Position numbers and translations under genes: made by a program. Below are positions 1 through 62,118 of a stretch of DNA of 62,118 bases, one piece after another. Source of the stretch: Acidimicrobiaceae bacterium (GTDB taxonomy: Bacteria > Actinomycetota > Acidimicrobiia > Acidimicrobiales > Ilumatobacteraceae); contig CANNMD010000002.1 in the NCBI GenBank assembly GCA_947505655.1, forward strand, positions 1 to 62,118, in the 5' to 3' direction. The notes under the pieces are model-generated. The model was not told the DNA's origin. It saw nothing but the letters and a program-made list of their open reading frames with translations, and did no database searches. Within the stretch, counting starts at the first letter, position 1; the number at the start of each line of letters is the position of its first letter.

Positions 1-1
1 C

Positions 2-976
2 GGATACTCGGTAGTGCGACGTGGCAGTCGATTCAACGTGTTCCCTCGAGCCGTCGCCTCCGAGATCACCCATCGCATGGGCGACTACGACGCGCTCATC
101 GAGATTTGGAATGGCGTGCCATGGCTGTCACCGTTGTGGTGCCGCAAGCCCAGCATTGTGTTCTTGCACCATGTGCACGGCCCGATGTGGGGACAGATCC
201 TTCCGGGTCCGTTCGCCGCAGCCGGACGGTTTATGGAGACACGAATGGCGCCACCCGTGTACAGGCGGTCGCGTGTGCTGACCCCGTCAGAGGCCACTCG
301 CGAAGAACTGCTCGCGTTGGGCTTTCGCAGCGACAAGGTGACCGCAGTGAACAACGGTGTCGATCCGTATTTCTGTCCCGGCGGCGAACCCGACCCTGCG
401 CCAACGGTGGTTGCCGTCGGTCGTCTTGCTCCGGTGAAGCGTTTCGATCGACTGATCGAAGCAGCGGTACAGGCGCACAAAGAAGTGCCCGAGATGAAGC
501 TGATCATCGCCGGCGAAGGCCCAGAGCGGCCGCGACTTGAAGCGTTGATTCGTGAGCACCACGCTCAGTCGTGGATCTCGATGGTCGGACACGTGACACG
601 CGAGGGCCTGCTCGATCTGTATCGACGCGCGTGGCTCGTCAGTAGCGCGTCGCTCGCCGAGGGTTGGGGCCTCACGATGACCGAAGCTGCTTCGTGTGGA
701 ACGCCAGCGGTAGCCACCGACATCAGCGGCCATCGATGCAGCTTGGTCGATGGTGTCACCGGCCAATTGGCCGACCTCGACAACCTCGGACGCGTGATGG
801 CCGAACTGTTGATCAACCACGAACTTCGTGCTCAGATGGGCGAGGCAGCCTTGCGGCGTGCGCACACGCTCACGTGGGATGCATCGGCGCTGGGCATCAT
901 CAAACAGTTGCACGGCGAAGTGCTGCGCAACAAGCAGCGCAAGGCCACCCGATACCAAACGGCGCGCTATGCGTGA
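2..976 (+). CDS. Glycosyltransferase family 4 (GT-B), 5' end cut by window
   Basis: Retaining GT-B glycosyltransferase, presumably transferring a nucleotide-activated sugar in surface glycan synthesis on the cytoplasmic face. The frame is open to the left edge, so the true start lies outside; a GTG at 14 is probably internal because the preceding codons read naturally and the usual N-terminal Rossmann half is short. The C-terminal GT1/GT4 domain is clear: VGRLAPVKRFDRLIEA starts the donor-binding half and EGWGLTMTEAASCGTP is the donor-sugar motif with its paired acidic residues. The stop overlaps the next gene by 8 bp (ATGcgTGA), so the two are probably cotranscribed. Donor and acceptor cannot be assigned. 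Confidence 0.88.
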   Translation, partial: GYSVVRRGSRFNVFPRAVASEITHRMGDYDALIEIWNGVPWLSPLWCRKPSIVFLHHVHGPMWGQILPGPFAAAGRFMETRMAPPVYRRSRVLTPSEATREELLALGFRSDKVTAVNNGVDPYFCPGGEPDPAPTVVAVGRLAPVKRFDRLIEAAVQAHKEVPEMKLIIAGEGPERPRLEALIREHHAQSWISMVGHVTREGLLDLYRRAWLVSSASLAEGWGLTMTEAASCGTPAVATDISGHRCSLVDGVTGQLADLDNLGRVMAELLINHELRAQMGEAALRRAHTLTWDASALGIIKQLHGEVLRNKQRKATRYQTARYA

Positions 977-2840
977 GCCTCGCCCGTTGATCTCTCGGGT
1001 CTCGCCGCGCCAATGGACGCCCGCAACACAGGTCGTGGTGCTGCTTTCGGCGCTCGTGTCGTTGCCGCTCTTGGTCGCCTTGGCGTCGCTCAGCAGACAC
1101 CATTGGAACCCAGTTCTCGACTTAGCGATGACCGAATTTCGAGTACGCGATGTGGGTACGTGGCACACCCCGCTCATTGGGTTGCCCGGTCGCATCGGCG
1201 ATCAACCCAATCAAGGCAGCCACCCCGGACCGCTGAGCTTCTATCTGCTTGCGCCGGTGTACCGGTTGTTCGGCGGCACCTCGTACTCGCTTGAGGTGGG
1301 GTCAGTGCTGATTCATATCAGTGCGGTAGCAGCTTCACTTGCGCTGGCATATCGACGCGGCGGGCGACGTGTGGCCATCGCTGTGGCGGCGATGCTGGCT
1401 GTTGTGTTGCGCGGCTACGGCAGCAACGTGCTCAGCCAGCCGTGGAACCCGTACCTTCCGCTGATGGCGTTTGTGGCAGTGCTGCTTGGCGTGTGGTCGA
1501 TTCTTGAAGGTGACACCGTCGCGTTGATTGTGGTTGTGGTCGCGGGAACGCTGTGCATGCAGACCCACGTGCCATACGTGGGCATGGTGGGTGGCGTCGT
1601 CGCTGCTGCATTGGTTTGGTTGCTCATTCGTCGCCGGGTCTTGCCGGGTGCAGCGCGTATCGACATGCCGCAACTGAAACGTGATGGGCTGATTGCAGCA
1701 GTGGTCGGTGTGGTGCTGTGGTTGCCGCTCGTCGCAGATCAAGTGCGGCACACCCCCGGCAACATCTCGAAATTGGGCACGTACTTTCAGCATCCGCCGG
1801 CGGAGAGCATCGGTCTGCGCCGAAGTGTCCAGTTGCTGTTCGAGCACTTCAACGTATTTCGAGTGGTCGTTGAGGCATTCAACCAAACCGACTATTTCAA
1901 GAGCACGGCGTTCACTATCAACGGTTCGGCAATCCCGGGGGCAGCGGTTGTTCTCGTGTGGGCGCTGTGTGCCGTGCAGGCGTGGCGGCTTCGGCATCGC
2001 CTGTTGATTCATCTCAACGTCGTGATCGCCGTGAGCCTTGCGCTTGCTGTGATCTCGATGAGTCGAATCTTTGGCATCGTCTGGTACTACCTGATGTTCT
2101 GGTTGTGGAGCATCGTGGCGCTCTCGCTGCTGACCATCGTCTGGACGCTGGTCGAGACAATGCGCCGCGCCTGGCCCGCGCGAAGTGTGCAGTTGCGCGC
2201 CTACGCCACCGTCGCTGCGGGTCTGGTGCTCGTGGCGTCTACCGCAACCTTCTCGTATAGCGCTGCGCGCGCCGAGCCACCCGAGTACTACCTGTCGCGT
2301 CCTCTTGATGCACTGGTACGTCCCACGGCGCTTGCGCTAGACGCCGGCACAGGCGCGGCCACCGGGCGCGATGGCCGCTACTCGGTGATCTGGCGCGACG
2401 CTGCGTTTTTCGGCTCGCAGGGATACGGCCTGTTGAACGAACTCGATCGACGGGGCTTCAACGTGGGTGCGGTGCCGTACTTCTATACAACGGCCACTTC
2501 GCAGCGCGTCATCGATCCGGCTACCGCCACTGCCGAAGTCATCTTCGCTACGGGTGGGTATGTCGACATTTTCCGCGCCAAGCCGGGAGCGGTCGAGGTT
2601 GCGTACACCGACCCGAGGTCGCCAGAGCAGAAGCAGCAATACGACTCGCTCAGTGCCGAGGTCGTCAAAGGTCTGCAGGACGAAGGGTTGGGCGAACTGG
2701 TGCCAACGATGAAGCTCAACCTGTTTGGCGTACAACTCGATCAACGCGTCCCACGTCGGATCAATGCACTCATCGATCGCATGCTGCAGCTCGGCCAACC
2801 AACCTCGGTGTTCATCGCCCCACCCGGAACGACCGACTAA
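969..2840 (+). CDS. Multi-pass membrane protein, GT39/ArnT-like (GT-C fold)
   Basis: About 623 residues starting at the ATG inside the end of the upstream glycosyltransferase; an earlier in-frame ATG at 828 would lie deep inside that gene and is rejected. The first hydrophobic segment follows a short basic N-terminus, then a large loop with the sequence GSHPGPLSFYLLAPVYRLFG, typical of the first periplasmic loop of lipid-linked-sugar GT-C transferases. About ten further membrane segments follow, then a soluble C-terminal domain of roughly 180 residues. By analogy it would move a sugar from a polyprenyl phosphate on the outer face of the membrane, but substrate and even enzymatic activity are inferred from fold only. 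Confidence 0.75.
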   Translation: MREPRPLISRVSPRQWTPATQVVVLLSALVSLPLLVALASLSRHHWNPVLDLAMTEFRVRDVGTWHTPLIGLPGRIGDQPNQGSHPGPLSFYLLAPVYRLFGGTSYSLEVGSVLIHISAVAASLALAYRRGGRRVAIAVAAMLAVVLRGYGSNVLSQPWNPYLPLMAFVAVLLGVWSILEGDTVALIVVVVAGTLCMQTHVPYVGMVGGVVAAALVWLLIRRRVLPGAARIDMPQLKRDGLIAAVVGVVLWLPLVADQVRHTPGNISKLGTYFQHPPAESIGLRRSVQLLFEHFNVFRVVVEAFNQTDYFKSTAFTINGSAIPGAAVVLVWALCAVQAWRLRHRLLIHLNVVIAVSLALAVISMSRIFGIVWYYLMFWLWSIVALSLLTIVWTLVETMRRAWPARSVQLRAYATVAAGLVLVASTATFSYSAARAEPPEYYLSRPLDALVRPTALALDAGTGAATGRDGRYSVIWRDAAFFGSQGYGLLNELDRRGFNVGAVPYFYTTATSQRVIDPATATAEVIFATGGYVDIFRAKPGAVEVAYTDPRSPEQKQQYDSLSAEVVKGLQDEGLGELVPTMKLNLFGVQLDQRVPRRINALIDRMLQLGQPTSVFIAPPGTTD

Positions 2841-2843
2841 CTC

Positions 2844-3647
2844 ATGCCTCTGATTGCTCAGCTCCGAAGCTTTCATCGCCGGCGTATCGCCATTCCCGTC
2901 ACGGCGAACTCGCTCGTACTCGATGTCGGCAGCGGCGACAAACCGCACTGGCGCGCCGATGTGTTGGTCGATCGCTTCCCTGGCGCCGAGCACGCCATCC
3001 AACGGTCTGGCTCGCAGGCAGCGCGCACGCCGCGCCCAATGTTCGATGCCGATGTCACCGACATGCCATTCGACGACAAGGTATTCGACTACGTGATCTG
3101 TTCGCACCTCCTTGAGCATGTGCTCGATCCGGCTGCCGCAATTCGCGAGATGGTGCGCGTGTCGAAGGCCGGGTACATCGAGGTGCCGCTGGCGGCAAGC
3201 TCAAAGATCATCGACTTTCCGAGCCATCTGTGGTGGTGTCGGTACGACGGCACCACGCTTGAGTTCGAAGCCAAACAAGGTCACGCATTCGATCCAGAGA
3301 TCGAGAGCTTCGTTCGACGTGGGCCGATCGAGCGCGAACTCAACGCGCTGATTGATCGCTACTTCGACGATTGGGTGATCGCCGTTTCGTGGACAGACGA
3401 CCTTGCGCATCGTGTGATTGGCGCGGTCGATGCTGCGCTCGTCGAGCAAGTGGCCATTGCCGATGTGCATCACAAGAACGTCGAGACGCTCGCCGTGCGG
3501 GTGTTGACGAAGGTGTTCACGTTGCCGCTGCGATCGAAACGTCGCAAGGGTCCAGTGCTGTACGACTCGATCGTGAAGCCCGAGCTTCGCACCGGTGCGC
3601 GGCACGAACTTGAACAGCGCCTTTACAGGTCCGACGCCGCCAACTGA
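2844..3647 (+). CDS. Class I SAM-dependent methyltransferase
   Basis: A 267-residue protein starting 4 bp after the preceding stop. Motif I is LVLDVGSGDKP at about residues 24-34 and the later FDYVICSHLLEHV matches the Methyltransf_11 post-II segment, so SAM binding is well supported. The remaining C-terminal half carries no recognised domain. Its place after two glycan genes suggests it methylates a sugar or a lipid-linked intermediate, but this is context only. Its last 25 bp overlap the 3' end of the convergent membrane-protein gene. Confidence 0.85.
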   Translation: MPLIAQLRSFHRRRIAIPVTANSLVLDVGSGDKPHWRADVLVDRFPGAEHAIQRSGSQAARTPRPMFDADVTDMPFDDKVFDYVICSHLLEHVLDPAAAIREMVRVSKAGYIEVPLAASSKIIDFPSHLWWCRYDGTTLEFEAKQGHAFDPEIESFVRRGPIERELNALIDRYFDDWVIAVSWTDDLAHRVIGAVDAALVEQVAIADVHHKNVETLAVRVLTKVFTLPLRSKRRKGPVLYDSIVKPELRTGARHELEQRLYRSDAAN

Positions 3648-5029
3648 TCTGACAGCACGGCCTGCTCGACGGGGGTCACATTTGTTGCCTGCGGCCAGCG
3701 ACGGTCGAGCATCCACGCAATTGATACAGCGGTGACGATGGCGATGAACGGCAACATGGGCGTATGAAACCTCGGGTTGCCCCACGACGTGAGCGGGATG
3801 ACCTGTAGCCCCAACAGCGTGATTGCGATAATCGCGCGGCGTGGCCCAGCCCGGCGGTTACGGCGCCACCCGGCGAGCAACAGCGCAAGACCGGGCAGCG
3901 CAACAATCCATGTGAAGTGGTAGTAGCCGTCGGTGGCGATGTCTACCGCTCGGCGGAGTCCGGAAGGCAACGTGAGATGCGAGCCGTTGCCGAGTGCCTC
4001 GGCGAGCGTGCCGTGGTCTTGGTGCATCATCAACACGAAACGCTTGGGTATCTGGCGTAGCTCTTCGCGCGGGTGGTCGACGATGAAGTGGAGAGCCGCC
4101 TTGGTGTTTGCCGGATTGCGGATCTCTTCGGGCAGGCCTGGGTCGGCACACCACGCATGGTTGGCCCACGAGAATCCACCGTCGGAGCCAGGGAACCGCG
4201 ACATGCACATGCCGTCGCCGAGGTTGGTGGAGATTGGGATGAACTTGCCAAACACAATGGCGTTGCGAACGGTGAGCGGCGTGAGCACAAGCAGCACGGT
4301 GATCGACGCCCATCCGAGATGACGCAGTGCCGAACGCCATCCGCCGCCAGCGCACAGTGCGGCGATGCCGAGGCCGATGAACACGGGCAGCGAGAAGGGC
4401 CGGATGAGTAATGAGGCGCCCATCGCTACGCCGAACCACAGCAGTCGCTTGCGACTCATTGGCCCAGTGGACCAGTCGTGATCCATCAAGATGGCAACGC
4501 ACAACAACGCGCTGAAGATGAAGGTGGTCTCAACTGAGTAGGTGGCGACGCCGATGACGAGGCTGGGATACAAGGCGACAAGGCCAGCCGCAATGATTGC
4601 GACGCGATGGTTGAACGCTCGACGCGCAATGAAATAGACCAGAACGATGGAAGCGGTTGACAGCAACACGTGAAGCATGGCTGTGAGTTGGGCCTGGCTG
4701 CCGGGCAACGGTGTGTGTAGCCCGAGCCAGTAGACAACCGAGAGCACGAGGGGGTAGCCGATGGGGTAGTACGAGGTGGCCTTGCCGGTGATGTACGACA
4801 CGTAGCCGTGACCGCGGGCGATCTCGTTACCGAAAAACCAATACGAGTATTGGTCGCCGTTGAGCCGCCAATCCTCGGGAGTGTTGCGGGTGGCCCACAG
4901 CCCCCAGGCCAGACGAAGGAGGCACCCGACGACAACGATGACGGCCAACTGCTGGCCGTTGCGTGTGCGCAAAAAGTGTCGAGCCCGATCTACCAAAACC
5001 ACGGCTGTCAGTATGTCACGCAGGCCCAT
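3623..5029 (-). CDS. GT39/PMT-like membrane glycosyltransferase
   Basis: A 468-residue multi-pass membrane protein. The reading frame stays open about 540 bp further upstream, but that part is Arg/His-rich shadow sequence lying under the divergent gene, so the ATG giving MGLRDILTAVV is chosen. After the first membrane segment it has NGDQYSYWFFGNEIARGHG and a YYPIGYPLVLS loop, matching the first extracytoplasmic loop of dolichyl-phosphate-mannose-protein mannosyltransferase-like GT-C enzymes, followed by about ten hydrophobic segments. Divergent from the gene at 5063 with only 33 bp between starts, so the two probably share a promoter region. Confidence 0.78.
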   Translation of the reverse strand: MGLRDILTAVVLVDRARHFLRTRNGQQLAVIVVVGCLLRLAWGLWATRNTPEDWRLNGDQYSYWFFGNEIARGHGYVSYITGKATSYYPIGYPLVLSVVYWLGLHTPLPGSQAQLTAMLHVLLSTASIVLVYFIARRAFNHRVAIIAAGLVALYPSLVIGVATYSVETTFIFSALLCVAILMDHDWSTGPMSRKRLLWFGVAMGASLLIRPFSLPVFIGLGIAALCAGGGWRSALRHLGWASITVLLVLTPLTVRNAIVFGKFIPISTNLGDGMCMSRFPGSDGGFSWANHAWCADPGLPEEIRNPANTKAALHFIVDHPREELRQIPKRFVLMMHQDHGTLAEALGNGSHLTLPSGLRRAVDIATDGYYHFTWIVALPGLALLLAGWRRNRRAGPRRAIIAITLLGLQVIPLTSWGNPRFHTPMLPFIAIVTAVSIAWMLDRRWPQATNVTPVEQAVLSDQLAASDL

Positions 5030-5062
5030 GTGAGACCCGAAGCGTCGGTTAGAGTCTCGCCA

Positions 5063-6835
5063 ATGCGCGATCGCCCGCCGAGTCATAGCGCCACGGGTCG
5101 TCCTCGATCGCTGCGCGACAGATTGGCGGCGCTCCACTCGTTGCATCCAACACTTGCGCTTGCGGCAATTGCAGCGGCGCTCTCGGCGTGGGTCTACTGG
5201 TCGCTGCTGTTCCATCTGCGCAGCGCTACTCCCGCAGATCCCGACAGCGCGCTGTTTGTGTGGTCGATGGCCCATGCTCCACGTCAGTTGTTGCACGGCA
5301 ATAATCCGTTCTTTAGCAACGCGATCTTTGCGGTGAGTGGTGGAGCGAACCTGGCGTACAACGCGACCGCGCCGCTCTTGGGTCTCGCGATGTATCCCTT
5401 GACAGCGTGGATCGGACCCGTCGCCGGGTTCAACCTTCTGGTCGCGCTGACACCAGTGGCGAACACGCTTGCTGCTCGACGCTTGCTTCGAGTGCTCACT
5501 GGGCGTAGCGGGGTTTCTGTTTCGCTCGGAGCACTCGTTATTGGTTTCTCGCCGATGGTGATGATGCATAACGGCGCTCGAATGCAGTTGGTGTTTCAGG
5601 CCGTGTCACTGCTGCTTCTCGCCGAACTGTTTGCGCTTGGGCGCGCAGCGATCGCGGGTGAACCAATGTCTCGCCGCCGATTGGTGGCAGTGGGAACACT
5701 TGCTGGCCTGCAGATGTGGATTGGTTCCGAGCAGTTGGCCATCGTGATGATCGTGGTTGCGGTAACCCTGCTTGTGGTTCTGACTCTTGCTCGAGTCACG
5801 CCGTCGTTGTCAGCGCGCTCAGCGTTGCGTTGGCATCGACGCGACCTTGGTTCGTTGGCACTTGGGTTCGCCGCAATGCTGCTCGTCGCAGCGCCCTTTC
5901 TCGCTGAGTTCTTGTTCGGGTCGCAGCGCTACACCGACGGTTATCACGTGGCGGCGCGTCCGCTGTTCGGCCTGCGAATCGCAAACCTGGTCACTCCTAC
6001 CGAGGCGACGTTGTTTCGCACGCACATTCCGTTGGCAATCGACCGTGTTCAGATGAGTGTGTTCCGCGACGAGGACACGGGCTATCTGGGTTTGCTGGCT
6101 CTGGGGTGCGTGCTCGTAACTCTGGCGACGTGGCGACGACGCAACACACTTCAGCGGGCCGCCGTGCTGGTTGGTCTCGGCTGCTTCGTGCTGGCGCTTG
6201 GTCCGACGATTCGTTGGTCGGGAACCGGAAGTGGTTTGCCCGGGCCATGGCGATTGCTCGAGCAGTTGCCAGTGCTGCGCGAGATTGTCGCGAATCGCAT
6301 GTCGCTCGGCCTGTTCTTGATGCTTGGTGTGCTCGTGGCAACCGTGGGCCAGTCGGCCATGGTGCCTGAGCCAGCCGGGCAGCACGGCACCGAGCGATCG
6401 TTGCGCGCGTTGTGTTGGTGTGCGCCGCTGCTGCTCATCCCGGCACAGTTTCAGCACACCAAGGCCGTGTCAGCCTCAGCTGCCGAGCTACTCAAACAAC
6501 ACTGCAGCAACACGCTGGTTGTGACGACCCCTCAACCGCTCGAGCAAGAAGGCATGGCGTGGCAAGCGCGAACCGATTTCGCCTTCGACCTCTCTCGGGG
6601 CTTCGCCTTTCGTGCATCAACGTTGCCCAAGGGTGATCGCTTGCTGATCGACGACATCGCCGAGCACGGCTCTGGCGACGATGCAGCCATCACCGCAGCG
6701 GCCGCGCAACTCTCGTCGCTCGGTATTGGTTGTGTGCTGGCACCATCGAACGTGCTTGATGTGGCCGACAATCTCGCACCTGTGCTTGGTTCGCCGCTCA
6801 TCGCTGGCGATGTCGCCGTATGGGCCCTGCGCTAG
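5063..6835 (+). CDS. Multi-pass membrane protein, probable GT-C type
   Basis: A 590-residue integral membrane protein starting at the ATG of MRDRPPSHS; the longer in-frame ATG at 4808 lies inside the divergent gene. It has a basic N-terminus, a first membrane helix, then a loop with TPADPDSALFVWSMAHAP and NPFFSNAIFAVSGGANLAYN, resembling the loops of actinobacterial polyprenyl-sugar transferases, then about ten hydrophobic helices and a soluble tail of about 140 residues. No catalytic motif can be proved. It precedes another membrane protein of the same general type and an acyltransferase, so a role in export or decoration of a surface polymer is a reasonable inference. Confidence 0.7.
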   Translation: MRDRPPSHSATGRPRSLRDRLAALHSLHPTLALAAIAAALSAWVYWSLLFHLRSATPADPDSALFVWSMAHAPRQLLHGNNPFFSNAIFAVSGGANLAYNATAPLLGLAMYPLTAWIGPVAGFNLLVALTPVANTLAARRLLRVLTGRSGVSVSLGALVIGFSPMVMMHNGARMQLVFQAVSLLLLAELFALGRAAIAGEPMSRRRLVAVGTLAGLQMWIGSEQLAIVMIVVAVTLLVVLTLARVTPSLSARSALRWHRRDLGSLALGFAAMLLVAAPFLAEFLFGSQRYTDGYHVAARPLFGLRIANLVTPTEATLFRTHIPLAIDRVQMSVFRDEDTGYLGLLALGCVLVTLATWRRRNTLQRAAVLVGLGCFVLALGPTIRWSGTGSGLPGPWRLLEQLPVLREIVANRMSLGLFLMLGVLVATVGQSAMVPEPAGQHGTERSLRALCWCAPLLLIPAQFQHTKAVSASAAELLKQHCSNTLVVTTPQPLEQEGMAWQARTDFAFDLSRGFAFRASTLPKGDRLLIDDIAEHGSGDDAAITAAAAQLSSLGIGCVLAPSNVLDVADNLAPVLGSPLIAGDVAVWALR

Positions 6836-6897
6836 CTCATAGCTGCCAAGCGTTGCCTGCGCAGCTACAGTCAGCGCTCGTGGAATTGGGTGGCGAA

Positions 6898-8166
6898 ATG
6901 GTTGGGGAACCTTCCGACGTGCAGGCAAATGGCGGCGATCGCTTGTATCGCCAGCTGATTGTCGCCGTCACCGCCGTTGCTGCGGCGTGGAGAATTTTTT
7001 ACCTTGTGGTGACCAAGTGGAGTCGTCACCTCATGCTGAATGACTCGTTGTACTACAGCTCGCAGGCATACCAAAACGCCCACGGTCATTGGTTTCGCAA
7101 TGTGCTCGGTGATCACCCCGGAGCCGAGCATGCGCCACTGACGTCGGTGCTACTCACGCCGTCGAGCCTGCTGTCGAACCATGAGTTCTGGCAGCGCGCC
7201 ACGAACACGTTGGTGGGAATAGCTGTTATCCCCTTGATCGCAATGGTCGCCCGACGTGTTGGAGGTCGTCGCGTTGCGGTCATCGCAGCGGCCATCGCGG
7301 CGGCCTATCCAAACCTCTGGATGAATGACTCGCTCATCATGTCGGAGACGTTGTCTACGTTGCTTGCCGTTGCAGCGCTGTGGTTCGCTCTGCGTCATCG
7401 CGATCGATTCGAGGTGCGCAGCGCGCTTGCGCTTGGCGTAGTCGTGGGCCTCGCAGCGTTGGCGCGAAGCGAGCTGTTGTTGCTCGCTCCGCTGTTTGCG
7501 CTCATTGGCCTGCGCAGCAAACCAATTCGGCAGTGGGCTGGCCGCGGTCTTGTGATCATGCTGGCGACGCTCGCAGTGCTGGCGCCGTGGGTGGCCTACA
7601 ACGCAACCCGCTTCGACAGTTTGGTGATCGTCACCACCAACGAGGGCGGTGCGCTGAGAGGCGCAAATTGCGACGAAACCTATAGCGGCCCGGCCATGGG
7701 CGGTTGGTCGGTGTTGTGCGTGCTCGACAACATCGATCGACCCGATGAAGACGCCTCAGAACGTGCGGTGCGTCTGCGTCACGAGGCCGTGACCTACATC
7801 AAGGATCATGCCAGTCGATTGCCCGTAGTTGTGGCAGCGCGGTTGCTGCGCGCTGCCGATCTGTATGGCGTGGGTGACCTGGTTCGTTTCGACGTGGGCG
7901 AAGAGCGTGCCAAGTGGGCGTCGTGGGCTGGAATTGTTTGCTGGTGGTTCTTGGCCCCACTAGCGGTACTGGGATGGTGGCGTCAGCGTCGTTCGAACGG
8001 TTGGATCTTGTTGGCGCCCGCAGTCGGGGTGCTGATCACAACCGTGGTGTTTTACGGGGCGCATCGTTTGCGCTCGCCGATGGAACCCGTCGTGATTATC
8101 TGCGCGGCAGTTGCACTGGCTCATTGGATGCCGACGCCGTCGTTTCTCTCACGTAGGCGAGTCTGA
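6898..8166 (+). CDS. GT39-like membrane glycosyltransferase
   Basis: About 422 residues. The ATG at 6898 (MVGEPSDVQ) is chosen; GTG at 6880 or ATG at 6820 are alternatives, the last overlapping the upstream gene by 16 bp. Helix 1 is followed by the loop LNDSLYYSSQAYQNAHGHWF and GAEHAPLTSVLLTP, typical of PMT/ArnT family proteins in which an acidic residue in this loop is catalytic. About eight to ten more helices follow. The stop overlaps the acyltransferase start by one base (TGATG), indicating cotranscription and translational coupling. Sugar donor and acceptor unknown. Confidence 0.75.
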   Translation: MVGEPSDVQANGGDRLYRQLIVAVTAVAAAWRIFYLVVTKWSRHLMLNDSLYYSSQAYQNAHGHWFRNVLGDHPGAEHAPLTSVLLTPSSLLSNHEFWQRATNTLVGIAVIPLIAMVARRVGGRRVAVIAAAIAAAYPNLWMNDSLIMSETLSTLLAVAALWFALRHRDRFEVRSALALGVVVGLAALARSELLLLAPLFALIGLRSKPIRQWAGRGLVIMLATLAVLAPWVAYNATRFDSLVIVTTNEGGALRGANCDETYSGPAMGGWSVLCVLDNIDRPDEDASERAVRLRHEAVTYIKDHASRLPVVVAARLLRAADLYGVGDLVRFDVGEERAKWASWAGIVCWWFLAPLAVLGWWRQRRSNGWILLAPAVGVLITTVVFYGAHRLRSPMEPVVIICAAVALAHWMPTPSFLSRRRV

Positions 8167-10199
8167 TGACCGACGTGAACCAAGGTGCTGCGAACGACGT
8201 TGCCGATGCCGCTCCATATCGAGCGCGCATCGTGTATCAGCCTGCTCTCGATGGTGTACGCGCCATCGCTGTCACGATGGTGTTGCTGTTCCACGGCGGC
8301 GTTTCGTGGATGAACGGCGGCTACTTCGGTGTGTCTGTGTTCTTCACGCTGTCGGGCTTTTTGATTACGTCGCTGTTGTGCAGCGAGTTCTCGAGTACTC
8401 AACGGGTATCTCCCGGGGCGTTTTATGTGCGTCGAGCAAAGCGCCTCTTGCCAGCCAGCGTCGTGTGTTTGTCGGCAGTGTCGATCATGGCCTCGGCGAA
8501 CGCATGGACTGCGGCCAACCACGTGCGCAGAGACCTTTTGGGCTCGCTCGGTCAGGTCGCTAACTGGGTTCGTCTGCTCGCCGGCGAGAGCTATGTAGAC
8601 GCGCAGAGCGCGAGTGCCGGATTCCAGTCGCCGCTCGATCACTATTGGTCGTTAGCGATTGAAGAGCAGTTCTACTGGATCTGGCCGCTGGCGTTTTGGG
8701 GCCTCGCTCGGTGGGCGCGCCGGCGTGGCGTGAGCCTGACGTCGGTTGTGTGTGTGTGCACGGCCGTCTTCGCTGCGTGCGCGCCGGTGATCGCCGCTGT
8801 TTGGGGCAGCGACGCTGCGTACTGGGCCACCCCGGCTCGCGCTGGCGAAATCTTGCTTGGCGCTTTGGTAGCCGTGCTGCTGTCTGAGGGTCGCGTGCGC
8901 GCCACTCGATGGATGGCTCCACTTGGCCTTGCATTGGTGCTCGCGTTCGGATTTGCACTGCCCGCCGCCAGCGGACCCGCCTACAGCGGCGGGTTCCCCG
9001 TGTTGGCGTTGGCGAGCGCACTGTTGCTGTTGGGATTGCAGTGCGAGGGCTTCGTGCGCTCATTGTTGTCATGGCGACCGTTTGTCTCGTTGGGTCGCAT
9101 CAGCTATGGCGTCTACCTGTACCACTTGCCGGTGTTTGTGTTTATGACGAGTCAGCGAACTGGGCTCAATGGGTGGGTGCTGTTGGCGGCACGCTGTGCG
9201 GTAACGCTTGCGATTGCAATCGTGTCGTATCAGGTCTTTGAGCAGCCGATCCGACGCGCCACTTGGGCGGGTATGCGCACGGCAGCCACCGCCGCTACAG
9301 CCACGGTCGCAGTGGCTCTGCTGGCTGCGGCCGTTCCTGCTGCGGCTGGTAGTTACTGGGGCGTCAGCGCAGCGACGCGTTCGGTCGCGGCGATTCCGGT
9401 AGACGCGCCGAGCACTCCACTCGTGGTTCAGCGCACGACCACTGACACCCAGGTGCCAAGTGCTGATTCAAACCCGGCAGGGTCCACGGTTCCTGCGCTG
9501 CCGAAGCTCAGCAGGCCTGTACGTATCTTGGTGGTTGGCGACTCGATCGCCGAAGCAACCGGACACGGACTTGTGGCGTGGGCGGCCGCCAATCCAACCA
9601 TTGCTCAGGTGTCGCTCGCCGTGAGCCCTGGCTGCGGATTCGTGCGCGGCGGCACTGTCGTGACCGACGGCAAGGTGCCGTTCAAGAAGGACTGCGATGA
9701 GTTGCTCGACCAGGCACTGCCCAAAGATCTCGCCGAGCTTCATCCCGATGTTGTCGTAATGCTCGTGTGGGCGCGAGACCAAGCACCGCGCCGGTGGAGT
9801 AAGTCTGAGGGCGAACTCACGCCACACGACGATGCATTCTTGATGCGGCTCACCCACGACTACGAAGCCATCGCTGATGAGATCGTCACAACCAGCGATG
9901 CCCGCGTTGTGTGGATCCGCCCGCCGAAAGGTGACAGCTGGTGGCTCAATCTTGACTCGCCATTTTCGGACGAGTCGGCGCACGAGATCGTCGAGGGCGT
10001 CATGCATCGAGTGGCCGAGGCAAATCCGAGGCGGGTCGAGGTGCTCGATCTGCGGACATGGATGGAGTCCGACGGAATCGCTCTCGATCATGCGGCACGT
10101 CCCGATGGGCTGCACTTCACCATCGAGGCTGCCACCGACGTAGCCACGCGGTGGCTCGGGCCGCAGTTGGTGCTGGCTGCTACTCGCTTCAGCGAGTGA
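8166..10199 (+). CDS. OafA/YrhL-type membrane acyltransferase with SGNH C-terminal domain
   Basis: A 677-residue two-domain protein. Residues about 20-375 form the acyltransferase_3 domain: YQPALDGVRAIAVTMVLLFH carries the conserved Arg and His, then GGYFGVSVFFTLSGFLIT and DHYWSLAIEEQFYWIWP, with about ten helices. The periplasmic C-terminal half is an SGNH hydrolase-like domain with GDSIAEATG near residue 458 and the DGLHF block near 646 providing the Asp/His pair. Such proteins O-acetylate or otherwise acylate extracytoplasmic sugars. It is the last gene of a plus-strand run of membrane glycosylation genes and ends 9 bp before a convergent gene. A second protein of the same architecture lies at 14150-16147. 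Confidence 0.9.
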   Translation: MTDVNQGAANDVADAAPYRARIVYQPALDGVRAIAVTMVLLFHGGVSWMNGGYFGVSVFFTLSGFLITSLLCSEFSSTQRVSPGAFYVRRAKRLLPASVVCLSAVSIMASANAWTAANHVRRDLLGSLGQVANWVRLLAGESYVDAQSASAGFQSPLDHYWSLAIEEQFYWIWPLAFWGLARWARRRGVSLTSVVCVCTAVFAACAPVIAAVWGSDAAYWATPARAGEILLGALVAVLLSEGRVRATRWMAPLGLALVLAFGFALPAASGPAYSGGFPVLALASALLLLGLQCEGFVRSLLSWRPFVSLGRISYGVYLYHLPVFVFMTSQRTGLNGWVLLAARCAVTLAIAIVSYQVFEQPIRRATWAGMRTAATAATATVAVALLAAAVPAAAGSYWGVSAATRSVAAIPVDAPSTPLVVQRTTTDTQVPSADSNPAGSTVPALPKLSRPVRILVVGDSIAEATGHGLVAWAAANPTIAQVSLAVSPGCGFVRGGTVVTDGKVPFKKDCDELLDQALPKDLAELHPDVVVMLVWARDQAPRRWSKSEGELTPHDDAFLMRLTHDYEAIADEIVTTSDARVVWIRPPKGDSWWLNLDSPFSDESAHEIVEGVMHRVAEANPRRVEVLDLRTWMESDGIALDHAARPDGLHFTIEAATDVATRWLGPQLVLAATRFSE

Positions 10200-10208
10200 C
10201 TCGACTCG

Positions 10209-11261
10209 TTAGCGCGGCAGCAGTTTTGTTGCGTGCTTGAGCAACGACAATGCACCCTGTTTCGCCGGGCGACGATGGTGCGACTGGGTGTGATCATCCT
10301 GCGCCGCCATCGATGCACGGTGTTGTACAAACCAGTCGTAGCTCTGCGCAAACATTTCATCGTTTGAGTAGCGCGGGGTCCAGTCGAGTGCCTGAGTGGC
10401 GTGAGCGGTATCGAACCACATCGACTTGCTGTACATGATCCAGTGATACGGGGCGAAGGGTGCGAGTCCAAGGCCAGCAGCCACGCGCATTGCCATCGAG
10501 GCTGGGCGAGCGGGCAGCGAGCGAACGCGTGAGCCGGTGCCAGCGTGAGCGCACACGTGCTCGAGCGTTTCGCGCATGGTGGAGAACCGGTCGGTGCCTG
10601 CATTGAAGATCATCGGGCCGCTACTTGCGCCAGCGCGAATGCAGATGTCGGCAAGATCGTCGGCGTGAACGAACTGATAGCGGTTGGACCCGTCGCCCAA
10701 TACGAACACATCGGCGCCGTCGGCGATCCAATCGAACAGAATGCCGAAGATGCCGAGGCGGCCATGCCCCAAGATGGTGCGGGGTCGAACAATGGTGACA
10801 TCGAGGCCGTGAGACGTTGCCTCGAGACATGCCCATTCGGCAGCCAACTTGGCGTGGCCGTAGGCCTCGAGTGGTGACGGAACCGTGGATGGCATCACAG
10901 GGTTGGAGGCGGGAATGCCGAACACCGCGCTCGACGACGTATGCACGACCTTGCTGACGCCCGAGTCGAGGCATGCAGAAAGCAGTAGGCGTGTGCCATC
11001 GACATTGACGCTGCGCAGCAATTGCTCGTCTTTGGCCAACGGCACCTGTGCCACGTTGTTGTAGACAACGTCGACGCCTTCTACAGCAGCGCGAACCACG
11101 GATGCGTCTCTGATGTCGCCGCGAACGAACTCGACGTCGGCGTCGTCGGCCGGGGCGTTGAGATCGAGCACGCGCACGGTGTGGCCGCTGGCGCGTAGTT
11201 GCGTCGCGAGTAGCGCGCCGAAATAGCCACTGCCGCCAGTGACCAGCGCCGTGGTGCTCAT
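10209..11261 (-). CDS. NAD-dependent epimerase/dehydratase family protein (extended SDR)
   Basis: A 350-residue extended SDR. The Rossmann signature is TGGSGYFG near the N-terminus and the active-site pair is in the Tyr-x3-Lys of AYGHAKLAAE, preceded by HTSSSAVFG. The C-terminal 40 residues are basic. The start is the ATG overlapping the upstream stop as ATGA; an in-frame extension to 11369 is shadow sequence. Overall it resembles 3-beta-hydroxysteroid dehydrogenase-like or nucleotide-sugar epimerase proteins; the two cannot be separated by eye. It is the last gene of a tightly coupled block with another SDR, a GMC oxidoreductase and a small protein. Confidence 0.85.
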   Translation of the reverse strand: MSTTALVTGGSGYFGALLATQLRASGHTVRVLDLNAPADDADVEFVRGDIRDASVVRAAVEGVDVVYNNVAQVPLAKDEQLLRSVNVDGTRLLLSACLDSGVSKVVHTSSSAVFGIPASNPVMPSTVPSPLEAYGHAKLAAEWACLEATSHGLDVTIVRPRTILGHGRLGIFGILFDWIADGADVFVLGDGSNRYQFVHADDLADICIRAGASSGPMIFNAGTDRFSTMRETLEHVCAHAGTGSRVRSLPARPASMAMRVAAGLGLAPFAPYHWIMYSKSMWFDTAHATQALDWTPRYSNDEMFAQSYDWFVQHRASMAAQDDHTQSHHRRPAKQGALSLLKHATKLLPR

Positions 11262-12304
11262 AGCTCGAGGCCTTCGGCGCGACACCACTGAATGCTGCGA
11301 CGCATGCCGTCGTACAGTTCGAACTGAGGGTCGTAGCCCAACTCTTCGCGGGCGGCCTCGATGTCGCACGCGATCGAGTGTGCCATCTCGCCCATCACGT
11401 GAAGCTGCTGCTGATATCGGCCGGTGCCTTGAATGAGTCGATCGGCGCGCTCGGCAATACGACCAGCGAACACGGGCAGCTTCATCGCGCCCGGCTTCAC
11501 TTCGTACCCCTCGTCTTTGAGCGCTCGGCCAACAGTCTCGATGATCTCGTTCACGGTGTACGGCCTCGCGTCAGCGATCCAGTAGCCGCGGCCCGATGTG
11601 TTCGGAGTGAGTTCGGCGCGCACGATGCCCTGCACAAGGTTGTCGACGAACACCATCGAGCGGCGCTGATTGCCGGCGCCGAACTTGGGGAATTTGCCGC
11701 CGCGAACCATGCGAAAGAAGGTGGTCTGGCGTGGTGGCTGCAACGGGCCGTAGAACCATGGTGGGCGCACGATGACTGCATCGAGACCTTGCTCGACTTG
11801 AGCGAGCACCGCGAGTTCGCCTTGCATCTTCGACTTGCCGTAGCCGAGGTAGGGGTTATAGGGCTCGTGCGCACGGAAGGTGTCGTGCTCGGATGGATTC
11901 GTACCAAAGGGCGAGTTTGAGGACACGTGCACCATGCGCCGTAACCCGGCGCGGTGAACGGCGTGAGCCATGTTGGCGGCGCCAGTGGTGTTTACATCGA
12001 AGAAGTCGCTGACCTTGCCCGGATGAATAACGCCAGCAGTGTGGATCACGTCGGTGTCGGCAGGCAGGCCATCGAGGAGACGTTCAAGCGAACGCGGATC
12101 GGTGACCGAGCCGATGACGGTTTCGGCGTTGGCCGAAACGTCGCGCACGGCTTGCGCCTCTTGCTCGTTGAGTACCAGCGCGCGCAGCACGCCGTTGCGT
12201 TTGTAGGTGCCCGAGTCAGTAGAGAGATGCTGCACGAGTGCACGGCCGAGCCATCCGGCGGCGCCGGTGACAACGGTGGCTGAGGGCAATGAGTAATCAG
12301 CCAC
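11258..12304 (-). CDS. NAD(P)-dependent extended SDR, 3-beta-HSD-like
   Basis: About 348 residues from a GTG at 12304 that overlaps the upstream gene by 8 bp; the start is uncertain by a few codons. Cofactor motif TGAAGWLGRALV, catalytic region VHVSSNSPFG and YLGYGKSKMQGE with Tyr-x3-Lys, and a long C-terminal substrate domain. It resembles 3-beta-HSD or sterol/sugar C4 dehydrogenase-type SDRs. Both ends overlap neighbours (GTG over the GMC stop, stop inside ATGA of the next SDR), so the products are probably made together. Paralogous in class, but not obviously a recent duplicate, to the downstream SDR. Confidence 0.83.
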   Translation of the reverse strand: MADYSLPSATVVTGAAGWLGRALVQHLSTDSGTYKRNGVLRALVLNEQEAQAVRDVSANAETVIGSVTDPRSLERLLDGLPADTDVIHTAGVIHPGKVSDFFDVNTTGAANMAHAVHRAGLRRMVHVSSNSPFGTNPSEHDTFRAHEPYNPYLGYGKSKMQGELAVLAQVEQGLDAVIVRPPWFYGPLQPPRQTTFFRMVRGGKFPKFGAGNQRRSMVFVDNLVQGIVRAELTPNTSGRGYWIADARPYTVNEIIETVGRALKDEGYEVKPGAMKLPVFAGRIAERADRLIQGTGRYQQQLHVMGEMAHSIACDIEAAREELGYDPQFELYDGMRRSIQWCRAEGLEL

Positions 12305-13769
12305 GAGGAGAGTTCGTTTCGATGAAGCGGCGCGCATTGCGCACGGCAAAGGCCTGCACTGAGCCCTGTGGGTTCACGCCTGGCGCATCGGGCAACATGG
12401 AGGCGTCGTTGACCCACACATTCTTCATGCCGCGAACTTGGCCGAAGCTGTTGGCAGCGCATCGCGGATGCTCGCCGATGGGAACCGTAGAGCAGAGGTG
12501 GACTGTCATCACTGTGGCCTTTGTGGTTGCGAACGAATGTTGAAGATTGGCGATGTCGCCGGGCGTACGCACCAATGGTGCGCCGCGATAACTGGGATAG
12601 ACCTCGTCGGCGCCAGCAGCAAGCATCAGCAGCGTGAGACGGCTGAGACCGCTTCGCAACAACTGCTTGTCGCGGCCGGTGAGGTGATAGGTGACCAATG
12701 GATCGCGCATGCCAGGGATGGCTTTGACGCGGCCCTTGCCTTGGCTGGTGATCGCGGCGTAGTACACGCTGACTCGCTGCCAATCGTTGACAGCATGACC
12801 AAACTCGGCCCAGTTGTCGGCGAGTGCCATTGCCACCAGGCCGGGATTGCTGGCCGATCCACCGAATGAGATCTCGGGAGCAAACTCTTTGACTTGATGC
12901 ACAGGAACGTCGTCGGGCACGTTGATGGCCTCGCGAAAGTGGGCGGCCAACTTCACCGTTGGGTGCACCGCCAAGGTGTCGCCGATGCGCTCGTGCAAGC
13001 CGCTGCGCTGCAGCAGTGCTGGCGTGTGGATGGCGCCGCCACACACAAACACGTGGCGAAATCGAATGCGACCGGGCTGACCATTGGCCAGCACCACGAG
13101 GGCTTCGCTGGCGCTGGTGCCGTTGATTGCCAACTTGCGCACGCGGCATTGCGTAATGATGCGGGCTCCGGCACGGTGAGCGCGCGGCAGATAGGTGCGG
13201 GTCATGCTCTGGCGCTGACCACTCGCGGCGTTACCGCCCGGGGGGTACTTCATCCAGCGCGGGCTCTCGCTGTTTTCCCACGAGAGCGCTTCGGCGCCGC
13301 GGTGCAACACCATGCTGGGGGCAGACACTTTTCCGGGCACCTTGGTGACGTTCAGTGCCGTCTCGAGTTCGTGAGCGATGGCATACATCTCATCGGGGTC
13401 GAGATCGCGAATGTGATACTGCGTGCGCCACCGCTCGAGCAGCTCGGCAGGCGGGCGTCGATACAAGCCGCTGTTCACTTCGGTGCCGCCTCCGGCACAG
13501 CGGCCCTCGGTGTACGCAATAGACGGAAGACCCAGCGCAACGGTGACTCCGGCCGACCGGTATTGCTGGTTCATCTGGTCGAGCGAGAATGGCACGACGC
13601 TGCCTTGCTCGACCCACGTGCCCTCTTCGACCACGAGCACGTCGAAGCCGGCTTCTGACAACAGCGCGGCGGTGGTTGCGCCTCCGGCACCCGAACCGAT
13701 GATCAGGATTTCGGCGTCGTAGAGCGACTCTGTGGCGGGGGAGTGGATAGGGGCGCTGTGAACGGTCAT
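12297..13769 (-). CDS. GMC-family FAD oxidoreductase
   Basis: A 490-residue FAD-dependent oxidoreductase of the glucose-methanol-choline family. The dinucleotide fold is at residues 21-30 (ILIIGSGAGG), the second family block is CAGGGTEVNSGLYRR, and the C-terminus carries the active-site VHLCSTVPIGEHPRCAANS with the His and GVNPQGSVQAFA with the conserved Asn. Such enzymes oxidise alcohols, including sterols and polyols, to carbonyls. No signal peptide or twin-arginine motif is present, so it is probably cytoplasmic. The start ATG overlaps the stop of a 113-aa protein (ATGA), and two SDRs follow. An alcohol-to-ketone step feeding the SDRs is plausible; the substrate is unknown. Confidence 0.88.
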   Translation of the reverse strand: MTVHSAPIHSPATESLYDAEILIIGSGAGGATTAALLSEAGFDVLVVEEGTWVEQGSVVPFSLDQMNQQYRSAGVTVALGLPSIAYTEGRCAGGGTEVNSGLYRRPPAELLERWRTQYHIRDLDPDEMYAIAHELETALNVTKVPGKVSAPSMVLHRGAEALSWENSESPRWMKYPPGGNAASGQRQSMTRTYLPRAHRAGARIITQCRVRKLAINGTSASEALVVLANGQPGRIRFRHVFVCGGAIHTPALLQRSGLHERIGDTLAVHPTVKLAAHFREAINVPDDVPVHQVKEFAPEISFGGSASNPGLVAMALADNWAEFGHAVNDWQRVSVYYAAITSQGKGRVKAIPGMRDPLVTYHLTGRDKQLLRSGLSRLTLLMLAAGADEVYPSYRGAPLVRTPGDIANLQHSFATTKATVMTVHLCSTVPIGEHPRCAANSFGQVRGMKNVWVNDASMLPDAPGVNPQGSVQAFAVRNARRFIETNSPRG

Positions 13770-14107
13770 TCGGCGCCTGAACCGTCGGGAAGCGTGTCGG
13801 GCCAGTGCTCCCAGACATAGGTGTACGCGAGCGAACGGATCATCCGAACGTACTCGCCGACCAGCGGAAGCGGGTGGCGGATAAGCCACGCGATCACGTT
13901 GCTGCCAATGGGAAGCGCCACAACGCCTCGCATAGGAACGGCGATGATGTTGCAGCCGAGGCGAAGCACGCTGGGAAGTTCGTCGACATGAAAGACGGCG
14001 AATTCACTGACTTGATCACGCTGCGAACTAGAGAGCCCGGGGAGGTCTACACCCAGCAGGCATTGTGTGAATGGGCGCACGAACGCCCGTGAGGTTTGAG
14101 CAGCCAT
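13766..14107 (-). CDS. Small protein coupled to GMC oxidoreductase, function unknown
   Basis: A 113-residue protein that I do not recognise. It is rich in hydrophobic and aromatic residues, with a hydrophobic central stretch (LGCNIIAVPMRGVVALPIG) and a C-terminus with RSLAYTYVWEHWPD. It has no Cys pairs or obvious signal peptide. Its stop is inside the ATGA of the GMC oxidoreductase start, which argues for a real gene and for 1:1 expression. Some GMC enzymes have a small partner subunit (gluconate 2-dehydrogenase subunit 3-like), usually with a Tat signal, which is not seen here, so that comparison is only a hypothesis. Confidence 0.65.
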   Translation of the reverse strand: MAAQTSRAFVRPFTQCLLGVDLPGLSSSQRDQVSEFAVFHVDELPSVLRLGCNIIAVPMRGVVALPIGSNVIAWLIRHPLPLVGEYVRMIRSLAYTYVWEHWPDTLPDGSGAE

Positions 14108-14149
14108 GACGAAATAGGCAGTGTAGTCGCGGGTGCGAATGCGCCGCTA

Positions 14150-16147
14150 TCAAACGGCGGCGCAGGTTCCGGCGGGCGAATCGTAGATGGGGTTTTGGGT
14201 CCATGGCCCGCCTGCCCACGAGGCCACCGGAGCCGACGAGATGCCATCGAAAAGCTGTGACATCTGCTCAACCAGCCACGCGCTGACAAGCGCGGCACCG
14301 GAGGCGCACATATGAACCCCGTCGTACATTCGCTCGGGCACGTGATCGCCGTTGAGATCGGCGCTGTAGCGATCGGTCCATACCGCAGCGGTGTCGAGGA
14401 ACGTGACGGTGGCCGGGTGCTCGGTAGCAATGCGCTGGCCGATGGCATAGAGCTCGCTGGTTCCGTGTTTGCTCTGATCTGGTCGCATCGGTGGGGGTGG
14501 TGTGATGATCATCTGGGCGCCGCGGTCGACGATGAACTGGTGCAGCAGGACCAGAGAGTTGTACTGCTCTGTGGGGTCGAACTGGGCATCCCATATTGAC
14601 AGTTGCACCATCACGAGCAAGGTGTGGCCATCGACTGTGCTGGCAAGACCAGAGAGGTAGTCGAAATACGCGCTCGTGCCGGTGAGGCGCACTCCAGGCC
14701 CGGCAGCACTGTGCAACGTGGCACCCGCAGCACCGAGGGCCGCTTCGAGACCAGGCCGCGTGGTGTAGGCAATCGAGTCGCCGAACAACACCACATCGTG
14801 GATGGTGCCTCGCTTGATGGCGGCGAGCGTGGTGGTTGTTACCGGGACTGTCGTAGTGGCGCTCGGATCAAGGGCGGCAACGCTGGTGGTGGTGCCCGCC
14901 GTGAGTGCCAAGATTCCGTTGAGGTTGACCGCTGTGGCGTTGGCTCCGGGTATGGCCACCGATACCGCTACAAGTGCTGTGAGGCCCACAGCGAGGGCGC
15001 TAGCGGGCGCGCTGACCCACGTTGGTCGACGCTGCAGGCCCTCGCGAACGGGGCGCTCGACGTAGCGATATGACAGCACCGAAACCACCGCAGTGACCGA
15101 GAGGCGAACGGCAACGAGGGGCCAGTCGCTGAGGCCCGTGCGCACTGGGTTGAGCACCACGAAGATGGGCCAATGCCACAGATACAGCCCATAGCTGAGT
15201 CGGCCAACGGCGCGCAGTGGTCGCAGCGACAACACGTTGGTGATGGTGGTGCGCACCGGCGACCGGAGCGTGAGCGGGTCGACGGTGATTGCGCCGAGCA
15301 GCAATCCAACGGCAGCGGCGAAGACAAAGAAACCTCCCCGAAAGAGCATCGTGTCGGTTCCGCGCGCAGTGACATACAGCCACAGCACAACAGCAGTAGC
15401 CGAGACCAGCCCGAAGCCCGCTGCGGTGGTGGAGCGACGCGAGTGATTTGAGAACGCCCGCGCCATCGCAGTACGAACGGTGCTGGTGGCGCACATCGCG
15501 CCGATCATCATCGCGCCAATGCGCGTGTCGGTGCCTTCGTACACACGGGTGGATGCATTGGGGTCGTAGAGCGCCGTCATCAACACAAACGAGGCCACTA
15601 CGCCACTGGCGCAGATGGCGAACAAGGCGCGTTGCGGGTGACGCGCCCATCGAACTACCGCAAGGGCAACGAGTGGCCACACCACATAGAACTGTTCTTC
15701 GACAGCGAGGCTCCACAGGTGGGTTAATGGTGACTTGTCGGCGAACAACGACCAGTAGTCGTGGGCTGAGAAGACCTCGTGCCAGTTCATCAAGAACGAA
15801 AGGCTCCACAAGGTGTCTTGGCGAAGTGCGATGCGTTCGGGTGGCGTTCCGTAGCGCAGAGTCCACAGGGTGAGTACGCAGATCATCAACGCGAGCGCTG
15901 GCAGTAGACGTCGGGCCCGGCGAGCCCAGAACGCGCCGAGAGCGACTGACCCCGTGGTCTCAACTTCGCGGAGCAGCAGGCGGGTAATCAAGAAGCCTGA
16001 GATCACAAAAAAGGTATCGACGCCGAGGAAGCCACCACTGAGATGGCCGGCGTGGAACAGCAACACCGCAGCCACGGCGAGTGCCCGCAGCCCATCGATC
16101 GCTGGAAAATAGTCGCTCTGCGATTCTTGCACAATGCCCCCCGGCAC
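14150..16147 (-). CDS. OafA/YrhL-type membrane acyltransferase with SGNH C-terminal domain
   Basis: A 665-residue acyltransferase_3 protein: YFPAIDGLRALAVAAVLLFH at the N-terminus, GGFLGVDTFFVISGFLITRL, ALGAFWARRARRLLPAL and THLWSLAVEEQFYVVWP, then about ten helices. The extracytoplasmic domain begins after a Thr-rich linker (about residues 420-450) and has GDSIAYTTRPG near residue 456 and YDGVHMCASG near 609, the SGNH Ser and Asp/His blocks. Predicted to O-acylate a surface or lipid-linked glycan. The GTG at 16147 is used; a second GTG five codons in is possible. It is a distant match in design to 8166-10199 and lies upstream of the GMC/SDR block in the same direction. Confidence 0.88.
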   Translation of the reverse strand: MPGGIVQESQSDYFPAIDGLRALAVAAVLLFHAGHLSGGFLGVDTFFVISGFLITRLLLREVETTGSVALGAFWARRARRLLPALALMICVLTLWTLRYGTPPERIALRQDTLWSLSFLMNWHEVFSAHDYWSLFADKSPLTHLWSLAVEEQFYVVWPLVALAVVRWARHPQRALFAICASGVVASFVLMTALYDPNASTRVYEGTDTRIGAMMIGAMCATSTVRTAMARAFSNHSRRSTTAAGFGLVSATAVVLWLYVTARGTDTMLFRGGFFVFAAAVGLLLGAITVDPLTLRSPVRTTITNVLSLRPLRAVGRLSYGLYLWHWPIFVVLNPVRTGLSDWPLVAVRLSVTAVVSVLSYRYVERPVREGLQRRPTWVSAPASALAVGLTALVAVSVAIPGANATAVNLNGILALTAGTTTSVAALDPSATTTVPVTTTTLAAIKRGTIHDVVLFGDSIAYTTRPGLEAALGAAGATLHSAAGPGVRLTGTSAYFDYLSGLASTVDGHTLLVMVQLSIWDAQFDPTEQYNSLVLLHQFIVDRGAQMIITPPPPMRPDQSKHGTSELYAIGQRIATEHPATVTFLDTAAVWTDRYSADLNGDHVPERMYDGVHMCASGAALVSAWLVEQMSQLFDGISSAPVASWAGGPWTQNPIYDSPAGTCAAV

Positions 16148-16204
16148 AAGTCTTGCGTTCGGGCGGAGACCCGAGAGTTACGGCATTGCTTGGTGTGCGG
16201 CGTT

Positions 16205-16921
16205 TCAGCCCTTCAGTCGTTGACCAAGCTTCGAGTACCGCACGATGCACACAACGGCGCGAACCCCATCGCGCCATCCGATTTTCTTGCCCTCAGCGTA
16301 GGTGCGACCAGCGTAAGAAATACCGACCTCGAAGATTTGCCAGTTGCCGCGTGCAAGCTTTGCGGTGACCTCAGGTTCGAAGCCAAAGCGATCTTCTTCG
16401 ATGGTGATCGACTGAATGACCTCGCGCCTGAATGCCTTATAACAGGTCTCCATGTCGGTGAGGTTGAGATCGGTGAACATGTTCGAGAGCAACGTGAGCA
16501 ACCGATTGCCCAGTGAGTGCCAGAAGTAGAGCACTCGGTGTGGCCGCCCACCCAAAAAGCGTGAGCCAAAAACGACATCGGCAACACCGGACTCGAGTGG
16601 CTCGAGCAACTCTCCGTATTCGGCTGGGTCGTATTCGAGGTCGGCGTCTTGCACGATGACGTAGTCGCCGGTGGCGGCTGCGAAGCCGGTGCGTAACGCC
16701 GCACCTTTGCCCTGGTTGTGCGGCTGCAGGATGACGCGGATGCGAGGATCAGAGACGCTGGCAAGAAGGTCGCGAGTGGTGTCGGTGGAGCCATCGTCGA
16801 CAACGATGACTTCGTGGATCCATGGCGAGGCGCACACGCGATCGAGCAGAGTCAGGATTGTGGCCTGCTCGTTGTAGCAAGGCACGACGGCAGTGAGGCA
16901 AGGGCGAGGTGATGCAGACAC
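16205..16921 (-). CDS. Glycosyltransferase family 2, polyprenol-phosphate sugar synthase-like
   Basis: A 238-residue GT-A enzyme from GTG 16921. It shows [56 protein letters not shown] with the metal-binding DADLEYDP (DXD-like), and the QDADLEY to GSRF spacing of dolichyl-phosphate glucose/mannose synthase-like proteins. No C-terminal membrane helices are present. It most likely charges polyprenyl phosphate with a sugar for the neighbouring GT-C enzymes, and it lies 13 bp downstream of the AftD-like gene. The specific sugar is not predictable. Confidence 0.87.
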
Positions 16922-16934
16922 AGTGCCGTTTACA

Positions 16935-19900
16935 TTAGCGACTGTCGCCGTCGACCGAACTACGCCGAGTCGAGATGCTCGCGAGTAACAACACAATCAC
17001 TACCAGCGCCGGACGGTTCATATCTTCGAATACGCCGGGCCAACCGCCGTTCGGGAACGGGTGGTACGTACGTACGCGGTGCACCATGACCGCAGCGATG
17101 TACATCGCTACAGCGAAGGCGGCGGGGCCAACGAGGCGTGGTCGTCTGAGTGGCACGCAGCACACGAATGCGATGAAGCCACATAGCAGTCCCCATTTGG
17201 GAGCGATGACCAACGCGCCAGCCACCGTGGCGATGGAAACGGTGACGATGGATGGGCGGATGAGATCGAGCAAGGGCTTGGTTGAGCGGTGATTCCACAG
17301 ATCAGTGAACCGCGGCTCAAACACATCGGCTGGTGTGGTGCGTCGACGGTCGAACACGATGAGGGCGAGACACAAAGCGATGCCTAACCCTGAGAGCAAC
17401 AGGCCGAGGTTTAGCGAGTTCTGGCCGGCCCAAACAAGGCTTACGGTCTGGGCGGCGGAGCTCGGCGGCAAGAACCAACCGTTGAAGCCGCCATCGACCA
17501 CTTGCTGGGTGCCGAGCGGCTTGCCTGCGATCGACGCGCTCCAGCCCTCGTTGTAGCCTTCGCCGAACACAAACCAACAGCCAGTGGGACACGCTGCGAC
17601 GGAAACCGTGCGAGTGGTGCGGGAGCTGTTGAGAAGAGCAGCGGTTGGTGCCGTCGGCGGGCCAGTGGGCGTGATTGAAGGGTCGTCAGCCGCAGCGGGC
17701 TCGGCAGTGGTAATCGAGGTACTACGCAGCACGATCTGGTTGATGTCGGCCCCGGTGTGCAGACCGTTGACCGTGGCGATGAGGTGCTCGCCGCCGCCCA
17801 GGGTGATCTGCGGTGTGCCGCAGAGTTCGACGCGGGCGTCGTGATCAGAAAGGAGCGCCGCCATAAGGCCTGACAAGCGAATGGGAACCTGAACCCCGTC
17901 GATGGTGATCAGGTCGCCGCGACAACCGCTGTCGAACAGTTCGGGAAGCGATGCCGTTGTAATGCCGCTGCCCGAGATCTCGCTGATACCGACGGGCAGC
18001 GTAATGCGATCGGCGAAGCGTCGGTCGGTGGTGGTGGCTCCGTTGGTGCCACTAATCGTGAGGTCGATGGCATCACCCGAGAGCGGCGGGAACGTGAGTG
18101 TGCTGATGCCTTGAGTATCTGGTGCCGGCACAGACACCGTGTTCGTGGTGGAGCCCGCAGCAATCGTGACTTCAGTGATTGTGCCTACCTGAGCCGACGA
18201 AAGCTGACGCATGGTCAAGGTGGTGATTGGGTTCTGCGGATCGAGCGGTATGTGTAGCGAGGCGCCGATCGCAGCACCAAACGGCGACACCCACGACGTA
18301 GAAGGGTCCCCGTCGGTTGCGGCCCAGCCGCCCGTCGCTGGCACGCCAGCAAGGTGCGCCGACGATGTGGTTCCGTTCCATTGCAGTAACCCGGCGAGAA
18401 CAGCGTCGCTTGCACGTTGCGAGACACGGGCGGTCATTGACGCTGCGAACTCGCGCGGATCACTGAGCGTGAACGCTCGGCTTATCGTGAGCTCAGGGTC
18501 GTGCCGGTAACGGTTTGTCGGGCGAGTTCGCAGTCGTGAAAAGACAAGGTCGACAGGCTGGCTGGGGGATGTCCGCAGAAGCACGTTGCTGGGCACGCGG
18601 ACCACTTCGCGCATGACGCCCATATCGGTGACAATCTCAGCAAAGCCGACGCCGTCGAGGGCGGGAGTAGAAGTGGTTCTGTCGTAGTCGATGGCGTCAA
18701 TGCGTATGGTCAGCTGACTCGAACGGCGCTGAAGCGCAACGAGTTGGCCTGTGGCAGATCGAGACTCGGCAGTGAGGTCGACGCTGCGAGAGCCGGCGTC
18801 GTCGGTAATGGTGACCCGCGTGATCCAGCGGTTGCGACGGTCGAGCGGCTGCGTCAGCGTGACCTTGTCGATGGGTGCATCGGCGTTGAGGCGGAGGAAC
18901 TCGCCGACGGGTTGGCCATGATCGCCAGTGATCCACGCAGTGTTGGCATCGCCGTCGATGGCCATTGCAGCGCGGTCTTCGGGTCGGTACGCGAACGGTT
19001 CGCCGTAGGAGCTTGCCGAGGCATGGATAGCGCCTCGCTGCTCGGCAATGGTCATGTCGCCACTGGTCTGGTTGGCGAATACGGGGATGCGTTGGTCAGC
19101 GCTATCGAACGTGAGCACACCAGGGTCTGTAGACCCGTCCTCGGTGAAACCCGTAACGTCTTGCGAGCCGCGCCAGTGATGGGCGCGCTTGCGGTTGCTG
19201 TCGGTGACGATGACTCGGTCTGCTGATGCAATGGGATCGAGCGTTGAACCGCTCGCGCCTGCAGCAGGAAGGTTTGCCGCATAGCGGATGAGTTCGTCGC
19301 CGGTCAGTAAGCCAGCACCTGCTGCATCGACAATGCCGTCGCCGCTACCAGCCAAAACAACGTTGCCGATTTTGGCGCGCACAATGGGCTGCGGGTTGAG
19401 CACTGGCACGAGATCGACGGGTGCGAGTGGAGTACCGACTGCTTCGTTGCTGATGGATTGTTCGTCGATCATCGCGAGCGTCGGAGTGCTCACGGTGGCG
19501 ACACCATACGGATGCGCTGTGCCGAGTTGGGTCGAAGAACGAGCGAAGAGTTCGCTGGTGATTTCTGGACGTGGTGAACGAAATCGTTCGAACGCCACAT
19601 CGTTGGTGAGCCAGAGCGTGTCGGCACCAAACAGCCGCGCGATTGGTGCCACCGCAGCGGCGTTAATCGTGCCCTCTTGGAACCGATCGTCGAGCGCATA
19701 GAGCGTGTCCATGGCCGCAGCACTTCCGAGTGGAAGCAGGTCTCGGGTGATGACGGGTCGATTGGTGAGGGCAGGCAGCGGTGGGTCGACGGTGTATCCC
19801 CATCGGAACGCTCCGAACTCAATGCCGGGCAACTGCAGCACTCGGTAGCCCTGCGGCGCTGCGTCGAGTGCCTTGGCAGCTTGTGTCCACGCGGCGGGCA

Positions 19901-21206
19901 CCTGCTGATCGTGCACCAGGTTGGGATCGACAAAGCCGCCGTCGAACAGCGCAGGCAGATTGACAATGGCAAGCAGCCCAATGAGCCATGGCGCAACGTG
20001 GCGCACACGCCACGAAGTTCGCGAGATCGCAACCACAAGCGCTCCGGCGCCGAGCGCTAGACCGAATGTGCTCAGCGGCAAGGCGCGGGTGCTGCTGCGA
20101 ATAGCAAGCGCCAACGCCGACCGTGAGTTCTGGGCGAGGGGCGCCATCAGCGGCGATGAGTTCGCGATGGGGTGGACGCCAACTGCAAGTACCACGCCCA
20201 CAAACACCAACAGCGCGGCGTAGCGGCGACTTGTCCATCGGGTTGCTGCGAGGCCGAGCAGCGCTACACCCAGAACCATGAAGGAGATGGCGACCAGTTG
20301 GCCAGAGGCCATGTAGTGCTCGGATGCGGTGGTGGCAAAGCCAACGGGGTCGCGGAGGTAGAACAGCCAGTAGCCCATGCCGCGCAACACTTCGCTTGCC
20401 GACGACACCGACGAAACTGCCTCAAGGGTTTCGGAGTAGCCCAGCACGTCGGCGCCATAACGCCCCTGCACTGAGAGCATCGCGATCCACCACGCAGACA
20501 TCAGCAAACTGACTGTGCCGATCTTTGCTGCAACCACGATGGCGCGTCGCCAGGTGATCGAGCGGCCCCATGCGGCGTGCAACAGCCACAACACTGGACC
20601 CGGAGCGACCATCAAGATTGCTGTGGCATTTGGTGCCGCCACCGTTGCCATCACGAGTCCGAAGAGTGCTACATCGCGCCATTTCGTGCGCGTGGCGGCG
20701 CGTATGGTGAGGCCGATTAACCATCCGAGTCCGGCCCACGGCAGCAACATCGCCGAAGTGCGCGAGACATACGGCAACACATATGGCGACAGTTGGTAGA
20801 ACATCGCTGCGATCAGCGCGCCGGTGGCCGGGATACCGAGGTGCTTTGCCGCCCAGCGAGCGCCGAGTCCGGCGGCGAACATCAACGAACCGATCCACAG
20901 GCGATGGGCGATCCAGTCGGGCATTCCGACGGCGTTGCACAGCGAGTACCACGGCCCTGACGGCCACAGGTAGCTCAACGTTTGATGGGGGACCCATCCA
21001 GCGAACTGGCGGCTGTCCCACGAGTACGGCGCATCGCCGGTGAGCCGCGCCGGGTTGAGATACAAGAACAGCTTGGTGTCGGCAGGGATCTTGCCGGGCG
21101 CTGCGGCGAGCGACGGGATGTATGCCAGTGCGGCGAGAAGCAGTACGTGCAGGCGGAGTCGTGAGCGTTGAACACGAAGAAGGAGTTCGGAGAAAGAGAC
21201 GCTCAT
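16935..21206 (-). CDS. AftD-like alpha-(1->3)-arabinofuranosyltransferase (DUF3367) with discoidin-like regions
   Basis: A 1423-residue giant membrane glycosyltransferase. The N-terminal GT-C core (about the first 430 residues) has [36 protein letters not shown] and [10 protein letters not shown], matching AftD proteins where the early acidic loop residues bind decaprenyl-phosphoryl-arabinose. A long extracytoplasmic part follows, with [20 protein letters not shown] and [20 protein letters not shown] typical of F5/8-type-C carbohydrate-binding folds, and a second similar segment near residue 1000. Three or four C-terminal helices close the protein. The ATG at 21206 is chosen over the upstream GTG 21248. 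In mycobacteria AftD builds arabinan; here the polymer is unknown, because no mycolate genes are in view. Confidence 0.85.
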
Positions 21207-21277
21207 AAGCAGAAACTGCGGGGTGCCACAGCGGCCGAAGAGTACCACGGACTACATCGGCCCTAGGGGGTTCGCGC

Positions 21278-21283
21278 TAGCGT
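21278..21283 (+). promoter_or_regulatory. Candidate -10 element TAGCGT (leaderless)
   Basis: The hexamer TAGCGT fits the actinobacterial TANNNT -10 consensus and ends 8 nt before the GTG start of the polyprenol-phosphate mannosyltransferase, so a transcript could begin at or next to the start codon. No convincing -35 is visible. Inferred, not measured. Confidence 0.45.
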
Positions 21284-21291
21284 GACTCACC

Positions 21292-22032
21292 GTGCGAACG
21301 GTTGTAGTGGTGCCCACCTATCAAGAAGCCGACAACATCGTTCGCTTCCTCGAAGAGGTGCGCCACGCGTTACCAGAAGCGCACATTTTGGTTGTCGATG
21401 ACAACAGCCCCGACGGCACCGGCAAGCTTGCCGATGAGACCGCCGCCGAGCTTGGCAACATTGAGGTGCTGCACCGTACGGCCAAGCAAGGTCTTGGCAG
21501 CGCCTACCGTCATGGGTTTAGCGAAGCGCTGAAGGGCGACTTCGAAATCATCGTCTCGATGGACTGCGACTTCTCGCACGATCCCAAGGCCCTTCCTGCG
21601 CTGGTTGCTCGAATCGAGCGGGGCTCCGACGCCGTTGTCGGTTCTCGGTACATCGCTGGCGGCGGAACCGTGAATTGGCCCGTGCACCGACGTTTGCTGT
21701 CTCGTTGGGGAAACCGGTACACAAGCGGCGTCTTGCGTCTGCACATCCATGACTGCACGTCGGGCTTTCGTGCGTACCGGGCCAGCGCCTTGGGTGCCAT
21801 CGACCCAACCTCTACGCAGGCCGAGGGTTACGCATTTCTCACTGAGTTGGTGTGGCGACTGATTCGCGGTGGCTACACCGTGGTCGAAGAGCCAATCACG
21901 TTCATCGACCGCGAATTCGGCACCTCGAAGATGTCGGGTCGAATCGTTGCTGAGTCGATGTTGCTCGTTACCGGTTGGGCCGCATCGGATGCGTTGGGCA
22001 AACTGCGCCGGCGCATCTCAAGCTCACGCTGA
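21292..22032 (+). CDS. Polyprenol monophosphomannose synthase (DPM1/Ppm1-like GT2)
   Basis: A 246-residue soluble GT2 enzyme predicted to make polyprenyl-phosphate-mannose from GDP-mannose. Blocks in order: VVVPTYQEADNIVRFLEEV, ILVVDDNSPDGTGKLAD, GLGSAYRHGFSEAL, the metal-binding MDCDFSHDP and SRYIAGGGTVNWPVHRRLLS, all typical of DPM1/Ppm1 catalytic domains. There is no fused acyltransferase (Lnt) domain as in some actinobacterial Ppm1. It starts with GTG right after a TAGCGT -10-like hexamer and converges on the PIG-V-like mannosyltransferase, for which its product would be the natural donor. Confidence 0.88.
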   Translation: MRTVVVVPTYQEADNIVRFLEEVRHALPEAHILVVDDNSPDGTGKLADETAAELGNIEVLHRTAKQGLGSAYRHGFSEALKGDFEIIVSMDCDFSHDPKALPALVARIERGSDAVVGSRYIAGGGTVNWPVHRRLLSRWGNRYTSGVLRLHIHDCTSGFRAYRASALGAIDPTSTQAEGYAFLTELVWRLIRGGYTVVEEPITFIDREFGTSKMSGRIVAESMLLVTGWAASDALGKLRRRISSSR

Positions 22033-22034
22033 CC

Positions 22035-23309
22035 CTACGGAATCGCGCCAAACACGCCGTAGAGACCTGTGAGGGTCACGATTCCGGCGGCGCACAATGC
22101 GAGCACCACGGTCCACAGTTCGTGGCCGCTCGAGAGTTCTTCGCTGTCGTGCTCATGGGCGATCTCGATGTCGCGAATCCAAGCCGCCGCCGAGATCAGC
22201 AATGGGAACGCTGTGTATAAAAAGCGCGGGCGCGCGGTAACCGTGCTCGGGGCCAGCATCAAGACCAGAACCACGAGGCTGTAGGTAAGGATCGGCAGCG
22301 GCAGGCGCTTCTTCCATGCCATGTAGAGCAACACAACCATGGCCAAGAAGGAGACGGCCGTGATGAGGTCGGTGGGTGACGACATGGGTCGAGCGAACGC
22401 ATTGATGCTCTTACGGATGGCTGTAAAGCCAAAGCTGGTGCCTTCGGCCCAGGCTTCGCGTTGCGTGCGGAACCACGCCAAGCTTTCGCCGGTGCGACGC
22501 CACAAAAACAGATGGAACCCGATGAAGCCCAGCGGAGCAAGGAGGGGAGCCGCAAGCGAACGCCACTCGCGGCGCTCGCGGAGCGCGATCACGGCTGCCA
22601 CGGCACATGCCGCGATGAGCGCGATGCCGTTTGGCCGCGTGGCGGTGCCGAGAGCAGCCAAGGTGCCGGCGGCCACCCAATGTCGACGCTGCAGGCAGAG
22701 CAGACAGGCAGCGGCGAACACCAGCAGCGTTGCCTCGCTGTAGGTAAAGGACAGCACGAAGCTGCCGGGGAAGAAAGCCATCAGCAGCATCGCTCGATAC
22801 GCGACGCGATCGTCGAACATCGTGCGCGTGAGCTGTCCAACGAGGTACACGGCAATCGCGCCGAGGGCGAAGTTCATGACTAACGCAGCGAAGACATCGC
22901 CGCCAGGAAGAACTTGGTCGAGCCACCTCGCCAGAGTGGGAAACATCGGGAAAAATGCGGTGCGCGCCTGCACGTCGTCCCATGTGACATTTTGTGGAAT
23001 GTGCGTTGGGTAGTTCAGGCGGAGAATGCGGAAGTACCACTTGCCATCCCACGAAGTGAGCACTTCGTTGATTCGTCCAAGTGCATTGCGGGGCCGGGCG
23101 ATGCCTGCCGCGCGGTCTTGCACGACGCGCTGCGCAGCGACGATGCCTGCGCCAGCGATGACGCAGATTCGGCTCAGCACGTAAGCAACTGAGGCACGCT
23201 TCACCAAGGTGTGCCATTGCTTGCGGCGCTGCGAGACCAGATCGGTATCGACCTCAGCAGCAGCCGACTCGGCGACTTTTTCGGAGGCGGGATCAAGTGT
23301 GTGGGTCAT
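22035..23309 (-). CDS. PIG-V-like GT-C mannosyltransferase
   Basis: A 424-residue multi-pass protein with a charged 35-residue N-terminus. The diagnostic blocks of bacterial PIG-V/GT76-like proteins are present: SWDGKWYFRILRLNYP in the first extracytoplasmic loop, then ARTAFFPMFPTLARWLDQ, SFTYSEATLLVFAAACL and ALGTATRPNGIALI. The acidic residue in SWDGKWY is the likely catalytic one. It would use polyprenyl-phosphate-mannose, which the neighbouring convergent gene (2 bp away) is predicted to make. The acceptor is unknown. Confidence 0.85.
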   Translation of the reverse strand: MTHTLDPASEKVAESAAAEVDTDLVSQRRKQWHTLVKRASVAYVLSRICVIAGAGIVAAQRVVQDRAAGIARPRNALGRINEVLTSWDGKWYFRILRLNYPTHIPQNVTWDDVQARTAFFPMFPTLARWLDQVLPGGDVFAALVMNFALGAIAVYLVGQLTRTMFDDRVAYRAMLLMAFFPGSFVLSFTYSEATLLVFAAACLLCLQRRHWVAAGTLAALGTATRPNGIALIAACAVAAVIALRERREWRSLAAPLLAPLGFIGFHLFLWRRTGESLAWFRTQREAWAEGTSFGFTAIRKSINAFARPMSSPTDLITAVSFLAMVVLLYMAWKKRLPLPILTYSLVVLVLMLAPSTVTARPRFLYTAFPLLISAAAWIRDIEIAHEHDSEELSSGHELWTVVLALCAAGIVTLTGLYGVFGAIP

Positions 23310-23382
23310 GGCGAAGTGGTGTAACGCTGCAGGCCTTGCGACGCTAACACGGAGACTCTAAACAGTATGAGGCGGGAGCGCC

Positions 23383-24276
23383 TCAACGTCGGTGCATTGG
23401 TTGTATGCGTTGGCGAGGTCCGAACTTGGGGGCGGCGTTACCGTCGAGGCCAAGCAGGCGAATGACCCGACCCCGCTGCCCACCATAGGGCTCCAGTAGT
23501 TGGAGCATCTCGGCGTCAGTGCCGCGTGGCCTTTCGGCGAGAGCCCAGCACACCATATTTGGGACGTGGAAGTCGCCCACGGGGACTGCGTCTGGATCAC
23601 CGAGCGCGTGGGCGAGCGCTGAGCCGATTGTCCAAGGTCCGATACCTCGAAGCAGCTGCAGCTTTTGCGCGGCCTCGAGGGGAGCCAGGGTGGACCATTG
23701 TTCGATCCGGGTTGCGTAGTTCGCCACCGTTCTGAGCGCCTCGGCGCGCTTGGCCTCAATGCCAAACGGGTGATACCACCACGCGGGCTTGCCCAGAATC
23801 CGCTCAGGAGGTGGAGGGAGTCGAAGGGTCTCGTTGGGTCCCGGCGCAGGGTCACCAAGCTCTGTACACAGTGCGCGCCATTGGTTGATTGCCTCGCCGG
23901 CTGTGACGCGCTGACCAAGAATCGTGGGGAGCAATTCGTGGTACAACGTGCGGCTGGCGCCAATGCGCAGGCCCGGATGATTGCGATGCGCGCGAGCAAT
24001 CGCGGGGTGTGCCGCCTCGGGCAACTGAAGCCCGGTATCGCAGTTTCCGACTAACTCGTTGGCGCTGGCGATTATCCAGTCAGACCCGGGTCCCCACGCA
24101 TGTATGGCGATCGTTTGGTCGGCCCAACTGAGATGAAGCGTGGCGGGACCGATGGGAGTGTGGGTCGCTCGCCAGAATTGGCCCTCGGCGAGCTGGGTCG
24201 TTGGATCGGCCGAACCGAATCGATACGGGCTGAGGGTCAAGCGAAGGTTTGTTGCGGGATCCACGTGTACGCGCAC
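23383..24276 (-). CDS. DNA-3-methyladenine glycosylase II family (AlkA-like, HhH-GPD)
   Basis: Base-excision-repair glycosylase of the HhH-GPD superfamily, about 297 residues. The helix-hairpin-helix is LLRGIGPWTIGSALAHAL and the catalytic Asp is in VPVGDFHVPN. The N-terminal AlkA-type half contains SADPTTQLAEGQFWRATHTP. The start is uncertain: GTG 24276 gives the spacing seen before the DPT motif in actinobacterial homologues, while the ATG at 24363 would overlap the start codon of the divergent enoyl-CoA hydratase. It would remove alkylated purines from DNA; no other repair gene is adjacent. Confidence 0.85.
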   Translation of the reverse strand: MRVHVDPATNLRLTLSPYRFGSADPTTQLAEGQFWRATHTPIGPATLHLSWADQTIAIHAWGPGSDWIIASANELVGNCDTGLQLPEAAHPAIARAHRNHPGLRIGASRTLYHELLPTILGQRVTAGEAINQWRALCTELGDPAPGPNETLRLPPPPERILGKPAWWYHPFGIEAKRAEALRTVANYATRIEQWSTLAPLEAAQKLQLLRGIGPWTIGSALAHALGDPDAVPVGDFHVPNMVCWALAERPRGTDAEMLQLLEPYGGQRGRVIRLLGLDGNAAPKFGPRQRIQPMHRR

Positions 24277-24361
24277 TACTTCGAACCGTAGTTCGCCGCG
24301 GTTGTTGCGCGCTCGGCCGCTCGATAGAAGTTCGCCTCGTTGTGTGCGCCACGATGGACGC

Positions 24362-25165
24362 ATGGCTGTTATCGAACTTTCCCGGCCCATCGAGGGTGTT
24401 GTCCAGATCACGCTGAATCGTCCTGCGCGTCTCAACGCGATGACCAACGAGCTCGTGCAAGGACTGCACGATTCGCTCGACGACATTGCGGTAGACCCCA
24501 CCGCTCGGGTGGTTGTGCTCACCGGTGCCGGAAGAGGCTTTTGCGCCGGACTCGATCTCACTGGCTACGGCAAGGCGCCACACACTGAGTCGCTCGGCAA
24601 GTTGCAGAGCAGCTTTGCGGTGCAAAAGCACATCTCGTCGTTGATTCCGAGGATGCGGTCGATACCGCAACCAATCATCAGTGCTGTCAATGGTCCTGCG
24701 GCCGGGGGAGGGTTCGCTCTTGTGCTTGGCTCCGACATTCGCCTGTGTGCGAGTTCGGCCAACTTCAGTGCAGCGTTCATCCGCCTCGGCCTGTCGGCAT
24801 GCGACATCGGCACCAGTTGGTTGTTGCCTCGCTTGATTGGTGCCGTGCGCGCCCAGGAGTTGATGCTCACGGGGCGCACCTTCGACAGTGCCGAGGCCTA
24901 TCGCATTGGTCTCGTTGTCGATGTGTACGACGACGAGGCACTGTTGGACGCCGCGTATGCCAAAGCGAAGCAGATCATCGCGCTCGCCCCGATGGGCGTA
25001 GCAATGACCAAAGAGGGCATGTGGTCTGCGCTCGAGATTCCGGGCATGCAGGCGTCGATCGATCTTGAGAACCGTCAGCAGATCATGTTGGGACAAACCG
25101 ACGATTTCCGCGAAGCAATGATCGCGTTTATCGAGAAGCGCCCAGCCAAGTTCACGAATGGCTAA
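24362..25165 (+). CDS. Enoyl-CoA hydratase/isomerase family protein
   Basis: A 267-residue crotonase-fold protein. The CoA-binding and oxyanion-hole regions are clear: LNRPARLNAMTNELV, GAGRGFCAGLDL, AVNGPAAGGGFALVLGSDIR. In the active-site segment FIRLGLSACDIGTSWLLPR the usual second Glu of hydratases is replaced by Asp in an ACDIGTS context, so isomerase or other activity is as possible as hydration. The ATG at 24362 gives the canonical N-terminus; an in-frame extension upstream is antisense to the DNA glycosylase. Probably acts in fatty-acid or side-chain beta-oxidation. Confidence 0.88.
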   Translation: MAVIELSRPIEGVVQITLNRPARLNAMTNELVQGLHDSLDDIAVDPTARVVVLTGAGRGFCAGLDLTGYGKAPHTESLGKLQSSFAVQKHISSLIPRMRSIPQPIISAVNGPAAGGGFALVLGSDIRLCASSANFSAAFIRLGLSACDIGTSWLLPRLIGAVRAQELMLTGRTFDSAEAYRIGLVVDVYDDEALLDAAYAKAKQIIALAPMGVAMTKEGMWSALEIPGMQASIDLENRQQIMLGQTDDFREAMIAFIEKRPAKFTNG

Positions 25166-25183
25166 GCCTTCGCGGGTTGTTGT

Positions 25184-26197
25184 CTAGCGCGACTGGATGG
25201 AGACGGGCACTTCGAGTGGGTGGTGACACGCCACGAAGTGTCCGTTGCCGATGTCTTGCAGAATTGGTTCAGCCGACTTACAAATGTCGTCGGCGAATTG
25301 GCAGCGCGGGTGAAAGCGGCAACCCGACGGTGGCGTGACTGGCGAACCAGGCTCGCCGATTGTTGTGGCGTCGGCCAGAACCGCACTTGGATCGGGTACC
25401 GGAATCGAGTCGATCAAGACCCGCGTGTACGGATGCGCAGGACGTGCGTAGAGATCGTCGCTGGGCGAGATCTCGCACATCTTGCCGAGGTACATCACGG
25501 CAACGCGGTCGCTAATGTTCTTGACGACGGCGAGGTCGTGAGCGATGAAGATGAGCGTGAGTCCGTATTGCTTCTTGAGGTCTTCGAGCAAGTTGATGAC
25601 CTGCGCTTGCACGCTCACATCGAGCGCCGATACTGGCTCGTCACAGATGATCAAGGTGGGGTCGAGCACCAACGCACGCGCAATTGAGATGCGCTGACAC
25701 TGGCCGCCGGAGAACTGGTGCGGACGGCTTTCGGCCGCGCGCTGAGGGTCGATACCCACGCTCTCGAGCACGCGATCTACGAGTGCTTCGCGCTCGGCCT
25801 TTGAGCCACGGCCCCACACATCGAGTGGCTCGCGAACGCTGTCACGCACGATGCGGCGAGGGTTGAGCGATGAAATGGGATCTTGAAAGATCATCTGCAT
25901 CTTGGTACGCGCCGAGCGCAACTCTTCGTTGCCGAGCGTGGTGAGCTCAAGCCCATCGAGCTTGATGGAGCCCGATGTTGGGCGCGGAATTTGCATCATC
26001 GCTTTACCGGTGGTGCTCTTACCGCAACCGCTCTCGCCGACAAGGCCGAGCGTTTCGCCACGCACGACATCGAAGCTGATTCCGGAGACGGCGTGTACCT
26101 TGAGGCCGGTACGGCCTACGGGAAACTCCATCACCAGGTTTTCTACGCGCATGACGATGTCGCCATCGCGAAGGTGAGCTGTACCTGATCCTGCCAT
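25184..26197 (-). CDS. Oligopeptide-type ABC transporter ATP-binding protein (OppF/DppF-like)
   Basis: A 337-residue ATPase. Walker A GLVGESGCGKST, signature HQFSGGQCQR, Walker B LIICDEPVSALD and switch His in IAHDLAVV are intact; the Cys in SGGQCQR where Arg or Lys is usual is odd. The C-terminal oligo_HPY region has PPSGCRFHPRCQFADDICKS, the Cys cluster seen in Opp/Dpp ATPases, which can bind an iron-sulfur cluster in some members. Last gene of the importer operon; its ATG overlaps the upstream ATPase stop by one base. Confidence 0.93.
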   Translation of the reverse strand: MAGSGTAHLRDGDIVMRVENLVMEFPVGRTGLKVHAVSGISFDVVRGETLGLVGESGCGKSTTGKAMMQIPRPTSGSIKLDGLELTTLGNEELRSARTKMQMIFQDPISSLNPRRIVRDSVREPLDVWGRGSKAEREALVDRVLESVGIDPQRAAESRPHQFSGGQCQRISIARALVLDPTLIICDEPVSALDVSVQAQVINLLEDLKKQYGLTLIFIAHDLAVVKNISDRVAVMYLGKMCEISPSDDLYARPAHPYTRVLIDSIPVPDPSAVLADATTIGEPGSPVTPPSGCRFHPRCQFADDICKSAEPILQDIGNGHFVACHHPLEVPVSIQSR

Positions 26198-27270
26198 TAC
26201 CGTGCCTCGAGTGTGACGGGTACTGCGCCGCTGTTGAGTTCGGCTTCACGCTGGTTGAACTCGGGGGAGCCGACCGGATACCAGCATGCGTAAGAGTGAT
26301 TGGGGTCTTCTGCCTGACGAAGTGGTGGCTCTTCGGTGATGCACTTGTCACGCGCATACGCGCACCGTGGCGCAAACCGGCAGCCCTTGGGAGGATGCAC
26401 GAGATCTGGCGGGCGTCCAGGGATAGTTGCGAGGCGCGTGTGGCTCGGATCTTCGAGCTTGGGGATGCTGCGCATCAGCGACATCGTGTACGGCATCTTC
26501 ATGTGCGCGAAGAGCACGCTGGTTGGGGCCTTCTCGACGAGCTTGCCGCCATACATGACAGCGATCTCGTCGGTGTGGCCGGCAACGACACCAAGGTCGT
26601 GAGTAACGAGAACCACCGACATGTTGCGATCGCGGCGTTGTTCGCCGATGAGCTGCAGAATTTGCGCTTGCACCGTGACGTCGAGCGCGGTGGTGGGTTC
26701 GTCGGCAAACAGCAGTGTGGGGCCGCACGCCAAGGCAATAGCGATCATTGCTCGCTGACGCATGCCGCCCGACAGCTCATGTGGGTATTGATCGAGGCGG
26801 CGCGCCGCTTCGGGAATGCGCACATCGCGTAGCAACCGCTCGGCAGTAGCGCGTGCATCGGCTCGTGACATATCGAGATGCAAGTTGAGCGGTTCAGCGA
26901 TCTGCTGGCCAATCTTCATCAACGGGTTCAGCGACGTCATTGGGTTCTGGAACACCATCGACATTTCGCGTCCCCAGAGACGACGCATCTGCTTTGAAGG
27001 CAGGCCCAGAATCTCTTTGCCTTCGAACTTCACCGAACCAGAGGTGACGGTGTTCGAACTGGGCAGGAGTCCCATCAGCGAACGTGACAGCACGGTTTTG
27101 CCGGAGCCAGACTCACCAACGATGCCAAGGCATTTGCCGCGCTCGAGCGTGAGCGACACGCCATCTACAGCGCGCACCAAGCCCCGCTCGGTACGGAAAT
27201 GGGTGCGAAGGTCGGTGACCTCAAGTAGCGGCTGGTGCTCTTGACGCATCTCTGTCTGCAGTTCGCTCAC
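26197..27270 (-). CDS. Oligopeptide-type ABC transporter ATP-binding protein (OppD/DppD-like)
   Basis: About 357 residues from a GTG that overlaps the permease stop as GTGA; the ATG at 27249 is an alternative. Walker A GIVGESGSGKTV, signature HELSGGMRQR, Walker B LLFADEPTTALD and switch His VTHDLGVV are present, then the oligo_HPY domain with PPKGCRFAPRCAYARDKC. Together with the second ATPase it would form the asymmetric nucleotide-binding pair of a peptide/nickel-family importer. Confidence 0.93.
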   Translation of the reverse strand: MSELQTEMRQEHQPLLEVTDLRTHFRTERGLVRAVDGVSLTLERGKCLGIVGESGSGKTVLSRSLMGLLPSSNTVTSGSVKFEGKEILGLPSKQMRRLWGREMSMVFQNPMTSLNPLMKIGQQIAEPLNLHLDMSRADARATAERLLRDVRIPEAARRLDQYPHELSGGMRQRAMIAIALACGPTLLFADEPTTALDVTVQAQILQLIGEQRRDRNMSVVLVTHDLGVVAGHTDEIAVMYGGKLVEKAPTSVLFAHMKMPYTMSLMRSIPKLEDPSHTRLATIPGRPPDLVHPPKGCRFAPRCAYARDKCITEEPPLRQAEDPNHSYACWYPVGSPEFNQREAELNSGAVPVTLEAR

Positions 27271-28163
27271 AGCGAGATCTCCTTGACATCGAAGTAGGTG
27301 CGAACGCGGTCGCCAGCAAAGTTGAGTGCGAACACAGTGAGGAACAACACGCCGATGGGGAAGAACGCAATCCATGGCTGATTCTGCAGCGTCTTACTGC
27401 TGTCGGATCCGAGCTGAATCATGCCGCCCCACGTAATGCTGCGTTCCACGGAGAGGCCAAGGAACGCCAAGCCACCCTCGGCCACGATGGCCACTGCCAT
27501 ACCAAGCAACGCAAGCGCCGACATCGGGATGGCGACGTTGGGGAGCAGTTCACGAATAATGATTCGTTTGTTCTTGGCGCCGAGGCTTCGTGCCGCGATA
27601 ACAAATTCGCGGTCGGCGTATTGCATGGTCGTGGCTCTTGCGAGACGTCCCACTGGAGCGACGGCGAGCACACCCAGAATCATTGAGATGGTGAACAGCT
27701 TGCGGTCGAGAAGCGCCGTGAGCATGATCGCCAACACCAATGAAGGGAACGACAGCAGGACCAGGAACATGAACGAAAAGATGCGGTCTATCCAGCCGCG
27801 GAAGAAACCGGCGAGGATGCCGAGCGTTCCGCCCACAAACATGCCGAACGCAATCGCGATGAATCCGACCGTGAGCGACACTCGCGAACCGTACACGGTG
27901 CGAGCGAACACGTCGCGAGCATCCTTATCGGTGCCGAACCAATGAGCGGCCGATGGCCCCTTTGACGGACCCGCTTGCCCGGGCTCGATGAAGTTGAACT
28001 TGGGGTCAGGAATTGGTAGGCGCGTTGCGAACACGGCAATGAACACCATGACAAGGAGCCAACCGATACAGATCCAAAAGCCGATACCGAGTGTTTTCTT
28101 GGTTGCGGCGTCGCCAGGTGCTGGTGTTGCCACTTCAGTTGTTGTTGGAGTCTCTGTACTCAT
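27267..28163 (-). CDS. Oligopeptide-type ABC transporter permease (OppC/DppC-like)
   Basis: A 298-residue inner-membrane permease. The N-terminal helix follows a Thr/Ala-rich tail; the periplasmic HWFGTDKDARDVFARTVYG block and the YGSRVSLTVGF segment are typical of OppC, and the cytoplasmic EAA-like loop is FVIAARSLGAKNKRIIIREL. Overlaps its neighbours as ATGA and GTGA, so it is in one operon with the paired permease, two ATPases and the binding protein. Confidence 0.92.
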   Translation of the reverse strand: MSTETPTTTEVATPAPGDAATKKTLGIGFWICIGWLLVMVFIAVFATRLPIPDPKFNFIEPGQAGPSKGPSAAHWFGTDKDARDVFARTVYGSRVSLTVGFIAIAFGMFVGGTLGILAGFFRGWIDRIFSFMFLVLLSFPSLVLAIMLTALLDRKLFTISMILGVLAVAPVGRLARATTMQYADREFVIAARSLGAKNKRIIIRELLPNVAIPMSALALLGMAVAIVAEGGLAFLGLSVERSITWGGMIQLGSDSSKTLQNQPWIAFFPIGVLFLTVFALNFAGDRVRTYFDVKEISL

Positions 28164-29116
28164 CTGTGTACTCGTGGGTCAATGATGGTGTAAACGACGT
28201 CGATCAGCAGGTTGATCAACACGAAGGCAGTCGCGACGATCATCACGATCGCAAGCACCACTGGGAAGTCGTGGCGAAGTACGGCCTCGACCAATGTGGA
28301 GCCGATGCCAGGAATCCGGAACACGGTCTCGACGACAATGGAGCCGCCGATAAGAGCTCCGGTGGTCAGGCCGACGACAGTGATGAACGAGAACATCGAC
28401 GGACGCAATGCGTGCTTGAACAAGATGCGTGGTTTTGATACGCCCTTCGACCGCGCCATCAAGATGAAGTCTTCTTGCAGCGTGGTGATCAGGTCGGTGC
28501 GTAGCAATCGCTGGTAGATCGCTGCGGCTGGCAAGCCGATGACGAACCCTGGAAGCAGCATCTGGAACAAACGCGTTCGGAGCGGATCGAGGGCCCTGTA
28601 GGTGAGCGGGAACCACCCCAGCCTGATTGCAAACACGTATTTCAGGATGATGGCCAACGCAAAGCCAGGCAGCGCCACCAGCATGAATGTGGTCGCCGTT
28701 GATAATCGATCGACGAACTTGTCGGCTCGAGACGCTGAAATGAGCGCCCACGGAATTGATACCAGCACGGCGATGAGTTGCCCAAGGATCAGCAACGTCA
28801 CCGTGCGAGGGATTCGTTCTTTGAGCAGTTCAGTCACCGGCGGTTGCCCGTCGGTGCTGAACTGCACGCCCATGTCGCCACGAACAAAACCAGATACCCA
28901 CAGCCCATAGCGGACTGGAAGCGGCTTATCGAGGTTGTAGTCGTTCTTAGCTTTCTCGATGAGCTTGACGCTCTTTGGATTGCCGGTGTCGCGGGCGATG
29001 GGACCGAGGATGTTGAACAGCGGATCGCCAAGGACGTTCATTGCTCCGAATGTGAGCGCGCTCACTGCGAAGAGCAACGTAATCGCCATGGCGATCCGCT
29101 GTGCCCAGTACCTCAT
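28160..29116 (-). CDS. Oligopeptide-type ABC transporter permease (OppB/DppB-like)
   Basis: About 318 residues starting at the ATG of MRYWAQRIAMAI; a TTG five codons upstream is less likely. It has the N-terminal helix, the periplasmic region YNLDKPLPVRYGLWVSGFVRGD and a six-helix core with the EAA-like loop EDFILMARSKGVSKPRILFK. Pairs with the adjacent OppC-like permease. 42 bp separate it from the binding-protein gene, with no obvious terminator between. Confidence 0.92.
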   Translation of the reverse strand: MRYWAQRIAMAITLLFAVSALTFGAMNVLGDPLFNILGPIARDTGNPKSVKLIEKAKNDYNLDKPLPVRYGLWVSGFVRGDMGVQFSTDGQPPVTELLKERIPRTVTLLILGQLIAVLVSIPWALISASRADKFVDRLSTATTFMLVALPGFALAIILKYVFAIRLGWFPLTYRALDPLRTRLFQMLLPGFVIGLPAAAIYQRLLRTDLITTLQEDFILMARSKGVSKPRILFKHALRPSMFSFITVVGLTTGALIGGSIVVETVFRIPGIGSTLVEAVLRHDFPVVLAIVMIVATAFVLINLLIDVVYTIIDPRVHR

Positions 29117-29158
29117 TTGCCTGCGACCCAAAAGGTCGAAATAGGTCGCATGGTGTTC

Positions 29159-30874
29159 TTACTGATCCATCCAGGTGGTGTTGAGAAAGCTCGTTCCGGC
29201 GTTGGTGCACTTCAGCGCAACGCCTTCAGGAGTCTTGATATCGCACGTGCCGCGGACATTCGCGTTGAACGAGTTGGTCCACAGCGTGTGGTTGATGAAG
29301 ATGTAGGTGTAGGCATCGTGCATATTCTGGGCGAGGGCCTTGTAGCCCTCGACACGCTTGGCAGGATCGTCGGTGTTCTGTGCGTCGAGCAGGATGGTGT
29401 CGCGAGCTGGGTCGCAGTAGCGAGGCCAGTTGAGCGAGATTGCGCCTACGGTGCGACAGAGCAGCCAAACGCTGTCGGCCCATGGGTCGATAGCACCAAA
29501 CTGGCGCCAGCCAAGCACGTTGGATTGGCCAAGTGCGTTCTGCTGGATGTGGTCCTGCTGGTTGACTTCGTCACGGGTGATGTTGAATGCAACCTTCCAG
29601 CCCTCTTCGAAGATTTCGGTGGTACGAAGGCCGACGACCGACGGACCGGTGAACTGGTACTCCATGTTGACCTTGCCGTTGGTACATGTGGGCTGGTTCA
29701 ACACTGGGTTGATGACGGTGCCCTTTTCGGCGCAGTACGCGGCGACAAGCGGAAGAGCCTTCTCTGGCTGGTCAGCGTCTTGCTTTACGGCTGAGTTGTA
29801 GTACGGGTCTTCAGGGGTGAACATCTGGTCGGCTGGGCGGGACACTCCGAGGCCGATGAGTTCGAGAATCTTGGCTTTCGGAGTGGCATACGCAAGCGCT
29901 TGGCGCACGCGCACATCGTCGAACGGGGGATTCTGTGAGTTGATCATCTGGAACGACTCTTCAGCGGTGTCATCAAGCAAATTGGTGACGGTTCCGTTGT
30001 CCTTGAGGTCCTTGATGGCGGTCTGATCGGTGGTGTGCAGAGCATCGAGACCGTCATTGTTGAACAGGTCAAGCAGGTCAGCTGAGTCTGGAACTGGGTA
30101 GAACTCAACGGCATCGAGGTGCACGGTGCCATTCCAGTAGCTGGGGTTCTTCACGAAGCGGGTCACGTTGTCGGCGGTGCGGCTGTCGAACATGAATGGG
30201 CCGGTGCCCACTGGCTTCTGGTTCAGCGTAGGGTCGGCGGCTGCTGCATCGAGCCACAACGGTGAAGGCATCATGCCGAGCTGGCTGGTGAGTGCCGATG
30301 GCCAATATCGGTTGGCATCGAGCTGGTTGAACTGCACCGTCAAATCGTCGATTTTTACAGCAGCGTCAGTTTCTGGGTAGAACGGACGAACTGCAAGACC
30401 TACCAAGGCGGCACCCTGCTGTAGCAAGAATGCCTTGACGACGGCATCGGCGTTGAGGTCGGCGCCATCGTGGAACTTGATGCCAGGGCGCAACTTGACG
30501 GTCCATGACTTGAAATCAGCCGAAGGGGTGAACGACTCGGCGAGGTACGGAACGATTGAGCCATCCTCGGCAACGCGAGCGAGCGTGTCGAATACGGCAT
30601 AGCCCATCACGTAGCCAGGAGCCGAAAGAGCGGAGGTAGTTGGGTTGAGGCCGTCAACGTCGGCCTCGAGGCCGTAACGAAGAGTGCCGCCGTCAACAGG
30701 CGTGGCTGCTACTTCAGTAACAGTGGTTGTGTCGTCGGTGCTGGCGCCGGTAGTGCCGACTGGTTCAGTGTCGCTGTCGCTGCTGCATGCGCCAGCAATG
30801 AGCGCGAGGCTCAGCGCGGCGGCTGCAAATGCGACGCCTCGGCGACGCTGTGTTGATCGTTCCTTGATACCCAT
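29159..30874 (-). CDS. ABC transporter substrate-binding lipoprotein, SBP_bac_5 family
   Basis: A 571-residue extracytoplasmic solute-binding protein of the oligopeptide/nickel family. The start ATG is preceded by a strong purine-rich ribosome site (GGGGGAG). The signal peptide ends at lipobox LIAGAC, then a Thr/Asp-rich linker, then the domain opening GGTLRYGLEADVDGLNP and WTVKLRPGIKFHDG. Substrate class is di/oligopeptide or similar; the exact ligand is not predictable. First gene of the operon running to 25184. An inverted repeat and a candidate -10 lie upstream. Confidence 0.93.
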   Translation of the reverse strand: MGIKERSTQRRRGVAFAAAALSLALIAGACSSDSDTEPVGTTGASTDDTTTVTEVAATPVDGGTLRYGLEADVDGLNPTTSALSAPGYVMGYAVFDTLARVAEDGSIVPYLAESFTPSADFKSWTVKLRPGIKFHDGADLNADAVVKAFLLQQGAALVGLAVRPFYPETDAAVKIDDLTVQFNQLDANRYWPSALTSQLGMMPSPLWLDAAAADPTLNQKPVGTGPFMFDSRTADNVTRFVKNPSYWNGTVHLDAVEFYPVPDSADLLDLFNNDGLDALHTTDQTAIKDLKDNGTVTNLLDDTAEESFQMINSQNPPFDDVRVRQALAYATPKAKILELIGLGVSRPADQMFTPEDPYYNSAVKQDADQPEKALPLVAAYCAEKGTVINPVLNQPTCTNGKVNMEYQFTGPSVVGLRTTEIFEEGWKVAFNITRDEVNQQDHIQQNALGQSNVLGWRQFGAIDPWADSVWLLCRTVGAISLNWPRYCDPARDTILLDAQNTDDPAKRVEGYKALAQNMHDAYTYIFINHTLWTNSFNANVRGTCDIKTPEGVALKCTNAGTSFLNTTWMDQ

Positions 30875-30934
30875 GAACTCCCCCTTGTTGAATGATTCTG
30901 AGCTGCTCGGCGTAATGCCGTGCTGACCATGTAT

Positions 30935-30981
30935 CGACTGTGACGGTCGCCACAACGATTCCCGCATACTAGTCACAGTCG
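30935..30981. promoter_or_regulatory. 10-bp inverted repeat upstream of oligopeptide importer operon
   Basis: Perfect arms CGACTGTGAC and GTCACAGTCG are separated by 27 bp, with a TAGTAT -10-like hexamer on the minus strand (30966-30971) between them. The position, 61 bp upstream of the binding-protein start and 50 bp upstream of the divergent DUF5522 gene, suits a repressor or activator operator. The protein that binds is unknown. Confidence 0.45.
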
Positions 30982-31017
30982 CGGAGGGCGAGCACGATTG
31001 TGAACGTGTGTGTGCCC

Positions 31018-31023
31018 TAGGTT
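31018..31023 (+). promoter_or_regulatory. Candidate -10 element TAGGTT (leaderless)
   Basis: TAGGTT ends 8 nt before the ATG of the DUF5522 gene, matching the pattern seen before several other genes in the window. No clear -35 is visible. Confidence 0.42.
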
Positions 31024-31031
31024 GAACGGCG

Positions 31032-31253
31032 ATGTCGAATGAGCCGGATCCGATGACGCCTGACCCGCGGCGGCTCAGTCCTACTCATCGCCACTTCGAT
31101 GAGATCATGAGCCGACACGCTCGAGCGGTTGAGGCTGGTACGCCTACATATAGAGACCCCGTGAGCGGCTTCGCCGTGTTTACCGCAGTGTTTCTGTCTC
31201 GACGCGGTACTTGCTGCGACAGCGGCTGCAGGCACTGTCCCTTCAATCGCTGA
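31032..31253 (+). CDS. DUF5522 family small Cys-rich protein
   Basis: A 73-residue protein. The conserved core is DPVSGFAVFTAVFLSRRG followed by TCCDSGCRHCPFNR, the family hallmark with four Cys residues and a His at the C-terminus that could bind a metal. The function of the family is not established. It is divergent from the oligopeptide importer and 49 bp upstream of the PPK2 gene. Confidence 0.82.
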   Translation: MSNEPDPMTPDPRRLSPTHRHFDEIMSRHARAVEAGTPTYRDPVSGFAVFTAVFLSRRGTCCDSGCRHCPFNR

Positions 31254-31289
31254 GCCGGTGAGCCGATCAGCGCGGTGCTAGGCGTGAGC

Positions 31290-31295
31290 TAACTT
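31290..31295 (+). promoter_or_regulatory. Candidate -10 element TAACTT (leaderless)
   Basis: TAACTT ends 7 nt before the GTG of the PPK2 gene, consistent with a leaderless transcript. A second TAGGCGT-like sequence lies about 12 bp further upstream. Confidence 0.38.
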
Positions 31296-31302
31296 CACGC
31301 TC

Positions 31303-32112
31303 GTGGACAAAGTCATTGCTCGAATGCTCGTGAAGCCAAATACGCAGCTGAGTCTGAAGCGGCGCGACCCTGACGAGACATTCGGTTGGGACAAAGAAGC
31401 GGCGAAGTCTGAGTTGCTCGTCATGCATGAGCGCATCGATGTCATGCAGCGGCGCTTAGCGGCCGAACGCCAGCACAGCTTGCTCGTGGTGTTGCAGGCA
31501 ATGGATGCCTGCGGCAAGGACGGCACGATTCGGTCGGTGTTTGGTGCTCTCAATCCGGCGGGCGTCAAGGTGGTGAGCTTTAAGGCTCCCGTGGGCCACG
31601 AGCTTGAGCACGACTACTTGTGGCGAACTCACGCTGTTACTCCTGCGCGCGGAGAGATCACCGTGTGGAATCGAAGCCATTACGAGTCGGTGCTCGTCGA
31701 GCGAGTGAAGGGCCTCGCTACCGTCGAGCGCTGCGATCGGCGCTATCGCCATATTCGCGAGTTCGAGCGATTGTTGGTCGACGAGGGAACGCGCATCGTC
31801 AAGATCAACCTCAACGTTTCGTTTGAAGAGCAGCGAGTGCGATTGCAAGATCGCATCGATGACCCAACCGAGCGTTGGAAGTTTCGACTCGGTGATCTCG
31901 ATGATCGAAAGCTCTGGCCCGACTACCGAAAGGCCTACGAGTTGGCGTTGTCCCAGACGAGCACTGAGAGCGCACCATGGTTCGTGGTGCCAGGAAACAA
32001 GAAGTGGGTGCGCAACCTTGCCGTGGCCAAGATCGTTCTTGGCGAACTCGAGGCGATCGCTCCGAAGCTTCCGCCCGACGATCCAGCGCTCGCTGGGCTG
32101 CAGGTTGTCTGA
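31303..32112 (+). CDS. ppk2: Polyphosphate kinase 2 family protein (PPK2)
   Basis: A 269-residue nucleotide phosphotransferase using inorganic polyphosphate. Walker A-like AMDACGKDGT at residues 67-76, the NRSHYESVLVERV segment corresponding to Walker B, and the lid region with RFKFRL-like WKFRLGDLDDRKLWPDY are all present. One PPK2 domain only, the size of ADP- or AMP-phosphorylating class I/III enzymes; which nucleotide cannot be told by eye. GTG 31303 is used as start, with ATG 31324 possible. Confidence 0.9.
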   Translation: MDKVIARMLVKPNTQLSLKRRDPDETFGWDKEAAKSELLVMHERIDVMQRRLAAERQHSLLVVLQAMDACGKDGTIRSVFGALNPAGVKVVSFKAPVGHELEHDYLWRTHAVTPARGEITVWNRSHYESVLVERVKGLATVERCDRRYRHIREFERLLVDEGTRIVKINLNVSFEEQRVRLQDRIDDPTERWKFRLGDLDDRKLWPDYRKAYELALSQTSTESAPWFVVPGNKKWVRNLAVAKIVLGELEAIAPKLPPDDPALAGLQVV

Positions 32113-32189
32113 CCGTTCGCTCAGTTTGGGGTTGCTCGACACTGTTAACGTCAGCGCCACGTTCGTTCGGATACTCAAGGGGCCATGCC

Positions 32190-32999
32190 ATGACCGATCA
32201 AGTCACGAAACCGCGTTTGAAGATTGTGCCGCTCGGCGGAGCGTTGGGCGCGCGAGTCGTGGGGTTCAACGTCGAAGAACTCGACGACGAACTTGGTGCA
32301 GAGCTGCGCCAAGCGTGGGCCGAGCATCTCGTGCTGTTCTTTCCTGAGGCTCACCTCACGCCAGCGCAACAACTGCGACTTGCCCGGGTATTTGGACCAC
32401 GGCTTGCTGCCACCACCGAGACCGGCGGCGACTATCGCGGTGCAACCACTCTCGCTGCCGAGGGCTTCCCCGAGATTCTGGTGCTCGACACTGCAAAGGG
32501 CTTGAAGAAGGCTTCGACCAATGTGTGGCATACCGATGTCACGTTCACCGAGACGCCGCCGATCGGGTCGCTGTTCTGCATGGACATTCCGGCTGTCAAC
32601 GGTGGCGACACGTTGTGGAGCAACCAGTACTTGGCCTACGACGGTCTCAGCGAACCCATCCGCACGCTGATTGGCGGTCTCACTGCAGTGCACGGACTGC
32701 CGCCGATCACCGGCTTTGCAGCGCATCCGATGGTCAAGGTGCATCCGGTAACGAATCGCACGGCGCTGTTCGTGAACCGCGGATGGACCCGAATGGTGAA
32801 GGAACTTCTCGATCCAGAGTCGCGCCACTTGCTTGAGATGCTGTTCGAGCGCAGCGAGCGAGCTGACTACCAGATTCGTTGGCAGTGGACTGCGGGCGAC
32901 GCAGCGCTCTGGGACAACCGTTGCACGATGCACTACGCCGTCGACGACTACGGCAGCCAGCATCGCGCCGCTCGACGCGCCACCATCTACGACAACTGA
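32190..32999 (+). CDS. TauD/TfdA-family alpha-ketoglutarate-dependent dioxygenase
   Basis: A 269-residue non-haem Fe(II) dioxygenase. The metal-binding HxD is WHTDVTF (H114, D116), the distal His is in DNRCTMHYAVDDY (H248) and the 2-oxoglutarate-binding Arg is in the following HRAARRATIYDN block. Substrates in this family range from taurine to halogenated aryloxyacetates and N-methyl compounds. Placed 56 bp before the molybdenum hydroxylase genes. The in-frame extension upstream of 32190 overlaps PPK2 and is discarded. Confidence 0.9.
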   Translation: MTDQVTKPRLKIVPLGGALGARVVGFNVEELDDELGAELRQAWAEHLVLFFPEAHLTPAQQLRLARVFGPRLAATTETGGDYRGATTLAAEGFPEILVLDTAKGLKKASTNVWHTDVTFTETPPIGSLFCMDIPAVNGGDTLWSNQYLAYDGLSEPIRTLIGGLTAVHGLPPITGFAAHPMVKVHPVTNRTALFVNRGWTRMVKELLDPESRHLLEMLFERSERADYQIRWQWTAGDAALWDNRCTMHYAVDDYGSQHRAARRATIYDN

Positions 33000-33040
33000 T
33001 TTTCTCTGGGCAGGTGTCACTGGTCGGCGTGTACAAAATG

Positions 33041-33046
33041 TAAAGT
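33041..33046 (+). promoter_or_regulatory. Candidate -10 element TAAAGT (leaderless)
   Basis: TAAAGT ends 9 nt before the ATG of the FAD subunit of the molybdenum hydroxylase, so the three-subunit operon may start here rather than read through from the dioxygenase. Confidence 0.4.
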
Positions 33047-33055
33047 CGATCCTGC

Positions 33056-33907
33056 ATGTCTGTCATTGTCCCCAACTCGCTCAGCGACGCGCTCGCCGCG
33101 TTAGCTGACAATCCAGACGCCCTTGTCCTTGCGGGTGGCACCGACGCCATGGTCGAGGTGAACTCAGGGCATCGCAAGCCGTCTCACGTGATTGCCATCA
33201 ATCGGGTGTCAGAACTTCGTTCGTGGACATATGACCCGGTCGCAGCAACGGTGCACATCGGCTCAGGAGTTACCTACGCAGAACTCATGGAGTCGCCTGT
33301 CGCCGATCTGTTGCCGGCGTTGGCCGAAGCATCTCGTACTGTCGGATCACCTCAGATTCGCCATGCGGGCACACTTGGCGGGAACCTGGGTACGTGCTCG
33401 CCAGCAGGCGACGGACTGCCGGTGGTGTCGGCCCTCGACGGCATTGTGCATCTTGCGAGTGTGGCTGGCGAGCGTTCGCTCTCGGTGCACGAGTTCATGG
33501 TTGGCGTGAAGCGCACAGCGCGTCAACCGGGCGAACTCATTACCGGTGTCACGTTGCCGGTGCTCACCGGATGGCAGGGCTACAGCAAGGTCGGTGTGCG
33601 CAACGCGATGGTGATTGCACTCGCGAGCACGTGCTTGGCCACGGACCTCGAAGGCCGAAATGTGCGACTTGCGCTCGGTTCGGTTGGCCCCACCATTCTT
33701 CGCTGCGCCGAAGCCGAAGCTTTTGCTGCCACAGCGGTGAGCTTCGAAGCTCGAAGCGTGTCGGCTCATGATGCGCGCCGCTTTGGCGAACTCGCAGCGG
33801 CTGCGAGTCGTCCGATTAACGACCATCGCGCCACCGCCGAGTATCGGCGTCACGCCATCGGCGTGCTTGCGTCTCGATTGCTACGAAGGGCGTTTCCCAA
33901 TGAGTGA
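33056..33907 (+). CDS. Molybdenum hydroxylase FAD-binding subunit (CoxM/XdhB-like)
   Basis: A 283-residue medium subunit of a xanthine-dehydrogenase-family enzyme. The FAD pyrophosphate loop is VLAGGTDAMVEV and the second FAD motif is RHAGTLGGNLGTCSPAGD. It passes electrons from the 2Fe-2S subunit to an acceptor. Gene order FAD, Fe-S, Mo matches CoxMSL-type operons. Its stop overlaps the next start by 8 bp. Confidence 0.93.
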   Translation: MSVIVPNSLSDALAALADNPDALVLAGGTDAMVEVNSGHRKPSHVIAINRVSELRSWTYDPVAATVHIGSGVTYAELMESPVADLLPALAEASRTVGSPQIRHAGTLGGNLGTCSPAGDGLPVVSALDGIVHLASVAGERSLSVHEFMVGVKRTARQPGELITGVTLPVLTGWQGYSKVGVRNAMVIALASTCLATDLEGRNVRLALGSVGPTILRCAEAEAFAATAVSFEARSVSAHDARRFGELAAAASRPINDHRATAEYRRHAIGVLASRLLRRAFPNE

Positions 33908-34403
33908 GTCGGTGGCTCTCAACGAGCAGTACGAACTTCATGTCAATGGCGAGGTGCGACCCGTGCGCGATTCGTGGCTCGGCGAGAGCTTGCTCTACGT
34001 GCTTCGCGAACGCCTCGGGTTGCTCGGCAGTAAAGGCGCATGCGAGCAAGGCGAGTGCGGCTCGTGCAGTGTGCTCGTTGACGACGAGTTGGTCTGCAGT
34101 TGCCTCGTGCTGGCGGCCAGCGCGGTTGACCAGAGCATCGTCACCATTGAGGGCGTTGCGCCCATCGGCTCGCCAAGCGATGTGCAACAAGCGTTTGTCG
34201 ATGCTGGCGCTGTGCAATGCGGATTTTGTACTCCGGGGTTAATCATGGCCACGCACGCGTTACTCGAGCGCACAGCCGATCCAACAGAGTTCGAGATTCG
34301 CGAAGAACTCTCGGGCAACGTGTGCCGGTGCACCGGATACGGGCGCATCATCGAGGCAGTGCAACGTGTTGCTGTCTCTCGCCGTGTCTCGGGGCAAGCA
34401 TGA
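33900..34403 (+). CDS. Molybdenum hydroxylase [2Fe-2S] subunit (CoxS/XdhC-type small subunit)
   Basis: A 167-residue small subunit with both 2Fe-2S clusters: GACEQGECGSCSV with C48, C53 and C56 plus a downstream Cys for the plant-type cluster, and QCGFCTPG (C107, C110) with NVCRCTGYG (C142, C144) for the proximal one. All ligands are present. The ATG at 33900 gives the canonical N-terminus; overlaps at both ends show tight operon coupling. Confidence 0.95.
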   Translation: MSESVALNEQYELHVNGEVRPVRDSWLGESLLYVLRERLGLLGSKGACEQGECGSCSVLVDDELVCSCLVLAASAVDQSIVTIEGVAPIGSPSDVQQAFVDAGAVQCGFCTPGLIMATHALLERTADPTEFEIREELSGNVCRCTGYGRIIEAVQRVAVSRRVSGQA

Positions 34404-36697
34404 GTTCCGTCACCGGCGAACGCATCAGCACAGGCCGAATTGGCGACAGCATTTCCCGTCCCGACGGCACGCCAAAGGTTCAAGGCAGCTACGCCTTCTC
34501 GAGCGACTTGTCAGCGGAGAATTGCCTGTGGGGAGCCACGCTTCGTTCGCCGCATCCATCGGCGCGCATTATGAGCATCGACATCTCTGGCGCATATCGA
34601 ATCGCCGGCGTCGAAGCTGTCATCACGGCCGCCGATATTCCTGGGTCGCCTACCTATGGGCTCATCAGTAGCGATCAGCCAGTGTTTGCCTCCGATGTTG
34701 TCCGCTATGTCGGCGAGCCGATCGCTGCGGTTGCGGCTGATCATCCCGAGACATGTCGCCGGGCACTTGCCGCCATCGTGGTGGTGTACGAAGTGCTCGA
34801 ACCGCTTGTAGATCCTGAGCGCGCCATTGATGGCAGCCACCCCGATATTCATCCTGACGGAAACGTCATTCGTCGGCAACGGATTGTGTGCGGCGACCCC
34901 GACATCGTGGGCGATGTGGTGGTCGAAGACAACTACGAAATCGGCATGCAAGACCAAGCGTTCTTGGGCCTCGAGGCAGCGATGGCGTTGCCCGATGACG
35001 ACGGTGGGGGAGTATCGCTCTACGTCGCCACGCAATGGCTGCACGAAGATCAAAAGCAGATTGCTGCCTGTCTCGGCGTTCCACTCAGCAAAGTGCGGCT
35101 CACTCTCGGTGGAGTTGGCGGCGCCTTTGGTGCTCGCGAAGACATCAGCCTGCAAGTGCACACGTGTCTGCTCGCGCTACGCACTGGCCGACCAGTGCGC
35201 ATTCATTACTCGCGCGAAGAAAGCTTTCTCGGGCACGTGCATCGCCACCCGGTTCGCATCTGGATGCGTCACCATGCCACGAGCGATGGTCGGCTCGTCA
35301 AGGTTGAAGCGCGGATGGTCTTCGACGGCGGCGCCTATGCGTCCACTTCGTCGGCCGTGCTCATTAACGGCGTCACTCACGCTCAAGGTCCGTACCGCTG
35401 CGAGAACGCTGTCGTCGACGGCTACGCAGTGCGCACCAACAACTTGCCGTGTGGAGCGATGCGCGGCTTCGGCGTTGTTCAGGCCTGCTTTGCTCACGAA
35501 GGCCAGATGGACAAACTTGCGGCAGCCTGCGGCATCGACCCGGTCGAGATTCGTTTGCTGAACGCAATGGTTACCGGCGACAAACTCATCACCGGTCAGA
35601 TCATCGAGAACGTTGCTCCGGTCGCGCGCTGTATCCGTGAGACCGCTGCGTTGCCATTGCCCGACGAACCTGTGGGCGGCCACGATCACGACCCGATGCG
35701 GTTGCCTGGCGGTGCTGGGCGCACTGCCGACTCGAGTCATATTGTGCGCGGCATTGGCTTCGCAGTAGCGATCAAGAACTTGATGTATAGCGAAACGTTC
35801 GACGACTACTCCACGGCTCGTTGTCGTCTCTCCGACGGTGTCGTCACCTTGAAGTTCGCCACGAGCGAGGTCGGCCAAGGCTTCATCACGATCGCTGGTC
35901 AGATAGCGCGCAGCGTGCTCGGCTTCGACAACGTCGTCATCGACTCAATCGATACCGACATCGGCTCGGCTGGGTCAACGTCCGCGTCGCGGCAAACGTG
36001 GATGAGCGGTGGCGCAGTGAACGCTGCGTGCATCAAAGTTCGTGATCTATTGTTCGCAGCTGTTGCCGTTTCGCATGATGTTGATCCGTCATCGCTTACC
36101 GTCGATGGTGGCGACATCGTCGATGCCGCTGGCGTGTTTCGTATCTCGGCGCTTGAGGCGGCTTCGGGTCTGTCATTCGACGAGACGGTCGAGTATCACC
36201 ACACGCCCACCGAAGACCTCGACGAAAATGGGCAGGGCAACTGCCACACAGCGTTCGCATTTGTTGCGCACCGCGCGGTGGTCGATGTCGATCCTGAGCT
36301 CGGTCTCGTGAAGGTCATTCAGATTGCGACTGCGCAAGATGTTGGTCGCGCACTCAATCCGCTCAGCGTTCTTGGACAGATCGAAGGCGGTATCGCTCAA
36401 GGACTCGGATTGGCAGTGATGGAAGAGATCATCATGGCCAACGGTCATGTGCGTAACCCAAGCTTTACCGATTACTTGCTGCCCACCTTTCTCGACATGC
36501 CGTCGGTAATCGCATCGCTGATTGAGGAGCCCGATCCGATCGCGCCACTCGGAGCCAAAGGCGTGGGTGAGCCGCCGACGATCTCCAGTACGCCAGCGAT
36601 TGTCGCAGCCATTCGTGATGCGATCGGCAAGCCATTGAACCGCGTCCCTGTGCGGCCAACTGACATCATTGGCCTCAGCGCGTTTCCCAGCATCTGA
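34400..36697 (+). CDS. Molybdenum hydroxylase large (molybdopterin-binding) subunit
   Basis: A 765-residue catalytic subunit starting at ATGA overlapping the small subunit. It has the N-terminal Ald_Xan_dh hammerhead domain (GRIGDSISRPDGTPKVQGSY), the Mo-cofactor loops GGVGGAFGARED and LPCGAMRGFGVVQA, and the catalytic base region AKGVGEPPTI with the conserved Glu. This makes an active hydroxylase of an N-heterocycle or aldehyde likely. It lacks the AYRGAGR-type CO dehydrogenase signature. Maturation genes (XdhC chaperone, cofactor synthesis) are not in the window. Confidence 0.94.
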   Translation: MSSVTGERISTGRIGDSISRPDGTPKVQGSYAFSSDLSAENCLWGATLRSPHPSARIMSIDISGAYRIAGVEAVITAADIPGSPTYGLISSDQPVFASDVVRYVGEPIAAVAADHPETCRRALAAIVVVYEVLEPLVDPERAIDGSHPDIHPDGNVIRRQRIVCGDPDIVGDVVVEDNYEIGMQDQAFLGLEAAMALPDDDGGGVSLYVATQWLHEDQKQIAACLGVPLSKVRLTLGGVGGAFGAREDISLQVHTCLLALRTGRPVRIHYSREESFLGHVHRHPVRIWMRHHATSDGRLVKVEARMVFDGGAYASTSSAVLINGVTHAQGPYRCENAVVDGYAVRTNNLPCGAMRGFGVVQACFAHEGQMDKLAAACGIDPVEIRLLNAMVTGDKLITGQIIENVAPVARCIRETAALPLPDEPVGGHDHDPMRLPGGAGRTADSSHIVRGIGFAVAIKNLMYSETFDDYSTARCRLSDGVVTLKFATSEVGQGFITIAGQIARSVLGFDNVVIDSIDTDIGSAGSTSASRQTWMSGGAVNAACIKVRDLLFAAVAVSHDVDPSSLTVDGGDIVDAAGVFRISALEAASGLSFDETVEYHHTPTEDLDENGQGNCHTAFAFVAHRAVVDVDPELGLVKVIQIATAQDVGRALNPLSVLGQIEGGIAQGLGLAVMEEIIMANGHVRNPSFTDYLLPTFLDMPSVIASLIEEPDPIAPLGAKGVGEPPTISSTPAIVAAIRDAIGKPLNRVPVRPTDIIGLSAFPSI

Positions 36698-36717
36698 CTC
36701 CAGTAGTGCCCATGCGT

Positions 36718-36723
36718 TAGGTT
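36718..36723 (+). promoter_or_regulatory. Candidate -10 element TAGGTT
   Basis: TAGGTT lies 42 bp upstream of the GTG of the phosphoribosyltransferase gene, inside a short inverted repeat (TGCCCA at 36707-36712, TGGGCA at 36723-36728). Unlike the leaderless cases, this gene also has an AGGGGA ribosome site in the leader. Confidence 0.35.
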
Positions 36724-36765
36724 GGGCATCGACTCACTCAGAGACAAAACGACAGGGGAACACCG

Positions 36766-37263
36766 GTGCTTTCTGACCGCGAAGTGATGACATGGGAGAT
36801 GTTCGGACAGGCGTCACGCGACCTCGCGCAGATGGTGGCCGACGACGGCTACGAGCCAGACATGATCCTGTCGATTGCGCGCGGTGGCCTGCTTATTGGT
36901 GGTGCACTTGGGTATGCGCTGTCAGTAAAGAACGTGTACACGATGAACGTCGAGTTCTACACCGGCGTCGATGAGCGTCTCGAGGTTCCTCGTATTCTTC
37001 CGCCAGCCCCCGATTTTGTCGACATGTCACATGCCCGCATTCTGATTGCCGACGACGTCGCCGACACGGGCCACACGTTGCGCAGCGTCCAAGAGTTCTG
37101 CCACGGCAAGGTCGCCGAAGTGCGCAGCGCCGTGCTGTACGAAAAGGCTCACTCAGTGGTGCAGTGCGAATACGTGTGGAAGCGCACAGACCAGTGGATC
37201 AACTTCCCATGGAGCGACAAGGATCCGGTTGCCAAGCGCGACTGGGCCGTGCGCGACGCCTGA
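36766..37263 (+). CDS. Phosphoribosyltransferase, purine PRTase-like
   Basis: A 165-residue type I PRTase. The PRPP-binding loop is RILIADDVADTGHTL at about residues 91-105 and the upstream ILSIARGGLLIGG is the pyrophosphate-binding block. Size and the MILSIARGG block resemble xanthine/guanine PRTases or their archaeal relatives. GTG 36766 has a good purine-rich site (AGGGGA) 7 nt upstream; ATG 36787 is possible. Following a xanthine-dehydrogenase-type enzyme directly, a purine salvage role is a fair inference but not shown. Confidence 0.83.
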   Translation: MLSDREVMTWEMFGQASRDLAQMVADDGYEPDMILSIARGGLLIGGALGYALSVKNVYTMNVEFYTGVDERLEVPRILPPAPDFVDMSHARILIADDVADTGHTLRSVQEFCHGKVAEVRSAVLYEKAHSVVQCEYVWKRTDQWINFPWSDKDPVAKRDWAVRDA

Positions 37264-37345
37264 GCCACACCACCAAGCCTGCCACCAAGCCCACACCCAC
37301 AGCCACCGCCACGTCCACCACCACAGCCACCACCACGTCCACCAC
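37264..37345. repeat. Low-complexity CCACC/GCCAC-rich tract
   Basis: About 80 bp of imperfect repeats of CCACC, GCCACC and CCACGTCCACC between the convergent ends of the PRTase and FAD oxidoreductase genes. In other frames it would read as His-rich or Gly-rich peptide, but no gene with a start and ribosome site supports that, so it is treated as intergenic simple sequence. Confidence 0.7.
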
Positions 37346-37362
37346 TTTGCTTCATCAAACGG

Positions 37363-37409
37363 TTTGTTGAAGACAATTGGTTGAGGTTCGACCTGTTGTC
37401 TTCAACAAA
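37363..37409. repeat. 47-bp palindromic repeat, copy 1
   Basis: Perfect 14-bp arms TTTGTTGAAGACAA and TTGTCTTCAACAAA surround a centre containing a second small hairpin (AGGT-TCG-ACCT). Placed between two converging gene ends. Its reverse complement matches the element at 41151-41197 at about 41 of 47 positions, including the first 22. It may be a bidirectional terminator or a REP-like mobile palindrome. Confidence 0.85.
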
Positions 37410-37437
37410 ACGCTCAGTGCGGCTTCGGCGGCGGTTA

Positions 37438-38991
37438 TCAGTGGTTTCGCAGCACGACCATCGCGGCGTTGCGCCCGCTGGCACCCCACACGCCAGCGCC
37501 CGGAAACGTAGCTGCACCGGTGAGGTAGAGCCCGGTGACCGGCGTTTCGTAGCGGGTGAGTTCTGGGTTCTTGTTGCGGATCGCTGACAGCGGACCTCCA
37601 GCAAAGCTGGTGGCGTGGCCCGCAGGTAGATGGAACTCGCGCTCGTAGGTGGCGGGGGTCATCGCTCGCCACTCGGTGATCGAGTCGGTGAAGCCCTCGT
37701 GCACCACGGTTGAGTATTGACGCAACCAACGCTCGGGCTCATCACGGCTGGTCCAACCGCCCGTGAAGTCATACGGCGTGTACAGAGCCTCGAGGCTGAA
37801 CACATGCTTGCCAAGTGGTGCCATCGTTGGGTCGAGCAGTGACGGAACGTTGACCAAGAGCCCCGGTCGCTGCAGAATCTCGCCGCGACCCATGAGTTCG
37901 TAACCGCGGTGCATCTCAGCCAACGACGGAGCGATAGCTGCCGTGCATGCGGCTGGATCGATACCCAGCGAATCGAATACGCCGGCATCGAGATTGCGGT
38001 ACTGCGGCACCGAAGTAGCAACAGCATCGATCTTGCTTTCGTAACCTTGGCTGTGCGGCATTGCGCGCCACCTGGCGATGAGGTCGTCGGCCTGCGTTGG
38101 TGCACCCGTGAGCCACTCAACGAACGTTCGTTGCGGGTCGCACGCTGAAACCACAACCGACGATCGAATATGCGAACCATCGCTCAGGGTGACTCCGGTG
38201 ACGCCGGTGTTGTCGCACGTGATGGTGGACACCGCGCTGGCGAGACGCAGTTGCCCACCATGGGAAAGAAAGACCGACAGGATCGATTCGGGTACTGCGC
38301 CGCTGCCGCCGACGGGTCGACCCACAGTGGCGACGTGGCGAAGCGCGTAGGTGAGCGCACCCAGACCAGACCCAGCGAACTCAGGCGAGATGCCCCACAC
38401 CATTGGTCCAACAAGCAGGCCAGGGGAGCGAAGTGCCTCGGTGGAAAAAAAGCTGCGCATGATGTCGGCGGCGCTCATACGACTCCAGCGCAGCATGGTG
38501 GCGACACCGCGCATTCGGTGCTCGAGTGCCTTGCGGGCGAGTCCTGATAACGACGGGGGATCGTTGGCGGCATCGAACAGCAACTTCACAGCGGGTATCG
38601 CTGCCTTGAGGTAGCGACGGTAGCCCTCGACCTCGCCGGGATGCAGCGCTTGCAATGCATCGAGTGTGCGGTCGATGTCGTGGAAGATCGGCCACGGTGC
38701 CGAGCCGTCCCACGCAATGTTGAGTTGTGATGGCTCGAGATCGAGATAGCGCAACCCGTGCTCGGCAAGACCGAGTTCGCTCATCACCGGAGTGGTTCGA
38801 AACGTGAGGTGATCGCAGTTGCAGATGTTGACGGTGGCGTCGGCGAAGCGCTCGCTCGCAGCTGTGCCGCCCACCGCAGAGCGTGCCTCGACAAGCAACG
38901 TAGACATGCCAGCCTTGGCTAAATAGGCGGCTGTTACGAGACCGTTGTGGCCGGCGCCAACAACGATTGCATCAACATCAGTCACGGGCAC
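37438..38991 (-). CDS. FAD-dependent oxidoreductase, CrtI/PYROXD2-like
   Basis: A 517-residue protein of the phytoene dehydrogenase-like flavoprotein group. The FAD fold is DAIVVGAGHNGLVTAAYLAK followed by VEARSAVGGTAASE, and the C-terminal FAD block is LTGAATFPGAGVWGASGRNA. The middle region fits PYROXD2-type oxidases rather than carotenoid desaturases, which usually sit with crtB (absent here). GTG 38991 is used; GTG 38985 is possible. Divergent from the creatininase gene with 34 bp between, suggesting shared regulation. Confidence 0.87.
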   Translation of the reverse strand: MPVTDVDAIVVGAGHNGLVTAAYLAKAGMSTLLVEARSAVGGTAASERFADATVNICNCDHLTFRTTPVMSELGLAEHGLRYLDLEPSQLNIAWDGSAPWPIFHDIDRTLDALQALHPGEVEGYRRYLKAAIPAVKLLFDAANDPPSLSGLARKALEHRMRGVATMLRWSRMSAADIMRSFFSTEALRSPGLLVGPMVWGISPEFAGSGLGALTYALRHVATVGRPVGGSGAVPESILSVFLSHGGQLRLASAVSTITCDNTGVTGVTLSDGSHIRSSVVVSACDPQRTFVEWLTGAPTQADDLIARWRAMPHSQGYESKIDAVATSVPQYRNLDAGVFDSLGIDPAACTAAIAPSLAEMHRGYELMGRGEILQRPGLLVNVPSLLDPTMAPLGKHVFSLEALYTPYDFTGGWTSRDEPERWLRQYSTVVHEGFTDSITEWRAMTPATYEREFHLPAGHATSFAGGPLSAIRNKNPELTRYETPVTGLYLTGAATFPGAGVWGASGRNAAMVVLRNH

Positions 38992-39013
38992 ACATCCATT
39001 CTTGCTGCACGGC

Positions 39014-39019
39014 TAGCGT
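39014..39019 (+). promoter_or_regulatory. Candidate -10 element TAGCGT (leaderless)
   Basis: TAGCGT ends 6 nt before the GTG of the creatininase-family gene, a spacing that would put transcription start on the start codon. Lies in the 34-bp divergent gap with the FAD oxidoreductase. Confidence 0.45.
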
Positions 39020-39025
39020 AAGCAC

Positions 39026-39817
39026 GTGACTCAGCCGCCGAACATTCGAATCCGTCATCTCGCAGACCTCAGCGGCCCCGATATTGAGCGACGCGTTACC
39101 GAGAATTCGATCTTGGTGCAACCGCTTGGCGCCGTTGAGCAACATGGTCCGCACCTTCCGCTGAACACCGATCTCATCGTGGCCAACGCAGTGGCCGAGG
39201 CTGCTGTATCGCGTATCGGCGAAGAGCTCGACGTGTGGGTGTTGCCTGCGTTGGCGTACACCAAGTCAAACGAGCACGCTTGGTCCCCTGGAACCATCTG
39301 GTTGTCGGCCACCACGTTGTTGGCAGTGCTCGACGACATCGGACGATGCATTGCCAAGACACCCGCAAAGCGACTCGTGTTCCTCAACGGCCACGGCGGC
39401 AACAGCAGTTTGCTCAGCGCCGCCAACCGCGAGCTTCGCCTGAAGTATGGCTTGATGACATTCCTTGCTCACCCGGGCATGCCCGCCGACCAGGGCGGAA
39501 CCTCGGCCGAAGGCGAGCACGGAATGGGTGTTCATGGTGGCACCGACGAGACCAGCATCATGCTGCACCTCGCCCCGCACCTATGCACCATGGCAAAGGC
39601 CGAGCGTCGCATCCCTGAGGCACTTGCGAAGAACTCATATGTGAAGTTCGGAGGCAAGGTGAGCTTTGGTTGGCTCTCGAACGATTTCTTCGAAGATGGA
39701 TACATCGGCGACCCCACCACTGCCACTGCCGAGCGCGGCAAAGAATTGTTCGATGGTTCGGTCACAGCGTTCTGCGAAGCGCTGCGTGAAATCAGCACCT
39801 TCAACTTTGGTAAGTGA
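39026..39817 (+). CDS. Creatininase-family amidohydrolase
   Basis: A 263-residue metal-dependent cyclic-amide hydrolase family protein. Metal and active-site blocks: LGAVEQHGPHLPLNTD (E38, H40, D49), NGHGGNSSLL and GEHGMGVHGGTDETS. Family members include creatininase, 3-dehydro-scyllo-inosose hydrolase, FAPy deformylase and the mycofactocin peptidase MftE; none can be singled out here and no mycofactocin genes are present. It overlaps the following M20 gene, so the two likely act in sequence, for example ring opening followed by carbamoyl or amide hydrolysis. Confidence 0.88.
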   Translation: MTQPPNIRIRHLADLSGPDIERRVTENSILVQPLGAVEQHGPHLPLNTDLIVANAVAEAAVSRIGEELDVWVLPALAYTKSNEHAWSPGTIWLSATTLLAVLDDIGRCIAKTPAKRLVFLNGHGGNSSLLSAANRELRLKYGLMTFLAHPGMPADQGGTSAEGEHGMGVHGGTDETSIMLHLAPHLCTMAKAERRIPEALAKNSYVKFGGKVSFGWLSNDFFEDGYIGDPTTATAERGKELFDGSVTAFCEALREISTFNFGK

Positions 39818-39819
39818 CG

Positions 39820-41091
39820 ATGAGCCCATCGCACTCCGTGTCTGATCTTTGTATCGACAACGCGCGCCTGCTGCAGCGGCTAGCCGATCTCGGCGAAATC
39901 GGCGCGGTGCATGGGCCTAACGGTGAGCGCGGATGCGCGCGACTTGCGTTGACTGACGAAGATCGTCGCGGCCGTGACTTGGTGGTGTCGTGGATGCGAG
40001 ATCTTGGTCTCAGCGTTGCGATAGACGCCATCGGAAATGTCGTCGCCACTCACGCTGGCACCGACCCAGCAGCAGCCCCAATCATGATGGGTTCACACAT
40101 CGACACCGTTCGTACCGGTGGTCGATTCGACGGAAACCTCGGTGTGCTTGGCGGACTCGAAGTCATCGAGACGCTGCAGCGGTACGGGGTACGCACTCGA
40201 CATCCGATTCAAGTTGCGTTCTTCACCGACGAAGAGGGCGCCCGGTTTGCGCCCGACATGTTGGGGAGCATTGTCTACGTCGGCGGCATGTCGGTGGAAG
40301 ACGCCCTCGACGCTCGAGCCGCCGACGACAATGCTCGACTCGGCGACGAGCTGGCCCGCATCGGCTATGCGGGTCCCACTCCGTGTCCCACGGCTGACAT
40401 CCCTCACGCGTATGTTGAGCTACATATCGAGCAAGGTCCCGTGCTCGAAGAGCAAGGCGTCACGATCGGTGTAGTCACCGGGGTGCAGGGCATCTCATGG
40501 ACCGAACTCGTGATCACCGGCCGCTCGGCGCATGCGGGCACCACACCAATGCGGCTTCGCAAGGATCCGCTCGTTCCTGCTGCAGCCATCGCGGTCGAGG
40601 CGCGTCGCTTGGCGGCAGCGATGGGCGGTGCGCAGGTGGCCACCATCGGACGTTTCGATGTCTTCCCCGATCTGGTCAACGTCATCGCGCAAAGCGTCAC
40701 CATCACACTCGATGTGCGCAACACCGACGAAACGCTGCTGCGTAACGCCGAGGCGCACATGATGGAGTTCGCACAGGCAGCCGCCAACGCCGAGGGTTGC
40801 ACCCTGCACACACGTTCGCTCGCGCGTTTCGAACCCGTTGCCTTCGCCGACTCAATGATCGACAGTGTCGAGCGAATTGCGCAGGGCCAGGGCCACAGCA
40901 CATTGCGGCTGCCCTCGGGTGCTGGTCACGATGCACAGATGCTGGCCCGGGTATGTCCAACCTCAATGATCTTCGTGCCATCGGTTGATGGGCTTTCGCA
41001 CAACATCGCCGAGTTCACAGAGGCGGCCGACATCGCTGCCGGAGCCAACGTGCTGCTGCACATGGTGCTCGAACTCGCCGAAGTCGTCTAG
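39820..41091 (+). CDS. M20-family N-carbamoyl-L-amino-acid hydrolase / allantoate amidohydrolase-like
   Basis: About 423 residues. The ATG at 39820 is used; GTG 39814, overlapping the upstream stop as GTGA, is equally possible. Metal blocks MGSHIDTVRTGGRFDGNLGV, FTDEEGARFAPDMLGS and ELHIEQGPVLEEQGV are those of the HyuC/AllC/beta-ureidopropionase branch, and AGTTPMRLRKDP marks the dimerisation region. Such enzymes release CO2 and ammonia from N-carbamoyl or ureido compounds. With the creatininase-family partner this looks like a two-step amide-hydrolysis unit. Confidence 0.9.
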   Translation: MSPSHSVSDLCIDNARLLQRLADLGEIGAVHGPNGERGCARLALTDEDRRGRDLVVSWMRDLGLSVAIDAIGNVVATHAGTDPAAAPIMMGSHIDTVRTGGRFDGNLGVLGGLEVIETLQRYGVRTRHPIQVAFFTDEEGARFAPDMLGSIVYVGGMSVEDALDARAADDNARLGDELARIGYAGPTPCPTADIPHAYVELHIEQGPVLEEQGVTIGVVTGVQGISWTELVITGRSAHAGTTPMRLRKDPLVPAAAIAVEARRLAAAMGGAQVATIGRFDVFPDLVNVIAQSVTITLDVRNTDETLLRNAEAHMMEFAQAAANAEGCTLHTRSLARFEPVAFADSMIDSVERIAQGQGHSTLRLPSGAGHDAQMLARVCPTSMIFVPSVDGLSHNIAEFTEAADIAAGANVLLHMVLELAEVV

Positions 41092-41120
41092 CCGACCACT
41101 CGTCGCACCCCGGCGTCCCC

Positions 41121-41147
41121 GTCAATCCTGTCGATCCTGTCGATCCT
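41121..41147. repeat. 9-bp tandem repeat, three units
   Basis: Three consecutive GTC(A/G)ATCCT units immediately before palindrome copy 2, in the gap between convergent gene ends. Confidence 0.75.
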
Positions 41148-41150
41148 GAT

Positions 41151-41197
41151 TTTGTTGAAGACAACAGGTCGAGGGTCGACCAAAGGTCTTCAACAAA
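41151..41197. repeat. 47-bp palindromic repeat, copy 2
   Basis: Perfect 12-bp outer arms TTTGTTGAAGAC and GTCTTCAACAAA, with an inner hairpin GGTCGA-GGG-TCGACC. Same length as copy 1 and inverted relative to it. A further half-arm (TTTGTTGAAG) follows at 41201-41210 within a small CCCTT/AAGGG hairpin, as if part of another copy. Confidence 0.85.
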
Positions 41198-41210
41198 CCC
41201 TTTGTTGAAG

Positions 41211-41262
41211 GGAAGTGGTGAGTGGGAAGGGAAGTGGTGAGTGGGGAGTGGTGAGTGGGAAG
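41211..41262. repeat. Purine-rich tandem repeat (GGAAGTGGTGAGTGG units)
   Basis: Two 19-bp units (GGAAGTGGTGAGTGGGAAG, and the same with GGGGAG at the end) followed by a shortened third unit. Strongly G-rich on the plus strand. No coding sense seen. Confidence 0.75.
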
Positions 41263-41280
41263 TGGTGCGTTCGAAAACGA

Positions 41281-41312
41281 CGAAGGGCGCCGGCCGAAGC
41301 CGACGCCCTTCG
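41281..41312 (-). terminator. Rho-independent-type terminator of the NMT1-like importer operon
   Basis: Long GC-rich hairpin: CGAAGGGCG, an inner CGGC/GCCG stem, and CGCCCTTCG with one mismatch, loop CGAA. On the minus strand it is followed by TCGTTTTCG, a partial T tract, and sits 20 bp past the stop of the binding-protein gene. Confidence 0.75.
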
Positions 41313-41331
41313 ATCAACTCTTCAGAATTCT

Positions 41332-42543
41332 TTAGAGGTGAATGCTCGGATCGATGAACTCGTTCGTCACGATGTCTGCAGCCTTGAGGCCAGCCTTTGG
41401 TGGGCTGTCCTGTTCGGTGTAGACAGGGATTGCCTTAGCGATGAGGTCGTCAACACGGGCGGTGTCGAACGAACCCATGACGCCATCGGTGCCGTTAGCA
41501 ACGAGGCCATCCTTCTTGATGGTCTCTACTGCGTACGCAGCGGTGCCTTCGCTGTAGACCCAGCCGCTGCCTGCTTCGCCAAACTTCTTGACGGCGTCGA
41601 GCAACACGGCGTTGCCGTTGGTTGGATCGGTGATGTAGTCAACAGCTGACTGCTGGATGATTGGAACGAGCTTCTTGAAGCAATCGGCGTACTTGGTGAT
41701 GTTCTCAGGCAAGGTGGCGATTGATTCGGCGTAGTTCTTCCAGCCGACATCGTTGATGTACTCGTACTTGACTGGCTTGAGCCAATCCTTGATTTCCTTC
41801 TCGTACGCGTATGGCTCGGCCGAGCCGAAGCCCTGCTGGGCTGCTTTGCCTTCGTCAGCAACGAAGAGGCTTGGGTCGCCCTGGTACGAACCGTCGACCT
41901 GGTCCTTCGACAAGATGCCGGTTGAGGTCAAGAAGTCCATGTACGCCGCGCCGCCGAAGTAGCGAACGTTGATCTTCTGGGTGCCGATGTCCTTGATGCC
42001 GGTGACATCTGGGTACGTGGCTGGATCCCACATGATCATCTGTGGGTTCTTCTCGTAGCCCGACTCGATGGCAACGGTTGGGAACTTCTCAGAGTTCTGA
42101 ATGGCCTCGTCGGTGTACACGAAGCCGAGCAAGATCGACTTGTCTGCGTACATCAACTGGGTGTCGCTCTGGAAGCCAGCAGCGCCGCCGCCCGAGTTCA
42201 CGGTGAGCTTCACGCCGGTGTCGACGTCGCCAGCCATGAGTGGTCCGGTGACCTTGTAGGCAGAGGCGTCAGACACGAAGCCTTCGCCGATCATGTTGTA
42301 CAAGAAACCGTGCTCGGCCTCTGGCCACCAGTCGGTCTGAACCTTGATTTCGTCTGGGCAGATGCCAGCAAGGCTGACGTCGGCTGCTGGTGCAGCTGAG
42401 TCGCTCGTGACTGTTGCTGTGTCGACCGTGGAACCATCAGCAGGTGTGGTGGTAACGGTCTTGGTGTCGCTACCGCAGGCGGTGAGGGCGAGGCCTCCCG
42501 CTACGGCGAGTGCAAGCAGCGAACTGCTGAAACGGTGTTGCAT
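41332..42543 (-). CDS. ABC transporter substrate-binding lipoprotein, NMT1/SsuA-like
   Basis: A 403-residue solute-binding protein of the NMT1/ThiY/SsuA superfamily. The start ATG has an AGGAG site 9 nt upstream. Signal peptide with lipobox LALTAC, then a Thr/Ser-rich linker and the mature domain beginning near ICPDEIKVQTDWWPEAEHGF. WWPEAEHG is reminiscent of pyrimidine- or riboflavin-precursor binding proteins, which favours a heterocyclic ligand, but the ligand is unproven. A longer in-frame ORF upstream is antisense shadow of the permease. Terminated by the hairpin at 41281. Confidence 0.9.
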   Translation of the reverse strand: MQHRFSSSLLALAVAGGLALTACGSDTKTVTTTPADGSTVDTATVTSDSAAPAADVSLAGICPDEIKVQTDWWPEAEHGFLYNMIGEGFVSDASAYKVTGPLMAGDVDTGVKLTVNSGGGAAGFQSDTQLMYADKSILLGFVYTDEAIQNSEKFPTVAIESGYEKNPQMIMWDPATYPDVTGIKDIGTQKINVRYFGGAAYMDFLTSTGILSKDQVDGSYQGDPSLFVADEGKAAQQGFGSAEPYAYEKEIKDWLKPVKYEYINDVGWKNYAESIATLPENITKYADCFKKLVPIIQQSAVDYITDPTNGNAVLLDAVKKFGEAGSGWVYSEGTAAYAVETIKKDGLVANGTDGVMGSFDTARVDDLIAKAIPVYTEQDSPPKAGLKAADIVTNEFIDPSIHL

Positions 42544-42626
42544 TATTGATTGCTCCTTTGTTGTTTGTTCACGCTGAGTTGTGAGGACTGCGAGCAGACC
42601 TCGGGTGGATAAAAACTGTGAAGTGA

Positions 42627-43502
42627 TCAGGTGGTCTTGCGAGCCGATTCGTGCCAGTGGCCAACAACGCGCTTTGAGATCCATCCGAAGACCAGAAACA
42701 TAGCGATTCCGAGGCCAGCGGCCAAGATGAGACCGCCGTATGTCTGCGGGTAGATGCCCTTTTGGCGGTAGTTCTCCATCACGATGCCGATGCCTGGCTT
42801 GCTTCCCTTGCGGAAGAACTGCTCGCCAACAACGGCACCGATGACCGACAAACCAGCGGAGATTCGAAAGCCGGTGAAGATGGCGGGCATCGCCGACGGC
42901 AACTGCAGCTTGAACAGGCGAGTGCGCCGAGATGCACCGCGCAGCGTGAACAGATCGTGCTGGCCGACATCGGCAGATGTGAGACCGAAGAGCGTGTTGG
43001 TCACGATGGGGAAGATAGAAATCATCACGCAGACAAAGAGGCGTGAGCTGATGCCGCCGCCGAATACCGAGTTGATGACGGGAACGATGGACAGAATAGG
43101 GATTGCCTGCAGTGCAACGAGGTACGGATACGTAGAGCGCTCGACCCATTTCGCTTGAGCCATCATCACGGCCAGCGAGACGCCCACAACGATGGTGATG
43201 AGCAGACCGGTGAGAGCAACCAGCGTTGTCCAGCCGAGGCCAGTGAGCAACTTGCTCCGGGCGAGTGAATTCAAGAAGGCATCATTGATGACGGTCTCGG
43301 GCGCGGGCAACAAGAAGCCTGGCTTATCGAAGAAGCGCCGCATGCCGTCGGAATGCATGTAGTGCCACAGCGCTACGAAGATCACGAGCACGGCTGCGGG
43401 TCCGATGACGCGGCTCCATTCGAAGCCGCTGCGATCGGATGAAGCCGGAGCGCCTGGGTCGACGATTGGTTCGTCGGCGGCTACTGAAACGTTGAGGCTC
43501 AT
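42627..43502 (-). CDS. ABC transporter permease, SsuC/TauC/ThiX-like
   Basis: A 291-residue permease with about six helices after a charged N-terminus. The region VALQAIPILSIVPVINSVFG and the EAA loop LFTLRGASRRTRLFKLQLPSAMP are typical of the nitrate/sulfonate/thiamine-precursor importer class. Its start overlaps the ATPase stop as ATGA; an 83-bp gap with a good ribosome site separates it from the binding-protein gene. Confidence 0.92.
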   Translation of the reverse strand: MSLNVSVAADEPIVDPGAPASSDRSGFEWSRVIGPAAVLVIFVALWHYMHSDGMRRFFDKPGFLLPAPETVINDAFLNSLARSKLLTGLGWTTLVALTGLLITIVVGVSLAVMMAQAKWVERSTYPYLVALQAIPILSIVPVINSVFGGGISSRLFVCVMISIFPIVTNTLFGLTSADVGQHDLFTLRGASRRTRLFKLQLPSAMPAIFTGFRISAGLSVIGAVVGEQFFRKGSKPGIGIVMENYRQKGIYPQTYGGLILAAGLGIAMFLVFGWISKRVVGHWHESARKTT

Positions 43503-44314
43503 GCGTGGGCATCCCGAAGAGCGTGAGAGATCTCGCCTGACAGCGCTGCGAAGGCTGCGTCGAAGCGAATCTCAGGGGAGCGTGGATAGTCGAATGGCAC
43601 TGGGAAGTCGGCGATGATTCGGCCCGGGCGGGCGCTCATCACGACGACGCGCGTCGACAAAAACACGGCCTCGCTGATGGAGTGAGTAATGAACAAGCCA
43701 GCGAATCCCTTGCGCTGGAACAACGAGATGACCTCGTCGTTCAGTCGTTCGCGGGTGATCTCGTCGACTGCGCCAAATGGTTCGTCGAACAAAAAGACCT
43801 TGGGCTCGAGCACGAGCGAGCGAGCGAGTGAAGCGCGCATCTTCATGCCGCCCGACAACTGCTTGGGGTACTTGTTTTCGAAACCTTTGAGGCCGACGAG
43901 TTCGATCGCTTCGAGTGCTCGCGACTGGCGCTCAGCTTTGCCGATGCCTTCAAGCTCGGCCATCAACTCGACGTTGCGCTGCACGTTGCGCCACTGCAGC
44001 AGGGTGGGATCTTGGAACACGTAGCCGAGGTGCGCGCGATCGACGGTGACTGTGCCGGTCGTTGCCTTGTTGAGGCCCGACGCGATGCGTAACAGGGTGC
44101 TCTTGCCGCAGCCTGATGGGCCAACGACCGTGACGAACTCGCCTGGGCGAACGTCGAACGAGGTTTCGCCAAGCGCGTGAGTTCCGTCGGGGAACACCAT
44201 CGATACCCCGGAGAAACTCAGCGCCGGAGCGGGGGCTGAATTTGTCATCGGAGCGACCTTAGTGGATGAGGTGAATGCGTCGTCATTCCGGCTGGCATAT
44301 TCGTGAATCGTCAT
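43499..44314 (-). CDS. ABC transporter ATP-binding protein, SsuB/TauB-like
   Basis: A 271-residue ATPase. Walker A VGPSGCGKSTLLR, signature KQLSGGMKMRASLAR, Walker B VFLFDEPFGAVDE and switch His FITHSISEAVFL. The start ATG overlaps the SDR stop by one base (TAATG), so it is translated with the SDR; an internal ATG at 44248 is an alternative start. Energises the importer with the SsuC-like permease. Confidence 0.93.
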   Translation of the reverse strand: MTIHEYASRNDDAFTSSTKVAPMTNSAPAPALSFSGVSMVFPDGTHALGETSFDVRPGEFVTVVGPSGCGKSTLLRIASGLNKATTGTVTVDRAHLGYVFQDPTLLQWRNVQRNVELMAELEGIGKAERQSRALEAIELVGLKGFENKYPKQLSGGMKMRASLARSLVLEPKVFLFDEPFGAVDEITRERLNDEVISLFQRKGFAGLFITHSISEAVFLSTRVVVMSARPGRIIADFPVPFDYPRSPEIRFDAAFAALSGEISHALRDAHA

Positions 44315-45081
44315 TAGTGCATCACCATGCCGCCGGACACGTTCATTGCCTGACCCGTGCAGTAGTCGGCTTCGGCTGAGGCCAAAAAGAGCGCCATATT
44401 CGCCACGTCGGTAGTGGTGGCCAGGCGCGCCAGCGGAGACTTTGCCGTCCACGCCTCGACCATCTCGGGCGTGCGGGTAGCGGTTCCCATCTCGGTGAGT
44501 ACATAGCCAGGGCAAATGCAGTTGACCCGAATGTTGTGGGCGCCGAGCTCCATCGCCGCAACGCGTGTGAGCGAGATAACGGCCGCCTTCGAGGCTGCGT
44601 AATGCGCTTGATTCGGCGAGCCCAGCTTGCCGCCCATGCTCGCCATGTTGATAATGCTTCCGCTCCCTTGAGCGACCATTGCTCGACCGGCGACCTGGGT
44701 GGTCACAAACATTGCCCGAGTATTCACTGCGAACGTGGTGTCCCAGTTCTCGATGGTGAGATCGAGCAACGGGGCCATCTTCAAAATGCCTGCGTTGTTC
44801 ACGAGAATGTCGATGCCTCCGAGCGTTGCAATAGCTTGCTCAAGAGCCGTCGACGTTGATGTTGCATCAGCGAGATCTACCTTCGCCGCGTGCCCACCGA
44901 TCGATCGAGCAACCTGGGTGGCGAGGCCGATGTCGATGTCGAGCACGAACACCTGGGCGCCTTCTCGGGCGTACGTGCGGGCGATCTCGGCTCCAATGCC
45001 ACGTGCTGCTCCGGTGATAACAGCGCGCTGCCCTGCGAGGCGTCCCGTTACAGGAAGGGCGGAGTCGTCGCTGGGGATCAT
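44314..45081 (-). CDS. Classical SDR-family oxidoreductase
   Basis: A 255-residue short-chain dehydrogenase. Cofactor motif TGAARGIGAEIA, VLDIDIG after beta-2 suggests NAD(H) preference through the Asp, NNAGIL, Ser in NMASMGGK and Tyr-x3-Lys in HYAASKAAV. First gene of the importer operon, which hints that it acts on the imported compound or its product. Preceded by a TAGTCT -10-like hexamer on the minus strand. Confidence 0.92.
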   Translation of the reverse strand: MIPSDDSALPVTGRLAGQRAVITGAARGIGAEIARTYAREGAQVFVLDIDIGLATQVARSIGGHAAKVDLADATSTSTALEQAIATLGGIDILVNNAGILKMAPLLDLTIENWDTTFAVNTRAMFVTTQVAGRAMVAQGSGSIINMASMGGKLGSPNQAHYAASKAAVISLTRVAAMELGAHNIRVNCICPGYVLTEMGTATRTPEMVEAWTAKSPLARLATTTDVANMALFLASAEADYCTGQAMNVSGGMVMH

Positions 45082-45090
45082 GCGAGCTTC

Positions 45091-45096
45091 AGACTA
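45091..45096 (-). promoter_or_regulatory. Candidate -10 element TAGTCT for SDR-importer operon
   Basis: On the minus strand TAGTCT ends 9 nt before the SDR ATG. A perfect 10-bp palindrome (CTGTTAACAG, 45128-45137) lies about 32 bp further upstream and could be an operator. Confidence 0.42.
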
Positions 45097-45161
45097 GGTG
45101 ACCCGTCGTTTCAGGGGTATCCCTCATCTGTTAACAGTTCATTTCGTAGAGCGGCGAGCAA

Positions 45162-46358
45162 TCAGCGCCAGTGCCTTGGGGAAACAACCACGCCGCGGTG
45201 CAACACGATGCGTTCCGGCGGACCAAATGCAAGTGCCTCGCGCACGGACTCGACCTTGATCGCAACGAGGTCAGCGATGTTGCCGGACTCGACCAAAACC
45301 GGCGGGAGCCCGAGTGCCTGGCGCGCATTTGCGCTCACGACGTCGAGGCCTTGCTGAGGCAGCAGATGGGCGAGCATCACCATCAACGATGCGGTCTCGA
45401 GTGGATCGCCCCGACCCATTGGGTTAAACGGGTCTTGCAGGTTGTCGGCGCCAGCGCACACGTTGACGTTACGGGCCCTGAGAGCCTTGACCGCAGTGAT
45501 TGCGCGCGGCATGGACTGCTGGTGTTCGCGCCCCTGCAGGAACAAGTTGGTGTGTGGCAGTGCCACCACGCTGATGTTGGCTGCTGCGACCAACTCGGCA
45601 ATCTCATCTTGTCGGCGCAAACTCTGCGAGCCGAGGCTGACGCAGTGGCTGGCGGTAACGCCGTAAGCGAAGCCTGACGCCGACACGCGCCGAGCGAGGT
45701 CTTCGAGACCATTCTTCAGTGGGTCGAGATTTTCATCGGTGTGCAGATCGACGCCGCGCTGGTACTCGGAAGCGATCTCAAGAAGCGTTTCGTTTGCTCC
45801 GTCTGGATTTTCGTCGAGGTGCGGACAGCCACCAACAAGGTCGGCGCCCATCTGCAACGCTTCGCGTAGGAGCGCTCGCGAGTCGGCTCCGGCAGCGCCG
45901 GTGACTGGCCAACTCACGAGTGACACGATCTGAATGTCGCAAATGTTGGCCGTGCGGCGGCGTACTTCGGCGAGAGCTTCAACCGACATGAGGCCGTTTT
46001 CGGTTGTTGTATCGGCGTGGGTGCGTATCGCGCTCGCGCCATTGCGAACCATCAAGCGAACTGCTCGCTCGGCGCGTTCCACCGTGTCTGCGTACGTAAT
46101 GAGATGGCGATTCTGCTGCATCGCAACAATTGCACCCATCAGGTCGCCAGCGTCGTTCGTGAAACGCTCCGACAAGAACGCCTTGTCGAGGTGGGCGTGT
46201 GGCTCTACAAACGCCGGCAACAACAAGTGCCCCGACAGATCGATCACGTGCTCGTCGGGCTGTGCCGTCAGGGACGCAGCGAGCTCGTCGATGGTGTCGA
46301 GGCAGATACGAATATCGACGACGCGTCCGTCGGCAAGCGTGGCCGAACGAAGCAACAC
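45162..46358 (-). CDS. Amidohydrolase, cytosine-deaminase (CodA)-like
   Basis: A 398-residue amidohydrolase-superfamily enzyme. Metal and catalytic blocks match the CodA branch: EPHAHLDKAFLS (H54, H56), DLHTDENLDPL, ASHCVSLG and GADNLQDPFNPMGRGDPLE, which retains the catalytic Asp of the GxD-x3-DP motif. Expected to deaminate or hydrolyse an amino- or amide-bearing N-heterocycle; cytosine itself is only one of many substrates in this branch. GTG 46358 begins 3 bp after the stop of the LLM monooxygenase, so it is in the same operon. Confidence 0.88.
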   Translation of the reverse strand: MLLRSATLADGRVVDIRICLDTIDELAASLTAQPDEHVIDLSGHLLLPAFVEPHAHLDKAFLSERFTNDAGDLMGAIVAMQQNRHLITYADTVERAERAVRLMVRNGASAIRTHADTTTENGLMSVEALAEVRRRTANICDIQIVSLVSWPVTGAAGADSRALLREALQMGADLVGGCPHLDENPDGANETLLEIASEYQRGVDLHTDENLDPLKNGLEDLARRVSASGFAYGVTASHCVSLGSQSLRRQDEIAELVAAANISVVALPHTNLFLQGREHQQSMPRAITAVKALRARNVNVCAGADNLQDPFNPMGRGDPLETASLMVMLAHLLPQQGLDVVSANARQALGLPPVLVESGNIADLVAIKVESVREALAFGPPERIVLHRGVVVSPRHWR

Positions 46359-46360
46359 GG

Positions 46361-47551
46361 TTAGACCAACGGCGTTCCGGTGATGGGCCGACGCTCGATT
46401 GGTTCACCGAGTCGTGGGAACACTTCTTCGGCAATGAGGTGCATCTGCTCGTTCATCTCGTCGCGGGTGAGGCCGGGGTAATCGAGGAAGAAGCAGATGT
46501 GCTTCAGATCGAGCAGGTCTCGCCAATAACCAATGGCATCGACCGCATCGTCGATGGATCCGACGATCTGAATCTTTTGTTCATTGCTTTCCTCAACCGT
46601 TGGGCAGTGGTCGAACGCCACCTTCGAGCCATCGGGATTGCGGTAGCTGCTGAAGCGGCCATATGGCGCGAGGAACTTGTTGAACTCGTCCTGCCCTGGA
46701 CGGCCCTTGACCATCGCCTGCTCGCGGGTCTTGGCCACATGCAGGTTGAGTACGAGACACCGGTCGTCGCCCGCAGCAACGAGCTGACCCATCTCAGCGC
46801 GAATCTCGGCGTAGCGATCCCATTTCTGCTTTTGGCTCTCTGCGTTCTGCAACCAGTACACGGCCTTGTGGCCGGCGCGGGGCACATATTCGATGGTCTC
46901 GGGCGACGTGACCGGCTGATAGATGTCGACCGTGCGAAGCGGCCTAGGAATCAAGGTGAGGTGATCCACATAGCTGCCACGGTCAGGCACGTCGTCGGGT
47001 GGCAGCACGAACTGTTTGCCACGGTACGAGAACGTTTCGTTGTACCAAGCCAGCTTGATGATCTCCATCGACTCTTCGAAAACTGCGCGGTTGATGCGGT
47101 CGTGCTCGCCGCTCATTGCGTTGTCACCGCTAGCGACGACAGTGCCGAGCGCCCATGCTTCGCGAGGCACTGTGCCGCGGCCAACGCCGAACTCCATGCG
47201 GCCACCGGTGATGATGTCGGCAAGCGCAAAGTCTTCGGCGAGCCGGAGCGGATGCCACTGCGGCACCACGTTGAACATCTGGCCGAGGCGCAGGTCTTTG
47301 GTGAGCTGAGCCAGATGCATACCGAACAAAATGAGGTTCGGCAACACCTCGTAGCCCTCGTGCTGGAAATGGTGCTCAGTGAGCCACATCGTGTCGAAGC
47401 CCAACGAGTCGGCGGTGCGGCTCCAGTGGACCAAGTTCTTGTAGCACTCGATGACGGCATCGTTGCCGTAGCGGCGGGCCGTGGCTGCGATTGCGGGGTC
47501 GCCCGCGTCGGGCATCGGAACAGTGCAAAAGAAGTTTGTATCAACACGCAT
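46361..47551 (-). CDS. LLM-class flavin-dependent monooxygenase
   Basis: A 396-residue bacterial luciferase-like protein. The TIM-barrel starts with the SLGFDTMWLTEHHF segment, then the FMN-binding region with MFNVVPQWHPLRLAEDFALAD and GRMEFGVGRGTVPREA. The family includes RutA, nitrilotriacetate and alkane monooxygenases, which use reduced flavin from a separate reductase; none is adjacent. Next to a cytosine-deaminase-like enzyme it suggests oxidative breakdown of an N-heterocycle. Preceded by TACGCT (47558-47563, minus strand) 6 nt from the ATG. Confidence 0.9.
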   Translation of the reverse strand: MRVDTNFFCTVPMPDAGDPAIAATARRYGNDAVIECYKNLVHWSRTADSLGFDTMWLTEHHFQHEGYEVLPNLILFGMHLAQLTKDLRLGQMFNVVPQWHPLRLAEDFALADIITGGRMEFGVGRGTVPREAWALGTVVASGDNAMSGEHDRINRAVFEESMEIIKLAWYNETFSYRGKQFVLPPDDVPDRGSYVDHLTLIPRPLRTVDIYQPVTSPETIEYVPRAGHKAVYWLQNAESQKQKWDRYAEIRAEMGQLVAAGDDRCLVLNLHVAKTREQAMVKGRPGQDEFNKFLAPYGRFSSYRNPDGSKVAFDHCPTVEESNEQKIQIVGSIDDAVDAIGYWRDLLDLKHICFFLDYPGLTRDEMNEQMHLIAEEVFPRLGEPIERRPITGTPLV

Positions 47552-47554
47552 GGG

Positions 47555-47575
47555 GGCAGCGTAGTTCGCGCTGCC
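47555..47575. promoter_or_regulatory. 7-bp inverted repeat over the LLM monooxygenase promoter
   Basis: GGCAGCG and CGCTGCC separated by 7 bp overlap the TACGCT -10-like hexamer (47558-47563, minus strand), 4 bp upstream of the LLM start. Could be an operator or chance. Confidence 0.3.
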
Positions 47576-47611
47576 GAGATGGGTGTACTGAACTGTGTGA
47601 CGCTTACTTTG

Positions 47612-49183
47612 CTAGGCGCCGGCTACTGATCCGATGCGGCAACGAGGGTCGGCAGCTCCGCACAGCATCCCGTTTGACTCGACCACGATGGCGTGGGCAT
47701 GTCCGAAGGCACTGTCGTATGGGGCGATCACGCGCACGGCATGGCCTCTGGCCTCGAGCCCCTCGCGCCATTCAGTTGGGGCGTGGCCCTCGACGAGTAC
47801 GTGCGGGCCCTGCGGCGCGGTCCATGTGTCGAAGCCCGTGACTGGACCGTTGAGCACCCAACGTGCGGCGTTCACAGCGGCCGCTGGACTCTGGGCATGG
47901 TGAAAGATGCGCGCTGCTAACTGCAACAAAATCTGCGGCTGCCCGTCGCCGCCCATTGTTCCGAATACGGCAACGAGCGATCCGTCGGCGTTGGTGGCCA
48001 TTGCTGGCGACAGCGTGTGGGGCGGACGCCTGCCCGGTGCCAACTCAGCTGGATGGCCTTCCTCAAGCGAGAAGCCGAGTCCGCGGTTATGCAGGTTGAT
48101 CCCGGTGCTTGGCTCAACAAGCCATGAACCGAAGTTCGATGCGTTCGATTGGATGAGCGATACACCCATTCGTTGATCGTCGACAACGCACAAGTAGGTG
48201 GTGTCACCATCAAACGCGGGCGCCGTGCGACGCGCTGCGATGTCTCGATCGATACTGGGCAAGCGCAGGGCGCAAGCGTCGAGTAGGGCATTGCCGTCGG
48301 CGCCGTCGTGCAGAACCGACGGCCGATCGAAGGCAGCGGCCTTGGCAGCCTCAATCAGCAAGTGAGCCCAATGCTCGGACTGAGAGTCGCCGGGCAAATC
48401 GAGTTGTTCAGCAAGGCCTGCGGCGGCCAGCAGCAAGTAGCCCTGCGAGTTCGGCGGCATCGTGTGCAGGGTCTTACCGAAGGCGTCGCGGCTCAACGGC
48501 GTGACCCATGTACTCCCCGGAGTCGACAGGTCGGATTCGCTGTAGAGGCCATCGCCGACGCGACGCAAGCCATCTCCAAACTCGCCGAGGTAAAACCCGT
48601 CGCGACCATGCTCAGCGATTGAGCGCAGAGCACGCGCTGCGCCGGGTCGTCGGACACGGCTACCGGGACGATTCGCTTGCTTGACGATCTCGTCGAGTTG
48701 CTCGCGTGCTGCTCCATCGAGCACGGCGAGAACACCGACCAAGAGTGGCGACGCCGGAAACCCATCGTCGGCCAAGCGAATTGCGGGAGCAAGCACCTGA
48801 GCAAGCGACAGGCGTCCGAAGCGTTCACTGAGCGCGCTCCATCCATCAACACATCCCGGCACCGTGACGGTGCGGATGTCGTGGCGAAACGGCATCTGTT
48901 CGTGGCCCTGGGCACGCAGCTCGGCAGCGCTTGATCCGGCGCCGGCGCGTCCGGTGGCGTTGAGCGCGTGAACGCCGATGCCGTCATGAATCAGGGCATA
49001 CAGGTCGCCCCCCATTCCGCACAGATGCGGCGAGGTCACGGCGATCGCTGCGTTACACGCAATGGCTGCATCGACAGCGTTGCCGCCCTGCGCCAAGATC
49101 GCCATACCCGCCTGAGTGGCAAGGCCATCAGCGGATGCAACCATCGAACCGGCCGCTCGAGTTGAGCTAAACGGAGCGCTCAC
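47612..49183 (-). CDS. Gamma-glutamyltransferase family protein
   Basis: About 523 residues of the Ntn-hydrolase GGT family. The self-cleavage and catalytic Thr is in FDGDTTYLCVVD, followed by QSNASNFGSWLVEPSTG. The N-terminal GNAVDAAIACNAAIAVTSPH and GGDLYALIHDG are conserved. No signal peptide is seen, so it may act in the cytoplasm, unlike classical periplasmic GGT. Start chosen at GTG 49183, overlapping the GDPD stop as GTGA; GTG 49189 is also possible. It might hydrolyse gamma-glutamyl-amide intermediates in amine catabolism. Confidence 0.88.
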   Translation of the reverse strand: MSAPFSSTRAAGSMVASADGLATQAGMAILAQGGNAVDAAIACNAAIAVTSPHLCGMGGDLYALIHDGIGVHALNATGRAGAGSSAAELRAQGHEQMPFRHDIRTVTVPGCVDGWSALSERFGRLSLAQVLAPAIRLADDGFPASPLLVGVLAVLDGAAREQLDEIVKQANRPGSRVRRPGAARALRSIAEHGRDGFYLGEFGDGLRRVGDGLYSESDLSTPGSTWVTPLSRDAFGKTLHTMPPNSQGYLLLAAAGLAEQLDLPGDSQSEHWAHLLIEAAKAAAFDRPSVLHDGADGNALLDACALRLPSIDRDIAARRTAPAFDGDTTYLCVVDDQRMGVSLIQSNASNFGSWLVEPSTGINLHNRGLGFSLEEGHPAELAPGRRPPHTLSPAMATNADGSLVAVFGTMGGDGQPQILLQLAARIFHHAQSPAAAVNAARWVLNGPVTGFDTWTAPQGPHVLVEGHAPTEWREGLEARGHAVRVIAPYDSAFGHAHAIVVESNGMLCGAADPRCRIGSVAGA

Positions 49184-49929
49184 GACCACGTTCCGCGAGC
49201 GATCAGGACGTCGCGCAGGACCGTTGGCTTGTCGGTCATGATGCCGTGCACACCGAGATCAAGCAGTCGGTTCATCTCGTCGGCGTCGTCGATTGTCCAG
49301 GCGTGAACCTGTAGGCCGAGGCGATTCGCGCGCTTCATGAATCGATCGCTGATGACCGTGAGCGGACCTTGGCGAACTGGCACCTGCGCGGTAAGCGCTG
49401 CCGTGTTACGCATGCGACCGTAGAGCAGCGACGCCACGCCGCGAGGCCCGAGTGCCGAGCACAGGCCGGGACCGAGCAGTGCGCGCAGCTTGCGCATGCG
49501 ACGATCGCTAAATGCGCCGACACAGACCCGATCGAGTGCGTGAGATGTCTGTAGGGCGGCGACCAACGCGTCGACGGCTGCGTCGGTCTTGCAGTCGATG
49601 TTCACCCGCACATCGGGCCAAGCGCTCATGAGTTCGTCAAACGCCGGGATGGGCGCTGCGCCATCGACGCGCGCCTCGCTGACCTCTTGCCACGTCATTT
49701 CGCCAATGCGCTTATCGATGCCGCACGTTCGCTTGAGATTGAAATCATGGAAGGCCACGAGCACGCCATCGGATGTGACCTGAACGTCGGTCTCGATGTA
49801 GCGGTAGCCGAGATTGATTGCGTATTCGAACGCAGGCATTGTGTTTTCTGGAGCGTCGCTGGCTCCACCTCGGTGGGCGAAGGCGAGCGGATGCGTACTG
49901 TCGAGAAATGGGTGCGTCGAGGAAGCCAC
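49180..49929 (-). CDS. Glycerophosphodiester phosphodiesterase (GDPD, UgpQ-like)
   Basis: A 249-residue TIM-barrel hydrolase. Active-site residues are visible: FAHRGG (H19, R20), PENT (E28), YIETDVQ (E46, D48) and the general-acid FHD (H61). It has no signal peptide, so it is likely cytoplasmic, hydrolysing deacylated phospholipid products to glycerol-3-phosphate. Starts with GTG, divergent from the aldehyde dehydrogenase 37 bp away. Confidence 0.9.
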   Translation of the reverse strand: MASSTHPFLDSTHPLAFAHRGGASDAPENTMPAFEYAINLGYRYIETDVQVTSDGVLVAFHDFNLKRTCGIDKRIGEMTWQEVSEARVDGAAPIPAFDELMSAWPDVRVNIDCKTDAAVDALVAALQTSHALDRVCVGAFSDRRMRKLRALLGPGLCSALGPRGVASLLYGRMRNTAALTAQVPVRQGPLTVISDRFMKRANRLGLQVHAWTIDDADEMNRLLDLGVHGIMTDKPTVLRDVLIARGTWS

Positions 49930-49954
49930 GTATCTGAGTATTACGCACGGCCAC

Positions 49955-49960
49955 TATGGT
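49955..49960 (+). promoter_or_regulatory. Candidate -10 element TATGGT (leaderless)
   Basis: TATGGT ends 6 nt before the aldehyde dehydrogenase ATG in the short divergent gap with the GDPD gene. Confidence 0.42.
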
Positions 49961-49966
49961 CGAGGC

Positions 49967-51394
49967 ATGTCAGACGTACGCTCTATCCCGCTCGCCGGCG
50001 AACGATTCACCTCTACGCAGTTCCTAGAGGTGCGCTCGCCATACGACAATTCGCTCATCGGCAAGATTCCAGCGTGCACGTCTGCCGACGTCGACCGCGC
50101 CGTCGCCGTTGCTCGGGCCGCGCTGCAGGCTGGACCAATGCCTCTGTGGCGACGGGCCCAGATTCTTGACATCGCAGCAGTTCGCCTCACCGAACGCCGT
50201 GAGGAGTTTGCGCAGATCATCAGCCGTGAGTCGGCCAAGCCAATCAAGACGGCGCGCGTAGAGGCCGAGCGCGCTGCAGGCACGTTCTCGTTCGCTGCGG
50301 CCGAGGCTCGCAAGCTCGCTGGTGAGATGATTCCACTCGACGCATTGCAATCTGGTGAGGGCAAGTTTGGCTTCACGTTGCGGGTGCCCATCGGCGTGGT
50401 GGGGGCGATCGCCCCGTTCAACTTTCCACTCAACCTCGTTGTACATAAAGTCGCCCCTGCGATTGCCGCAGGCTGCCCAGTAGTGCTCAAGCCTGCCTCG
50501 CAGACACCGTTCAGTTCGATTGTGCTCGCCGAGATGTTGATTGATGAGTGCGGGCTTCCCGCCGACTATCTGCAGGTGGTTACAGGCGGCGGCTCTACGG
50601 TTGGCAATGCACTGGTCGACCATCCAGATATTGCGCTCATTACCTTCACCGGGTCACCCGATGTTGGTTGGGGCATTCGCAGCCGAGCGCCGCGTAAGCG
50701 TGTCGGTCTCGAGCTCGGCAACAACGCCCCGGTCATCATCGAGGCCGACGGCAACTGGCTGCAGGCGGCCGACAAGATCCGCATGGCTGGTTTCAGTCAC
50801 GCAGGCCAAAGCTGCATCAGCACTCAGCGCATCTTTGTGCACTCATCGATCGCTGCACAGTTCACTGATGCGCTCGCTGAGCGCGTTGCAACTCTTGTCG
50901 TTGGCGACCCGGCCGACGAAGCCACTGATGTATCGGCGTTGATCTCAACCAGCGAACGAGATCGCGTGAAGAGTTGGATCGACGAAGCAGTGACGCAGGG
51001 AGCACAGCTCGTGAGTGGCGGAGTCATAGGCGACGACGGCGTGTTGCGGCCAACCATTCTTGCCAACGTGTCCCACGACATGAAGGTGTGCGCTGGAGAG
51101 GTGTTCGGCCCTGTTGTTGCGATCGCGGCATACGACGATCTCGACGAAGCGCTGCGCCTTGCCAACGACTCAGCGTTTGGTTTGCAGGCGGCCATATTCA
51201 CCAGCGACATCGGCAAGGGACTCAAGGCGATCCGTACCCTCGATTTCGGTGGTGTGCTCGTGAACGAGGTGCCTACATGGCGGGCCGATCAGCAGCCGTA
51301 TGGTGGATTGCGAGACAGTGGCAACACGCGTGAAGGCCCAGCCTTTAGTGTGAAGGAGATGACCGAAATCCGCATGGTGGTCATCAGCGAATAA
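49967..51394 (+). CDS. NAD(P)-dependent aldehyde dehydrogenase
   Basis: A 475-residue ALDH-superfamily enzyme. The oxyanion and cofactor regions are GVVGAIAPFNFPLNLVVHK and TGSPDVGWGI, the general-base Glu is in VGLELGNNAPVI, the catalytic Cys in AGQSCISTQRIF, and EVFGPVVAIAAY closes the domain. It resembles lactaldehyde/succinate-semialdehyde-type dehydrogenases. An in-frame extension upstream of 49967 overlaps the divergent GDPD gene and is rejected. Confidence 0.93.
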   Translation: MSDVRSIPLAGERFTSTQFLEVRSPYDNSLIGKIPACTSADVDRAVAVARAALQAGPMPLWRRAQILDIAAVRLTERREEFAQIISRESAKPIKTARVEAERAAGTFSFAAAEARKLAGEMIPLDALQSGEGKFGFTLRVPIGVVGAIAPFNFPLNLVVHKVAPAIAAGCPVVLKPASQTPFSSIVLAEMLIDECGLPADYLQVVTGGGSTVGNALVDHPDIALITFTGSPDVGWGIRSRAPRKRVGLELGNNAPVIIEADGNWLQAADKIRMAGFSHAGQSCISTQRIFVHSSIAAQFTDALAERVATLVVGDPADEATDVSALISTSERDRVKSWIDEAVTQGAQLVSGGVIGDDGVLRPTILANVSHDMKVCAGEVFGPVVAIAAYDDLDEALRLANDSAFGLQAAIFTSDIGKGLKAIRTLDFGGVLVNEVPTWRADQQPYGGLRDSGNTREGPAFSVKEMTEIRMVVISE

Positions 51395-51401
51395 TCAGCG
51401 G

Positions 51402-52952
51402 CTAGATGCTGCGACCCGAGTCTTTCCAGTACTCGTCTTTGAGGAGACGCTTGTAGAGCTTGCCCGTTGGATGGCGGGGGAGTTCGGCTCTGAAGTCGAT
51501 GCTGCGTGGGCATTTCACATCGGCGAGTTGCGACTTGCAGTACGCGATGAGTTCTTGTGCGAGCGCACGGGCTTCTTCTTCGTTGGCAGGCATCGTGACT
51601 GGCTGAACAACGGCTTTGACTTCCTCGCCGAAGTCTTCGTTGGGCACTCCGAACACGGCGACATCGATCACCTTTGGATGGGTCACCAGTGCGTTTTCGG
51701 ACTCCTGCGGATAGATGTTCACGCCGCCAGAAATGATCATGTATGACTTGCGGTCGGTGAGATACAAGAAGTTGTCGCTGTCGAGATAGCCGACGTCGCC
51801 CAGTGTGGTCCAACCCTTCGCGTGGCGCGAACTGGCGGTCTTCTCGGCATCGTTGTGGTACTCAAACGCGCCGCCACCCTCGAAGTAGATGGTGCCGCTT
51901 TCGAAGGCAGGAACATCGTTGCCATCGTCGTCGCAGATGTGCACGGTGCAACCGATCGGCGTGCCAACAGTGCCTTCGTGGCCAAGCCACATGTCGCTAT
52001 TGCAATACACGAACCCGTTGCCCTCGGTTCCGGCGTAGTACTCGTGAACGATGGGGCCGAACCACTCGATGATTCCCTTCTTCACTGGAATCGGGCACGG
52101 CGCTGCGGCGTGAATGATGCAGCGCATCGACGAGACGTCGTATTTGGTGCGCACGTCGTCGGGCAGTTTCATCATCCGAACAAACATCGTTGGCACCACT
52201 TGGCTTGCGGTGGCGTGGTGCTTCTCGATGAGCGCCAAGTACTGCTCAGGATCGAAGTGCTCCATCACGATGACGGTTGCGCCGAGGCCTTGCGCCGACA
52301 TACAAAAACGAAGTGGCGCTGCGTGGTATAGCGGTGCGGGGGACAGGTACACGCTGTCGCTGGTGACTCCGAAGAGCATGGTGAGCGAGCCCGCTACTGA
52401 TCCGGCCGTTGTCTCAAGCGGAAGCTCTTTGAACTCGCGCATCACGCCCTTTGGTCGACCCGTGGTGCCCGACGAATAGAGCATGTCGATGCCAGCAATA
52501 CGAACCTCGAGCGGCGCATCGCTCTGCTCGGCGACGCTGTCTTCGTAGCTGTCGTAACCGTCGATGACGCCGTCGAGCATGAGGCGTAGCTCAACCCCTG
52601 AAGTCTCAGGAACAATCTCAGCGGCCTGGTCGGCTTTGTACTTGCTCGTGATGAAGACCCGTGCGCTGCAGTCGTTCAGGATGTAGACCAACTCGGGACT
52701 CGTGAGGCGACTCGAGCACGCCGTGTATACGAGACCTGCGTAGTGGCAGCCCCACATCACCTCGAGATAACGAGGGTGATTCTCCATGCAGATGGCTACG
52801 TGATCGCCGGGGCGAAGACCGGCGCCGTAGAGCAACTGGCTCAGCCGGTTTGCCGCGGCGTCGAGTTGTGCAAAGGTCTGCACCTCGCCGGTAGAGCCGA
52901 TAATCACGGCTGGCTTGTCGGGGGTTGTGGTCAAGTACGCACCTGGGAACAT
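51402..52952 (-). CDS. Acyl-CoA synthetase (AMP-forming, FadD-like)
   Basis: A 516-residue ANL-superfamily ligase. AMP-binding P-loop YSSGTTGRPKG, then YYAGTEGNGFV, GDVGYLDSDNFLYLTDRKS with the adenylate Asp, and the C-terminal catalytic Lys in PTGKLYKRLL. It activates a carboxylic acid to the acyl-CoA. Starts at the ATG of MFPGAYLTTTP; the long upstream frame is shadow of the opposite-strand gene. Divergent from a SirB1-like gene with 33 bp between, and convergent with the aldehyde dehydrogenase. Confidence 0.93.
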   Translation of the reverse strand: MFPGAYLTTTPDKPAVIIGSTGEVQTFAQLDAAANRLSQLLYGAGLRPGDHVAICMENHPRYLEVMWGCHYAGLVYTACSSRLTSPELVYILNDCSARVFITSKYKADQAAEIVPETSGVELRLMLDGVIDGYDSYEDSVAEQSDAPLEVRIAGIDMLYSSGTTGRPKGVMREFKELPLETTAGSVAGSLTMLFGVTSDSVYLSPAPLYHAAPLRFCMSAQGLGATVIVMEHFDPEQYLALIEKHHATASQVVPTMFVRMMKLPDDVRTKYDVSSMRCIIHAAAPCPIPVKKGIIEWFGPIVHEYYAGTEGNGFVYCNSDMWLGHEGTVGTPIGCTVHICDDDGNDVPAFESGTIYFEGGGAFEYHNDAEKTASSRHAKGWTTLGDVGYLDSDNFLYLTDRKSYMIISGGVNIYPQESENALVTHPKVIDVAVFGVPNEDFGEEVKAVVQPVTMPANEEEARALAQELIAYCKSQLADVKCPRSIDFRAELPRHPTGKLYKRLLKDEYWKDSGRSI

Positions 52953-52985
52953 GATGGCGACGGTAGCCGAAGCTACGTTGTGCCA

Positions 52986-53675
52986 ATGGATCCAAAGGGC
53001 ATCAAGAATCGCTTCAGGCTTCTGCTTGAGTTCAGCGACGAGGCCCTCCCGCTCGACACGTTGTGTTATCTGCTTTGCCAACTCGCGGGCTACGAAATCG
53101 ACATCGCTGCGGAGCAGGCCAAGATCGATTCGCTCGCCGAGACCATGGCGCCCACGTTCGCCGATGTGATGTCGACGTTGTTCGGACCCTCGGGTCATGT
53201 GCGTGGCGACACGGCCACGTATTACGACATCGACAATTCGTTGCTGTCTCGCGTGCTCGCACGCGGTGTGGGTCTTCCCATCACGATGTCGGTGCTCGCA
53301 ATGGAGTGCGGCAAGCGTGTGCGAGTGCCAATCGTTGGTGTGGGTTTGCCGGGACACTTCATCGTTCGCGACGGCAATGATTCATCGGCGTACGCCGACC
53401 CGTTCAACGGGGGCACGCTGCTTGACCGCCAAGGTGTACAGCAACTGTTCGGGCAGCTGTCGGGTGGCAACGTGGCCTGGAGCGATTCGTACCTGCGCGC
53501 CGTCAGCAAGCGCGACATCCTGCTGCGCATTCTGAACAACCTCAAGCTTGCGAGCAGCCGCAGCCCAGTAGGCAGGCCACTGCATGCCACGGTGCTCGAG
53601 CTGATGAGCTGGTTCCCCAGCGGGGCTCCGTTCGATCCTCGCGATGCGCAGCGCGTGATGTCGCCATACAACTAG
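52986..53675 (+). CDS. SirB1 / transglutaminase-like family protein
   Basis: A 229-residue protein of the SirB1 N-terminal family: the core ARGVGLPITMSVLAMECGKR and VGVGLPGHFIVRDG is diagnostic, with the His of PGHF. The biochemical activity of this family is not established. The ATG at 52986 is chosen because upstream in-frame sequence is antisense to the ligase. Followed by a long perfect hairpin in the 211-bp gap before the acyl-CoA dehydrogenase. Confidence 0.85.
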   Translation: MDPKGIKNRFRLLLEFSDEALPLDTLCYLLCQLAGYEIDIAAEQAKIDSLAETMAPTFADVMSTLFGPSGHVRGDTATYYDIDNSLLSRVLARGVGLPITMSVLAMECGKRVRVPIVGVGLPGHFIVRDGNDSSAYADPFNGGTLLDRQGVQQLFGQLSGGNVAWSDSYLRAVSKRDILLRILNNLKLASSRSPVGRPLHATVLELMSWFPSGAPFDPRDAQRVMSPYN

Positions 53676-53706
53676 CTCCCAGCCTCACCGCGCCGTCCGC
53701 CAGCCC

Positions 53707-53753
53707 GCATGGGCGCGATTTGGGACAGCAGTTGTCCCAAATCGCGCCCATGC
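53707..53753. repeat. Perfect 21-bp inverted repeat with 5-nt loop
   Basis: Arms GCATGGGCGCGATTTGGGACA and its exact complement, with loop GCAGT, 31 bp after the SirB1-like stop. No T tract on either side, so it is not a textbook Rho-independent terminator, though it may act as one. Also similar in layout (long perfect arms, 5-nt loop) to the palindrome pair near the window end, but different in sequence. Nothing else is seen in the 53676-53886 gap. Confidence 0.9.
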
Positions 53754-53886
53754 AACTGGGTTTGGGGATGGAGGTTGGCGGCAGACGACGACGATGGACG
53801 CGCTCGGTTGGTCACAGTTTCCGAATGCTCGGTAAGGTTCATCGCCGTTCACTGAACGCCTGTCGAGACCTTGGAGCTGTGGCGAT

Positions 53887-55092
53887 ATGACCGTTACCGA
53901 ATCTGTGCTGACCACCGAAGAGCGTCGTGTCGACGACCTCGTCACCGAACTGCTTGCCAAGTACCCACCCAAGAGCACCGACCCCGTTACGTTCCTGGGC
54001 GCACAGTACGACGCCGGACTCGCATGGGTTCATTTTCCTGTTGGACACGGCGGCTTGGGTCTCAACCCGAAGATGCAAAAGCTTGTCAACGAGCGCGTGT
54101 TCGCCGTGGGCGCACCCCACCCGGTTGCTCGTAACCCAATCGGCTACGGCATGTGTGGTCCAACCGTTGCGGTATGGGGCAGCGACGAGCAAAAGTCGCG
54201 TTACCTGCGGCCGTTGTTCACTGGCGAAGAGATCTGGTGTCAGTTGTTCAGCGAGCCAGGCGCCGGTTCTGACTTCGCTGGATTGTCATCGCGCGGCGTC
54301 AAAGACGGCGACGAATGGATTTGTAACGGCCAAAAGGTGTGGACCACATTGGCTCACCTTGCTCGCTGGGGTCTGCTCGTTGTTCGTACCGATACCGAGG
54401 CCGTCAAGCACGCTGGCCTCACGGCGTTTGTCGTCGATATGCACGCACCAACCGTCGAGGTTCGTCCACTTCGTCAGATCACCGGCGAGGCCGAGTTCAA
54501 CGAGGTCTATTTCACTGACACCCGCATTCTCGATAAGGAAATGCTCGGCAAGCCAGGCGACGGATGGCGCGTGTCGCTCACCACGCTCATGAACGAGCGT
54601 GTCTCCATCGGCGGTGCCATTCCGGCCAAGGGTTCGGGCACCATCCGCGACCTCGTCAAGACGTGGCAAGCAATTCCTGCCGATCGTCAGGACCCAGCGT
54701 CACGCGACGAAGTGATGAAGCTTTGGAGTCGCGCCGAGATCCTGCGCCTCACCAACATTCGCGCCAACCAGATGCGCAAGATGGGCGATCCAGGCCCCGA
54801 GGGCTCAATCGGCAAGAGCGCTTCAGCCGATCTCAACAAAGACATCTACGCAATGGTGGTCAACCTGTTGGGGGCCGACGGCATGCTCTATGGCTCGTAC
54901 GAAATGGTGCAGCCGAATCACGCAATGGGATTCGAGACGCTGCAGAAGGCGTTCTTGCGCACTCGCGCCAACTCGATTGAGGGCGGCACCACCGAGGTCA
55001 TGAAGAACATCCTCGGCGAGCGCGTGCTCGGCCTACCTGGCGATGTGCGCGTCGACCGCGATCGTCCATGGAGCGAAGTTCCTCGCAGCTAA
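53887..55092 (+). CDS. Acyl-CoA dehydrogenase
   Basis: A 401-residue FAD-dependent acyl-CoA dehydrogenase. FAD and substrate-binding blocks are LFSEPGAGSDFAGLSSRG, GQKVWTTLAHLARWGLLVVR and the C-terminal NSIEGGTTEVMKNILGERVLG. It would catalyse the first oxidation of a CoA-activated acid, fitting with the ligase upstream and the crotonase at 24362 in a general beta-oxidation role. No electron-transfer flavoprotein genes are nearby. Confidence 0.93.
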   Translation: MTVTESVLTTEERRVDDLVTELLAKYPPKSTDPVTFLGAQYDAGLAWVHFPVGHGGLGLNPKMQKLVNERVFAVGAPHPVARNPIGYGMCGPTVAVWGSDEQKSRYLRPLFTGEEIWCQLFSEPGAGSDFAGLSSRGVKDGDEWICNGQKVWTTLAHLARWGLLVVRTDTEAVKHAGLTAFVVDMHAPTVEVRPLRQITGEAEFNEVYFTDTRILDKEMLGKPGDGWRVSLTTLMNERVSIGGAIPAKGSGTIRDLVKTWQAIPADRQDPASRDEVMKLWSRAEILRLTNIRANQMRKMGDPGPEGSIGKSASADLNKDIYAMVVNLLGADGMLYGSYEMVQPNHAMGFETLQKAFLRTRANSIEGGTTEVMKNILGERVLGLPGDVRVDRDRPWSEVPRS

Positions 55093-55158
55093 GTGTGAGC
55101 TGCGACGCGCTCGGCGCAAGACGGCAGGCTCATTCAGCCAATCGCCTCTAGCCATTTG

Positions 55159-55193
55159 TTGTGAAGACCGTTACATTTGGCGCCACTTCACAA
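55159..55193. promoter_or_regulatory. 8-bp inverted repeat upstream of signal peptidase gene
   Basis: TTGTGAAG and CTTCACAA separated by 19 bp, about 63 bp upstream of the signal peptidase ATG. The left part reads TTTGTTGTGAAGAC, close to the arm of the 47-bp repeats with a 2-bp insertion, so it may be a decayed copy rather than an operator. Confidence 0.3.
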
Positions 55194-55255
55194 GCCCGAA
55201 TCACGGCGGTTCGGTAGGCGAGAGAATCGAGTGCGGTCTCAAGATCCGAGCACAT

Positions 55256-55882
55256 ATGCGTGTCCGTCCGGTTGCGAAAGTCTTGATGGTGTTGACCCTG
55301 ATGGGTTGCGTCGCGGGCGTTTCGTGGGCATGGGGTAGTGGATACCGGGTCTACTCGGTTCGTTCGTCATCGATGGAGCCCGCATATCGCTACGGCGACG
55401 CTGTCGTGGTGAAGCCCGTTGGCGACGCATTGCGCGCCGGCGACGTGATCAACTTTCACAACCCGATCGATCAGCAAATGATCACTCGCCGCGTGGTGTC
55501 GATCGAGGGCGACCGAGTTTCTACCAAGGCCGATGGCAACGATCTCGCGGACAATTGGACCATTACGTCGCGACTCGTGGTCGGTCGGGTTGTTGCTCGG
55601 GCCCCGTTTGTTGGCTACGCGATGGTGTTCTTGAAGCAGTCGGTCGGTCTCGGCGGATTGGTGGCACTGGTGTTGGCCGGACTACTGCTGTACCAGATCG
55701 CGTTTCCGGAGAAGAAGGAAGACACCACGCTCACGATTCCGACGTCGGTGCCGCTCTATGTTGCTCGGCCTGAGCCAAGGGGCGTCGAGTACGCGATCAC
55801 CCAAGACGAACACGGCCGACGCCACGTGCTTGCGGTGTCGCGCCAAAACGGCGAGCAGTCGAAGCCCCGCCAACGCGTGTAG
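55256..55882 (+). CDS. Signal peptidase I-like protein (SipW type), catalytic His replaced by Arg
   Basis: A 208-residue membrane protein with an N-terminal helix, nucleophile region SVRSSSMEPAYRYGD (Ser39), GDVINFHNP and a box-D-like region KADGNDLADN, then a C-terminal helix (about 128-149) and a soluble tail. In ER/SipW-type peptidases the base is a His in THR; here the segment is QMITRRVVSI with Arg78 at that place and no Lys as in the LepB type. It may use another base, or may no longer be catalytic. The upstream in-frame extension overlaps the acyl-CoA dehydrogenase and is discarded. Confidence 0.82.
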   Translation: MRVRPVAKVLMVLTLMGCVAGVSWAWGSGYRVYSVRSSSMEPAYRYGDAVVVKPVGDALRAGDVINFHNPIDQQMITRRVVSIEGDRVSTKADGNDLADNWTITSRLVVGRVVARAPFVGYAMVFLKQSVGLGGLVALVLAGLLLYQIAFPEKKEDTTLTIPTSVPLYVARPEPRGVEYAITQDEHGRRHVLAVSRQNGEQSKPRQRV

Positions 55883-55899
55883 CGCTGATCTCGGACGGT

Positions 55900-56307
55900 C
55901 TATTTGCCGGTGTGAAGTAGCACGCCGAGAAACACAGCAGCCACTGAGCACAAGGCGCCAAGCGCCCCGCCCAAGGCCAACATCAGCTTGGTGCGAGCGG
56001 CGATGTGCGCCGCCGTAGCAACACCAGCGGCGATTGCAACGGCAATCTTGATGAACACGGTGATCTGGTAACTGTTCGATGCGGCCGTGATGTCAATTGC
56101 TGCAAGGTTCCACATGCCCGTTACGACCAGCACCCCAAATGCTGGCCACGCCAAACGATTGAACGCCTGGGCAGCCTGCTTTGCAGCACCCTCGTGTTTG
56201 CGCAGCACAGGAAGCAGCCCAGCCAGCGTGAACTGTCCGCCTACCCAAATCGTGGCGGCGAGGACGTGCAAGGCGATGCGAATGGTTGCGACAGTTGGAG
56301 TCATCAT
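55900..56307 (-). CDS. CopD-like four-helix membrane protein
   Basis: A 135-residue protein with four hydrophobic segments. The first, RIALHVLAATIWVGGQFTLAG, and the later FNRLAWPAFGVLVVTGMWNL, are typical of CopD or DUF2269-type membrane proteins, in which His residues can bind haem or copper. No copper-binding partner gene is adjacent. Lies downstream of ispH on the same strand with a 41-bp gap. Confidence 0.75.
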   Translation of the reverse strand: MMTPTVATIRIALHVLAATIWVGGQFTLAGLLPVLRKHEGAAKQAAQAFNRLAWPAFGVLVVTGMWNLAAIDITAASNSYQITVFIKIAVAIAAGVATAAHIAARTKLMLALGGALGALCSVAAVFLGVLLHTGK

Positions 56308-56348
56308 CGTTGGTCAGCTTGACAGGCCGAAGGCGCTGCCAGCGAATG

Positions 56349-57383
56349 TCACCCGGCGCTGAGCGCAGCGAGCACTTCGCTGGCGGGCACGGCACGGTCG
56401 TCGATAGCTGCTGCATCGGATGAAGCGCCGAGCAGCACGGCTGAGGCCCTACTGATTGCGGCCTGCAGGTCGCGGATGTTGCGAGGCGGCGGGAAGTACT
56501 CGTTCTCTTCGGTGGCTCTCACGGTTTCGACTCCGTGGCGTGGGGCCAGATGCGCCAGCACAGCTTGCACAAGATCTTCAGGAGCCGAGGCGCCTGCGGT
56601 AACTCCCACGACGCCCGTGAGGTCGTTGGGCAGTTCTTCGACATGGTTGATGCGAAACACCCGTGGACAACCGGCTTCAATGGCGAGCTTCTCGAGCGCC
56701 CGCGTGTTCGACGAGTTGGCCGACCCAATCACGATGAGTGCGTTGACGCGTGGCGCAATAGTCATCAGTGCCGACTGGCGGTTCGTGGTGGCAAAGCAGA
56801 GATCGCTGCGACCAGGCGACCACACATCTGGGTAGCGCTCGCGAACAGCTACGGCCACACCTTCCCAGTCGCGATGCGACAGGGTTGTTTGAGCAAGCAA
56901 GGCAACGGGTTCATCGAACTGGGGGAGCGCGAGCACCTCGGCGACCGATTCGACGCGGCTGATTGCGTGCGGTGCAACCGCCATCGTGCCCACCGCTTCT
57001 TCGTGGCCCTCGTGGCCGACGTAGACAATTCGGTAGCCCTTGCCGGCGCGGACCTTGACCTCATGGTGCACTTTGGTCACAAGCGGGCACACGGAGTCGA
57101 CGACATAGCTGCCTCGCTCGCGAGCGGCCTCAACGACATCGGGTGCTGAGCCATGAGCCGACAGCATGATCGGGCGGCCAAATGGGACATCGGAAATTTC
57201 GTCGACAAACACCACGCCTTGGGCTTCGAACTGCTCGACGATGAGCTTGTTGTGCACGATCTCGTGGTAGCAGTACACCGGCGCAGGGAAGCTGCGCACC
57301 ATAAAGGCCAGCGCCTTGATAGCCATCTCGACGCCAGCGCAAAAACCACGCGGCTCGGCGAGCAGCACTCGATCAACATTCAC
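56349..57383 (-). CDS. ispH: 4-hydroxy-3-methylbut-2-enyl diphosphate reductase
   Basis: Last enzyme of the MEP pathway, making isopentenyl and dimethylallyl diphosphate. 344 residues with the three [4Fe-4S] Cys ligands (C15 in EPRGFCAGV, C99 in DSVCP, C196 in DLCFATTNR), the proton-relay E128 in GHEGHEEAVG and TTLS. GTG start at 57383, with TAGTCT (57390-57395) 6 nt upstream on the minus strand. Divergent from the DUF512 gene. Supports polyprenyl supply for the glycan genes elsewhere. Confidence 0.97.
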   Translation of the reverse strand: MNVDRVLLAEPRGFCAGVEMAIKALAFMVRSFPAPVYCYHEIVHNKLIVEQFEAQGVVFVDEISDVPFGRPIMLSAHGSAPDVVEAARERGSYVVDSVCPLVTKVHHEVKVRAGKGYRIVYVGHEGHEEAVGTMAVAPHAISRVESVAEVLALPQFDEPVALLAQTTLSHRDWEGVAVAVRERYPDVWSPGRSDLCFATTNRQSALMTIAPRVNALIVIGSANSSNTRALEKLAIEAGCPRVFRINHVEELPNDLTGVVGVTAGASAPEDLVQAVLAHLAPRHGVETVRATEENEYFPPPRNIRDLQAAISRASAVLLGASSDAAAIDDRAVPASEVLAALSAG

Positions 57384-57389
57384 GCATGC

Positions 57390-57427
57390 AGACTACCGGA
57401 GCGCTCCAAGCTGGCGCACGGTAGCCT
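57390..57427. promoter_or_regulatory. Divergent pair of candidate -10 elements (ispH / DUF512)
   Basis: On the minus strand TAGTCT (57390-57395) ends 6 nt before the ispH GTG; on the plus strand TAGCCT (57422-57427) ends 9 nt before the DUF512 ATG. Both genes could be leaderless from one 53-bp gap. Confidence 0.45.
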
Positions 57428-57436
57428 TGACGGGCT

Positions 57437-58846
57437 ATGTCCACCCCCGTTGTTACCGTCATCGAACCAGGTTCACCTGCCGCGATGGCTGGGCTATTGG
57501 CTGGCGATGAAGTGCTTCGACTCAACGGCCAGGTGCCTCGAGACATCATCGAGTGGAGAATTCTGGTCGACGAAGCCGAACTCGATGTCGATATCCGCCG
57601 GGGCAATGTAGAGCTCTCGTTTGAGATCGCCAAGCGAGCCGGGGAGCCCCTCGGTGTAGACGTGGAAAGCGCGTTGTTCGATCGCGTTCGCACGTGCGAC
57701 AACCATTGCGAGTTTTGCTTTATCTACCAGCTGCCAAAGGGCCTACGGAAGAGTCTCTATCTCAAAGACGACGACTACCGACTCAGCTTTTTGTACGGCA
57801 ACTTCACCACGCTTACCCGCTTCACCGAAGCCGATCTTGAGCGTGTCATCACCGAGCGTTTGTCACCGCTGAACGTGAGCATTCACGCCACCGACCCCGA
57901 GATCCGCAACCGCATGTTGCGTAATCCTCGCGGCGGAATGAGCCTGCGTTGGCTGCGCGCGCTGCTCGATCATGGCATCACTGTGCACGGCCAAATCGTG
58001 GTGTGCCCTGGCGTCAACGACGGCGCAATACTCGACGACACGCTCGCCGGCGTGCTCGACCAGTACCCCGAGTTGGCGTCCATTGCTTGTGTGCCGCTCG
58101 GACTCAGCAAGTTCAACGCCGAGTCCGCCATGCGTGAGCACACGCTCGAAGAAGCCAACGCAGTCGTCGACACAGTTCACGATTGGCAAGACCTTTTCAA
58201 GACAGTTGTTGGCCACCGCATGGTGTTTGCCGCCGACGAGTATTACCTGATGACCGGTCGTCCATTCCCCGATGCAGAAACCTACGCAGGCTTCGACATG
58301 CACGAAGACGGCATCGGCATGGCGCGCACCTTCGAGATGGAGTTCAGCGGCAAGGTCGATACGCCAGTTGGTCCGCAGGCTGGGTTCTTCGCCTCGGTCG
58401 ATGGCGCCCCTGCGGCGGGTTACCGAGCTCCTCGTAACCCAGCTGGCGACACTGGCCTTCGTGGCTGTGGAGGCGACGCCATAACCGAGGGTTCGGTGCA
58501 GCTTCGCCCCCGCGCCTCGGCGCCCATTGGTATTCTCACCGGAGTGTTTGGCGCTCAGGTGCTCACCCCGCTCGTTGCCGAACTCGGTCGCGACGACGTG
58601 CGCGTTATCGCCGTTCCCAATTTGTTCTTTGGCGGCAATACCGCCGTCACTGGTTTGATGGTGGGCGAAGATATCGCCAGAGTGCTCAGCCAAGAGCCGC
58701 TCACACACCGTTACCTGTTGCCCGATGTGTGCCTCAGCGAGGGACGTTTCCTCGATGGCACCACAGTTGATTCGCTGCCCCGCTCCGTTGAGGTCATTGC
58801 CACAAACGGAATCGCGTTGCGCCACGCCCTGGAGGTAGGACGATGA
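57437..58846 (+). CDS. DUF512 / TIGR03279 PDZ-radical SAM protein
   Basis: A 469-residue protein: N-terminal PDZ-like domain (about 5-45, EPGSPAAMAGLLAGDEVLRL), a Cys triplet C87, C91, C94 in RTCDNHCEFCF typical of this radical-SAM-like family, then the DUF512 region ending LPDVCLSEGRFLDGTTVDSL. Its exact reaction is not established. Its stop overlaps the der start as ATGA; the pairing of this family with der is known in other bacteria, suggesting a link to ribosome assembly. Confidence 0.92.
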   Translation: MSTPVVTVIEPGSPAAMAGLLAGDEVLRLNGQVPRDIIEWRILVDEAELDVDIRRGNVELSFEIAKRAGEPLGVDVESALFDRVRTCDNHCEFCFIYQLPKGLRKSLYLKDDDYRLSFLYGNFTTLTRFTEADLERVITERLSPLNVSIHATDPEIRNRMLRNPRGGMSLRWLRALLDHGITVHGQIVVCPGVNDGAILDDTLAGVLDQYPELASIACVPLGLSKFNAESAMREHTLEEANAVVDTVHDWQDLFKTVVGHRMVFAADEYYLMTGRPFPDAETYAGFDMHEDGIGMARTFEMEFSGKVDTPVGPQAGFFASVDGAPAAGYRAPRNPAGDTGLRGCGGDAITEGSVQLRPRASAPIGILTGVFGAQVLTPLVAELGRDDVRVIAVPNLFFGGNTAVTGLMVGEDIARVLSQEPLTHRYLLPDVCLSEGRFLDGTTVDSLPRSVEVIATNGIALRHALEVGR

Positions 58847-60198
58847 CCGAAATAGATGAAGCCCCCGAGTTGCCAAGTGTGGTGATAGTTGGCCGTCCAA
58901 ACGTGGGCAAGAGCACCTTGTTCAACCGCATTGTCGGCGAACAAGTGGCCATTGTCGAAGACCGCCCTGGCGTGACTCGCGACCGCAAAGAGGTCGACGC
59001 CGAGTGGCTCGGCCGACCGTTCAAGTTGGTCGACACCGGCGGATGGTTGCCGTCTGGCAGCGAACTCGACGACAAGGTCAGTCGCCAAGTAGAGGCCGCA
59101 GTGCGACAAGCCTCGCTGGTGATGTTCCTCGTCGACGGTTCTGTTGGCGTCACCGACGACGACGAGCAGATCGCAATCTGGCTGCGTCGCATCAAGCCTC
59201 CAGTGCTGCTGGTAGTGAACAAGGCCGACAACGATCAGCGTGAAGGCGCACGTTGGGAGTTCCTGTCGCTCGGTCTTGGCGAGCCACTTCCGGTCAGTGC
59301 GTTGCACGGCCGTCGCGCAGGCGATCTACTCGACGAAGTGATTGCGCGCATCCCCGACGTCAGCCCTGCTGGCATCGTCGAGGCCTTCCTTGAAGACGAT
59401 GAGAACTGGACACCACCAGAACAAGCAGCGCCGCGCGTTGCTGTAGTGGGCCGACCAAACGTTGGCAAGAGCACGCTGTTCAATCGCCTTGTTGGTGAGA
59501 ACCGCTCAGTGGTGCACGACATGCCCGGCACCACGCGCGATGCCATCGACACATTGGTCGAGACCGACGATGGACCCATCGTGTTCGTCGACACCGCAGG
59601 TATGCGTCGCCGCTCGAAGATCGACGACTCGGCCGAGTACTACTCGTTGGTACGTGCGCTGCGCGCTATCGACGACGCCGATATCGCGCTGTTCGTTATC
59701 GATGCCACCGAAGGCATCACCGGACAAGACCAGCGCTTGGCCGAACGAGTCGATGCTGCTGGCTGTCCAATCGTGTTGCTGCTCAACAAATGGGAACTCA
59801 TCGACGACGCCGAACGGCGCCTCGACATCTTGGCCGAGGTCAAGCGCAAGCTTGGTTTCATCGGCGACGCACCAATCTTGAAGATCTCTGCGCTCAGCGG
59901 CAAGGGCGTCAACAAACTGGCGCCAGTGCTCAAAGAAGCCATCGTGCAGTACCACCGCCGTGTGCCTACCCGCGACGTGAACAAGGTCATCTCTGCCGCC
60001 CAGCAAAAGCAGCCGGCGCCAGGCGGCACCAAGGTGCTCTATGCAATGCAGGGAGCCACTGACCCGCCTACCTTCACGTTGTTCGTGAACCGCGAGTTGC
60101 CGCACACCTATCTGCGCTATCTCGAGCGCAGCATCCGCGAGGCATTCGACTTCGGTTCCACGCCACTGAAACTTCGCGTTCGTCGCCGCACCGAATAG
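58843..60198 (+). CDS. der: Ribosome-assembly GTPase Der (EngA)
   Basis: A 451-residue double-GTPase needed for 50S subunit maturation. Two G domains each have GRPNVGKSTLFNR (starting at residues 17 and about 204), DTGGW and DTAGMRRR switch II blocks, and NKAD / NKWE guanine-specificity motifs; the C-terminal KH-like domain ends FGSTPLKLRVRRRTE. Translationally coupled to the DUF512 gene. Confidence 0.98.
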   Translation: MTEIDEAPELPSVVIVGRPNVGKSTLFNRIVGEQVAIVEDRPGVTRDRKEVDAEWLGRPFKLVDTGGWLPSGSELDDKVSRQVEAAVRQASLVMFLVDGSVGVTDDDEQIAIWLRRIKPPVLLVVNKADNDQREGARWEFLSLGLGEPLPVSALHGRRAGDLLDEVIARIPDVSPAGIVEAFLEDDENWTPPEQAAPRVAVVGRPNVGKSTLFNRLVGENRSVVHDMPGTTRDAIDTLVETDDGPIVFVDTAGMRRRSKIDDSAEYYSLVRALRAIDDADIALFVIDATEGITGQDQRLAERVDAAGCPIVLLLNKWELIDDAERRLDILAEVKRKLGFIGDAPILKISALSGKGVNKLAPVLKEAIVQYHRRVPTRDVNKVISAAQQKQPAPGGTKVLYAMQGATDPPTFTLFVNRELPHTYLRYLERSIREAFDFGSTPLKLRVRRRTE

Positions 60199-60241
60199 CG
60201 TTCGAGCGTGCTCATCAACTCCACCGATCTCAGGAGCGCGA

Positions 60242-60496
60242 ATGCCCTGGTGTGAAGACTGCGCGAAGTACTTCGCGCCTTCGGCAATGACCGAGGCGGG
60301 TAACTGTCCCACGTGCGGCCGCAGCCTTGAGGCTCAGGTTCAGCGAACCCCAATTACCGCCAAGAACCTCGACCTTCGCAAGCTGGCCGCTGGCGATGGC
60401 GCCGAAGAAGACATGAAGGCGCCGTGGCACTTCAAGCTGCTCATGGTGCTGCTCGTGTTGTACTTCGCGTATCGAATCGTGCAGCTGTTCCGCTAA
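60242..60496 (+). CDS. Small zinc-ribbon membrane protein, function unknown
   Basis: An 84-residue protein. The N-terminus has two Cys pairs, MPWCEDCAKYF and NCPTCGRSLE, forming a probable zinc ribbon; a linker follows and the C-terminus is one membrane helix (FKLLMVLLVLYFAYRIVQLF). Good spacing after der (43 bp) and before tRNA-Pro. Orphan, with no pathway indicated. Confidence 0.75.
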   Translation: MPWCEDCAKYFAPSAMTEAGNCPTCGRSLEAQVQRTPITAKNLDLRKLAAGDGAEEDMKAPWHFKLLMVLLVLYFAYRIVQLFR

Positions 60497-60578
60497 CGAG
60501 CGGGTTCATTGAGGTCTCGCCATCGGCTGGCGTGGGTGCTTGCAGCGGCATCCGCTACGCTGGCCGTTCCGTTCACAA

Positions 60579-60652
60579 CGGGCTGTAGCGCAGCTTGGTA
60601 GCGCACCTGCCTGGGGGGCAGGGGGTCGCAGGTTCAAATCCTGTCAGCCCGA
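60579..60652 (+). tRNA. tRNA-Pro (anticodon GGG)
   Basis: 74-nt cloverleaf: acceptor CGGGCTG pairs with CAGCCCG, D loop AGCTTGGTAGC, anticodon stem CCTGC/GCAGG with loop CTGGGGG giving anticodon GGG and G37, T arm GGTTCAAATCC, discriminator A at 60652. The 3' CCA is not encoded (CAA follows). Reads CCC and CCU proline codons. Confidence 0.97.
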
Positions 60653-60671
60653 CAAAGAAGTAGCAGGTGAG

Positions 60672-60700
60672 GGGCCATCCGCAAGGATGGCCCTTCTGCT
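60672..60700 (+). terminator. Terminator after tRNA-Pro
   Basis: Perfect 9-bp stem GGGCCATCC / GGATGGCCC with loop GCAA, followed by TTCTGCTTTCT. Outer AGCAG/CTGCT can extend the stem. It lies 20 bp past the tRNA. Confidence 0.75.
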
Positions 60701-60736
60701 TTCTCCGAGAGTTTGCTTCCGGGGAGCTACCCGCCG

Positions 60737-60775
60737 TAAAGCATCAGCGCACGGTTGGCGTGCGGTGGTGCTTTA
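60737..60775. repeat. 17-bp-arm palindrome, copy A
   Basis: TAAAGCATCAGCGCACG, loop GTTGG, then CGTGCGGTGGTGCTTTA, with two arm mismatches. Its left arm is identical to copy B at 61920-61958; the two flank the GST-like gene. Confidence 0.87.
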
Positions 60776-60833
60776 TGAAGCAAGTGTTCGGCCAACGCTC
60801 GGCGCCGGTGCGCCATGGTCACGGGCTCACACA

Positions 60834-60839
60834 TAGTGT
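60834..60839 (+). promoter_or_regulatory. Candidate -10 element TAGTGT (leaderless)
   Basis: TAGTGT ends 6 nt before the GST-like ATG. Palindrome copy A lies about 60 bp upstream. Confidence 0.42.
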
Positions 60840-60845
60840 GCGGCG

Positions 60846-61904
60846 ATGAGTTTCTACAGCGTGCATGGGTTGACTCGTTCGTACTTCACTCGCAAGGTCA
60901 CCGGATATCTCGACTACACCGACCGTCCATGGCGGCTCGAGCCGGGCGCGAATTTTCACCCAGCGGCAAGCGCTGCCGGATGGAACGGCGGAATCCCTGT
61001 TGTTCAGACTCCCGACGGTGTGCCGATGTGGGACTCAACATCGATCATCGAGCACCTTGACGCGTCGGCTGCTCGATCGGTGCTCCCTGACGATCCGGCG
61101 CTTCGCTTCCTCGCCTATCTGCTCGACGACTTCTCCGATGAGTGGTTCTACCGCCCAGCTGTCGCGAGCCGCTGGAGCTATCCGGTAAACGTGGCGGCAT
61201 CTGGTTGGCAGCTCGCACAAGAGATGTCGATGACCATGCCTGCGCCGGCGCAGATGATCTTCCAGATGGTCACACAGGTGATGACCGCAAGCGTGCCGAA
61301 GCTTGGTATTTCGCCGGGCAACATCGAGACATGGATGAACCAGGTCTACGTGCCATGGCTGAAGGTGCTGAGCGCTCACCTCGACGGCGGCGCTTACTTG
61401 CTTGGTGATCGTCCATGCATCGCCGACTTCGCTCTGTTCGGCGCCAACATCGCCCACTTCGTAGCCGATCCATATTGCCGTGAACTTTCTGACCAGCATG
61501 GTCCGAATGTGGTGGGCCACACGACGCGATTGCTCCTGCCGCAGCTGCAGCATTTTGGTGAGTGGGCCGACGCGGATGCGCTTCCGGAGACTCTCATTGA
61601 TGTTCTTGCTGAGGCTGGCCGCCATTACCTTCCGTGGGTCGCTCGTGCCACCGTCGAGGGATCGGCATCGATTGAGTTCACTGATGGCGTTGTCGAAGAG
61701 ATCGCCACGACGAACTTTCTCAATGAGGCGCGGGGCATCCTGCTCGCCCGATATGTAGCCGCCCGCACGGACAAACTCGACGCGATCCTTGATCGTGCAG
61801 GGGTGCTGAAATACTTCGCCGACTTCACCGATCAGGCCACCGCAATTCCCGATCAGTCGAATCCGCCGCAGCCCACGGACAATCGCCCGTACCCCGCCAA
61901 CTGA
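60846..61904 (+). CDS. Glutathione S-transferase-like protein
   Basis: A 352-residue protein with a GST N-terminal thioredoxin-fold segment (YSVHGLTRSYFTRKVTGYLDYT, then GGIPVVQTPDG and the MWDSTSIIEHLD glutathione-site-like Ser) and a GST C-terminal helical domain (YLLGDRPCIADFALFGANI). The length exceeds a typical GST because of about 100 extra C-terminal residues. Actinobacteria often lack glutathione, so the thiol cofactor, if any, is uncertain. Flanked by two palindromic repeats. Confidence 0.82.
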   Translation: MSFYSVHGLTRSYFTRKVTGYLDYTDRPWRLEPGANFHPAASAAGWNGGIPVVQTPDGVPMWDSTSIIEHLDASAARSVLPDDPALRFLAYLLDDFSDEWFYRPAVASRWSYPVNVAASGWQLAQEMSMTMPAPAQMIFQMVTQVMTASVPKLGISPGNIETWMNQVYVPWLKVLSAHLDGGAYLLGDRPCIADFALFGANIAHFVADPYCRELSDQHGPNVVGHTTRLLLPQLQHFGEWADADALPETLIDVLAEAGRHYLPWVARATVEGSASIEFTDGVVEEIATTNFLNEARGILLARYVAARTDKLDAILDRAGVLKYFADFTDQATAIPDQSNPPQPTDNRPYPAN

Positions 61905-61919
61905 AGTTCGCGTGCTGCG

Positions 61920-61958
61920 TAAAGCATCAGCGCACGGTCAACGTGCGCTGATGCTTTA
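61920..61958. repeat. 17-bp-arm palindrome, copy B
   Basis: Perfect arms TAAAGCATCAGCGCACG and CGTGCGCTGATGCTTTA with loop GTCAA, 15 bp after the GST-like stop. No T tract follows, but it may still end transcription. Confidence 0.88.
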
Positions 61959-62118
61959 TGGGGACGACGAGCGTGGCCACCAGCACCACGAATCGGCTGG
62001 GCTGACGCTTGCCGCGAAGGCGGGCTCGCCACGGTTTCCATGCCCACTGCCATCCGTACCAGGTGTGATACCGGCGCCAGCGAAGGCCGAGTTGCGTAGA
62101 AAGCTCGCGCAGCATGGC
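61927..62118 (-). CDS. Hypothetical protein, partial or spurious
   Basis: An Arg- and Trp-rich frame on the minus strand, with a possible ATG at 62115 and open to the window edge (RRYHTWYGWQWAWKPWRARL), then a hydrophobic FVVLVATLVVP. Its last codons run into palindrome copy B. It could be the 3' end of a longer membrane protein extending outside the window, or non-coding. No family recognised. Confidence 0.35.
   Translation of the reverse strand, partial: AMLRELSTQLGLRWRRYHTWYGWQWAWKPWRARLRGKRQPSRFVVLVATLVVPIKHQRTLTVR

Follow-up and report, generated by a model that had tools for sequence, protein, structure and literature searches.

The window, meaning the whole stretch of 62,118 nucleotides that was analysed, belongs to a draft genome (G000; 2.76 Mb, 282 contigs, 85% complete). 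Two 47-bp palindromes lie in it, the first flanked by the genes 36766-37263 (+) and 37438-38991 (-), the second by the genes 39814- or 39838-41091 (+) and 41332-42543 (-). The preliminary description had reported these palindromes at 37363-37409 and 41151-41197, both between convergent gene ends, and its positions and gene context agree with ours. Its alignment of element 1 with the reverse complement of element 2 was likewise reproduced (41 of 47 positions identical), with the correction that the unbroken run of 22 identical positions, which it had put at the first 22, corresponds to the final 22 positions of element 1 as read on the + strand. The inverted match on which it based an opposite orientation is real, but has little meaning since the element is palindromic and the two copies agree at 83% in direct orientation. 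The associated features are listed in Table 1. The only match in an Rfam scan of the window was a tRNA.

Table 1. Palindromic elements of the window and the features that accompany them
Feature	Position	Strand	Observation
Palindromic element 1	37362..37410 (47-bp core 37363-37409)	.	23-3-23 form: two half-sites, 3-bp centre; also present at this locus in G002 and G007
Third, degenerate half-site (TTTGATGAAGCAAAGTGGT), 3 bp off element 1	37341..37359	-	score 16/18
C-rich, G-poor 3' untranslated stretch before element 1	37264..37340	+	absent in sister G001, where the gene gap is ~10 bp
Palindromic element 2	41150..41198 (47-bp core 41151-41197)	.	site also occupied in G002
Third half-site (TTTGTTGAAGGGAAGTGGT), 3 bp off element 2	41201..41219	+	score 17/18; the "half-arm" of the preliminary description
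G-rich tandem repeats (GGGAAGTGGTGAGTGG units) beside element 2	41210..41276	+	from the repeat analysis
Separate terminator-like hairpin with T-rich tail, downstream of the gene at 41332	41281..41312	-	hairpin conserved in G001, without element 2

Both window elements were confirmed as members of a dispersed 47-bp family. A pattern search of the 2.76 Mb of G000 returned 18 exact and 3 near copies (21 within 2 mismatches), all of the same length, and no match for a reversed control pattern. The genome thus holds far more than the two copies of the window, and the earlier idea of a defined element is borne out by this fixed length and by the dispersal of the copies. The 11-bp arm TTGTTGAAGAC occurs 42 times in G000 (1 for its control); 39 of these occurrences are in whole elements, 1 is in an element truncated at a contig end, and 2 are elsewhere. 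A DNA uptake sequence was ruled out on this ground, single arms outside whole or contig-cut elements amounting to 2 of 42. The unit is bounded by TTTG and CAAA, and with the outer G-C pair it becomes a 49-bp unit of 23 + 3 + 23. A third, weaker half-site (TTTGKTGRAGCGAANTGGT) accompanies 51 of 71 copies, so that the half-arm seen at 41201 is a recurrent feature of the family; its spacing is exactly 3 bp in 51 of the 52 third sites scored (maximum score 18, with random sites reaching 12 in 30 of 4000). Each arm end also reads GAAGAC, an inward-pointing BbsI-type recognition sequence (37369-37374 and the mirror positions), probably by coincidence.

A covariance model built from the 21 copies of G000 was searched against 81 genomes, true copies scoring at least 55 bits and everything else at most 31 bits. 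It retrieved 26 copies in G002 and 24 in G007, which belong to the same genus as G000; the three are related freshwater actinobacteria, and the genomes are drafts, 85-96% complete. No decayed family copy was found in these three genomes, and the decayed-looking arm that the preliminary description had pointed to near 55155 has neither a partner arm nor a covariance-model match. Among 84,980 species, the exact arms were found in no records besides the named ones of G002 (CAMASN01) and G007 (JAPKZR01), and the TTTG..GGT..ACC..CAAA frame was found in 0 of 297 other genomes of the wider order. With a frame-only pattern and a second model, the same 47-bp frame with other arms was seen in G001 (about 17 copies, arms TTTGYCTGAG) and in G008 (about 5 copies). 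As the second model also detects copies of the G000 clade (E 3e-8), the G001/G008 and G000 families are probably homologous. In one gap, G004 carries a palindrome with different arms where G000, G002 and G007 carry theirs. A phage or viral origin was considered and rejected, viral contigs containing no exact copy of the element, and viral contigs and phages no homolog of the nuclease described below. Another 47-bp palindrome (TTCTGGAGGCAATAGGTCGC..GCGACCTATTGCCTCCAGAA), with a core like that of the G000 family, is present at two sites (L039 and L046) of G049, a genome of the same order.

Every one of the 21 G000 sites has its counterpart in G002, and 16 are common to G000, G002 and G007. Movement has thus not been recent, and the conservation of positions in three species counts against current mobility. 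The sister species G001, G003, G004 and G008 lack the element at one or both loci of the window. At the locus of element 1, the same two genes converge in G001 with a gap of ~10 bp and no element, and the gaps of G003, G004 and G008 are short and lack it. At the locus of element 2, the neighbour gene and the equivalent of the 41281-41312 hairpin are both present in G001 without the element, and G003 and G004 have a different gene downstream. On this comparison of sequences the elements are clade-specific insertions, mostly between convergent genes in G000. The DNA gained exceeds 47 bp: it takes in C-rich and G-rich flanks in which tandem repeats abound, with arrays in 22 of 34 flanks of elements versus 4 of 68 control gaps. 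The insertions showed no target-site duplication, their variable flanks preventing duplications from being read. The "REP-like mobile palindrome" of the preliminary description is thus upheld as to fixed length, dispersed extragenic copies (~21-26 per genome) and absence from the matching sister-species sites.

Between orthologous copies, change is concentrated in the middle of the element: 0.4% in the outer arms, 0% in GGT, 8% in the linkers, 8% in the inner stem and 13% in the centre, the 60-bp flanks having 77% identity with gaps counted. No compensatory changes were found within the clade, which indicates that sequence rather than pairing has been kept. At one orthologous site (L018:2683, L057:2042, L078:7285) G000 and G007 read GGG in the 3-bp centre where G002 reads CCC, with the outer asymmetry unchanged, as if the inner part had been flipped.

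In G000, two copies 1020 bp apart (L030:3598 and 4618) bracket a gene, and orthologous pairs bracket the same gene (305-319 codons) in G002, G007 and G001, those of G001 being of the same length with TTTGYCTGAG arms. The upstream palindrome sits 45-75 bp from the gene, and in the G000 clade the last codons of the gene sit within the second palindrome. The encoded protein has an AbiEi-type winged-helix N-terminal region (residues 5-180, E 1e-16 to 1e-20) and a C-terminal DUF559 (Vsr/EDxHD-like) region at about 237-301, the latter over the cut-off in G000 and G001 with modest scores of 21-24 bits. In G000, G002 and G007 alike the element flanks, on both sides, one gene that joins an AbiEi-type domain to a DUF559 nuclease. 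The nuclease-core residues D238, E249 and H256 are invariant in 6 of 6 homologs; PDB matches were weak (3hrl, "endonuclease-like", E 0.003; 3r3p, "mobile intron protein", E 0.18), and an AlphaFold model, computed from two near-identical sequences of the nuclease, had a pLDDT of 40 and was too poor for use. No paper joining DUF559 with AbiEi was found in the literature that was searched.

Homologs beyond these four genomes are also accompanied by palindromes. The homolog of G020, which we take to be probably Ilumatobacter coccineus, has 52% identity to the G002 protein, a DUF559 match just under the cut-off, and two palindromes of a same-length family (arms TTTGYGTGACCGA) on each side. That of G004 has one 47-bp palindrome (arms TCTGTGTCAAGACA) 56 bp upstream, the contig ending on the other side. 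The genes adjoining the nuclease gene, read as groEL and a solute-binding protein, are alike in G000 and G001 (groEL next door) and different in G004 and G020, so that the unit either moved whole or was inherited through rearrangement. Of the more distant homologs, a G020 paralog (3.423 Mb; 25% identical), whose sole match over the cut-off is AbiEi_4, has matching palindromes of its own on both sides, as does a Tsukamurella homolog (NZ_LR134454, annotated DUF559). The Tsukamurella palindrome is also dispersed in intergenic DNA, at 3 places in the NZ_LR134454 record and at 3 + 1 in two other records of the strain, with at least one copy between convergent genes.

Among the 1393 genes predicted in the 1.6 Mb of G020 that were scanned, 4 were bracketed by palindromes with a common 8-bp arm, and both AbiEi-DUF559 homologs detected in the scanned sequence are among them. 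Were bracketing unrelated to the type of gene, both would fall among the 4 with a chance of 6 in 969,528, for a scan that was not fully blind, its first two 400-kb blocks having been examined beforehand. The other two genes encode ordinary-looking enzymes and are bracketed by other palindrome families, so that bracketing is not exclusive to nucleases. These families (CCGGACGGTTTGTCTC... and CGCTTGTTTCCCTTGG...) bracket the enzyme genes at 480955-481845 and 4500654-4501259 of the G020 record (L241-L280).

REP sequences are described as palindromes of 20-40 bp with a GTAG or CGTC tag, associated with TnpA-REP/RAYT, the CGTC families having no known transposase (PMC3733652, PMC8266576). The present family resembles REPs and REPtrons in consisting of short dispersed extragenic palindromes, often between convergent or tandem genes, with arms specific to a species group, and in including a nuclease gene with copies in its immediate proximity. 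The system is REPtron-like, yet departs from REPs in tag, length and Y1 transposase: the unit is 47 bp long, the GTAG/CGTC tag is absent, no Y1 (HUH) transposase was found in six genomes, and the bracketed gene is that of the AbiEi-DUF559 protein. A second resemblance is to the operator of the AbiEi antitoxin, which is reported to bind a pair of 23-bp inverted repeats with 3 bp between them (PMC7319586). The 23-3-23 geometry, the AbiEi-type DNA-binding domain and the copy upstream of the gene are shared with it, and that copy could be a plain autoregulatory operator. Here, however, copies are also found downstream of the gene and dispersed over the genome, the C-terminal domain is a nuclease, and, unlike in type IV AbiE systems, no AbiEii (DUF1814) toxin gene was noticed among the neighbours as read. 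The DUF559 region and the PDB matches also suggest the fold of EDxHD (Vsr-like) homing endonucleases of the I-Bth0305I type, whose homing would explain a copying of sites, although the sites are here extragenic palindromes and no intron or intein is involved.

Our preferred reading, to which we assign a probability of about 0.6, is that the palindromes serve as REP-like sites for a cognate AbiEi-nuclease, which would have dispersed and homogenised them, and that they perhaps also end transcripts. Each site would consist of two inverted 23-bp half-sites around 3 bp, usually with the weaker third half-site 3 bp outside; the nuclease gene would lie between two such sites in the manner of a REPtron, with solo sites across intergenic DNA. 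The protein would bind the palindrome arms, as the reported AbiEi operator geometry supports without proving, and its nuclease domain would nick or cut at or near them. Repair from another copy would keep the arms identical within a genome and different between species, would occasionally put a copy into a new gap and, when slipped, would leave tandem repeats beside the sites. Gaps between convergent genes, in which a copy does the least damage, would be where most copies persist, and there the strong hairpin and the C-rich flanks may have a further part in ending or protecting transcripts. The sequences themselves establish the family, the history of its insertions, its geometry and its association with the nuclease gene. 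Binding, cleavage and mobilisation by the protein are inferred; the cutting, the repair-driven homogenisation and the copying from the uniform arms within a genome, the different arms between species, the flanking tandem repeats and the clade-specific insertions. Taken together, the sequence comparisons suggest a REP-like repeat system with an enzyme not previously linked to such repeats. So far the HUH/Y1 RAYTs are the one enzyme family connected with REP-type palindromes, and we know of no enzyme for many palindrome families, CGTC REPs included. If the reading holds, a second, unrelated nuclease type would be tied to dispersed palindromes. It would supply the orphan families with a mechanism, assign a role to the functionally uncharacterised AbiEi-DUF559 proteins and open the way to a direct test of repeat spread. 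More tentatively, and at somewhat less than even odds, Actinomycetota may harbour an undescribed general class of REP-like selfish palindromes with lineage-specific arms, each spread and homogenised by its cognate AbiEi-EDxHD nuclease by way of break repair resembling homing.

The preliminary description had also proposed a bidirectional terminator, and the strongest competing explanation, which we nevertheless hold to be unlikely, is that the elements are bidirectional terminators or mRNA 3'-end hairpins that fold in either convergent transcript, stall the polymerase after a C-rich Rho-loading stretch and protect the 3' end, the arms having spread by copying. Like intrinsic terminators, the hairpins lie between convergent gene ends: of the 21 copies of G000, 15 are convergent, 5 tandem and 1 divergent, with about 1/6 of adjacent gene pairs in the window being convergent. 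Both strands fold far better than shuffles at both loci (z -3.2 to -5.3), and the 3' flanks of the elements are C-rich and G-poor (C 0.48 and G 0.19 versus 0.31 and 0.28 in controls; C more than 2x G in 75 of 97 flanks versus 1 of 73 controls), flanks facing gene starts being less so. Such an approach on both sides would suit Rho-dependent 3' ends. A U-tract is nevertheless absent on either strand (the whole palindrome is followed by AAAACG and AAACCC at elements 1 and 2), and weak inner-hairpin patterns match at about the shuffle rate. Arm sequence is conserved instead of pairing, only 4 of the 17 copies of G001 are convergent (10 tandem, 3 divergent), the gene at element 2 is already served by the separate hairpin, which G001 has alone, and the bracketing of the nuclease gene in several lineages is left unexplained. 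Termination is plausible as a secondary role of the elements, not as the defining one.

Somewhat less probable again is that the copies are chromosomal binding sites of the AbiEi-nuclease for a host function (a regulon, nucleoid organisation or self-marking in defence), the nuclease having no role in mobility. The strong sequence constraint without compensatory change, the positions conserved in three species and the operator-like geometry would all fit such sites, whereas their location mostly at gene 3' ends instead of promoters, the empty loci of sister species, the variation of the arms by species and the few dispersed copies in the G020 sample would not. A classical REP or MITE moved by a Y1 (RAYT) or DDE transposase, since lost or missing from the assemblies, appears very improbable. 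The elements are palindromic, dispersed and extragenic, and incomplete drafts leave room for a missing gene, but single arms are almost confined to elements, the GTAG or CGTC tag is absent, and a search for Y1_Tnp (PF01797, RAYT) gave no match in G000, G001, G002, G007, G008 and G049 with positive controls detected. The RAYT that the preliminary description had suggested looking for was therefore not found in these six genomes, and the cognate protein appears to be the AbiEi-DUF559 nuclease.

Two further palindromic arrangements were observed in the window. Palindromes of a second family (AAAGCATCAGCGCACG-N5-CGTGCGCTGATGCTTT), at 60734-60782 and 61913-61961, bracket a glutathione S-transferase-like gene of 352 codons beside a tRNA. 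At 53707-53753, between two genes, lies an inverted repeat (GCATGGGCGCGATTTGGGACA) with perfectly matching 21-bp arms and a loop of 5 bp, 47 bp in all.
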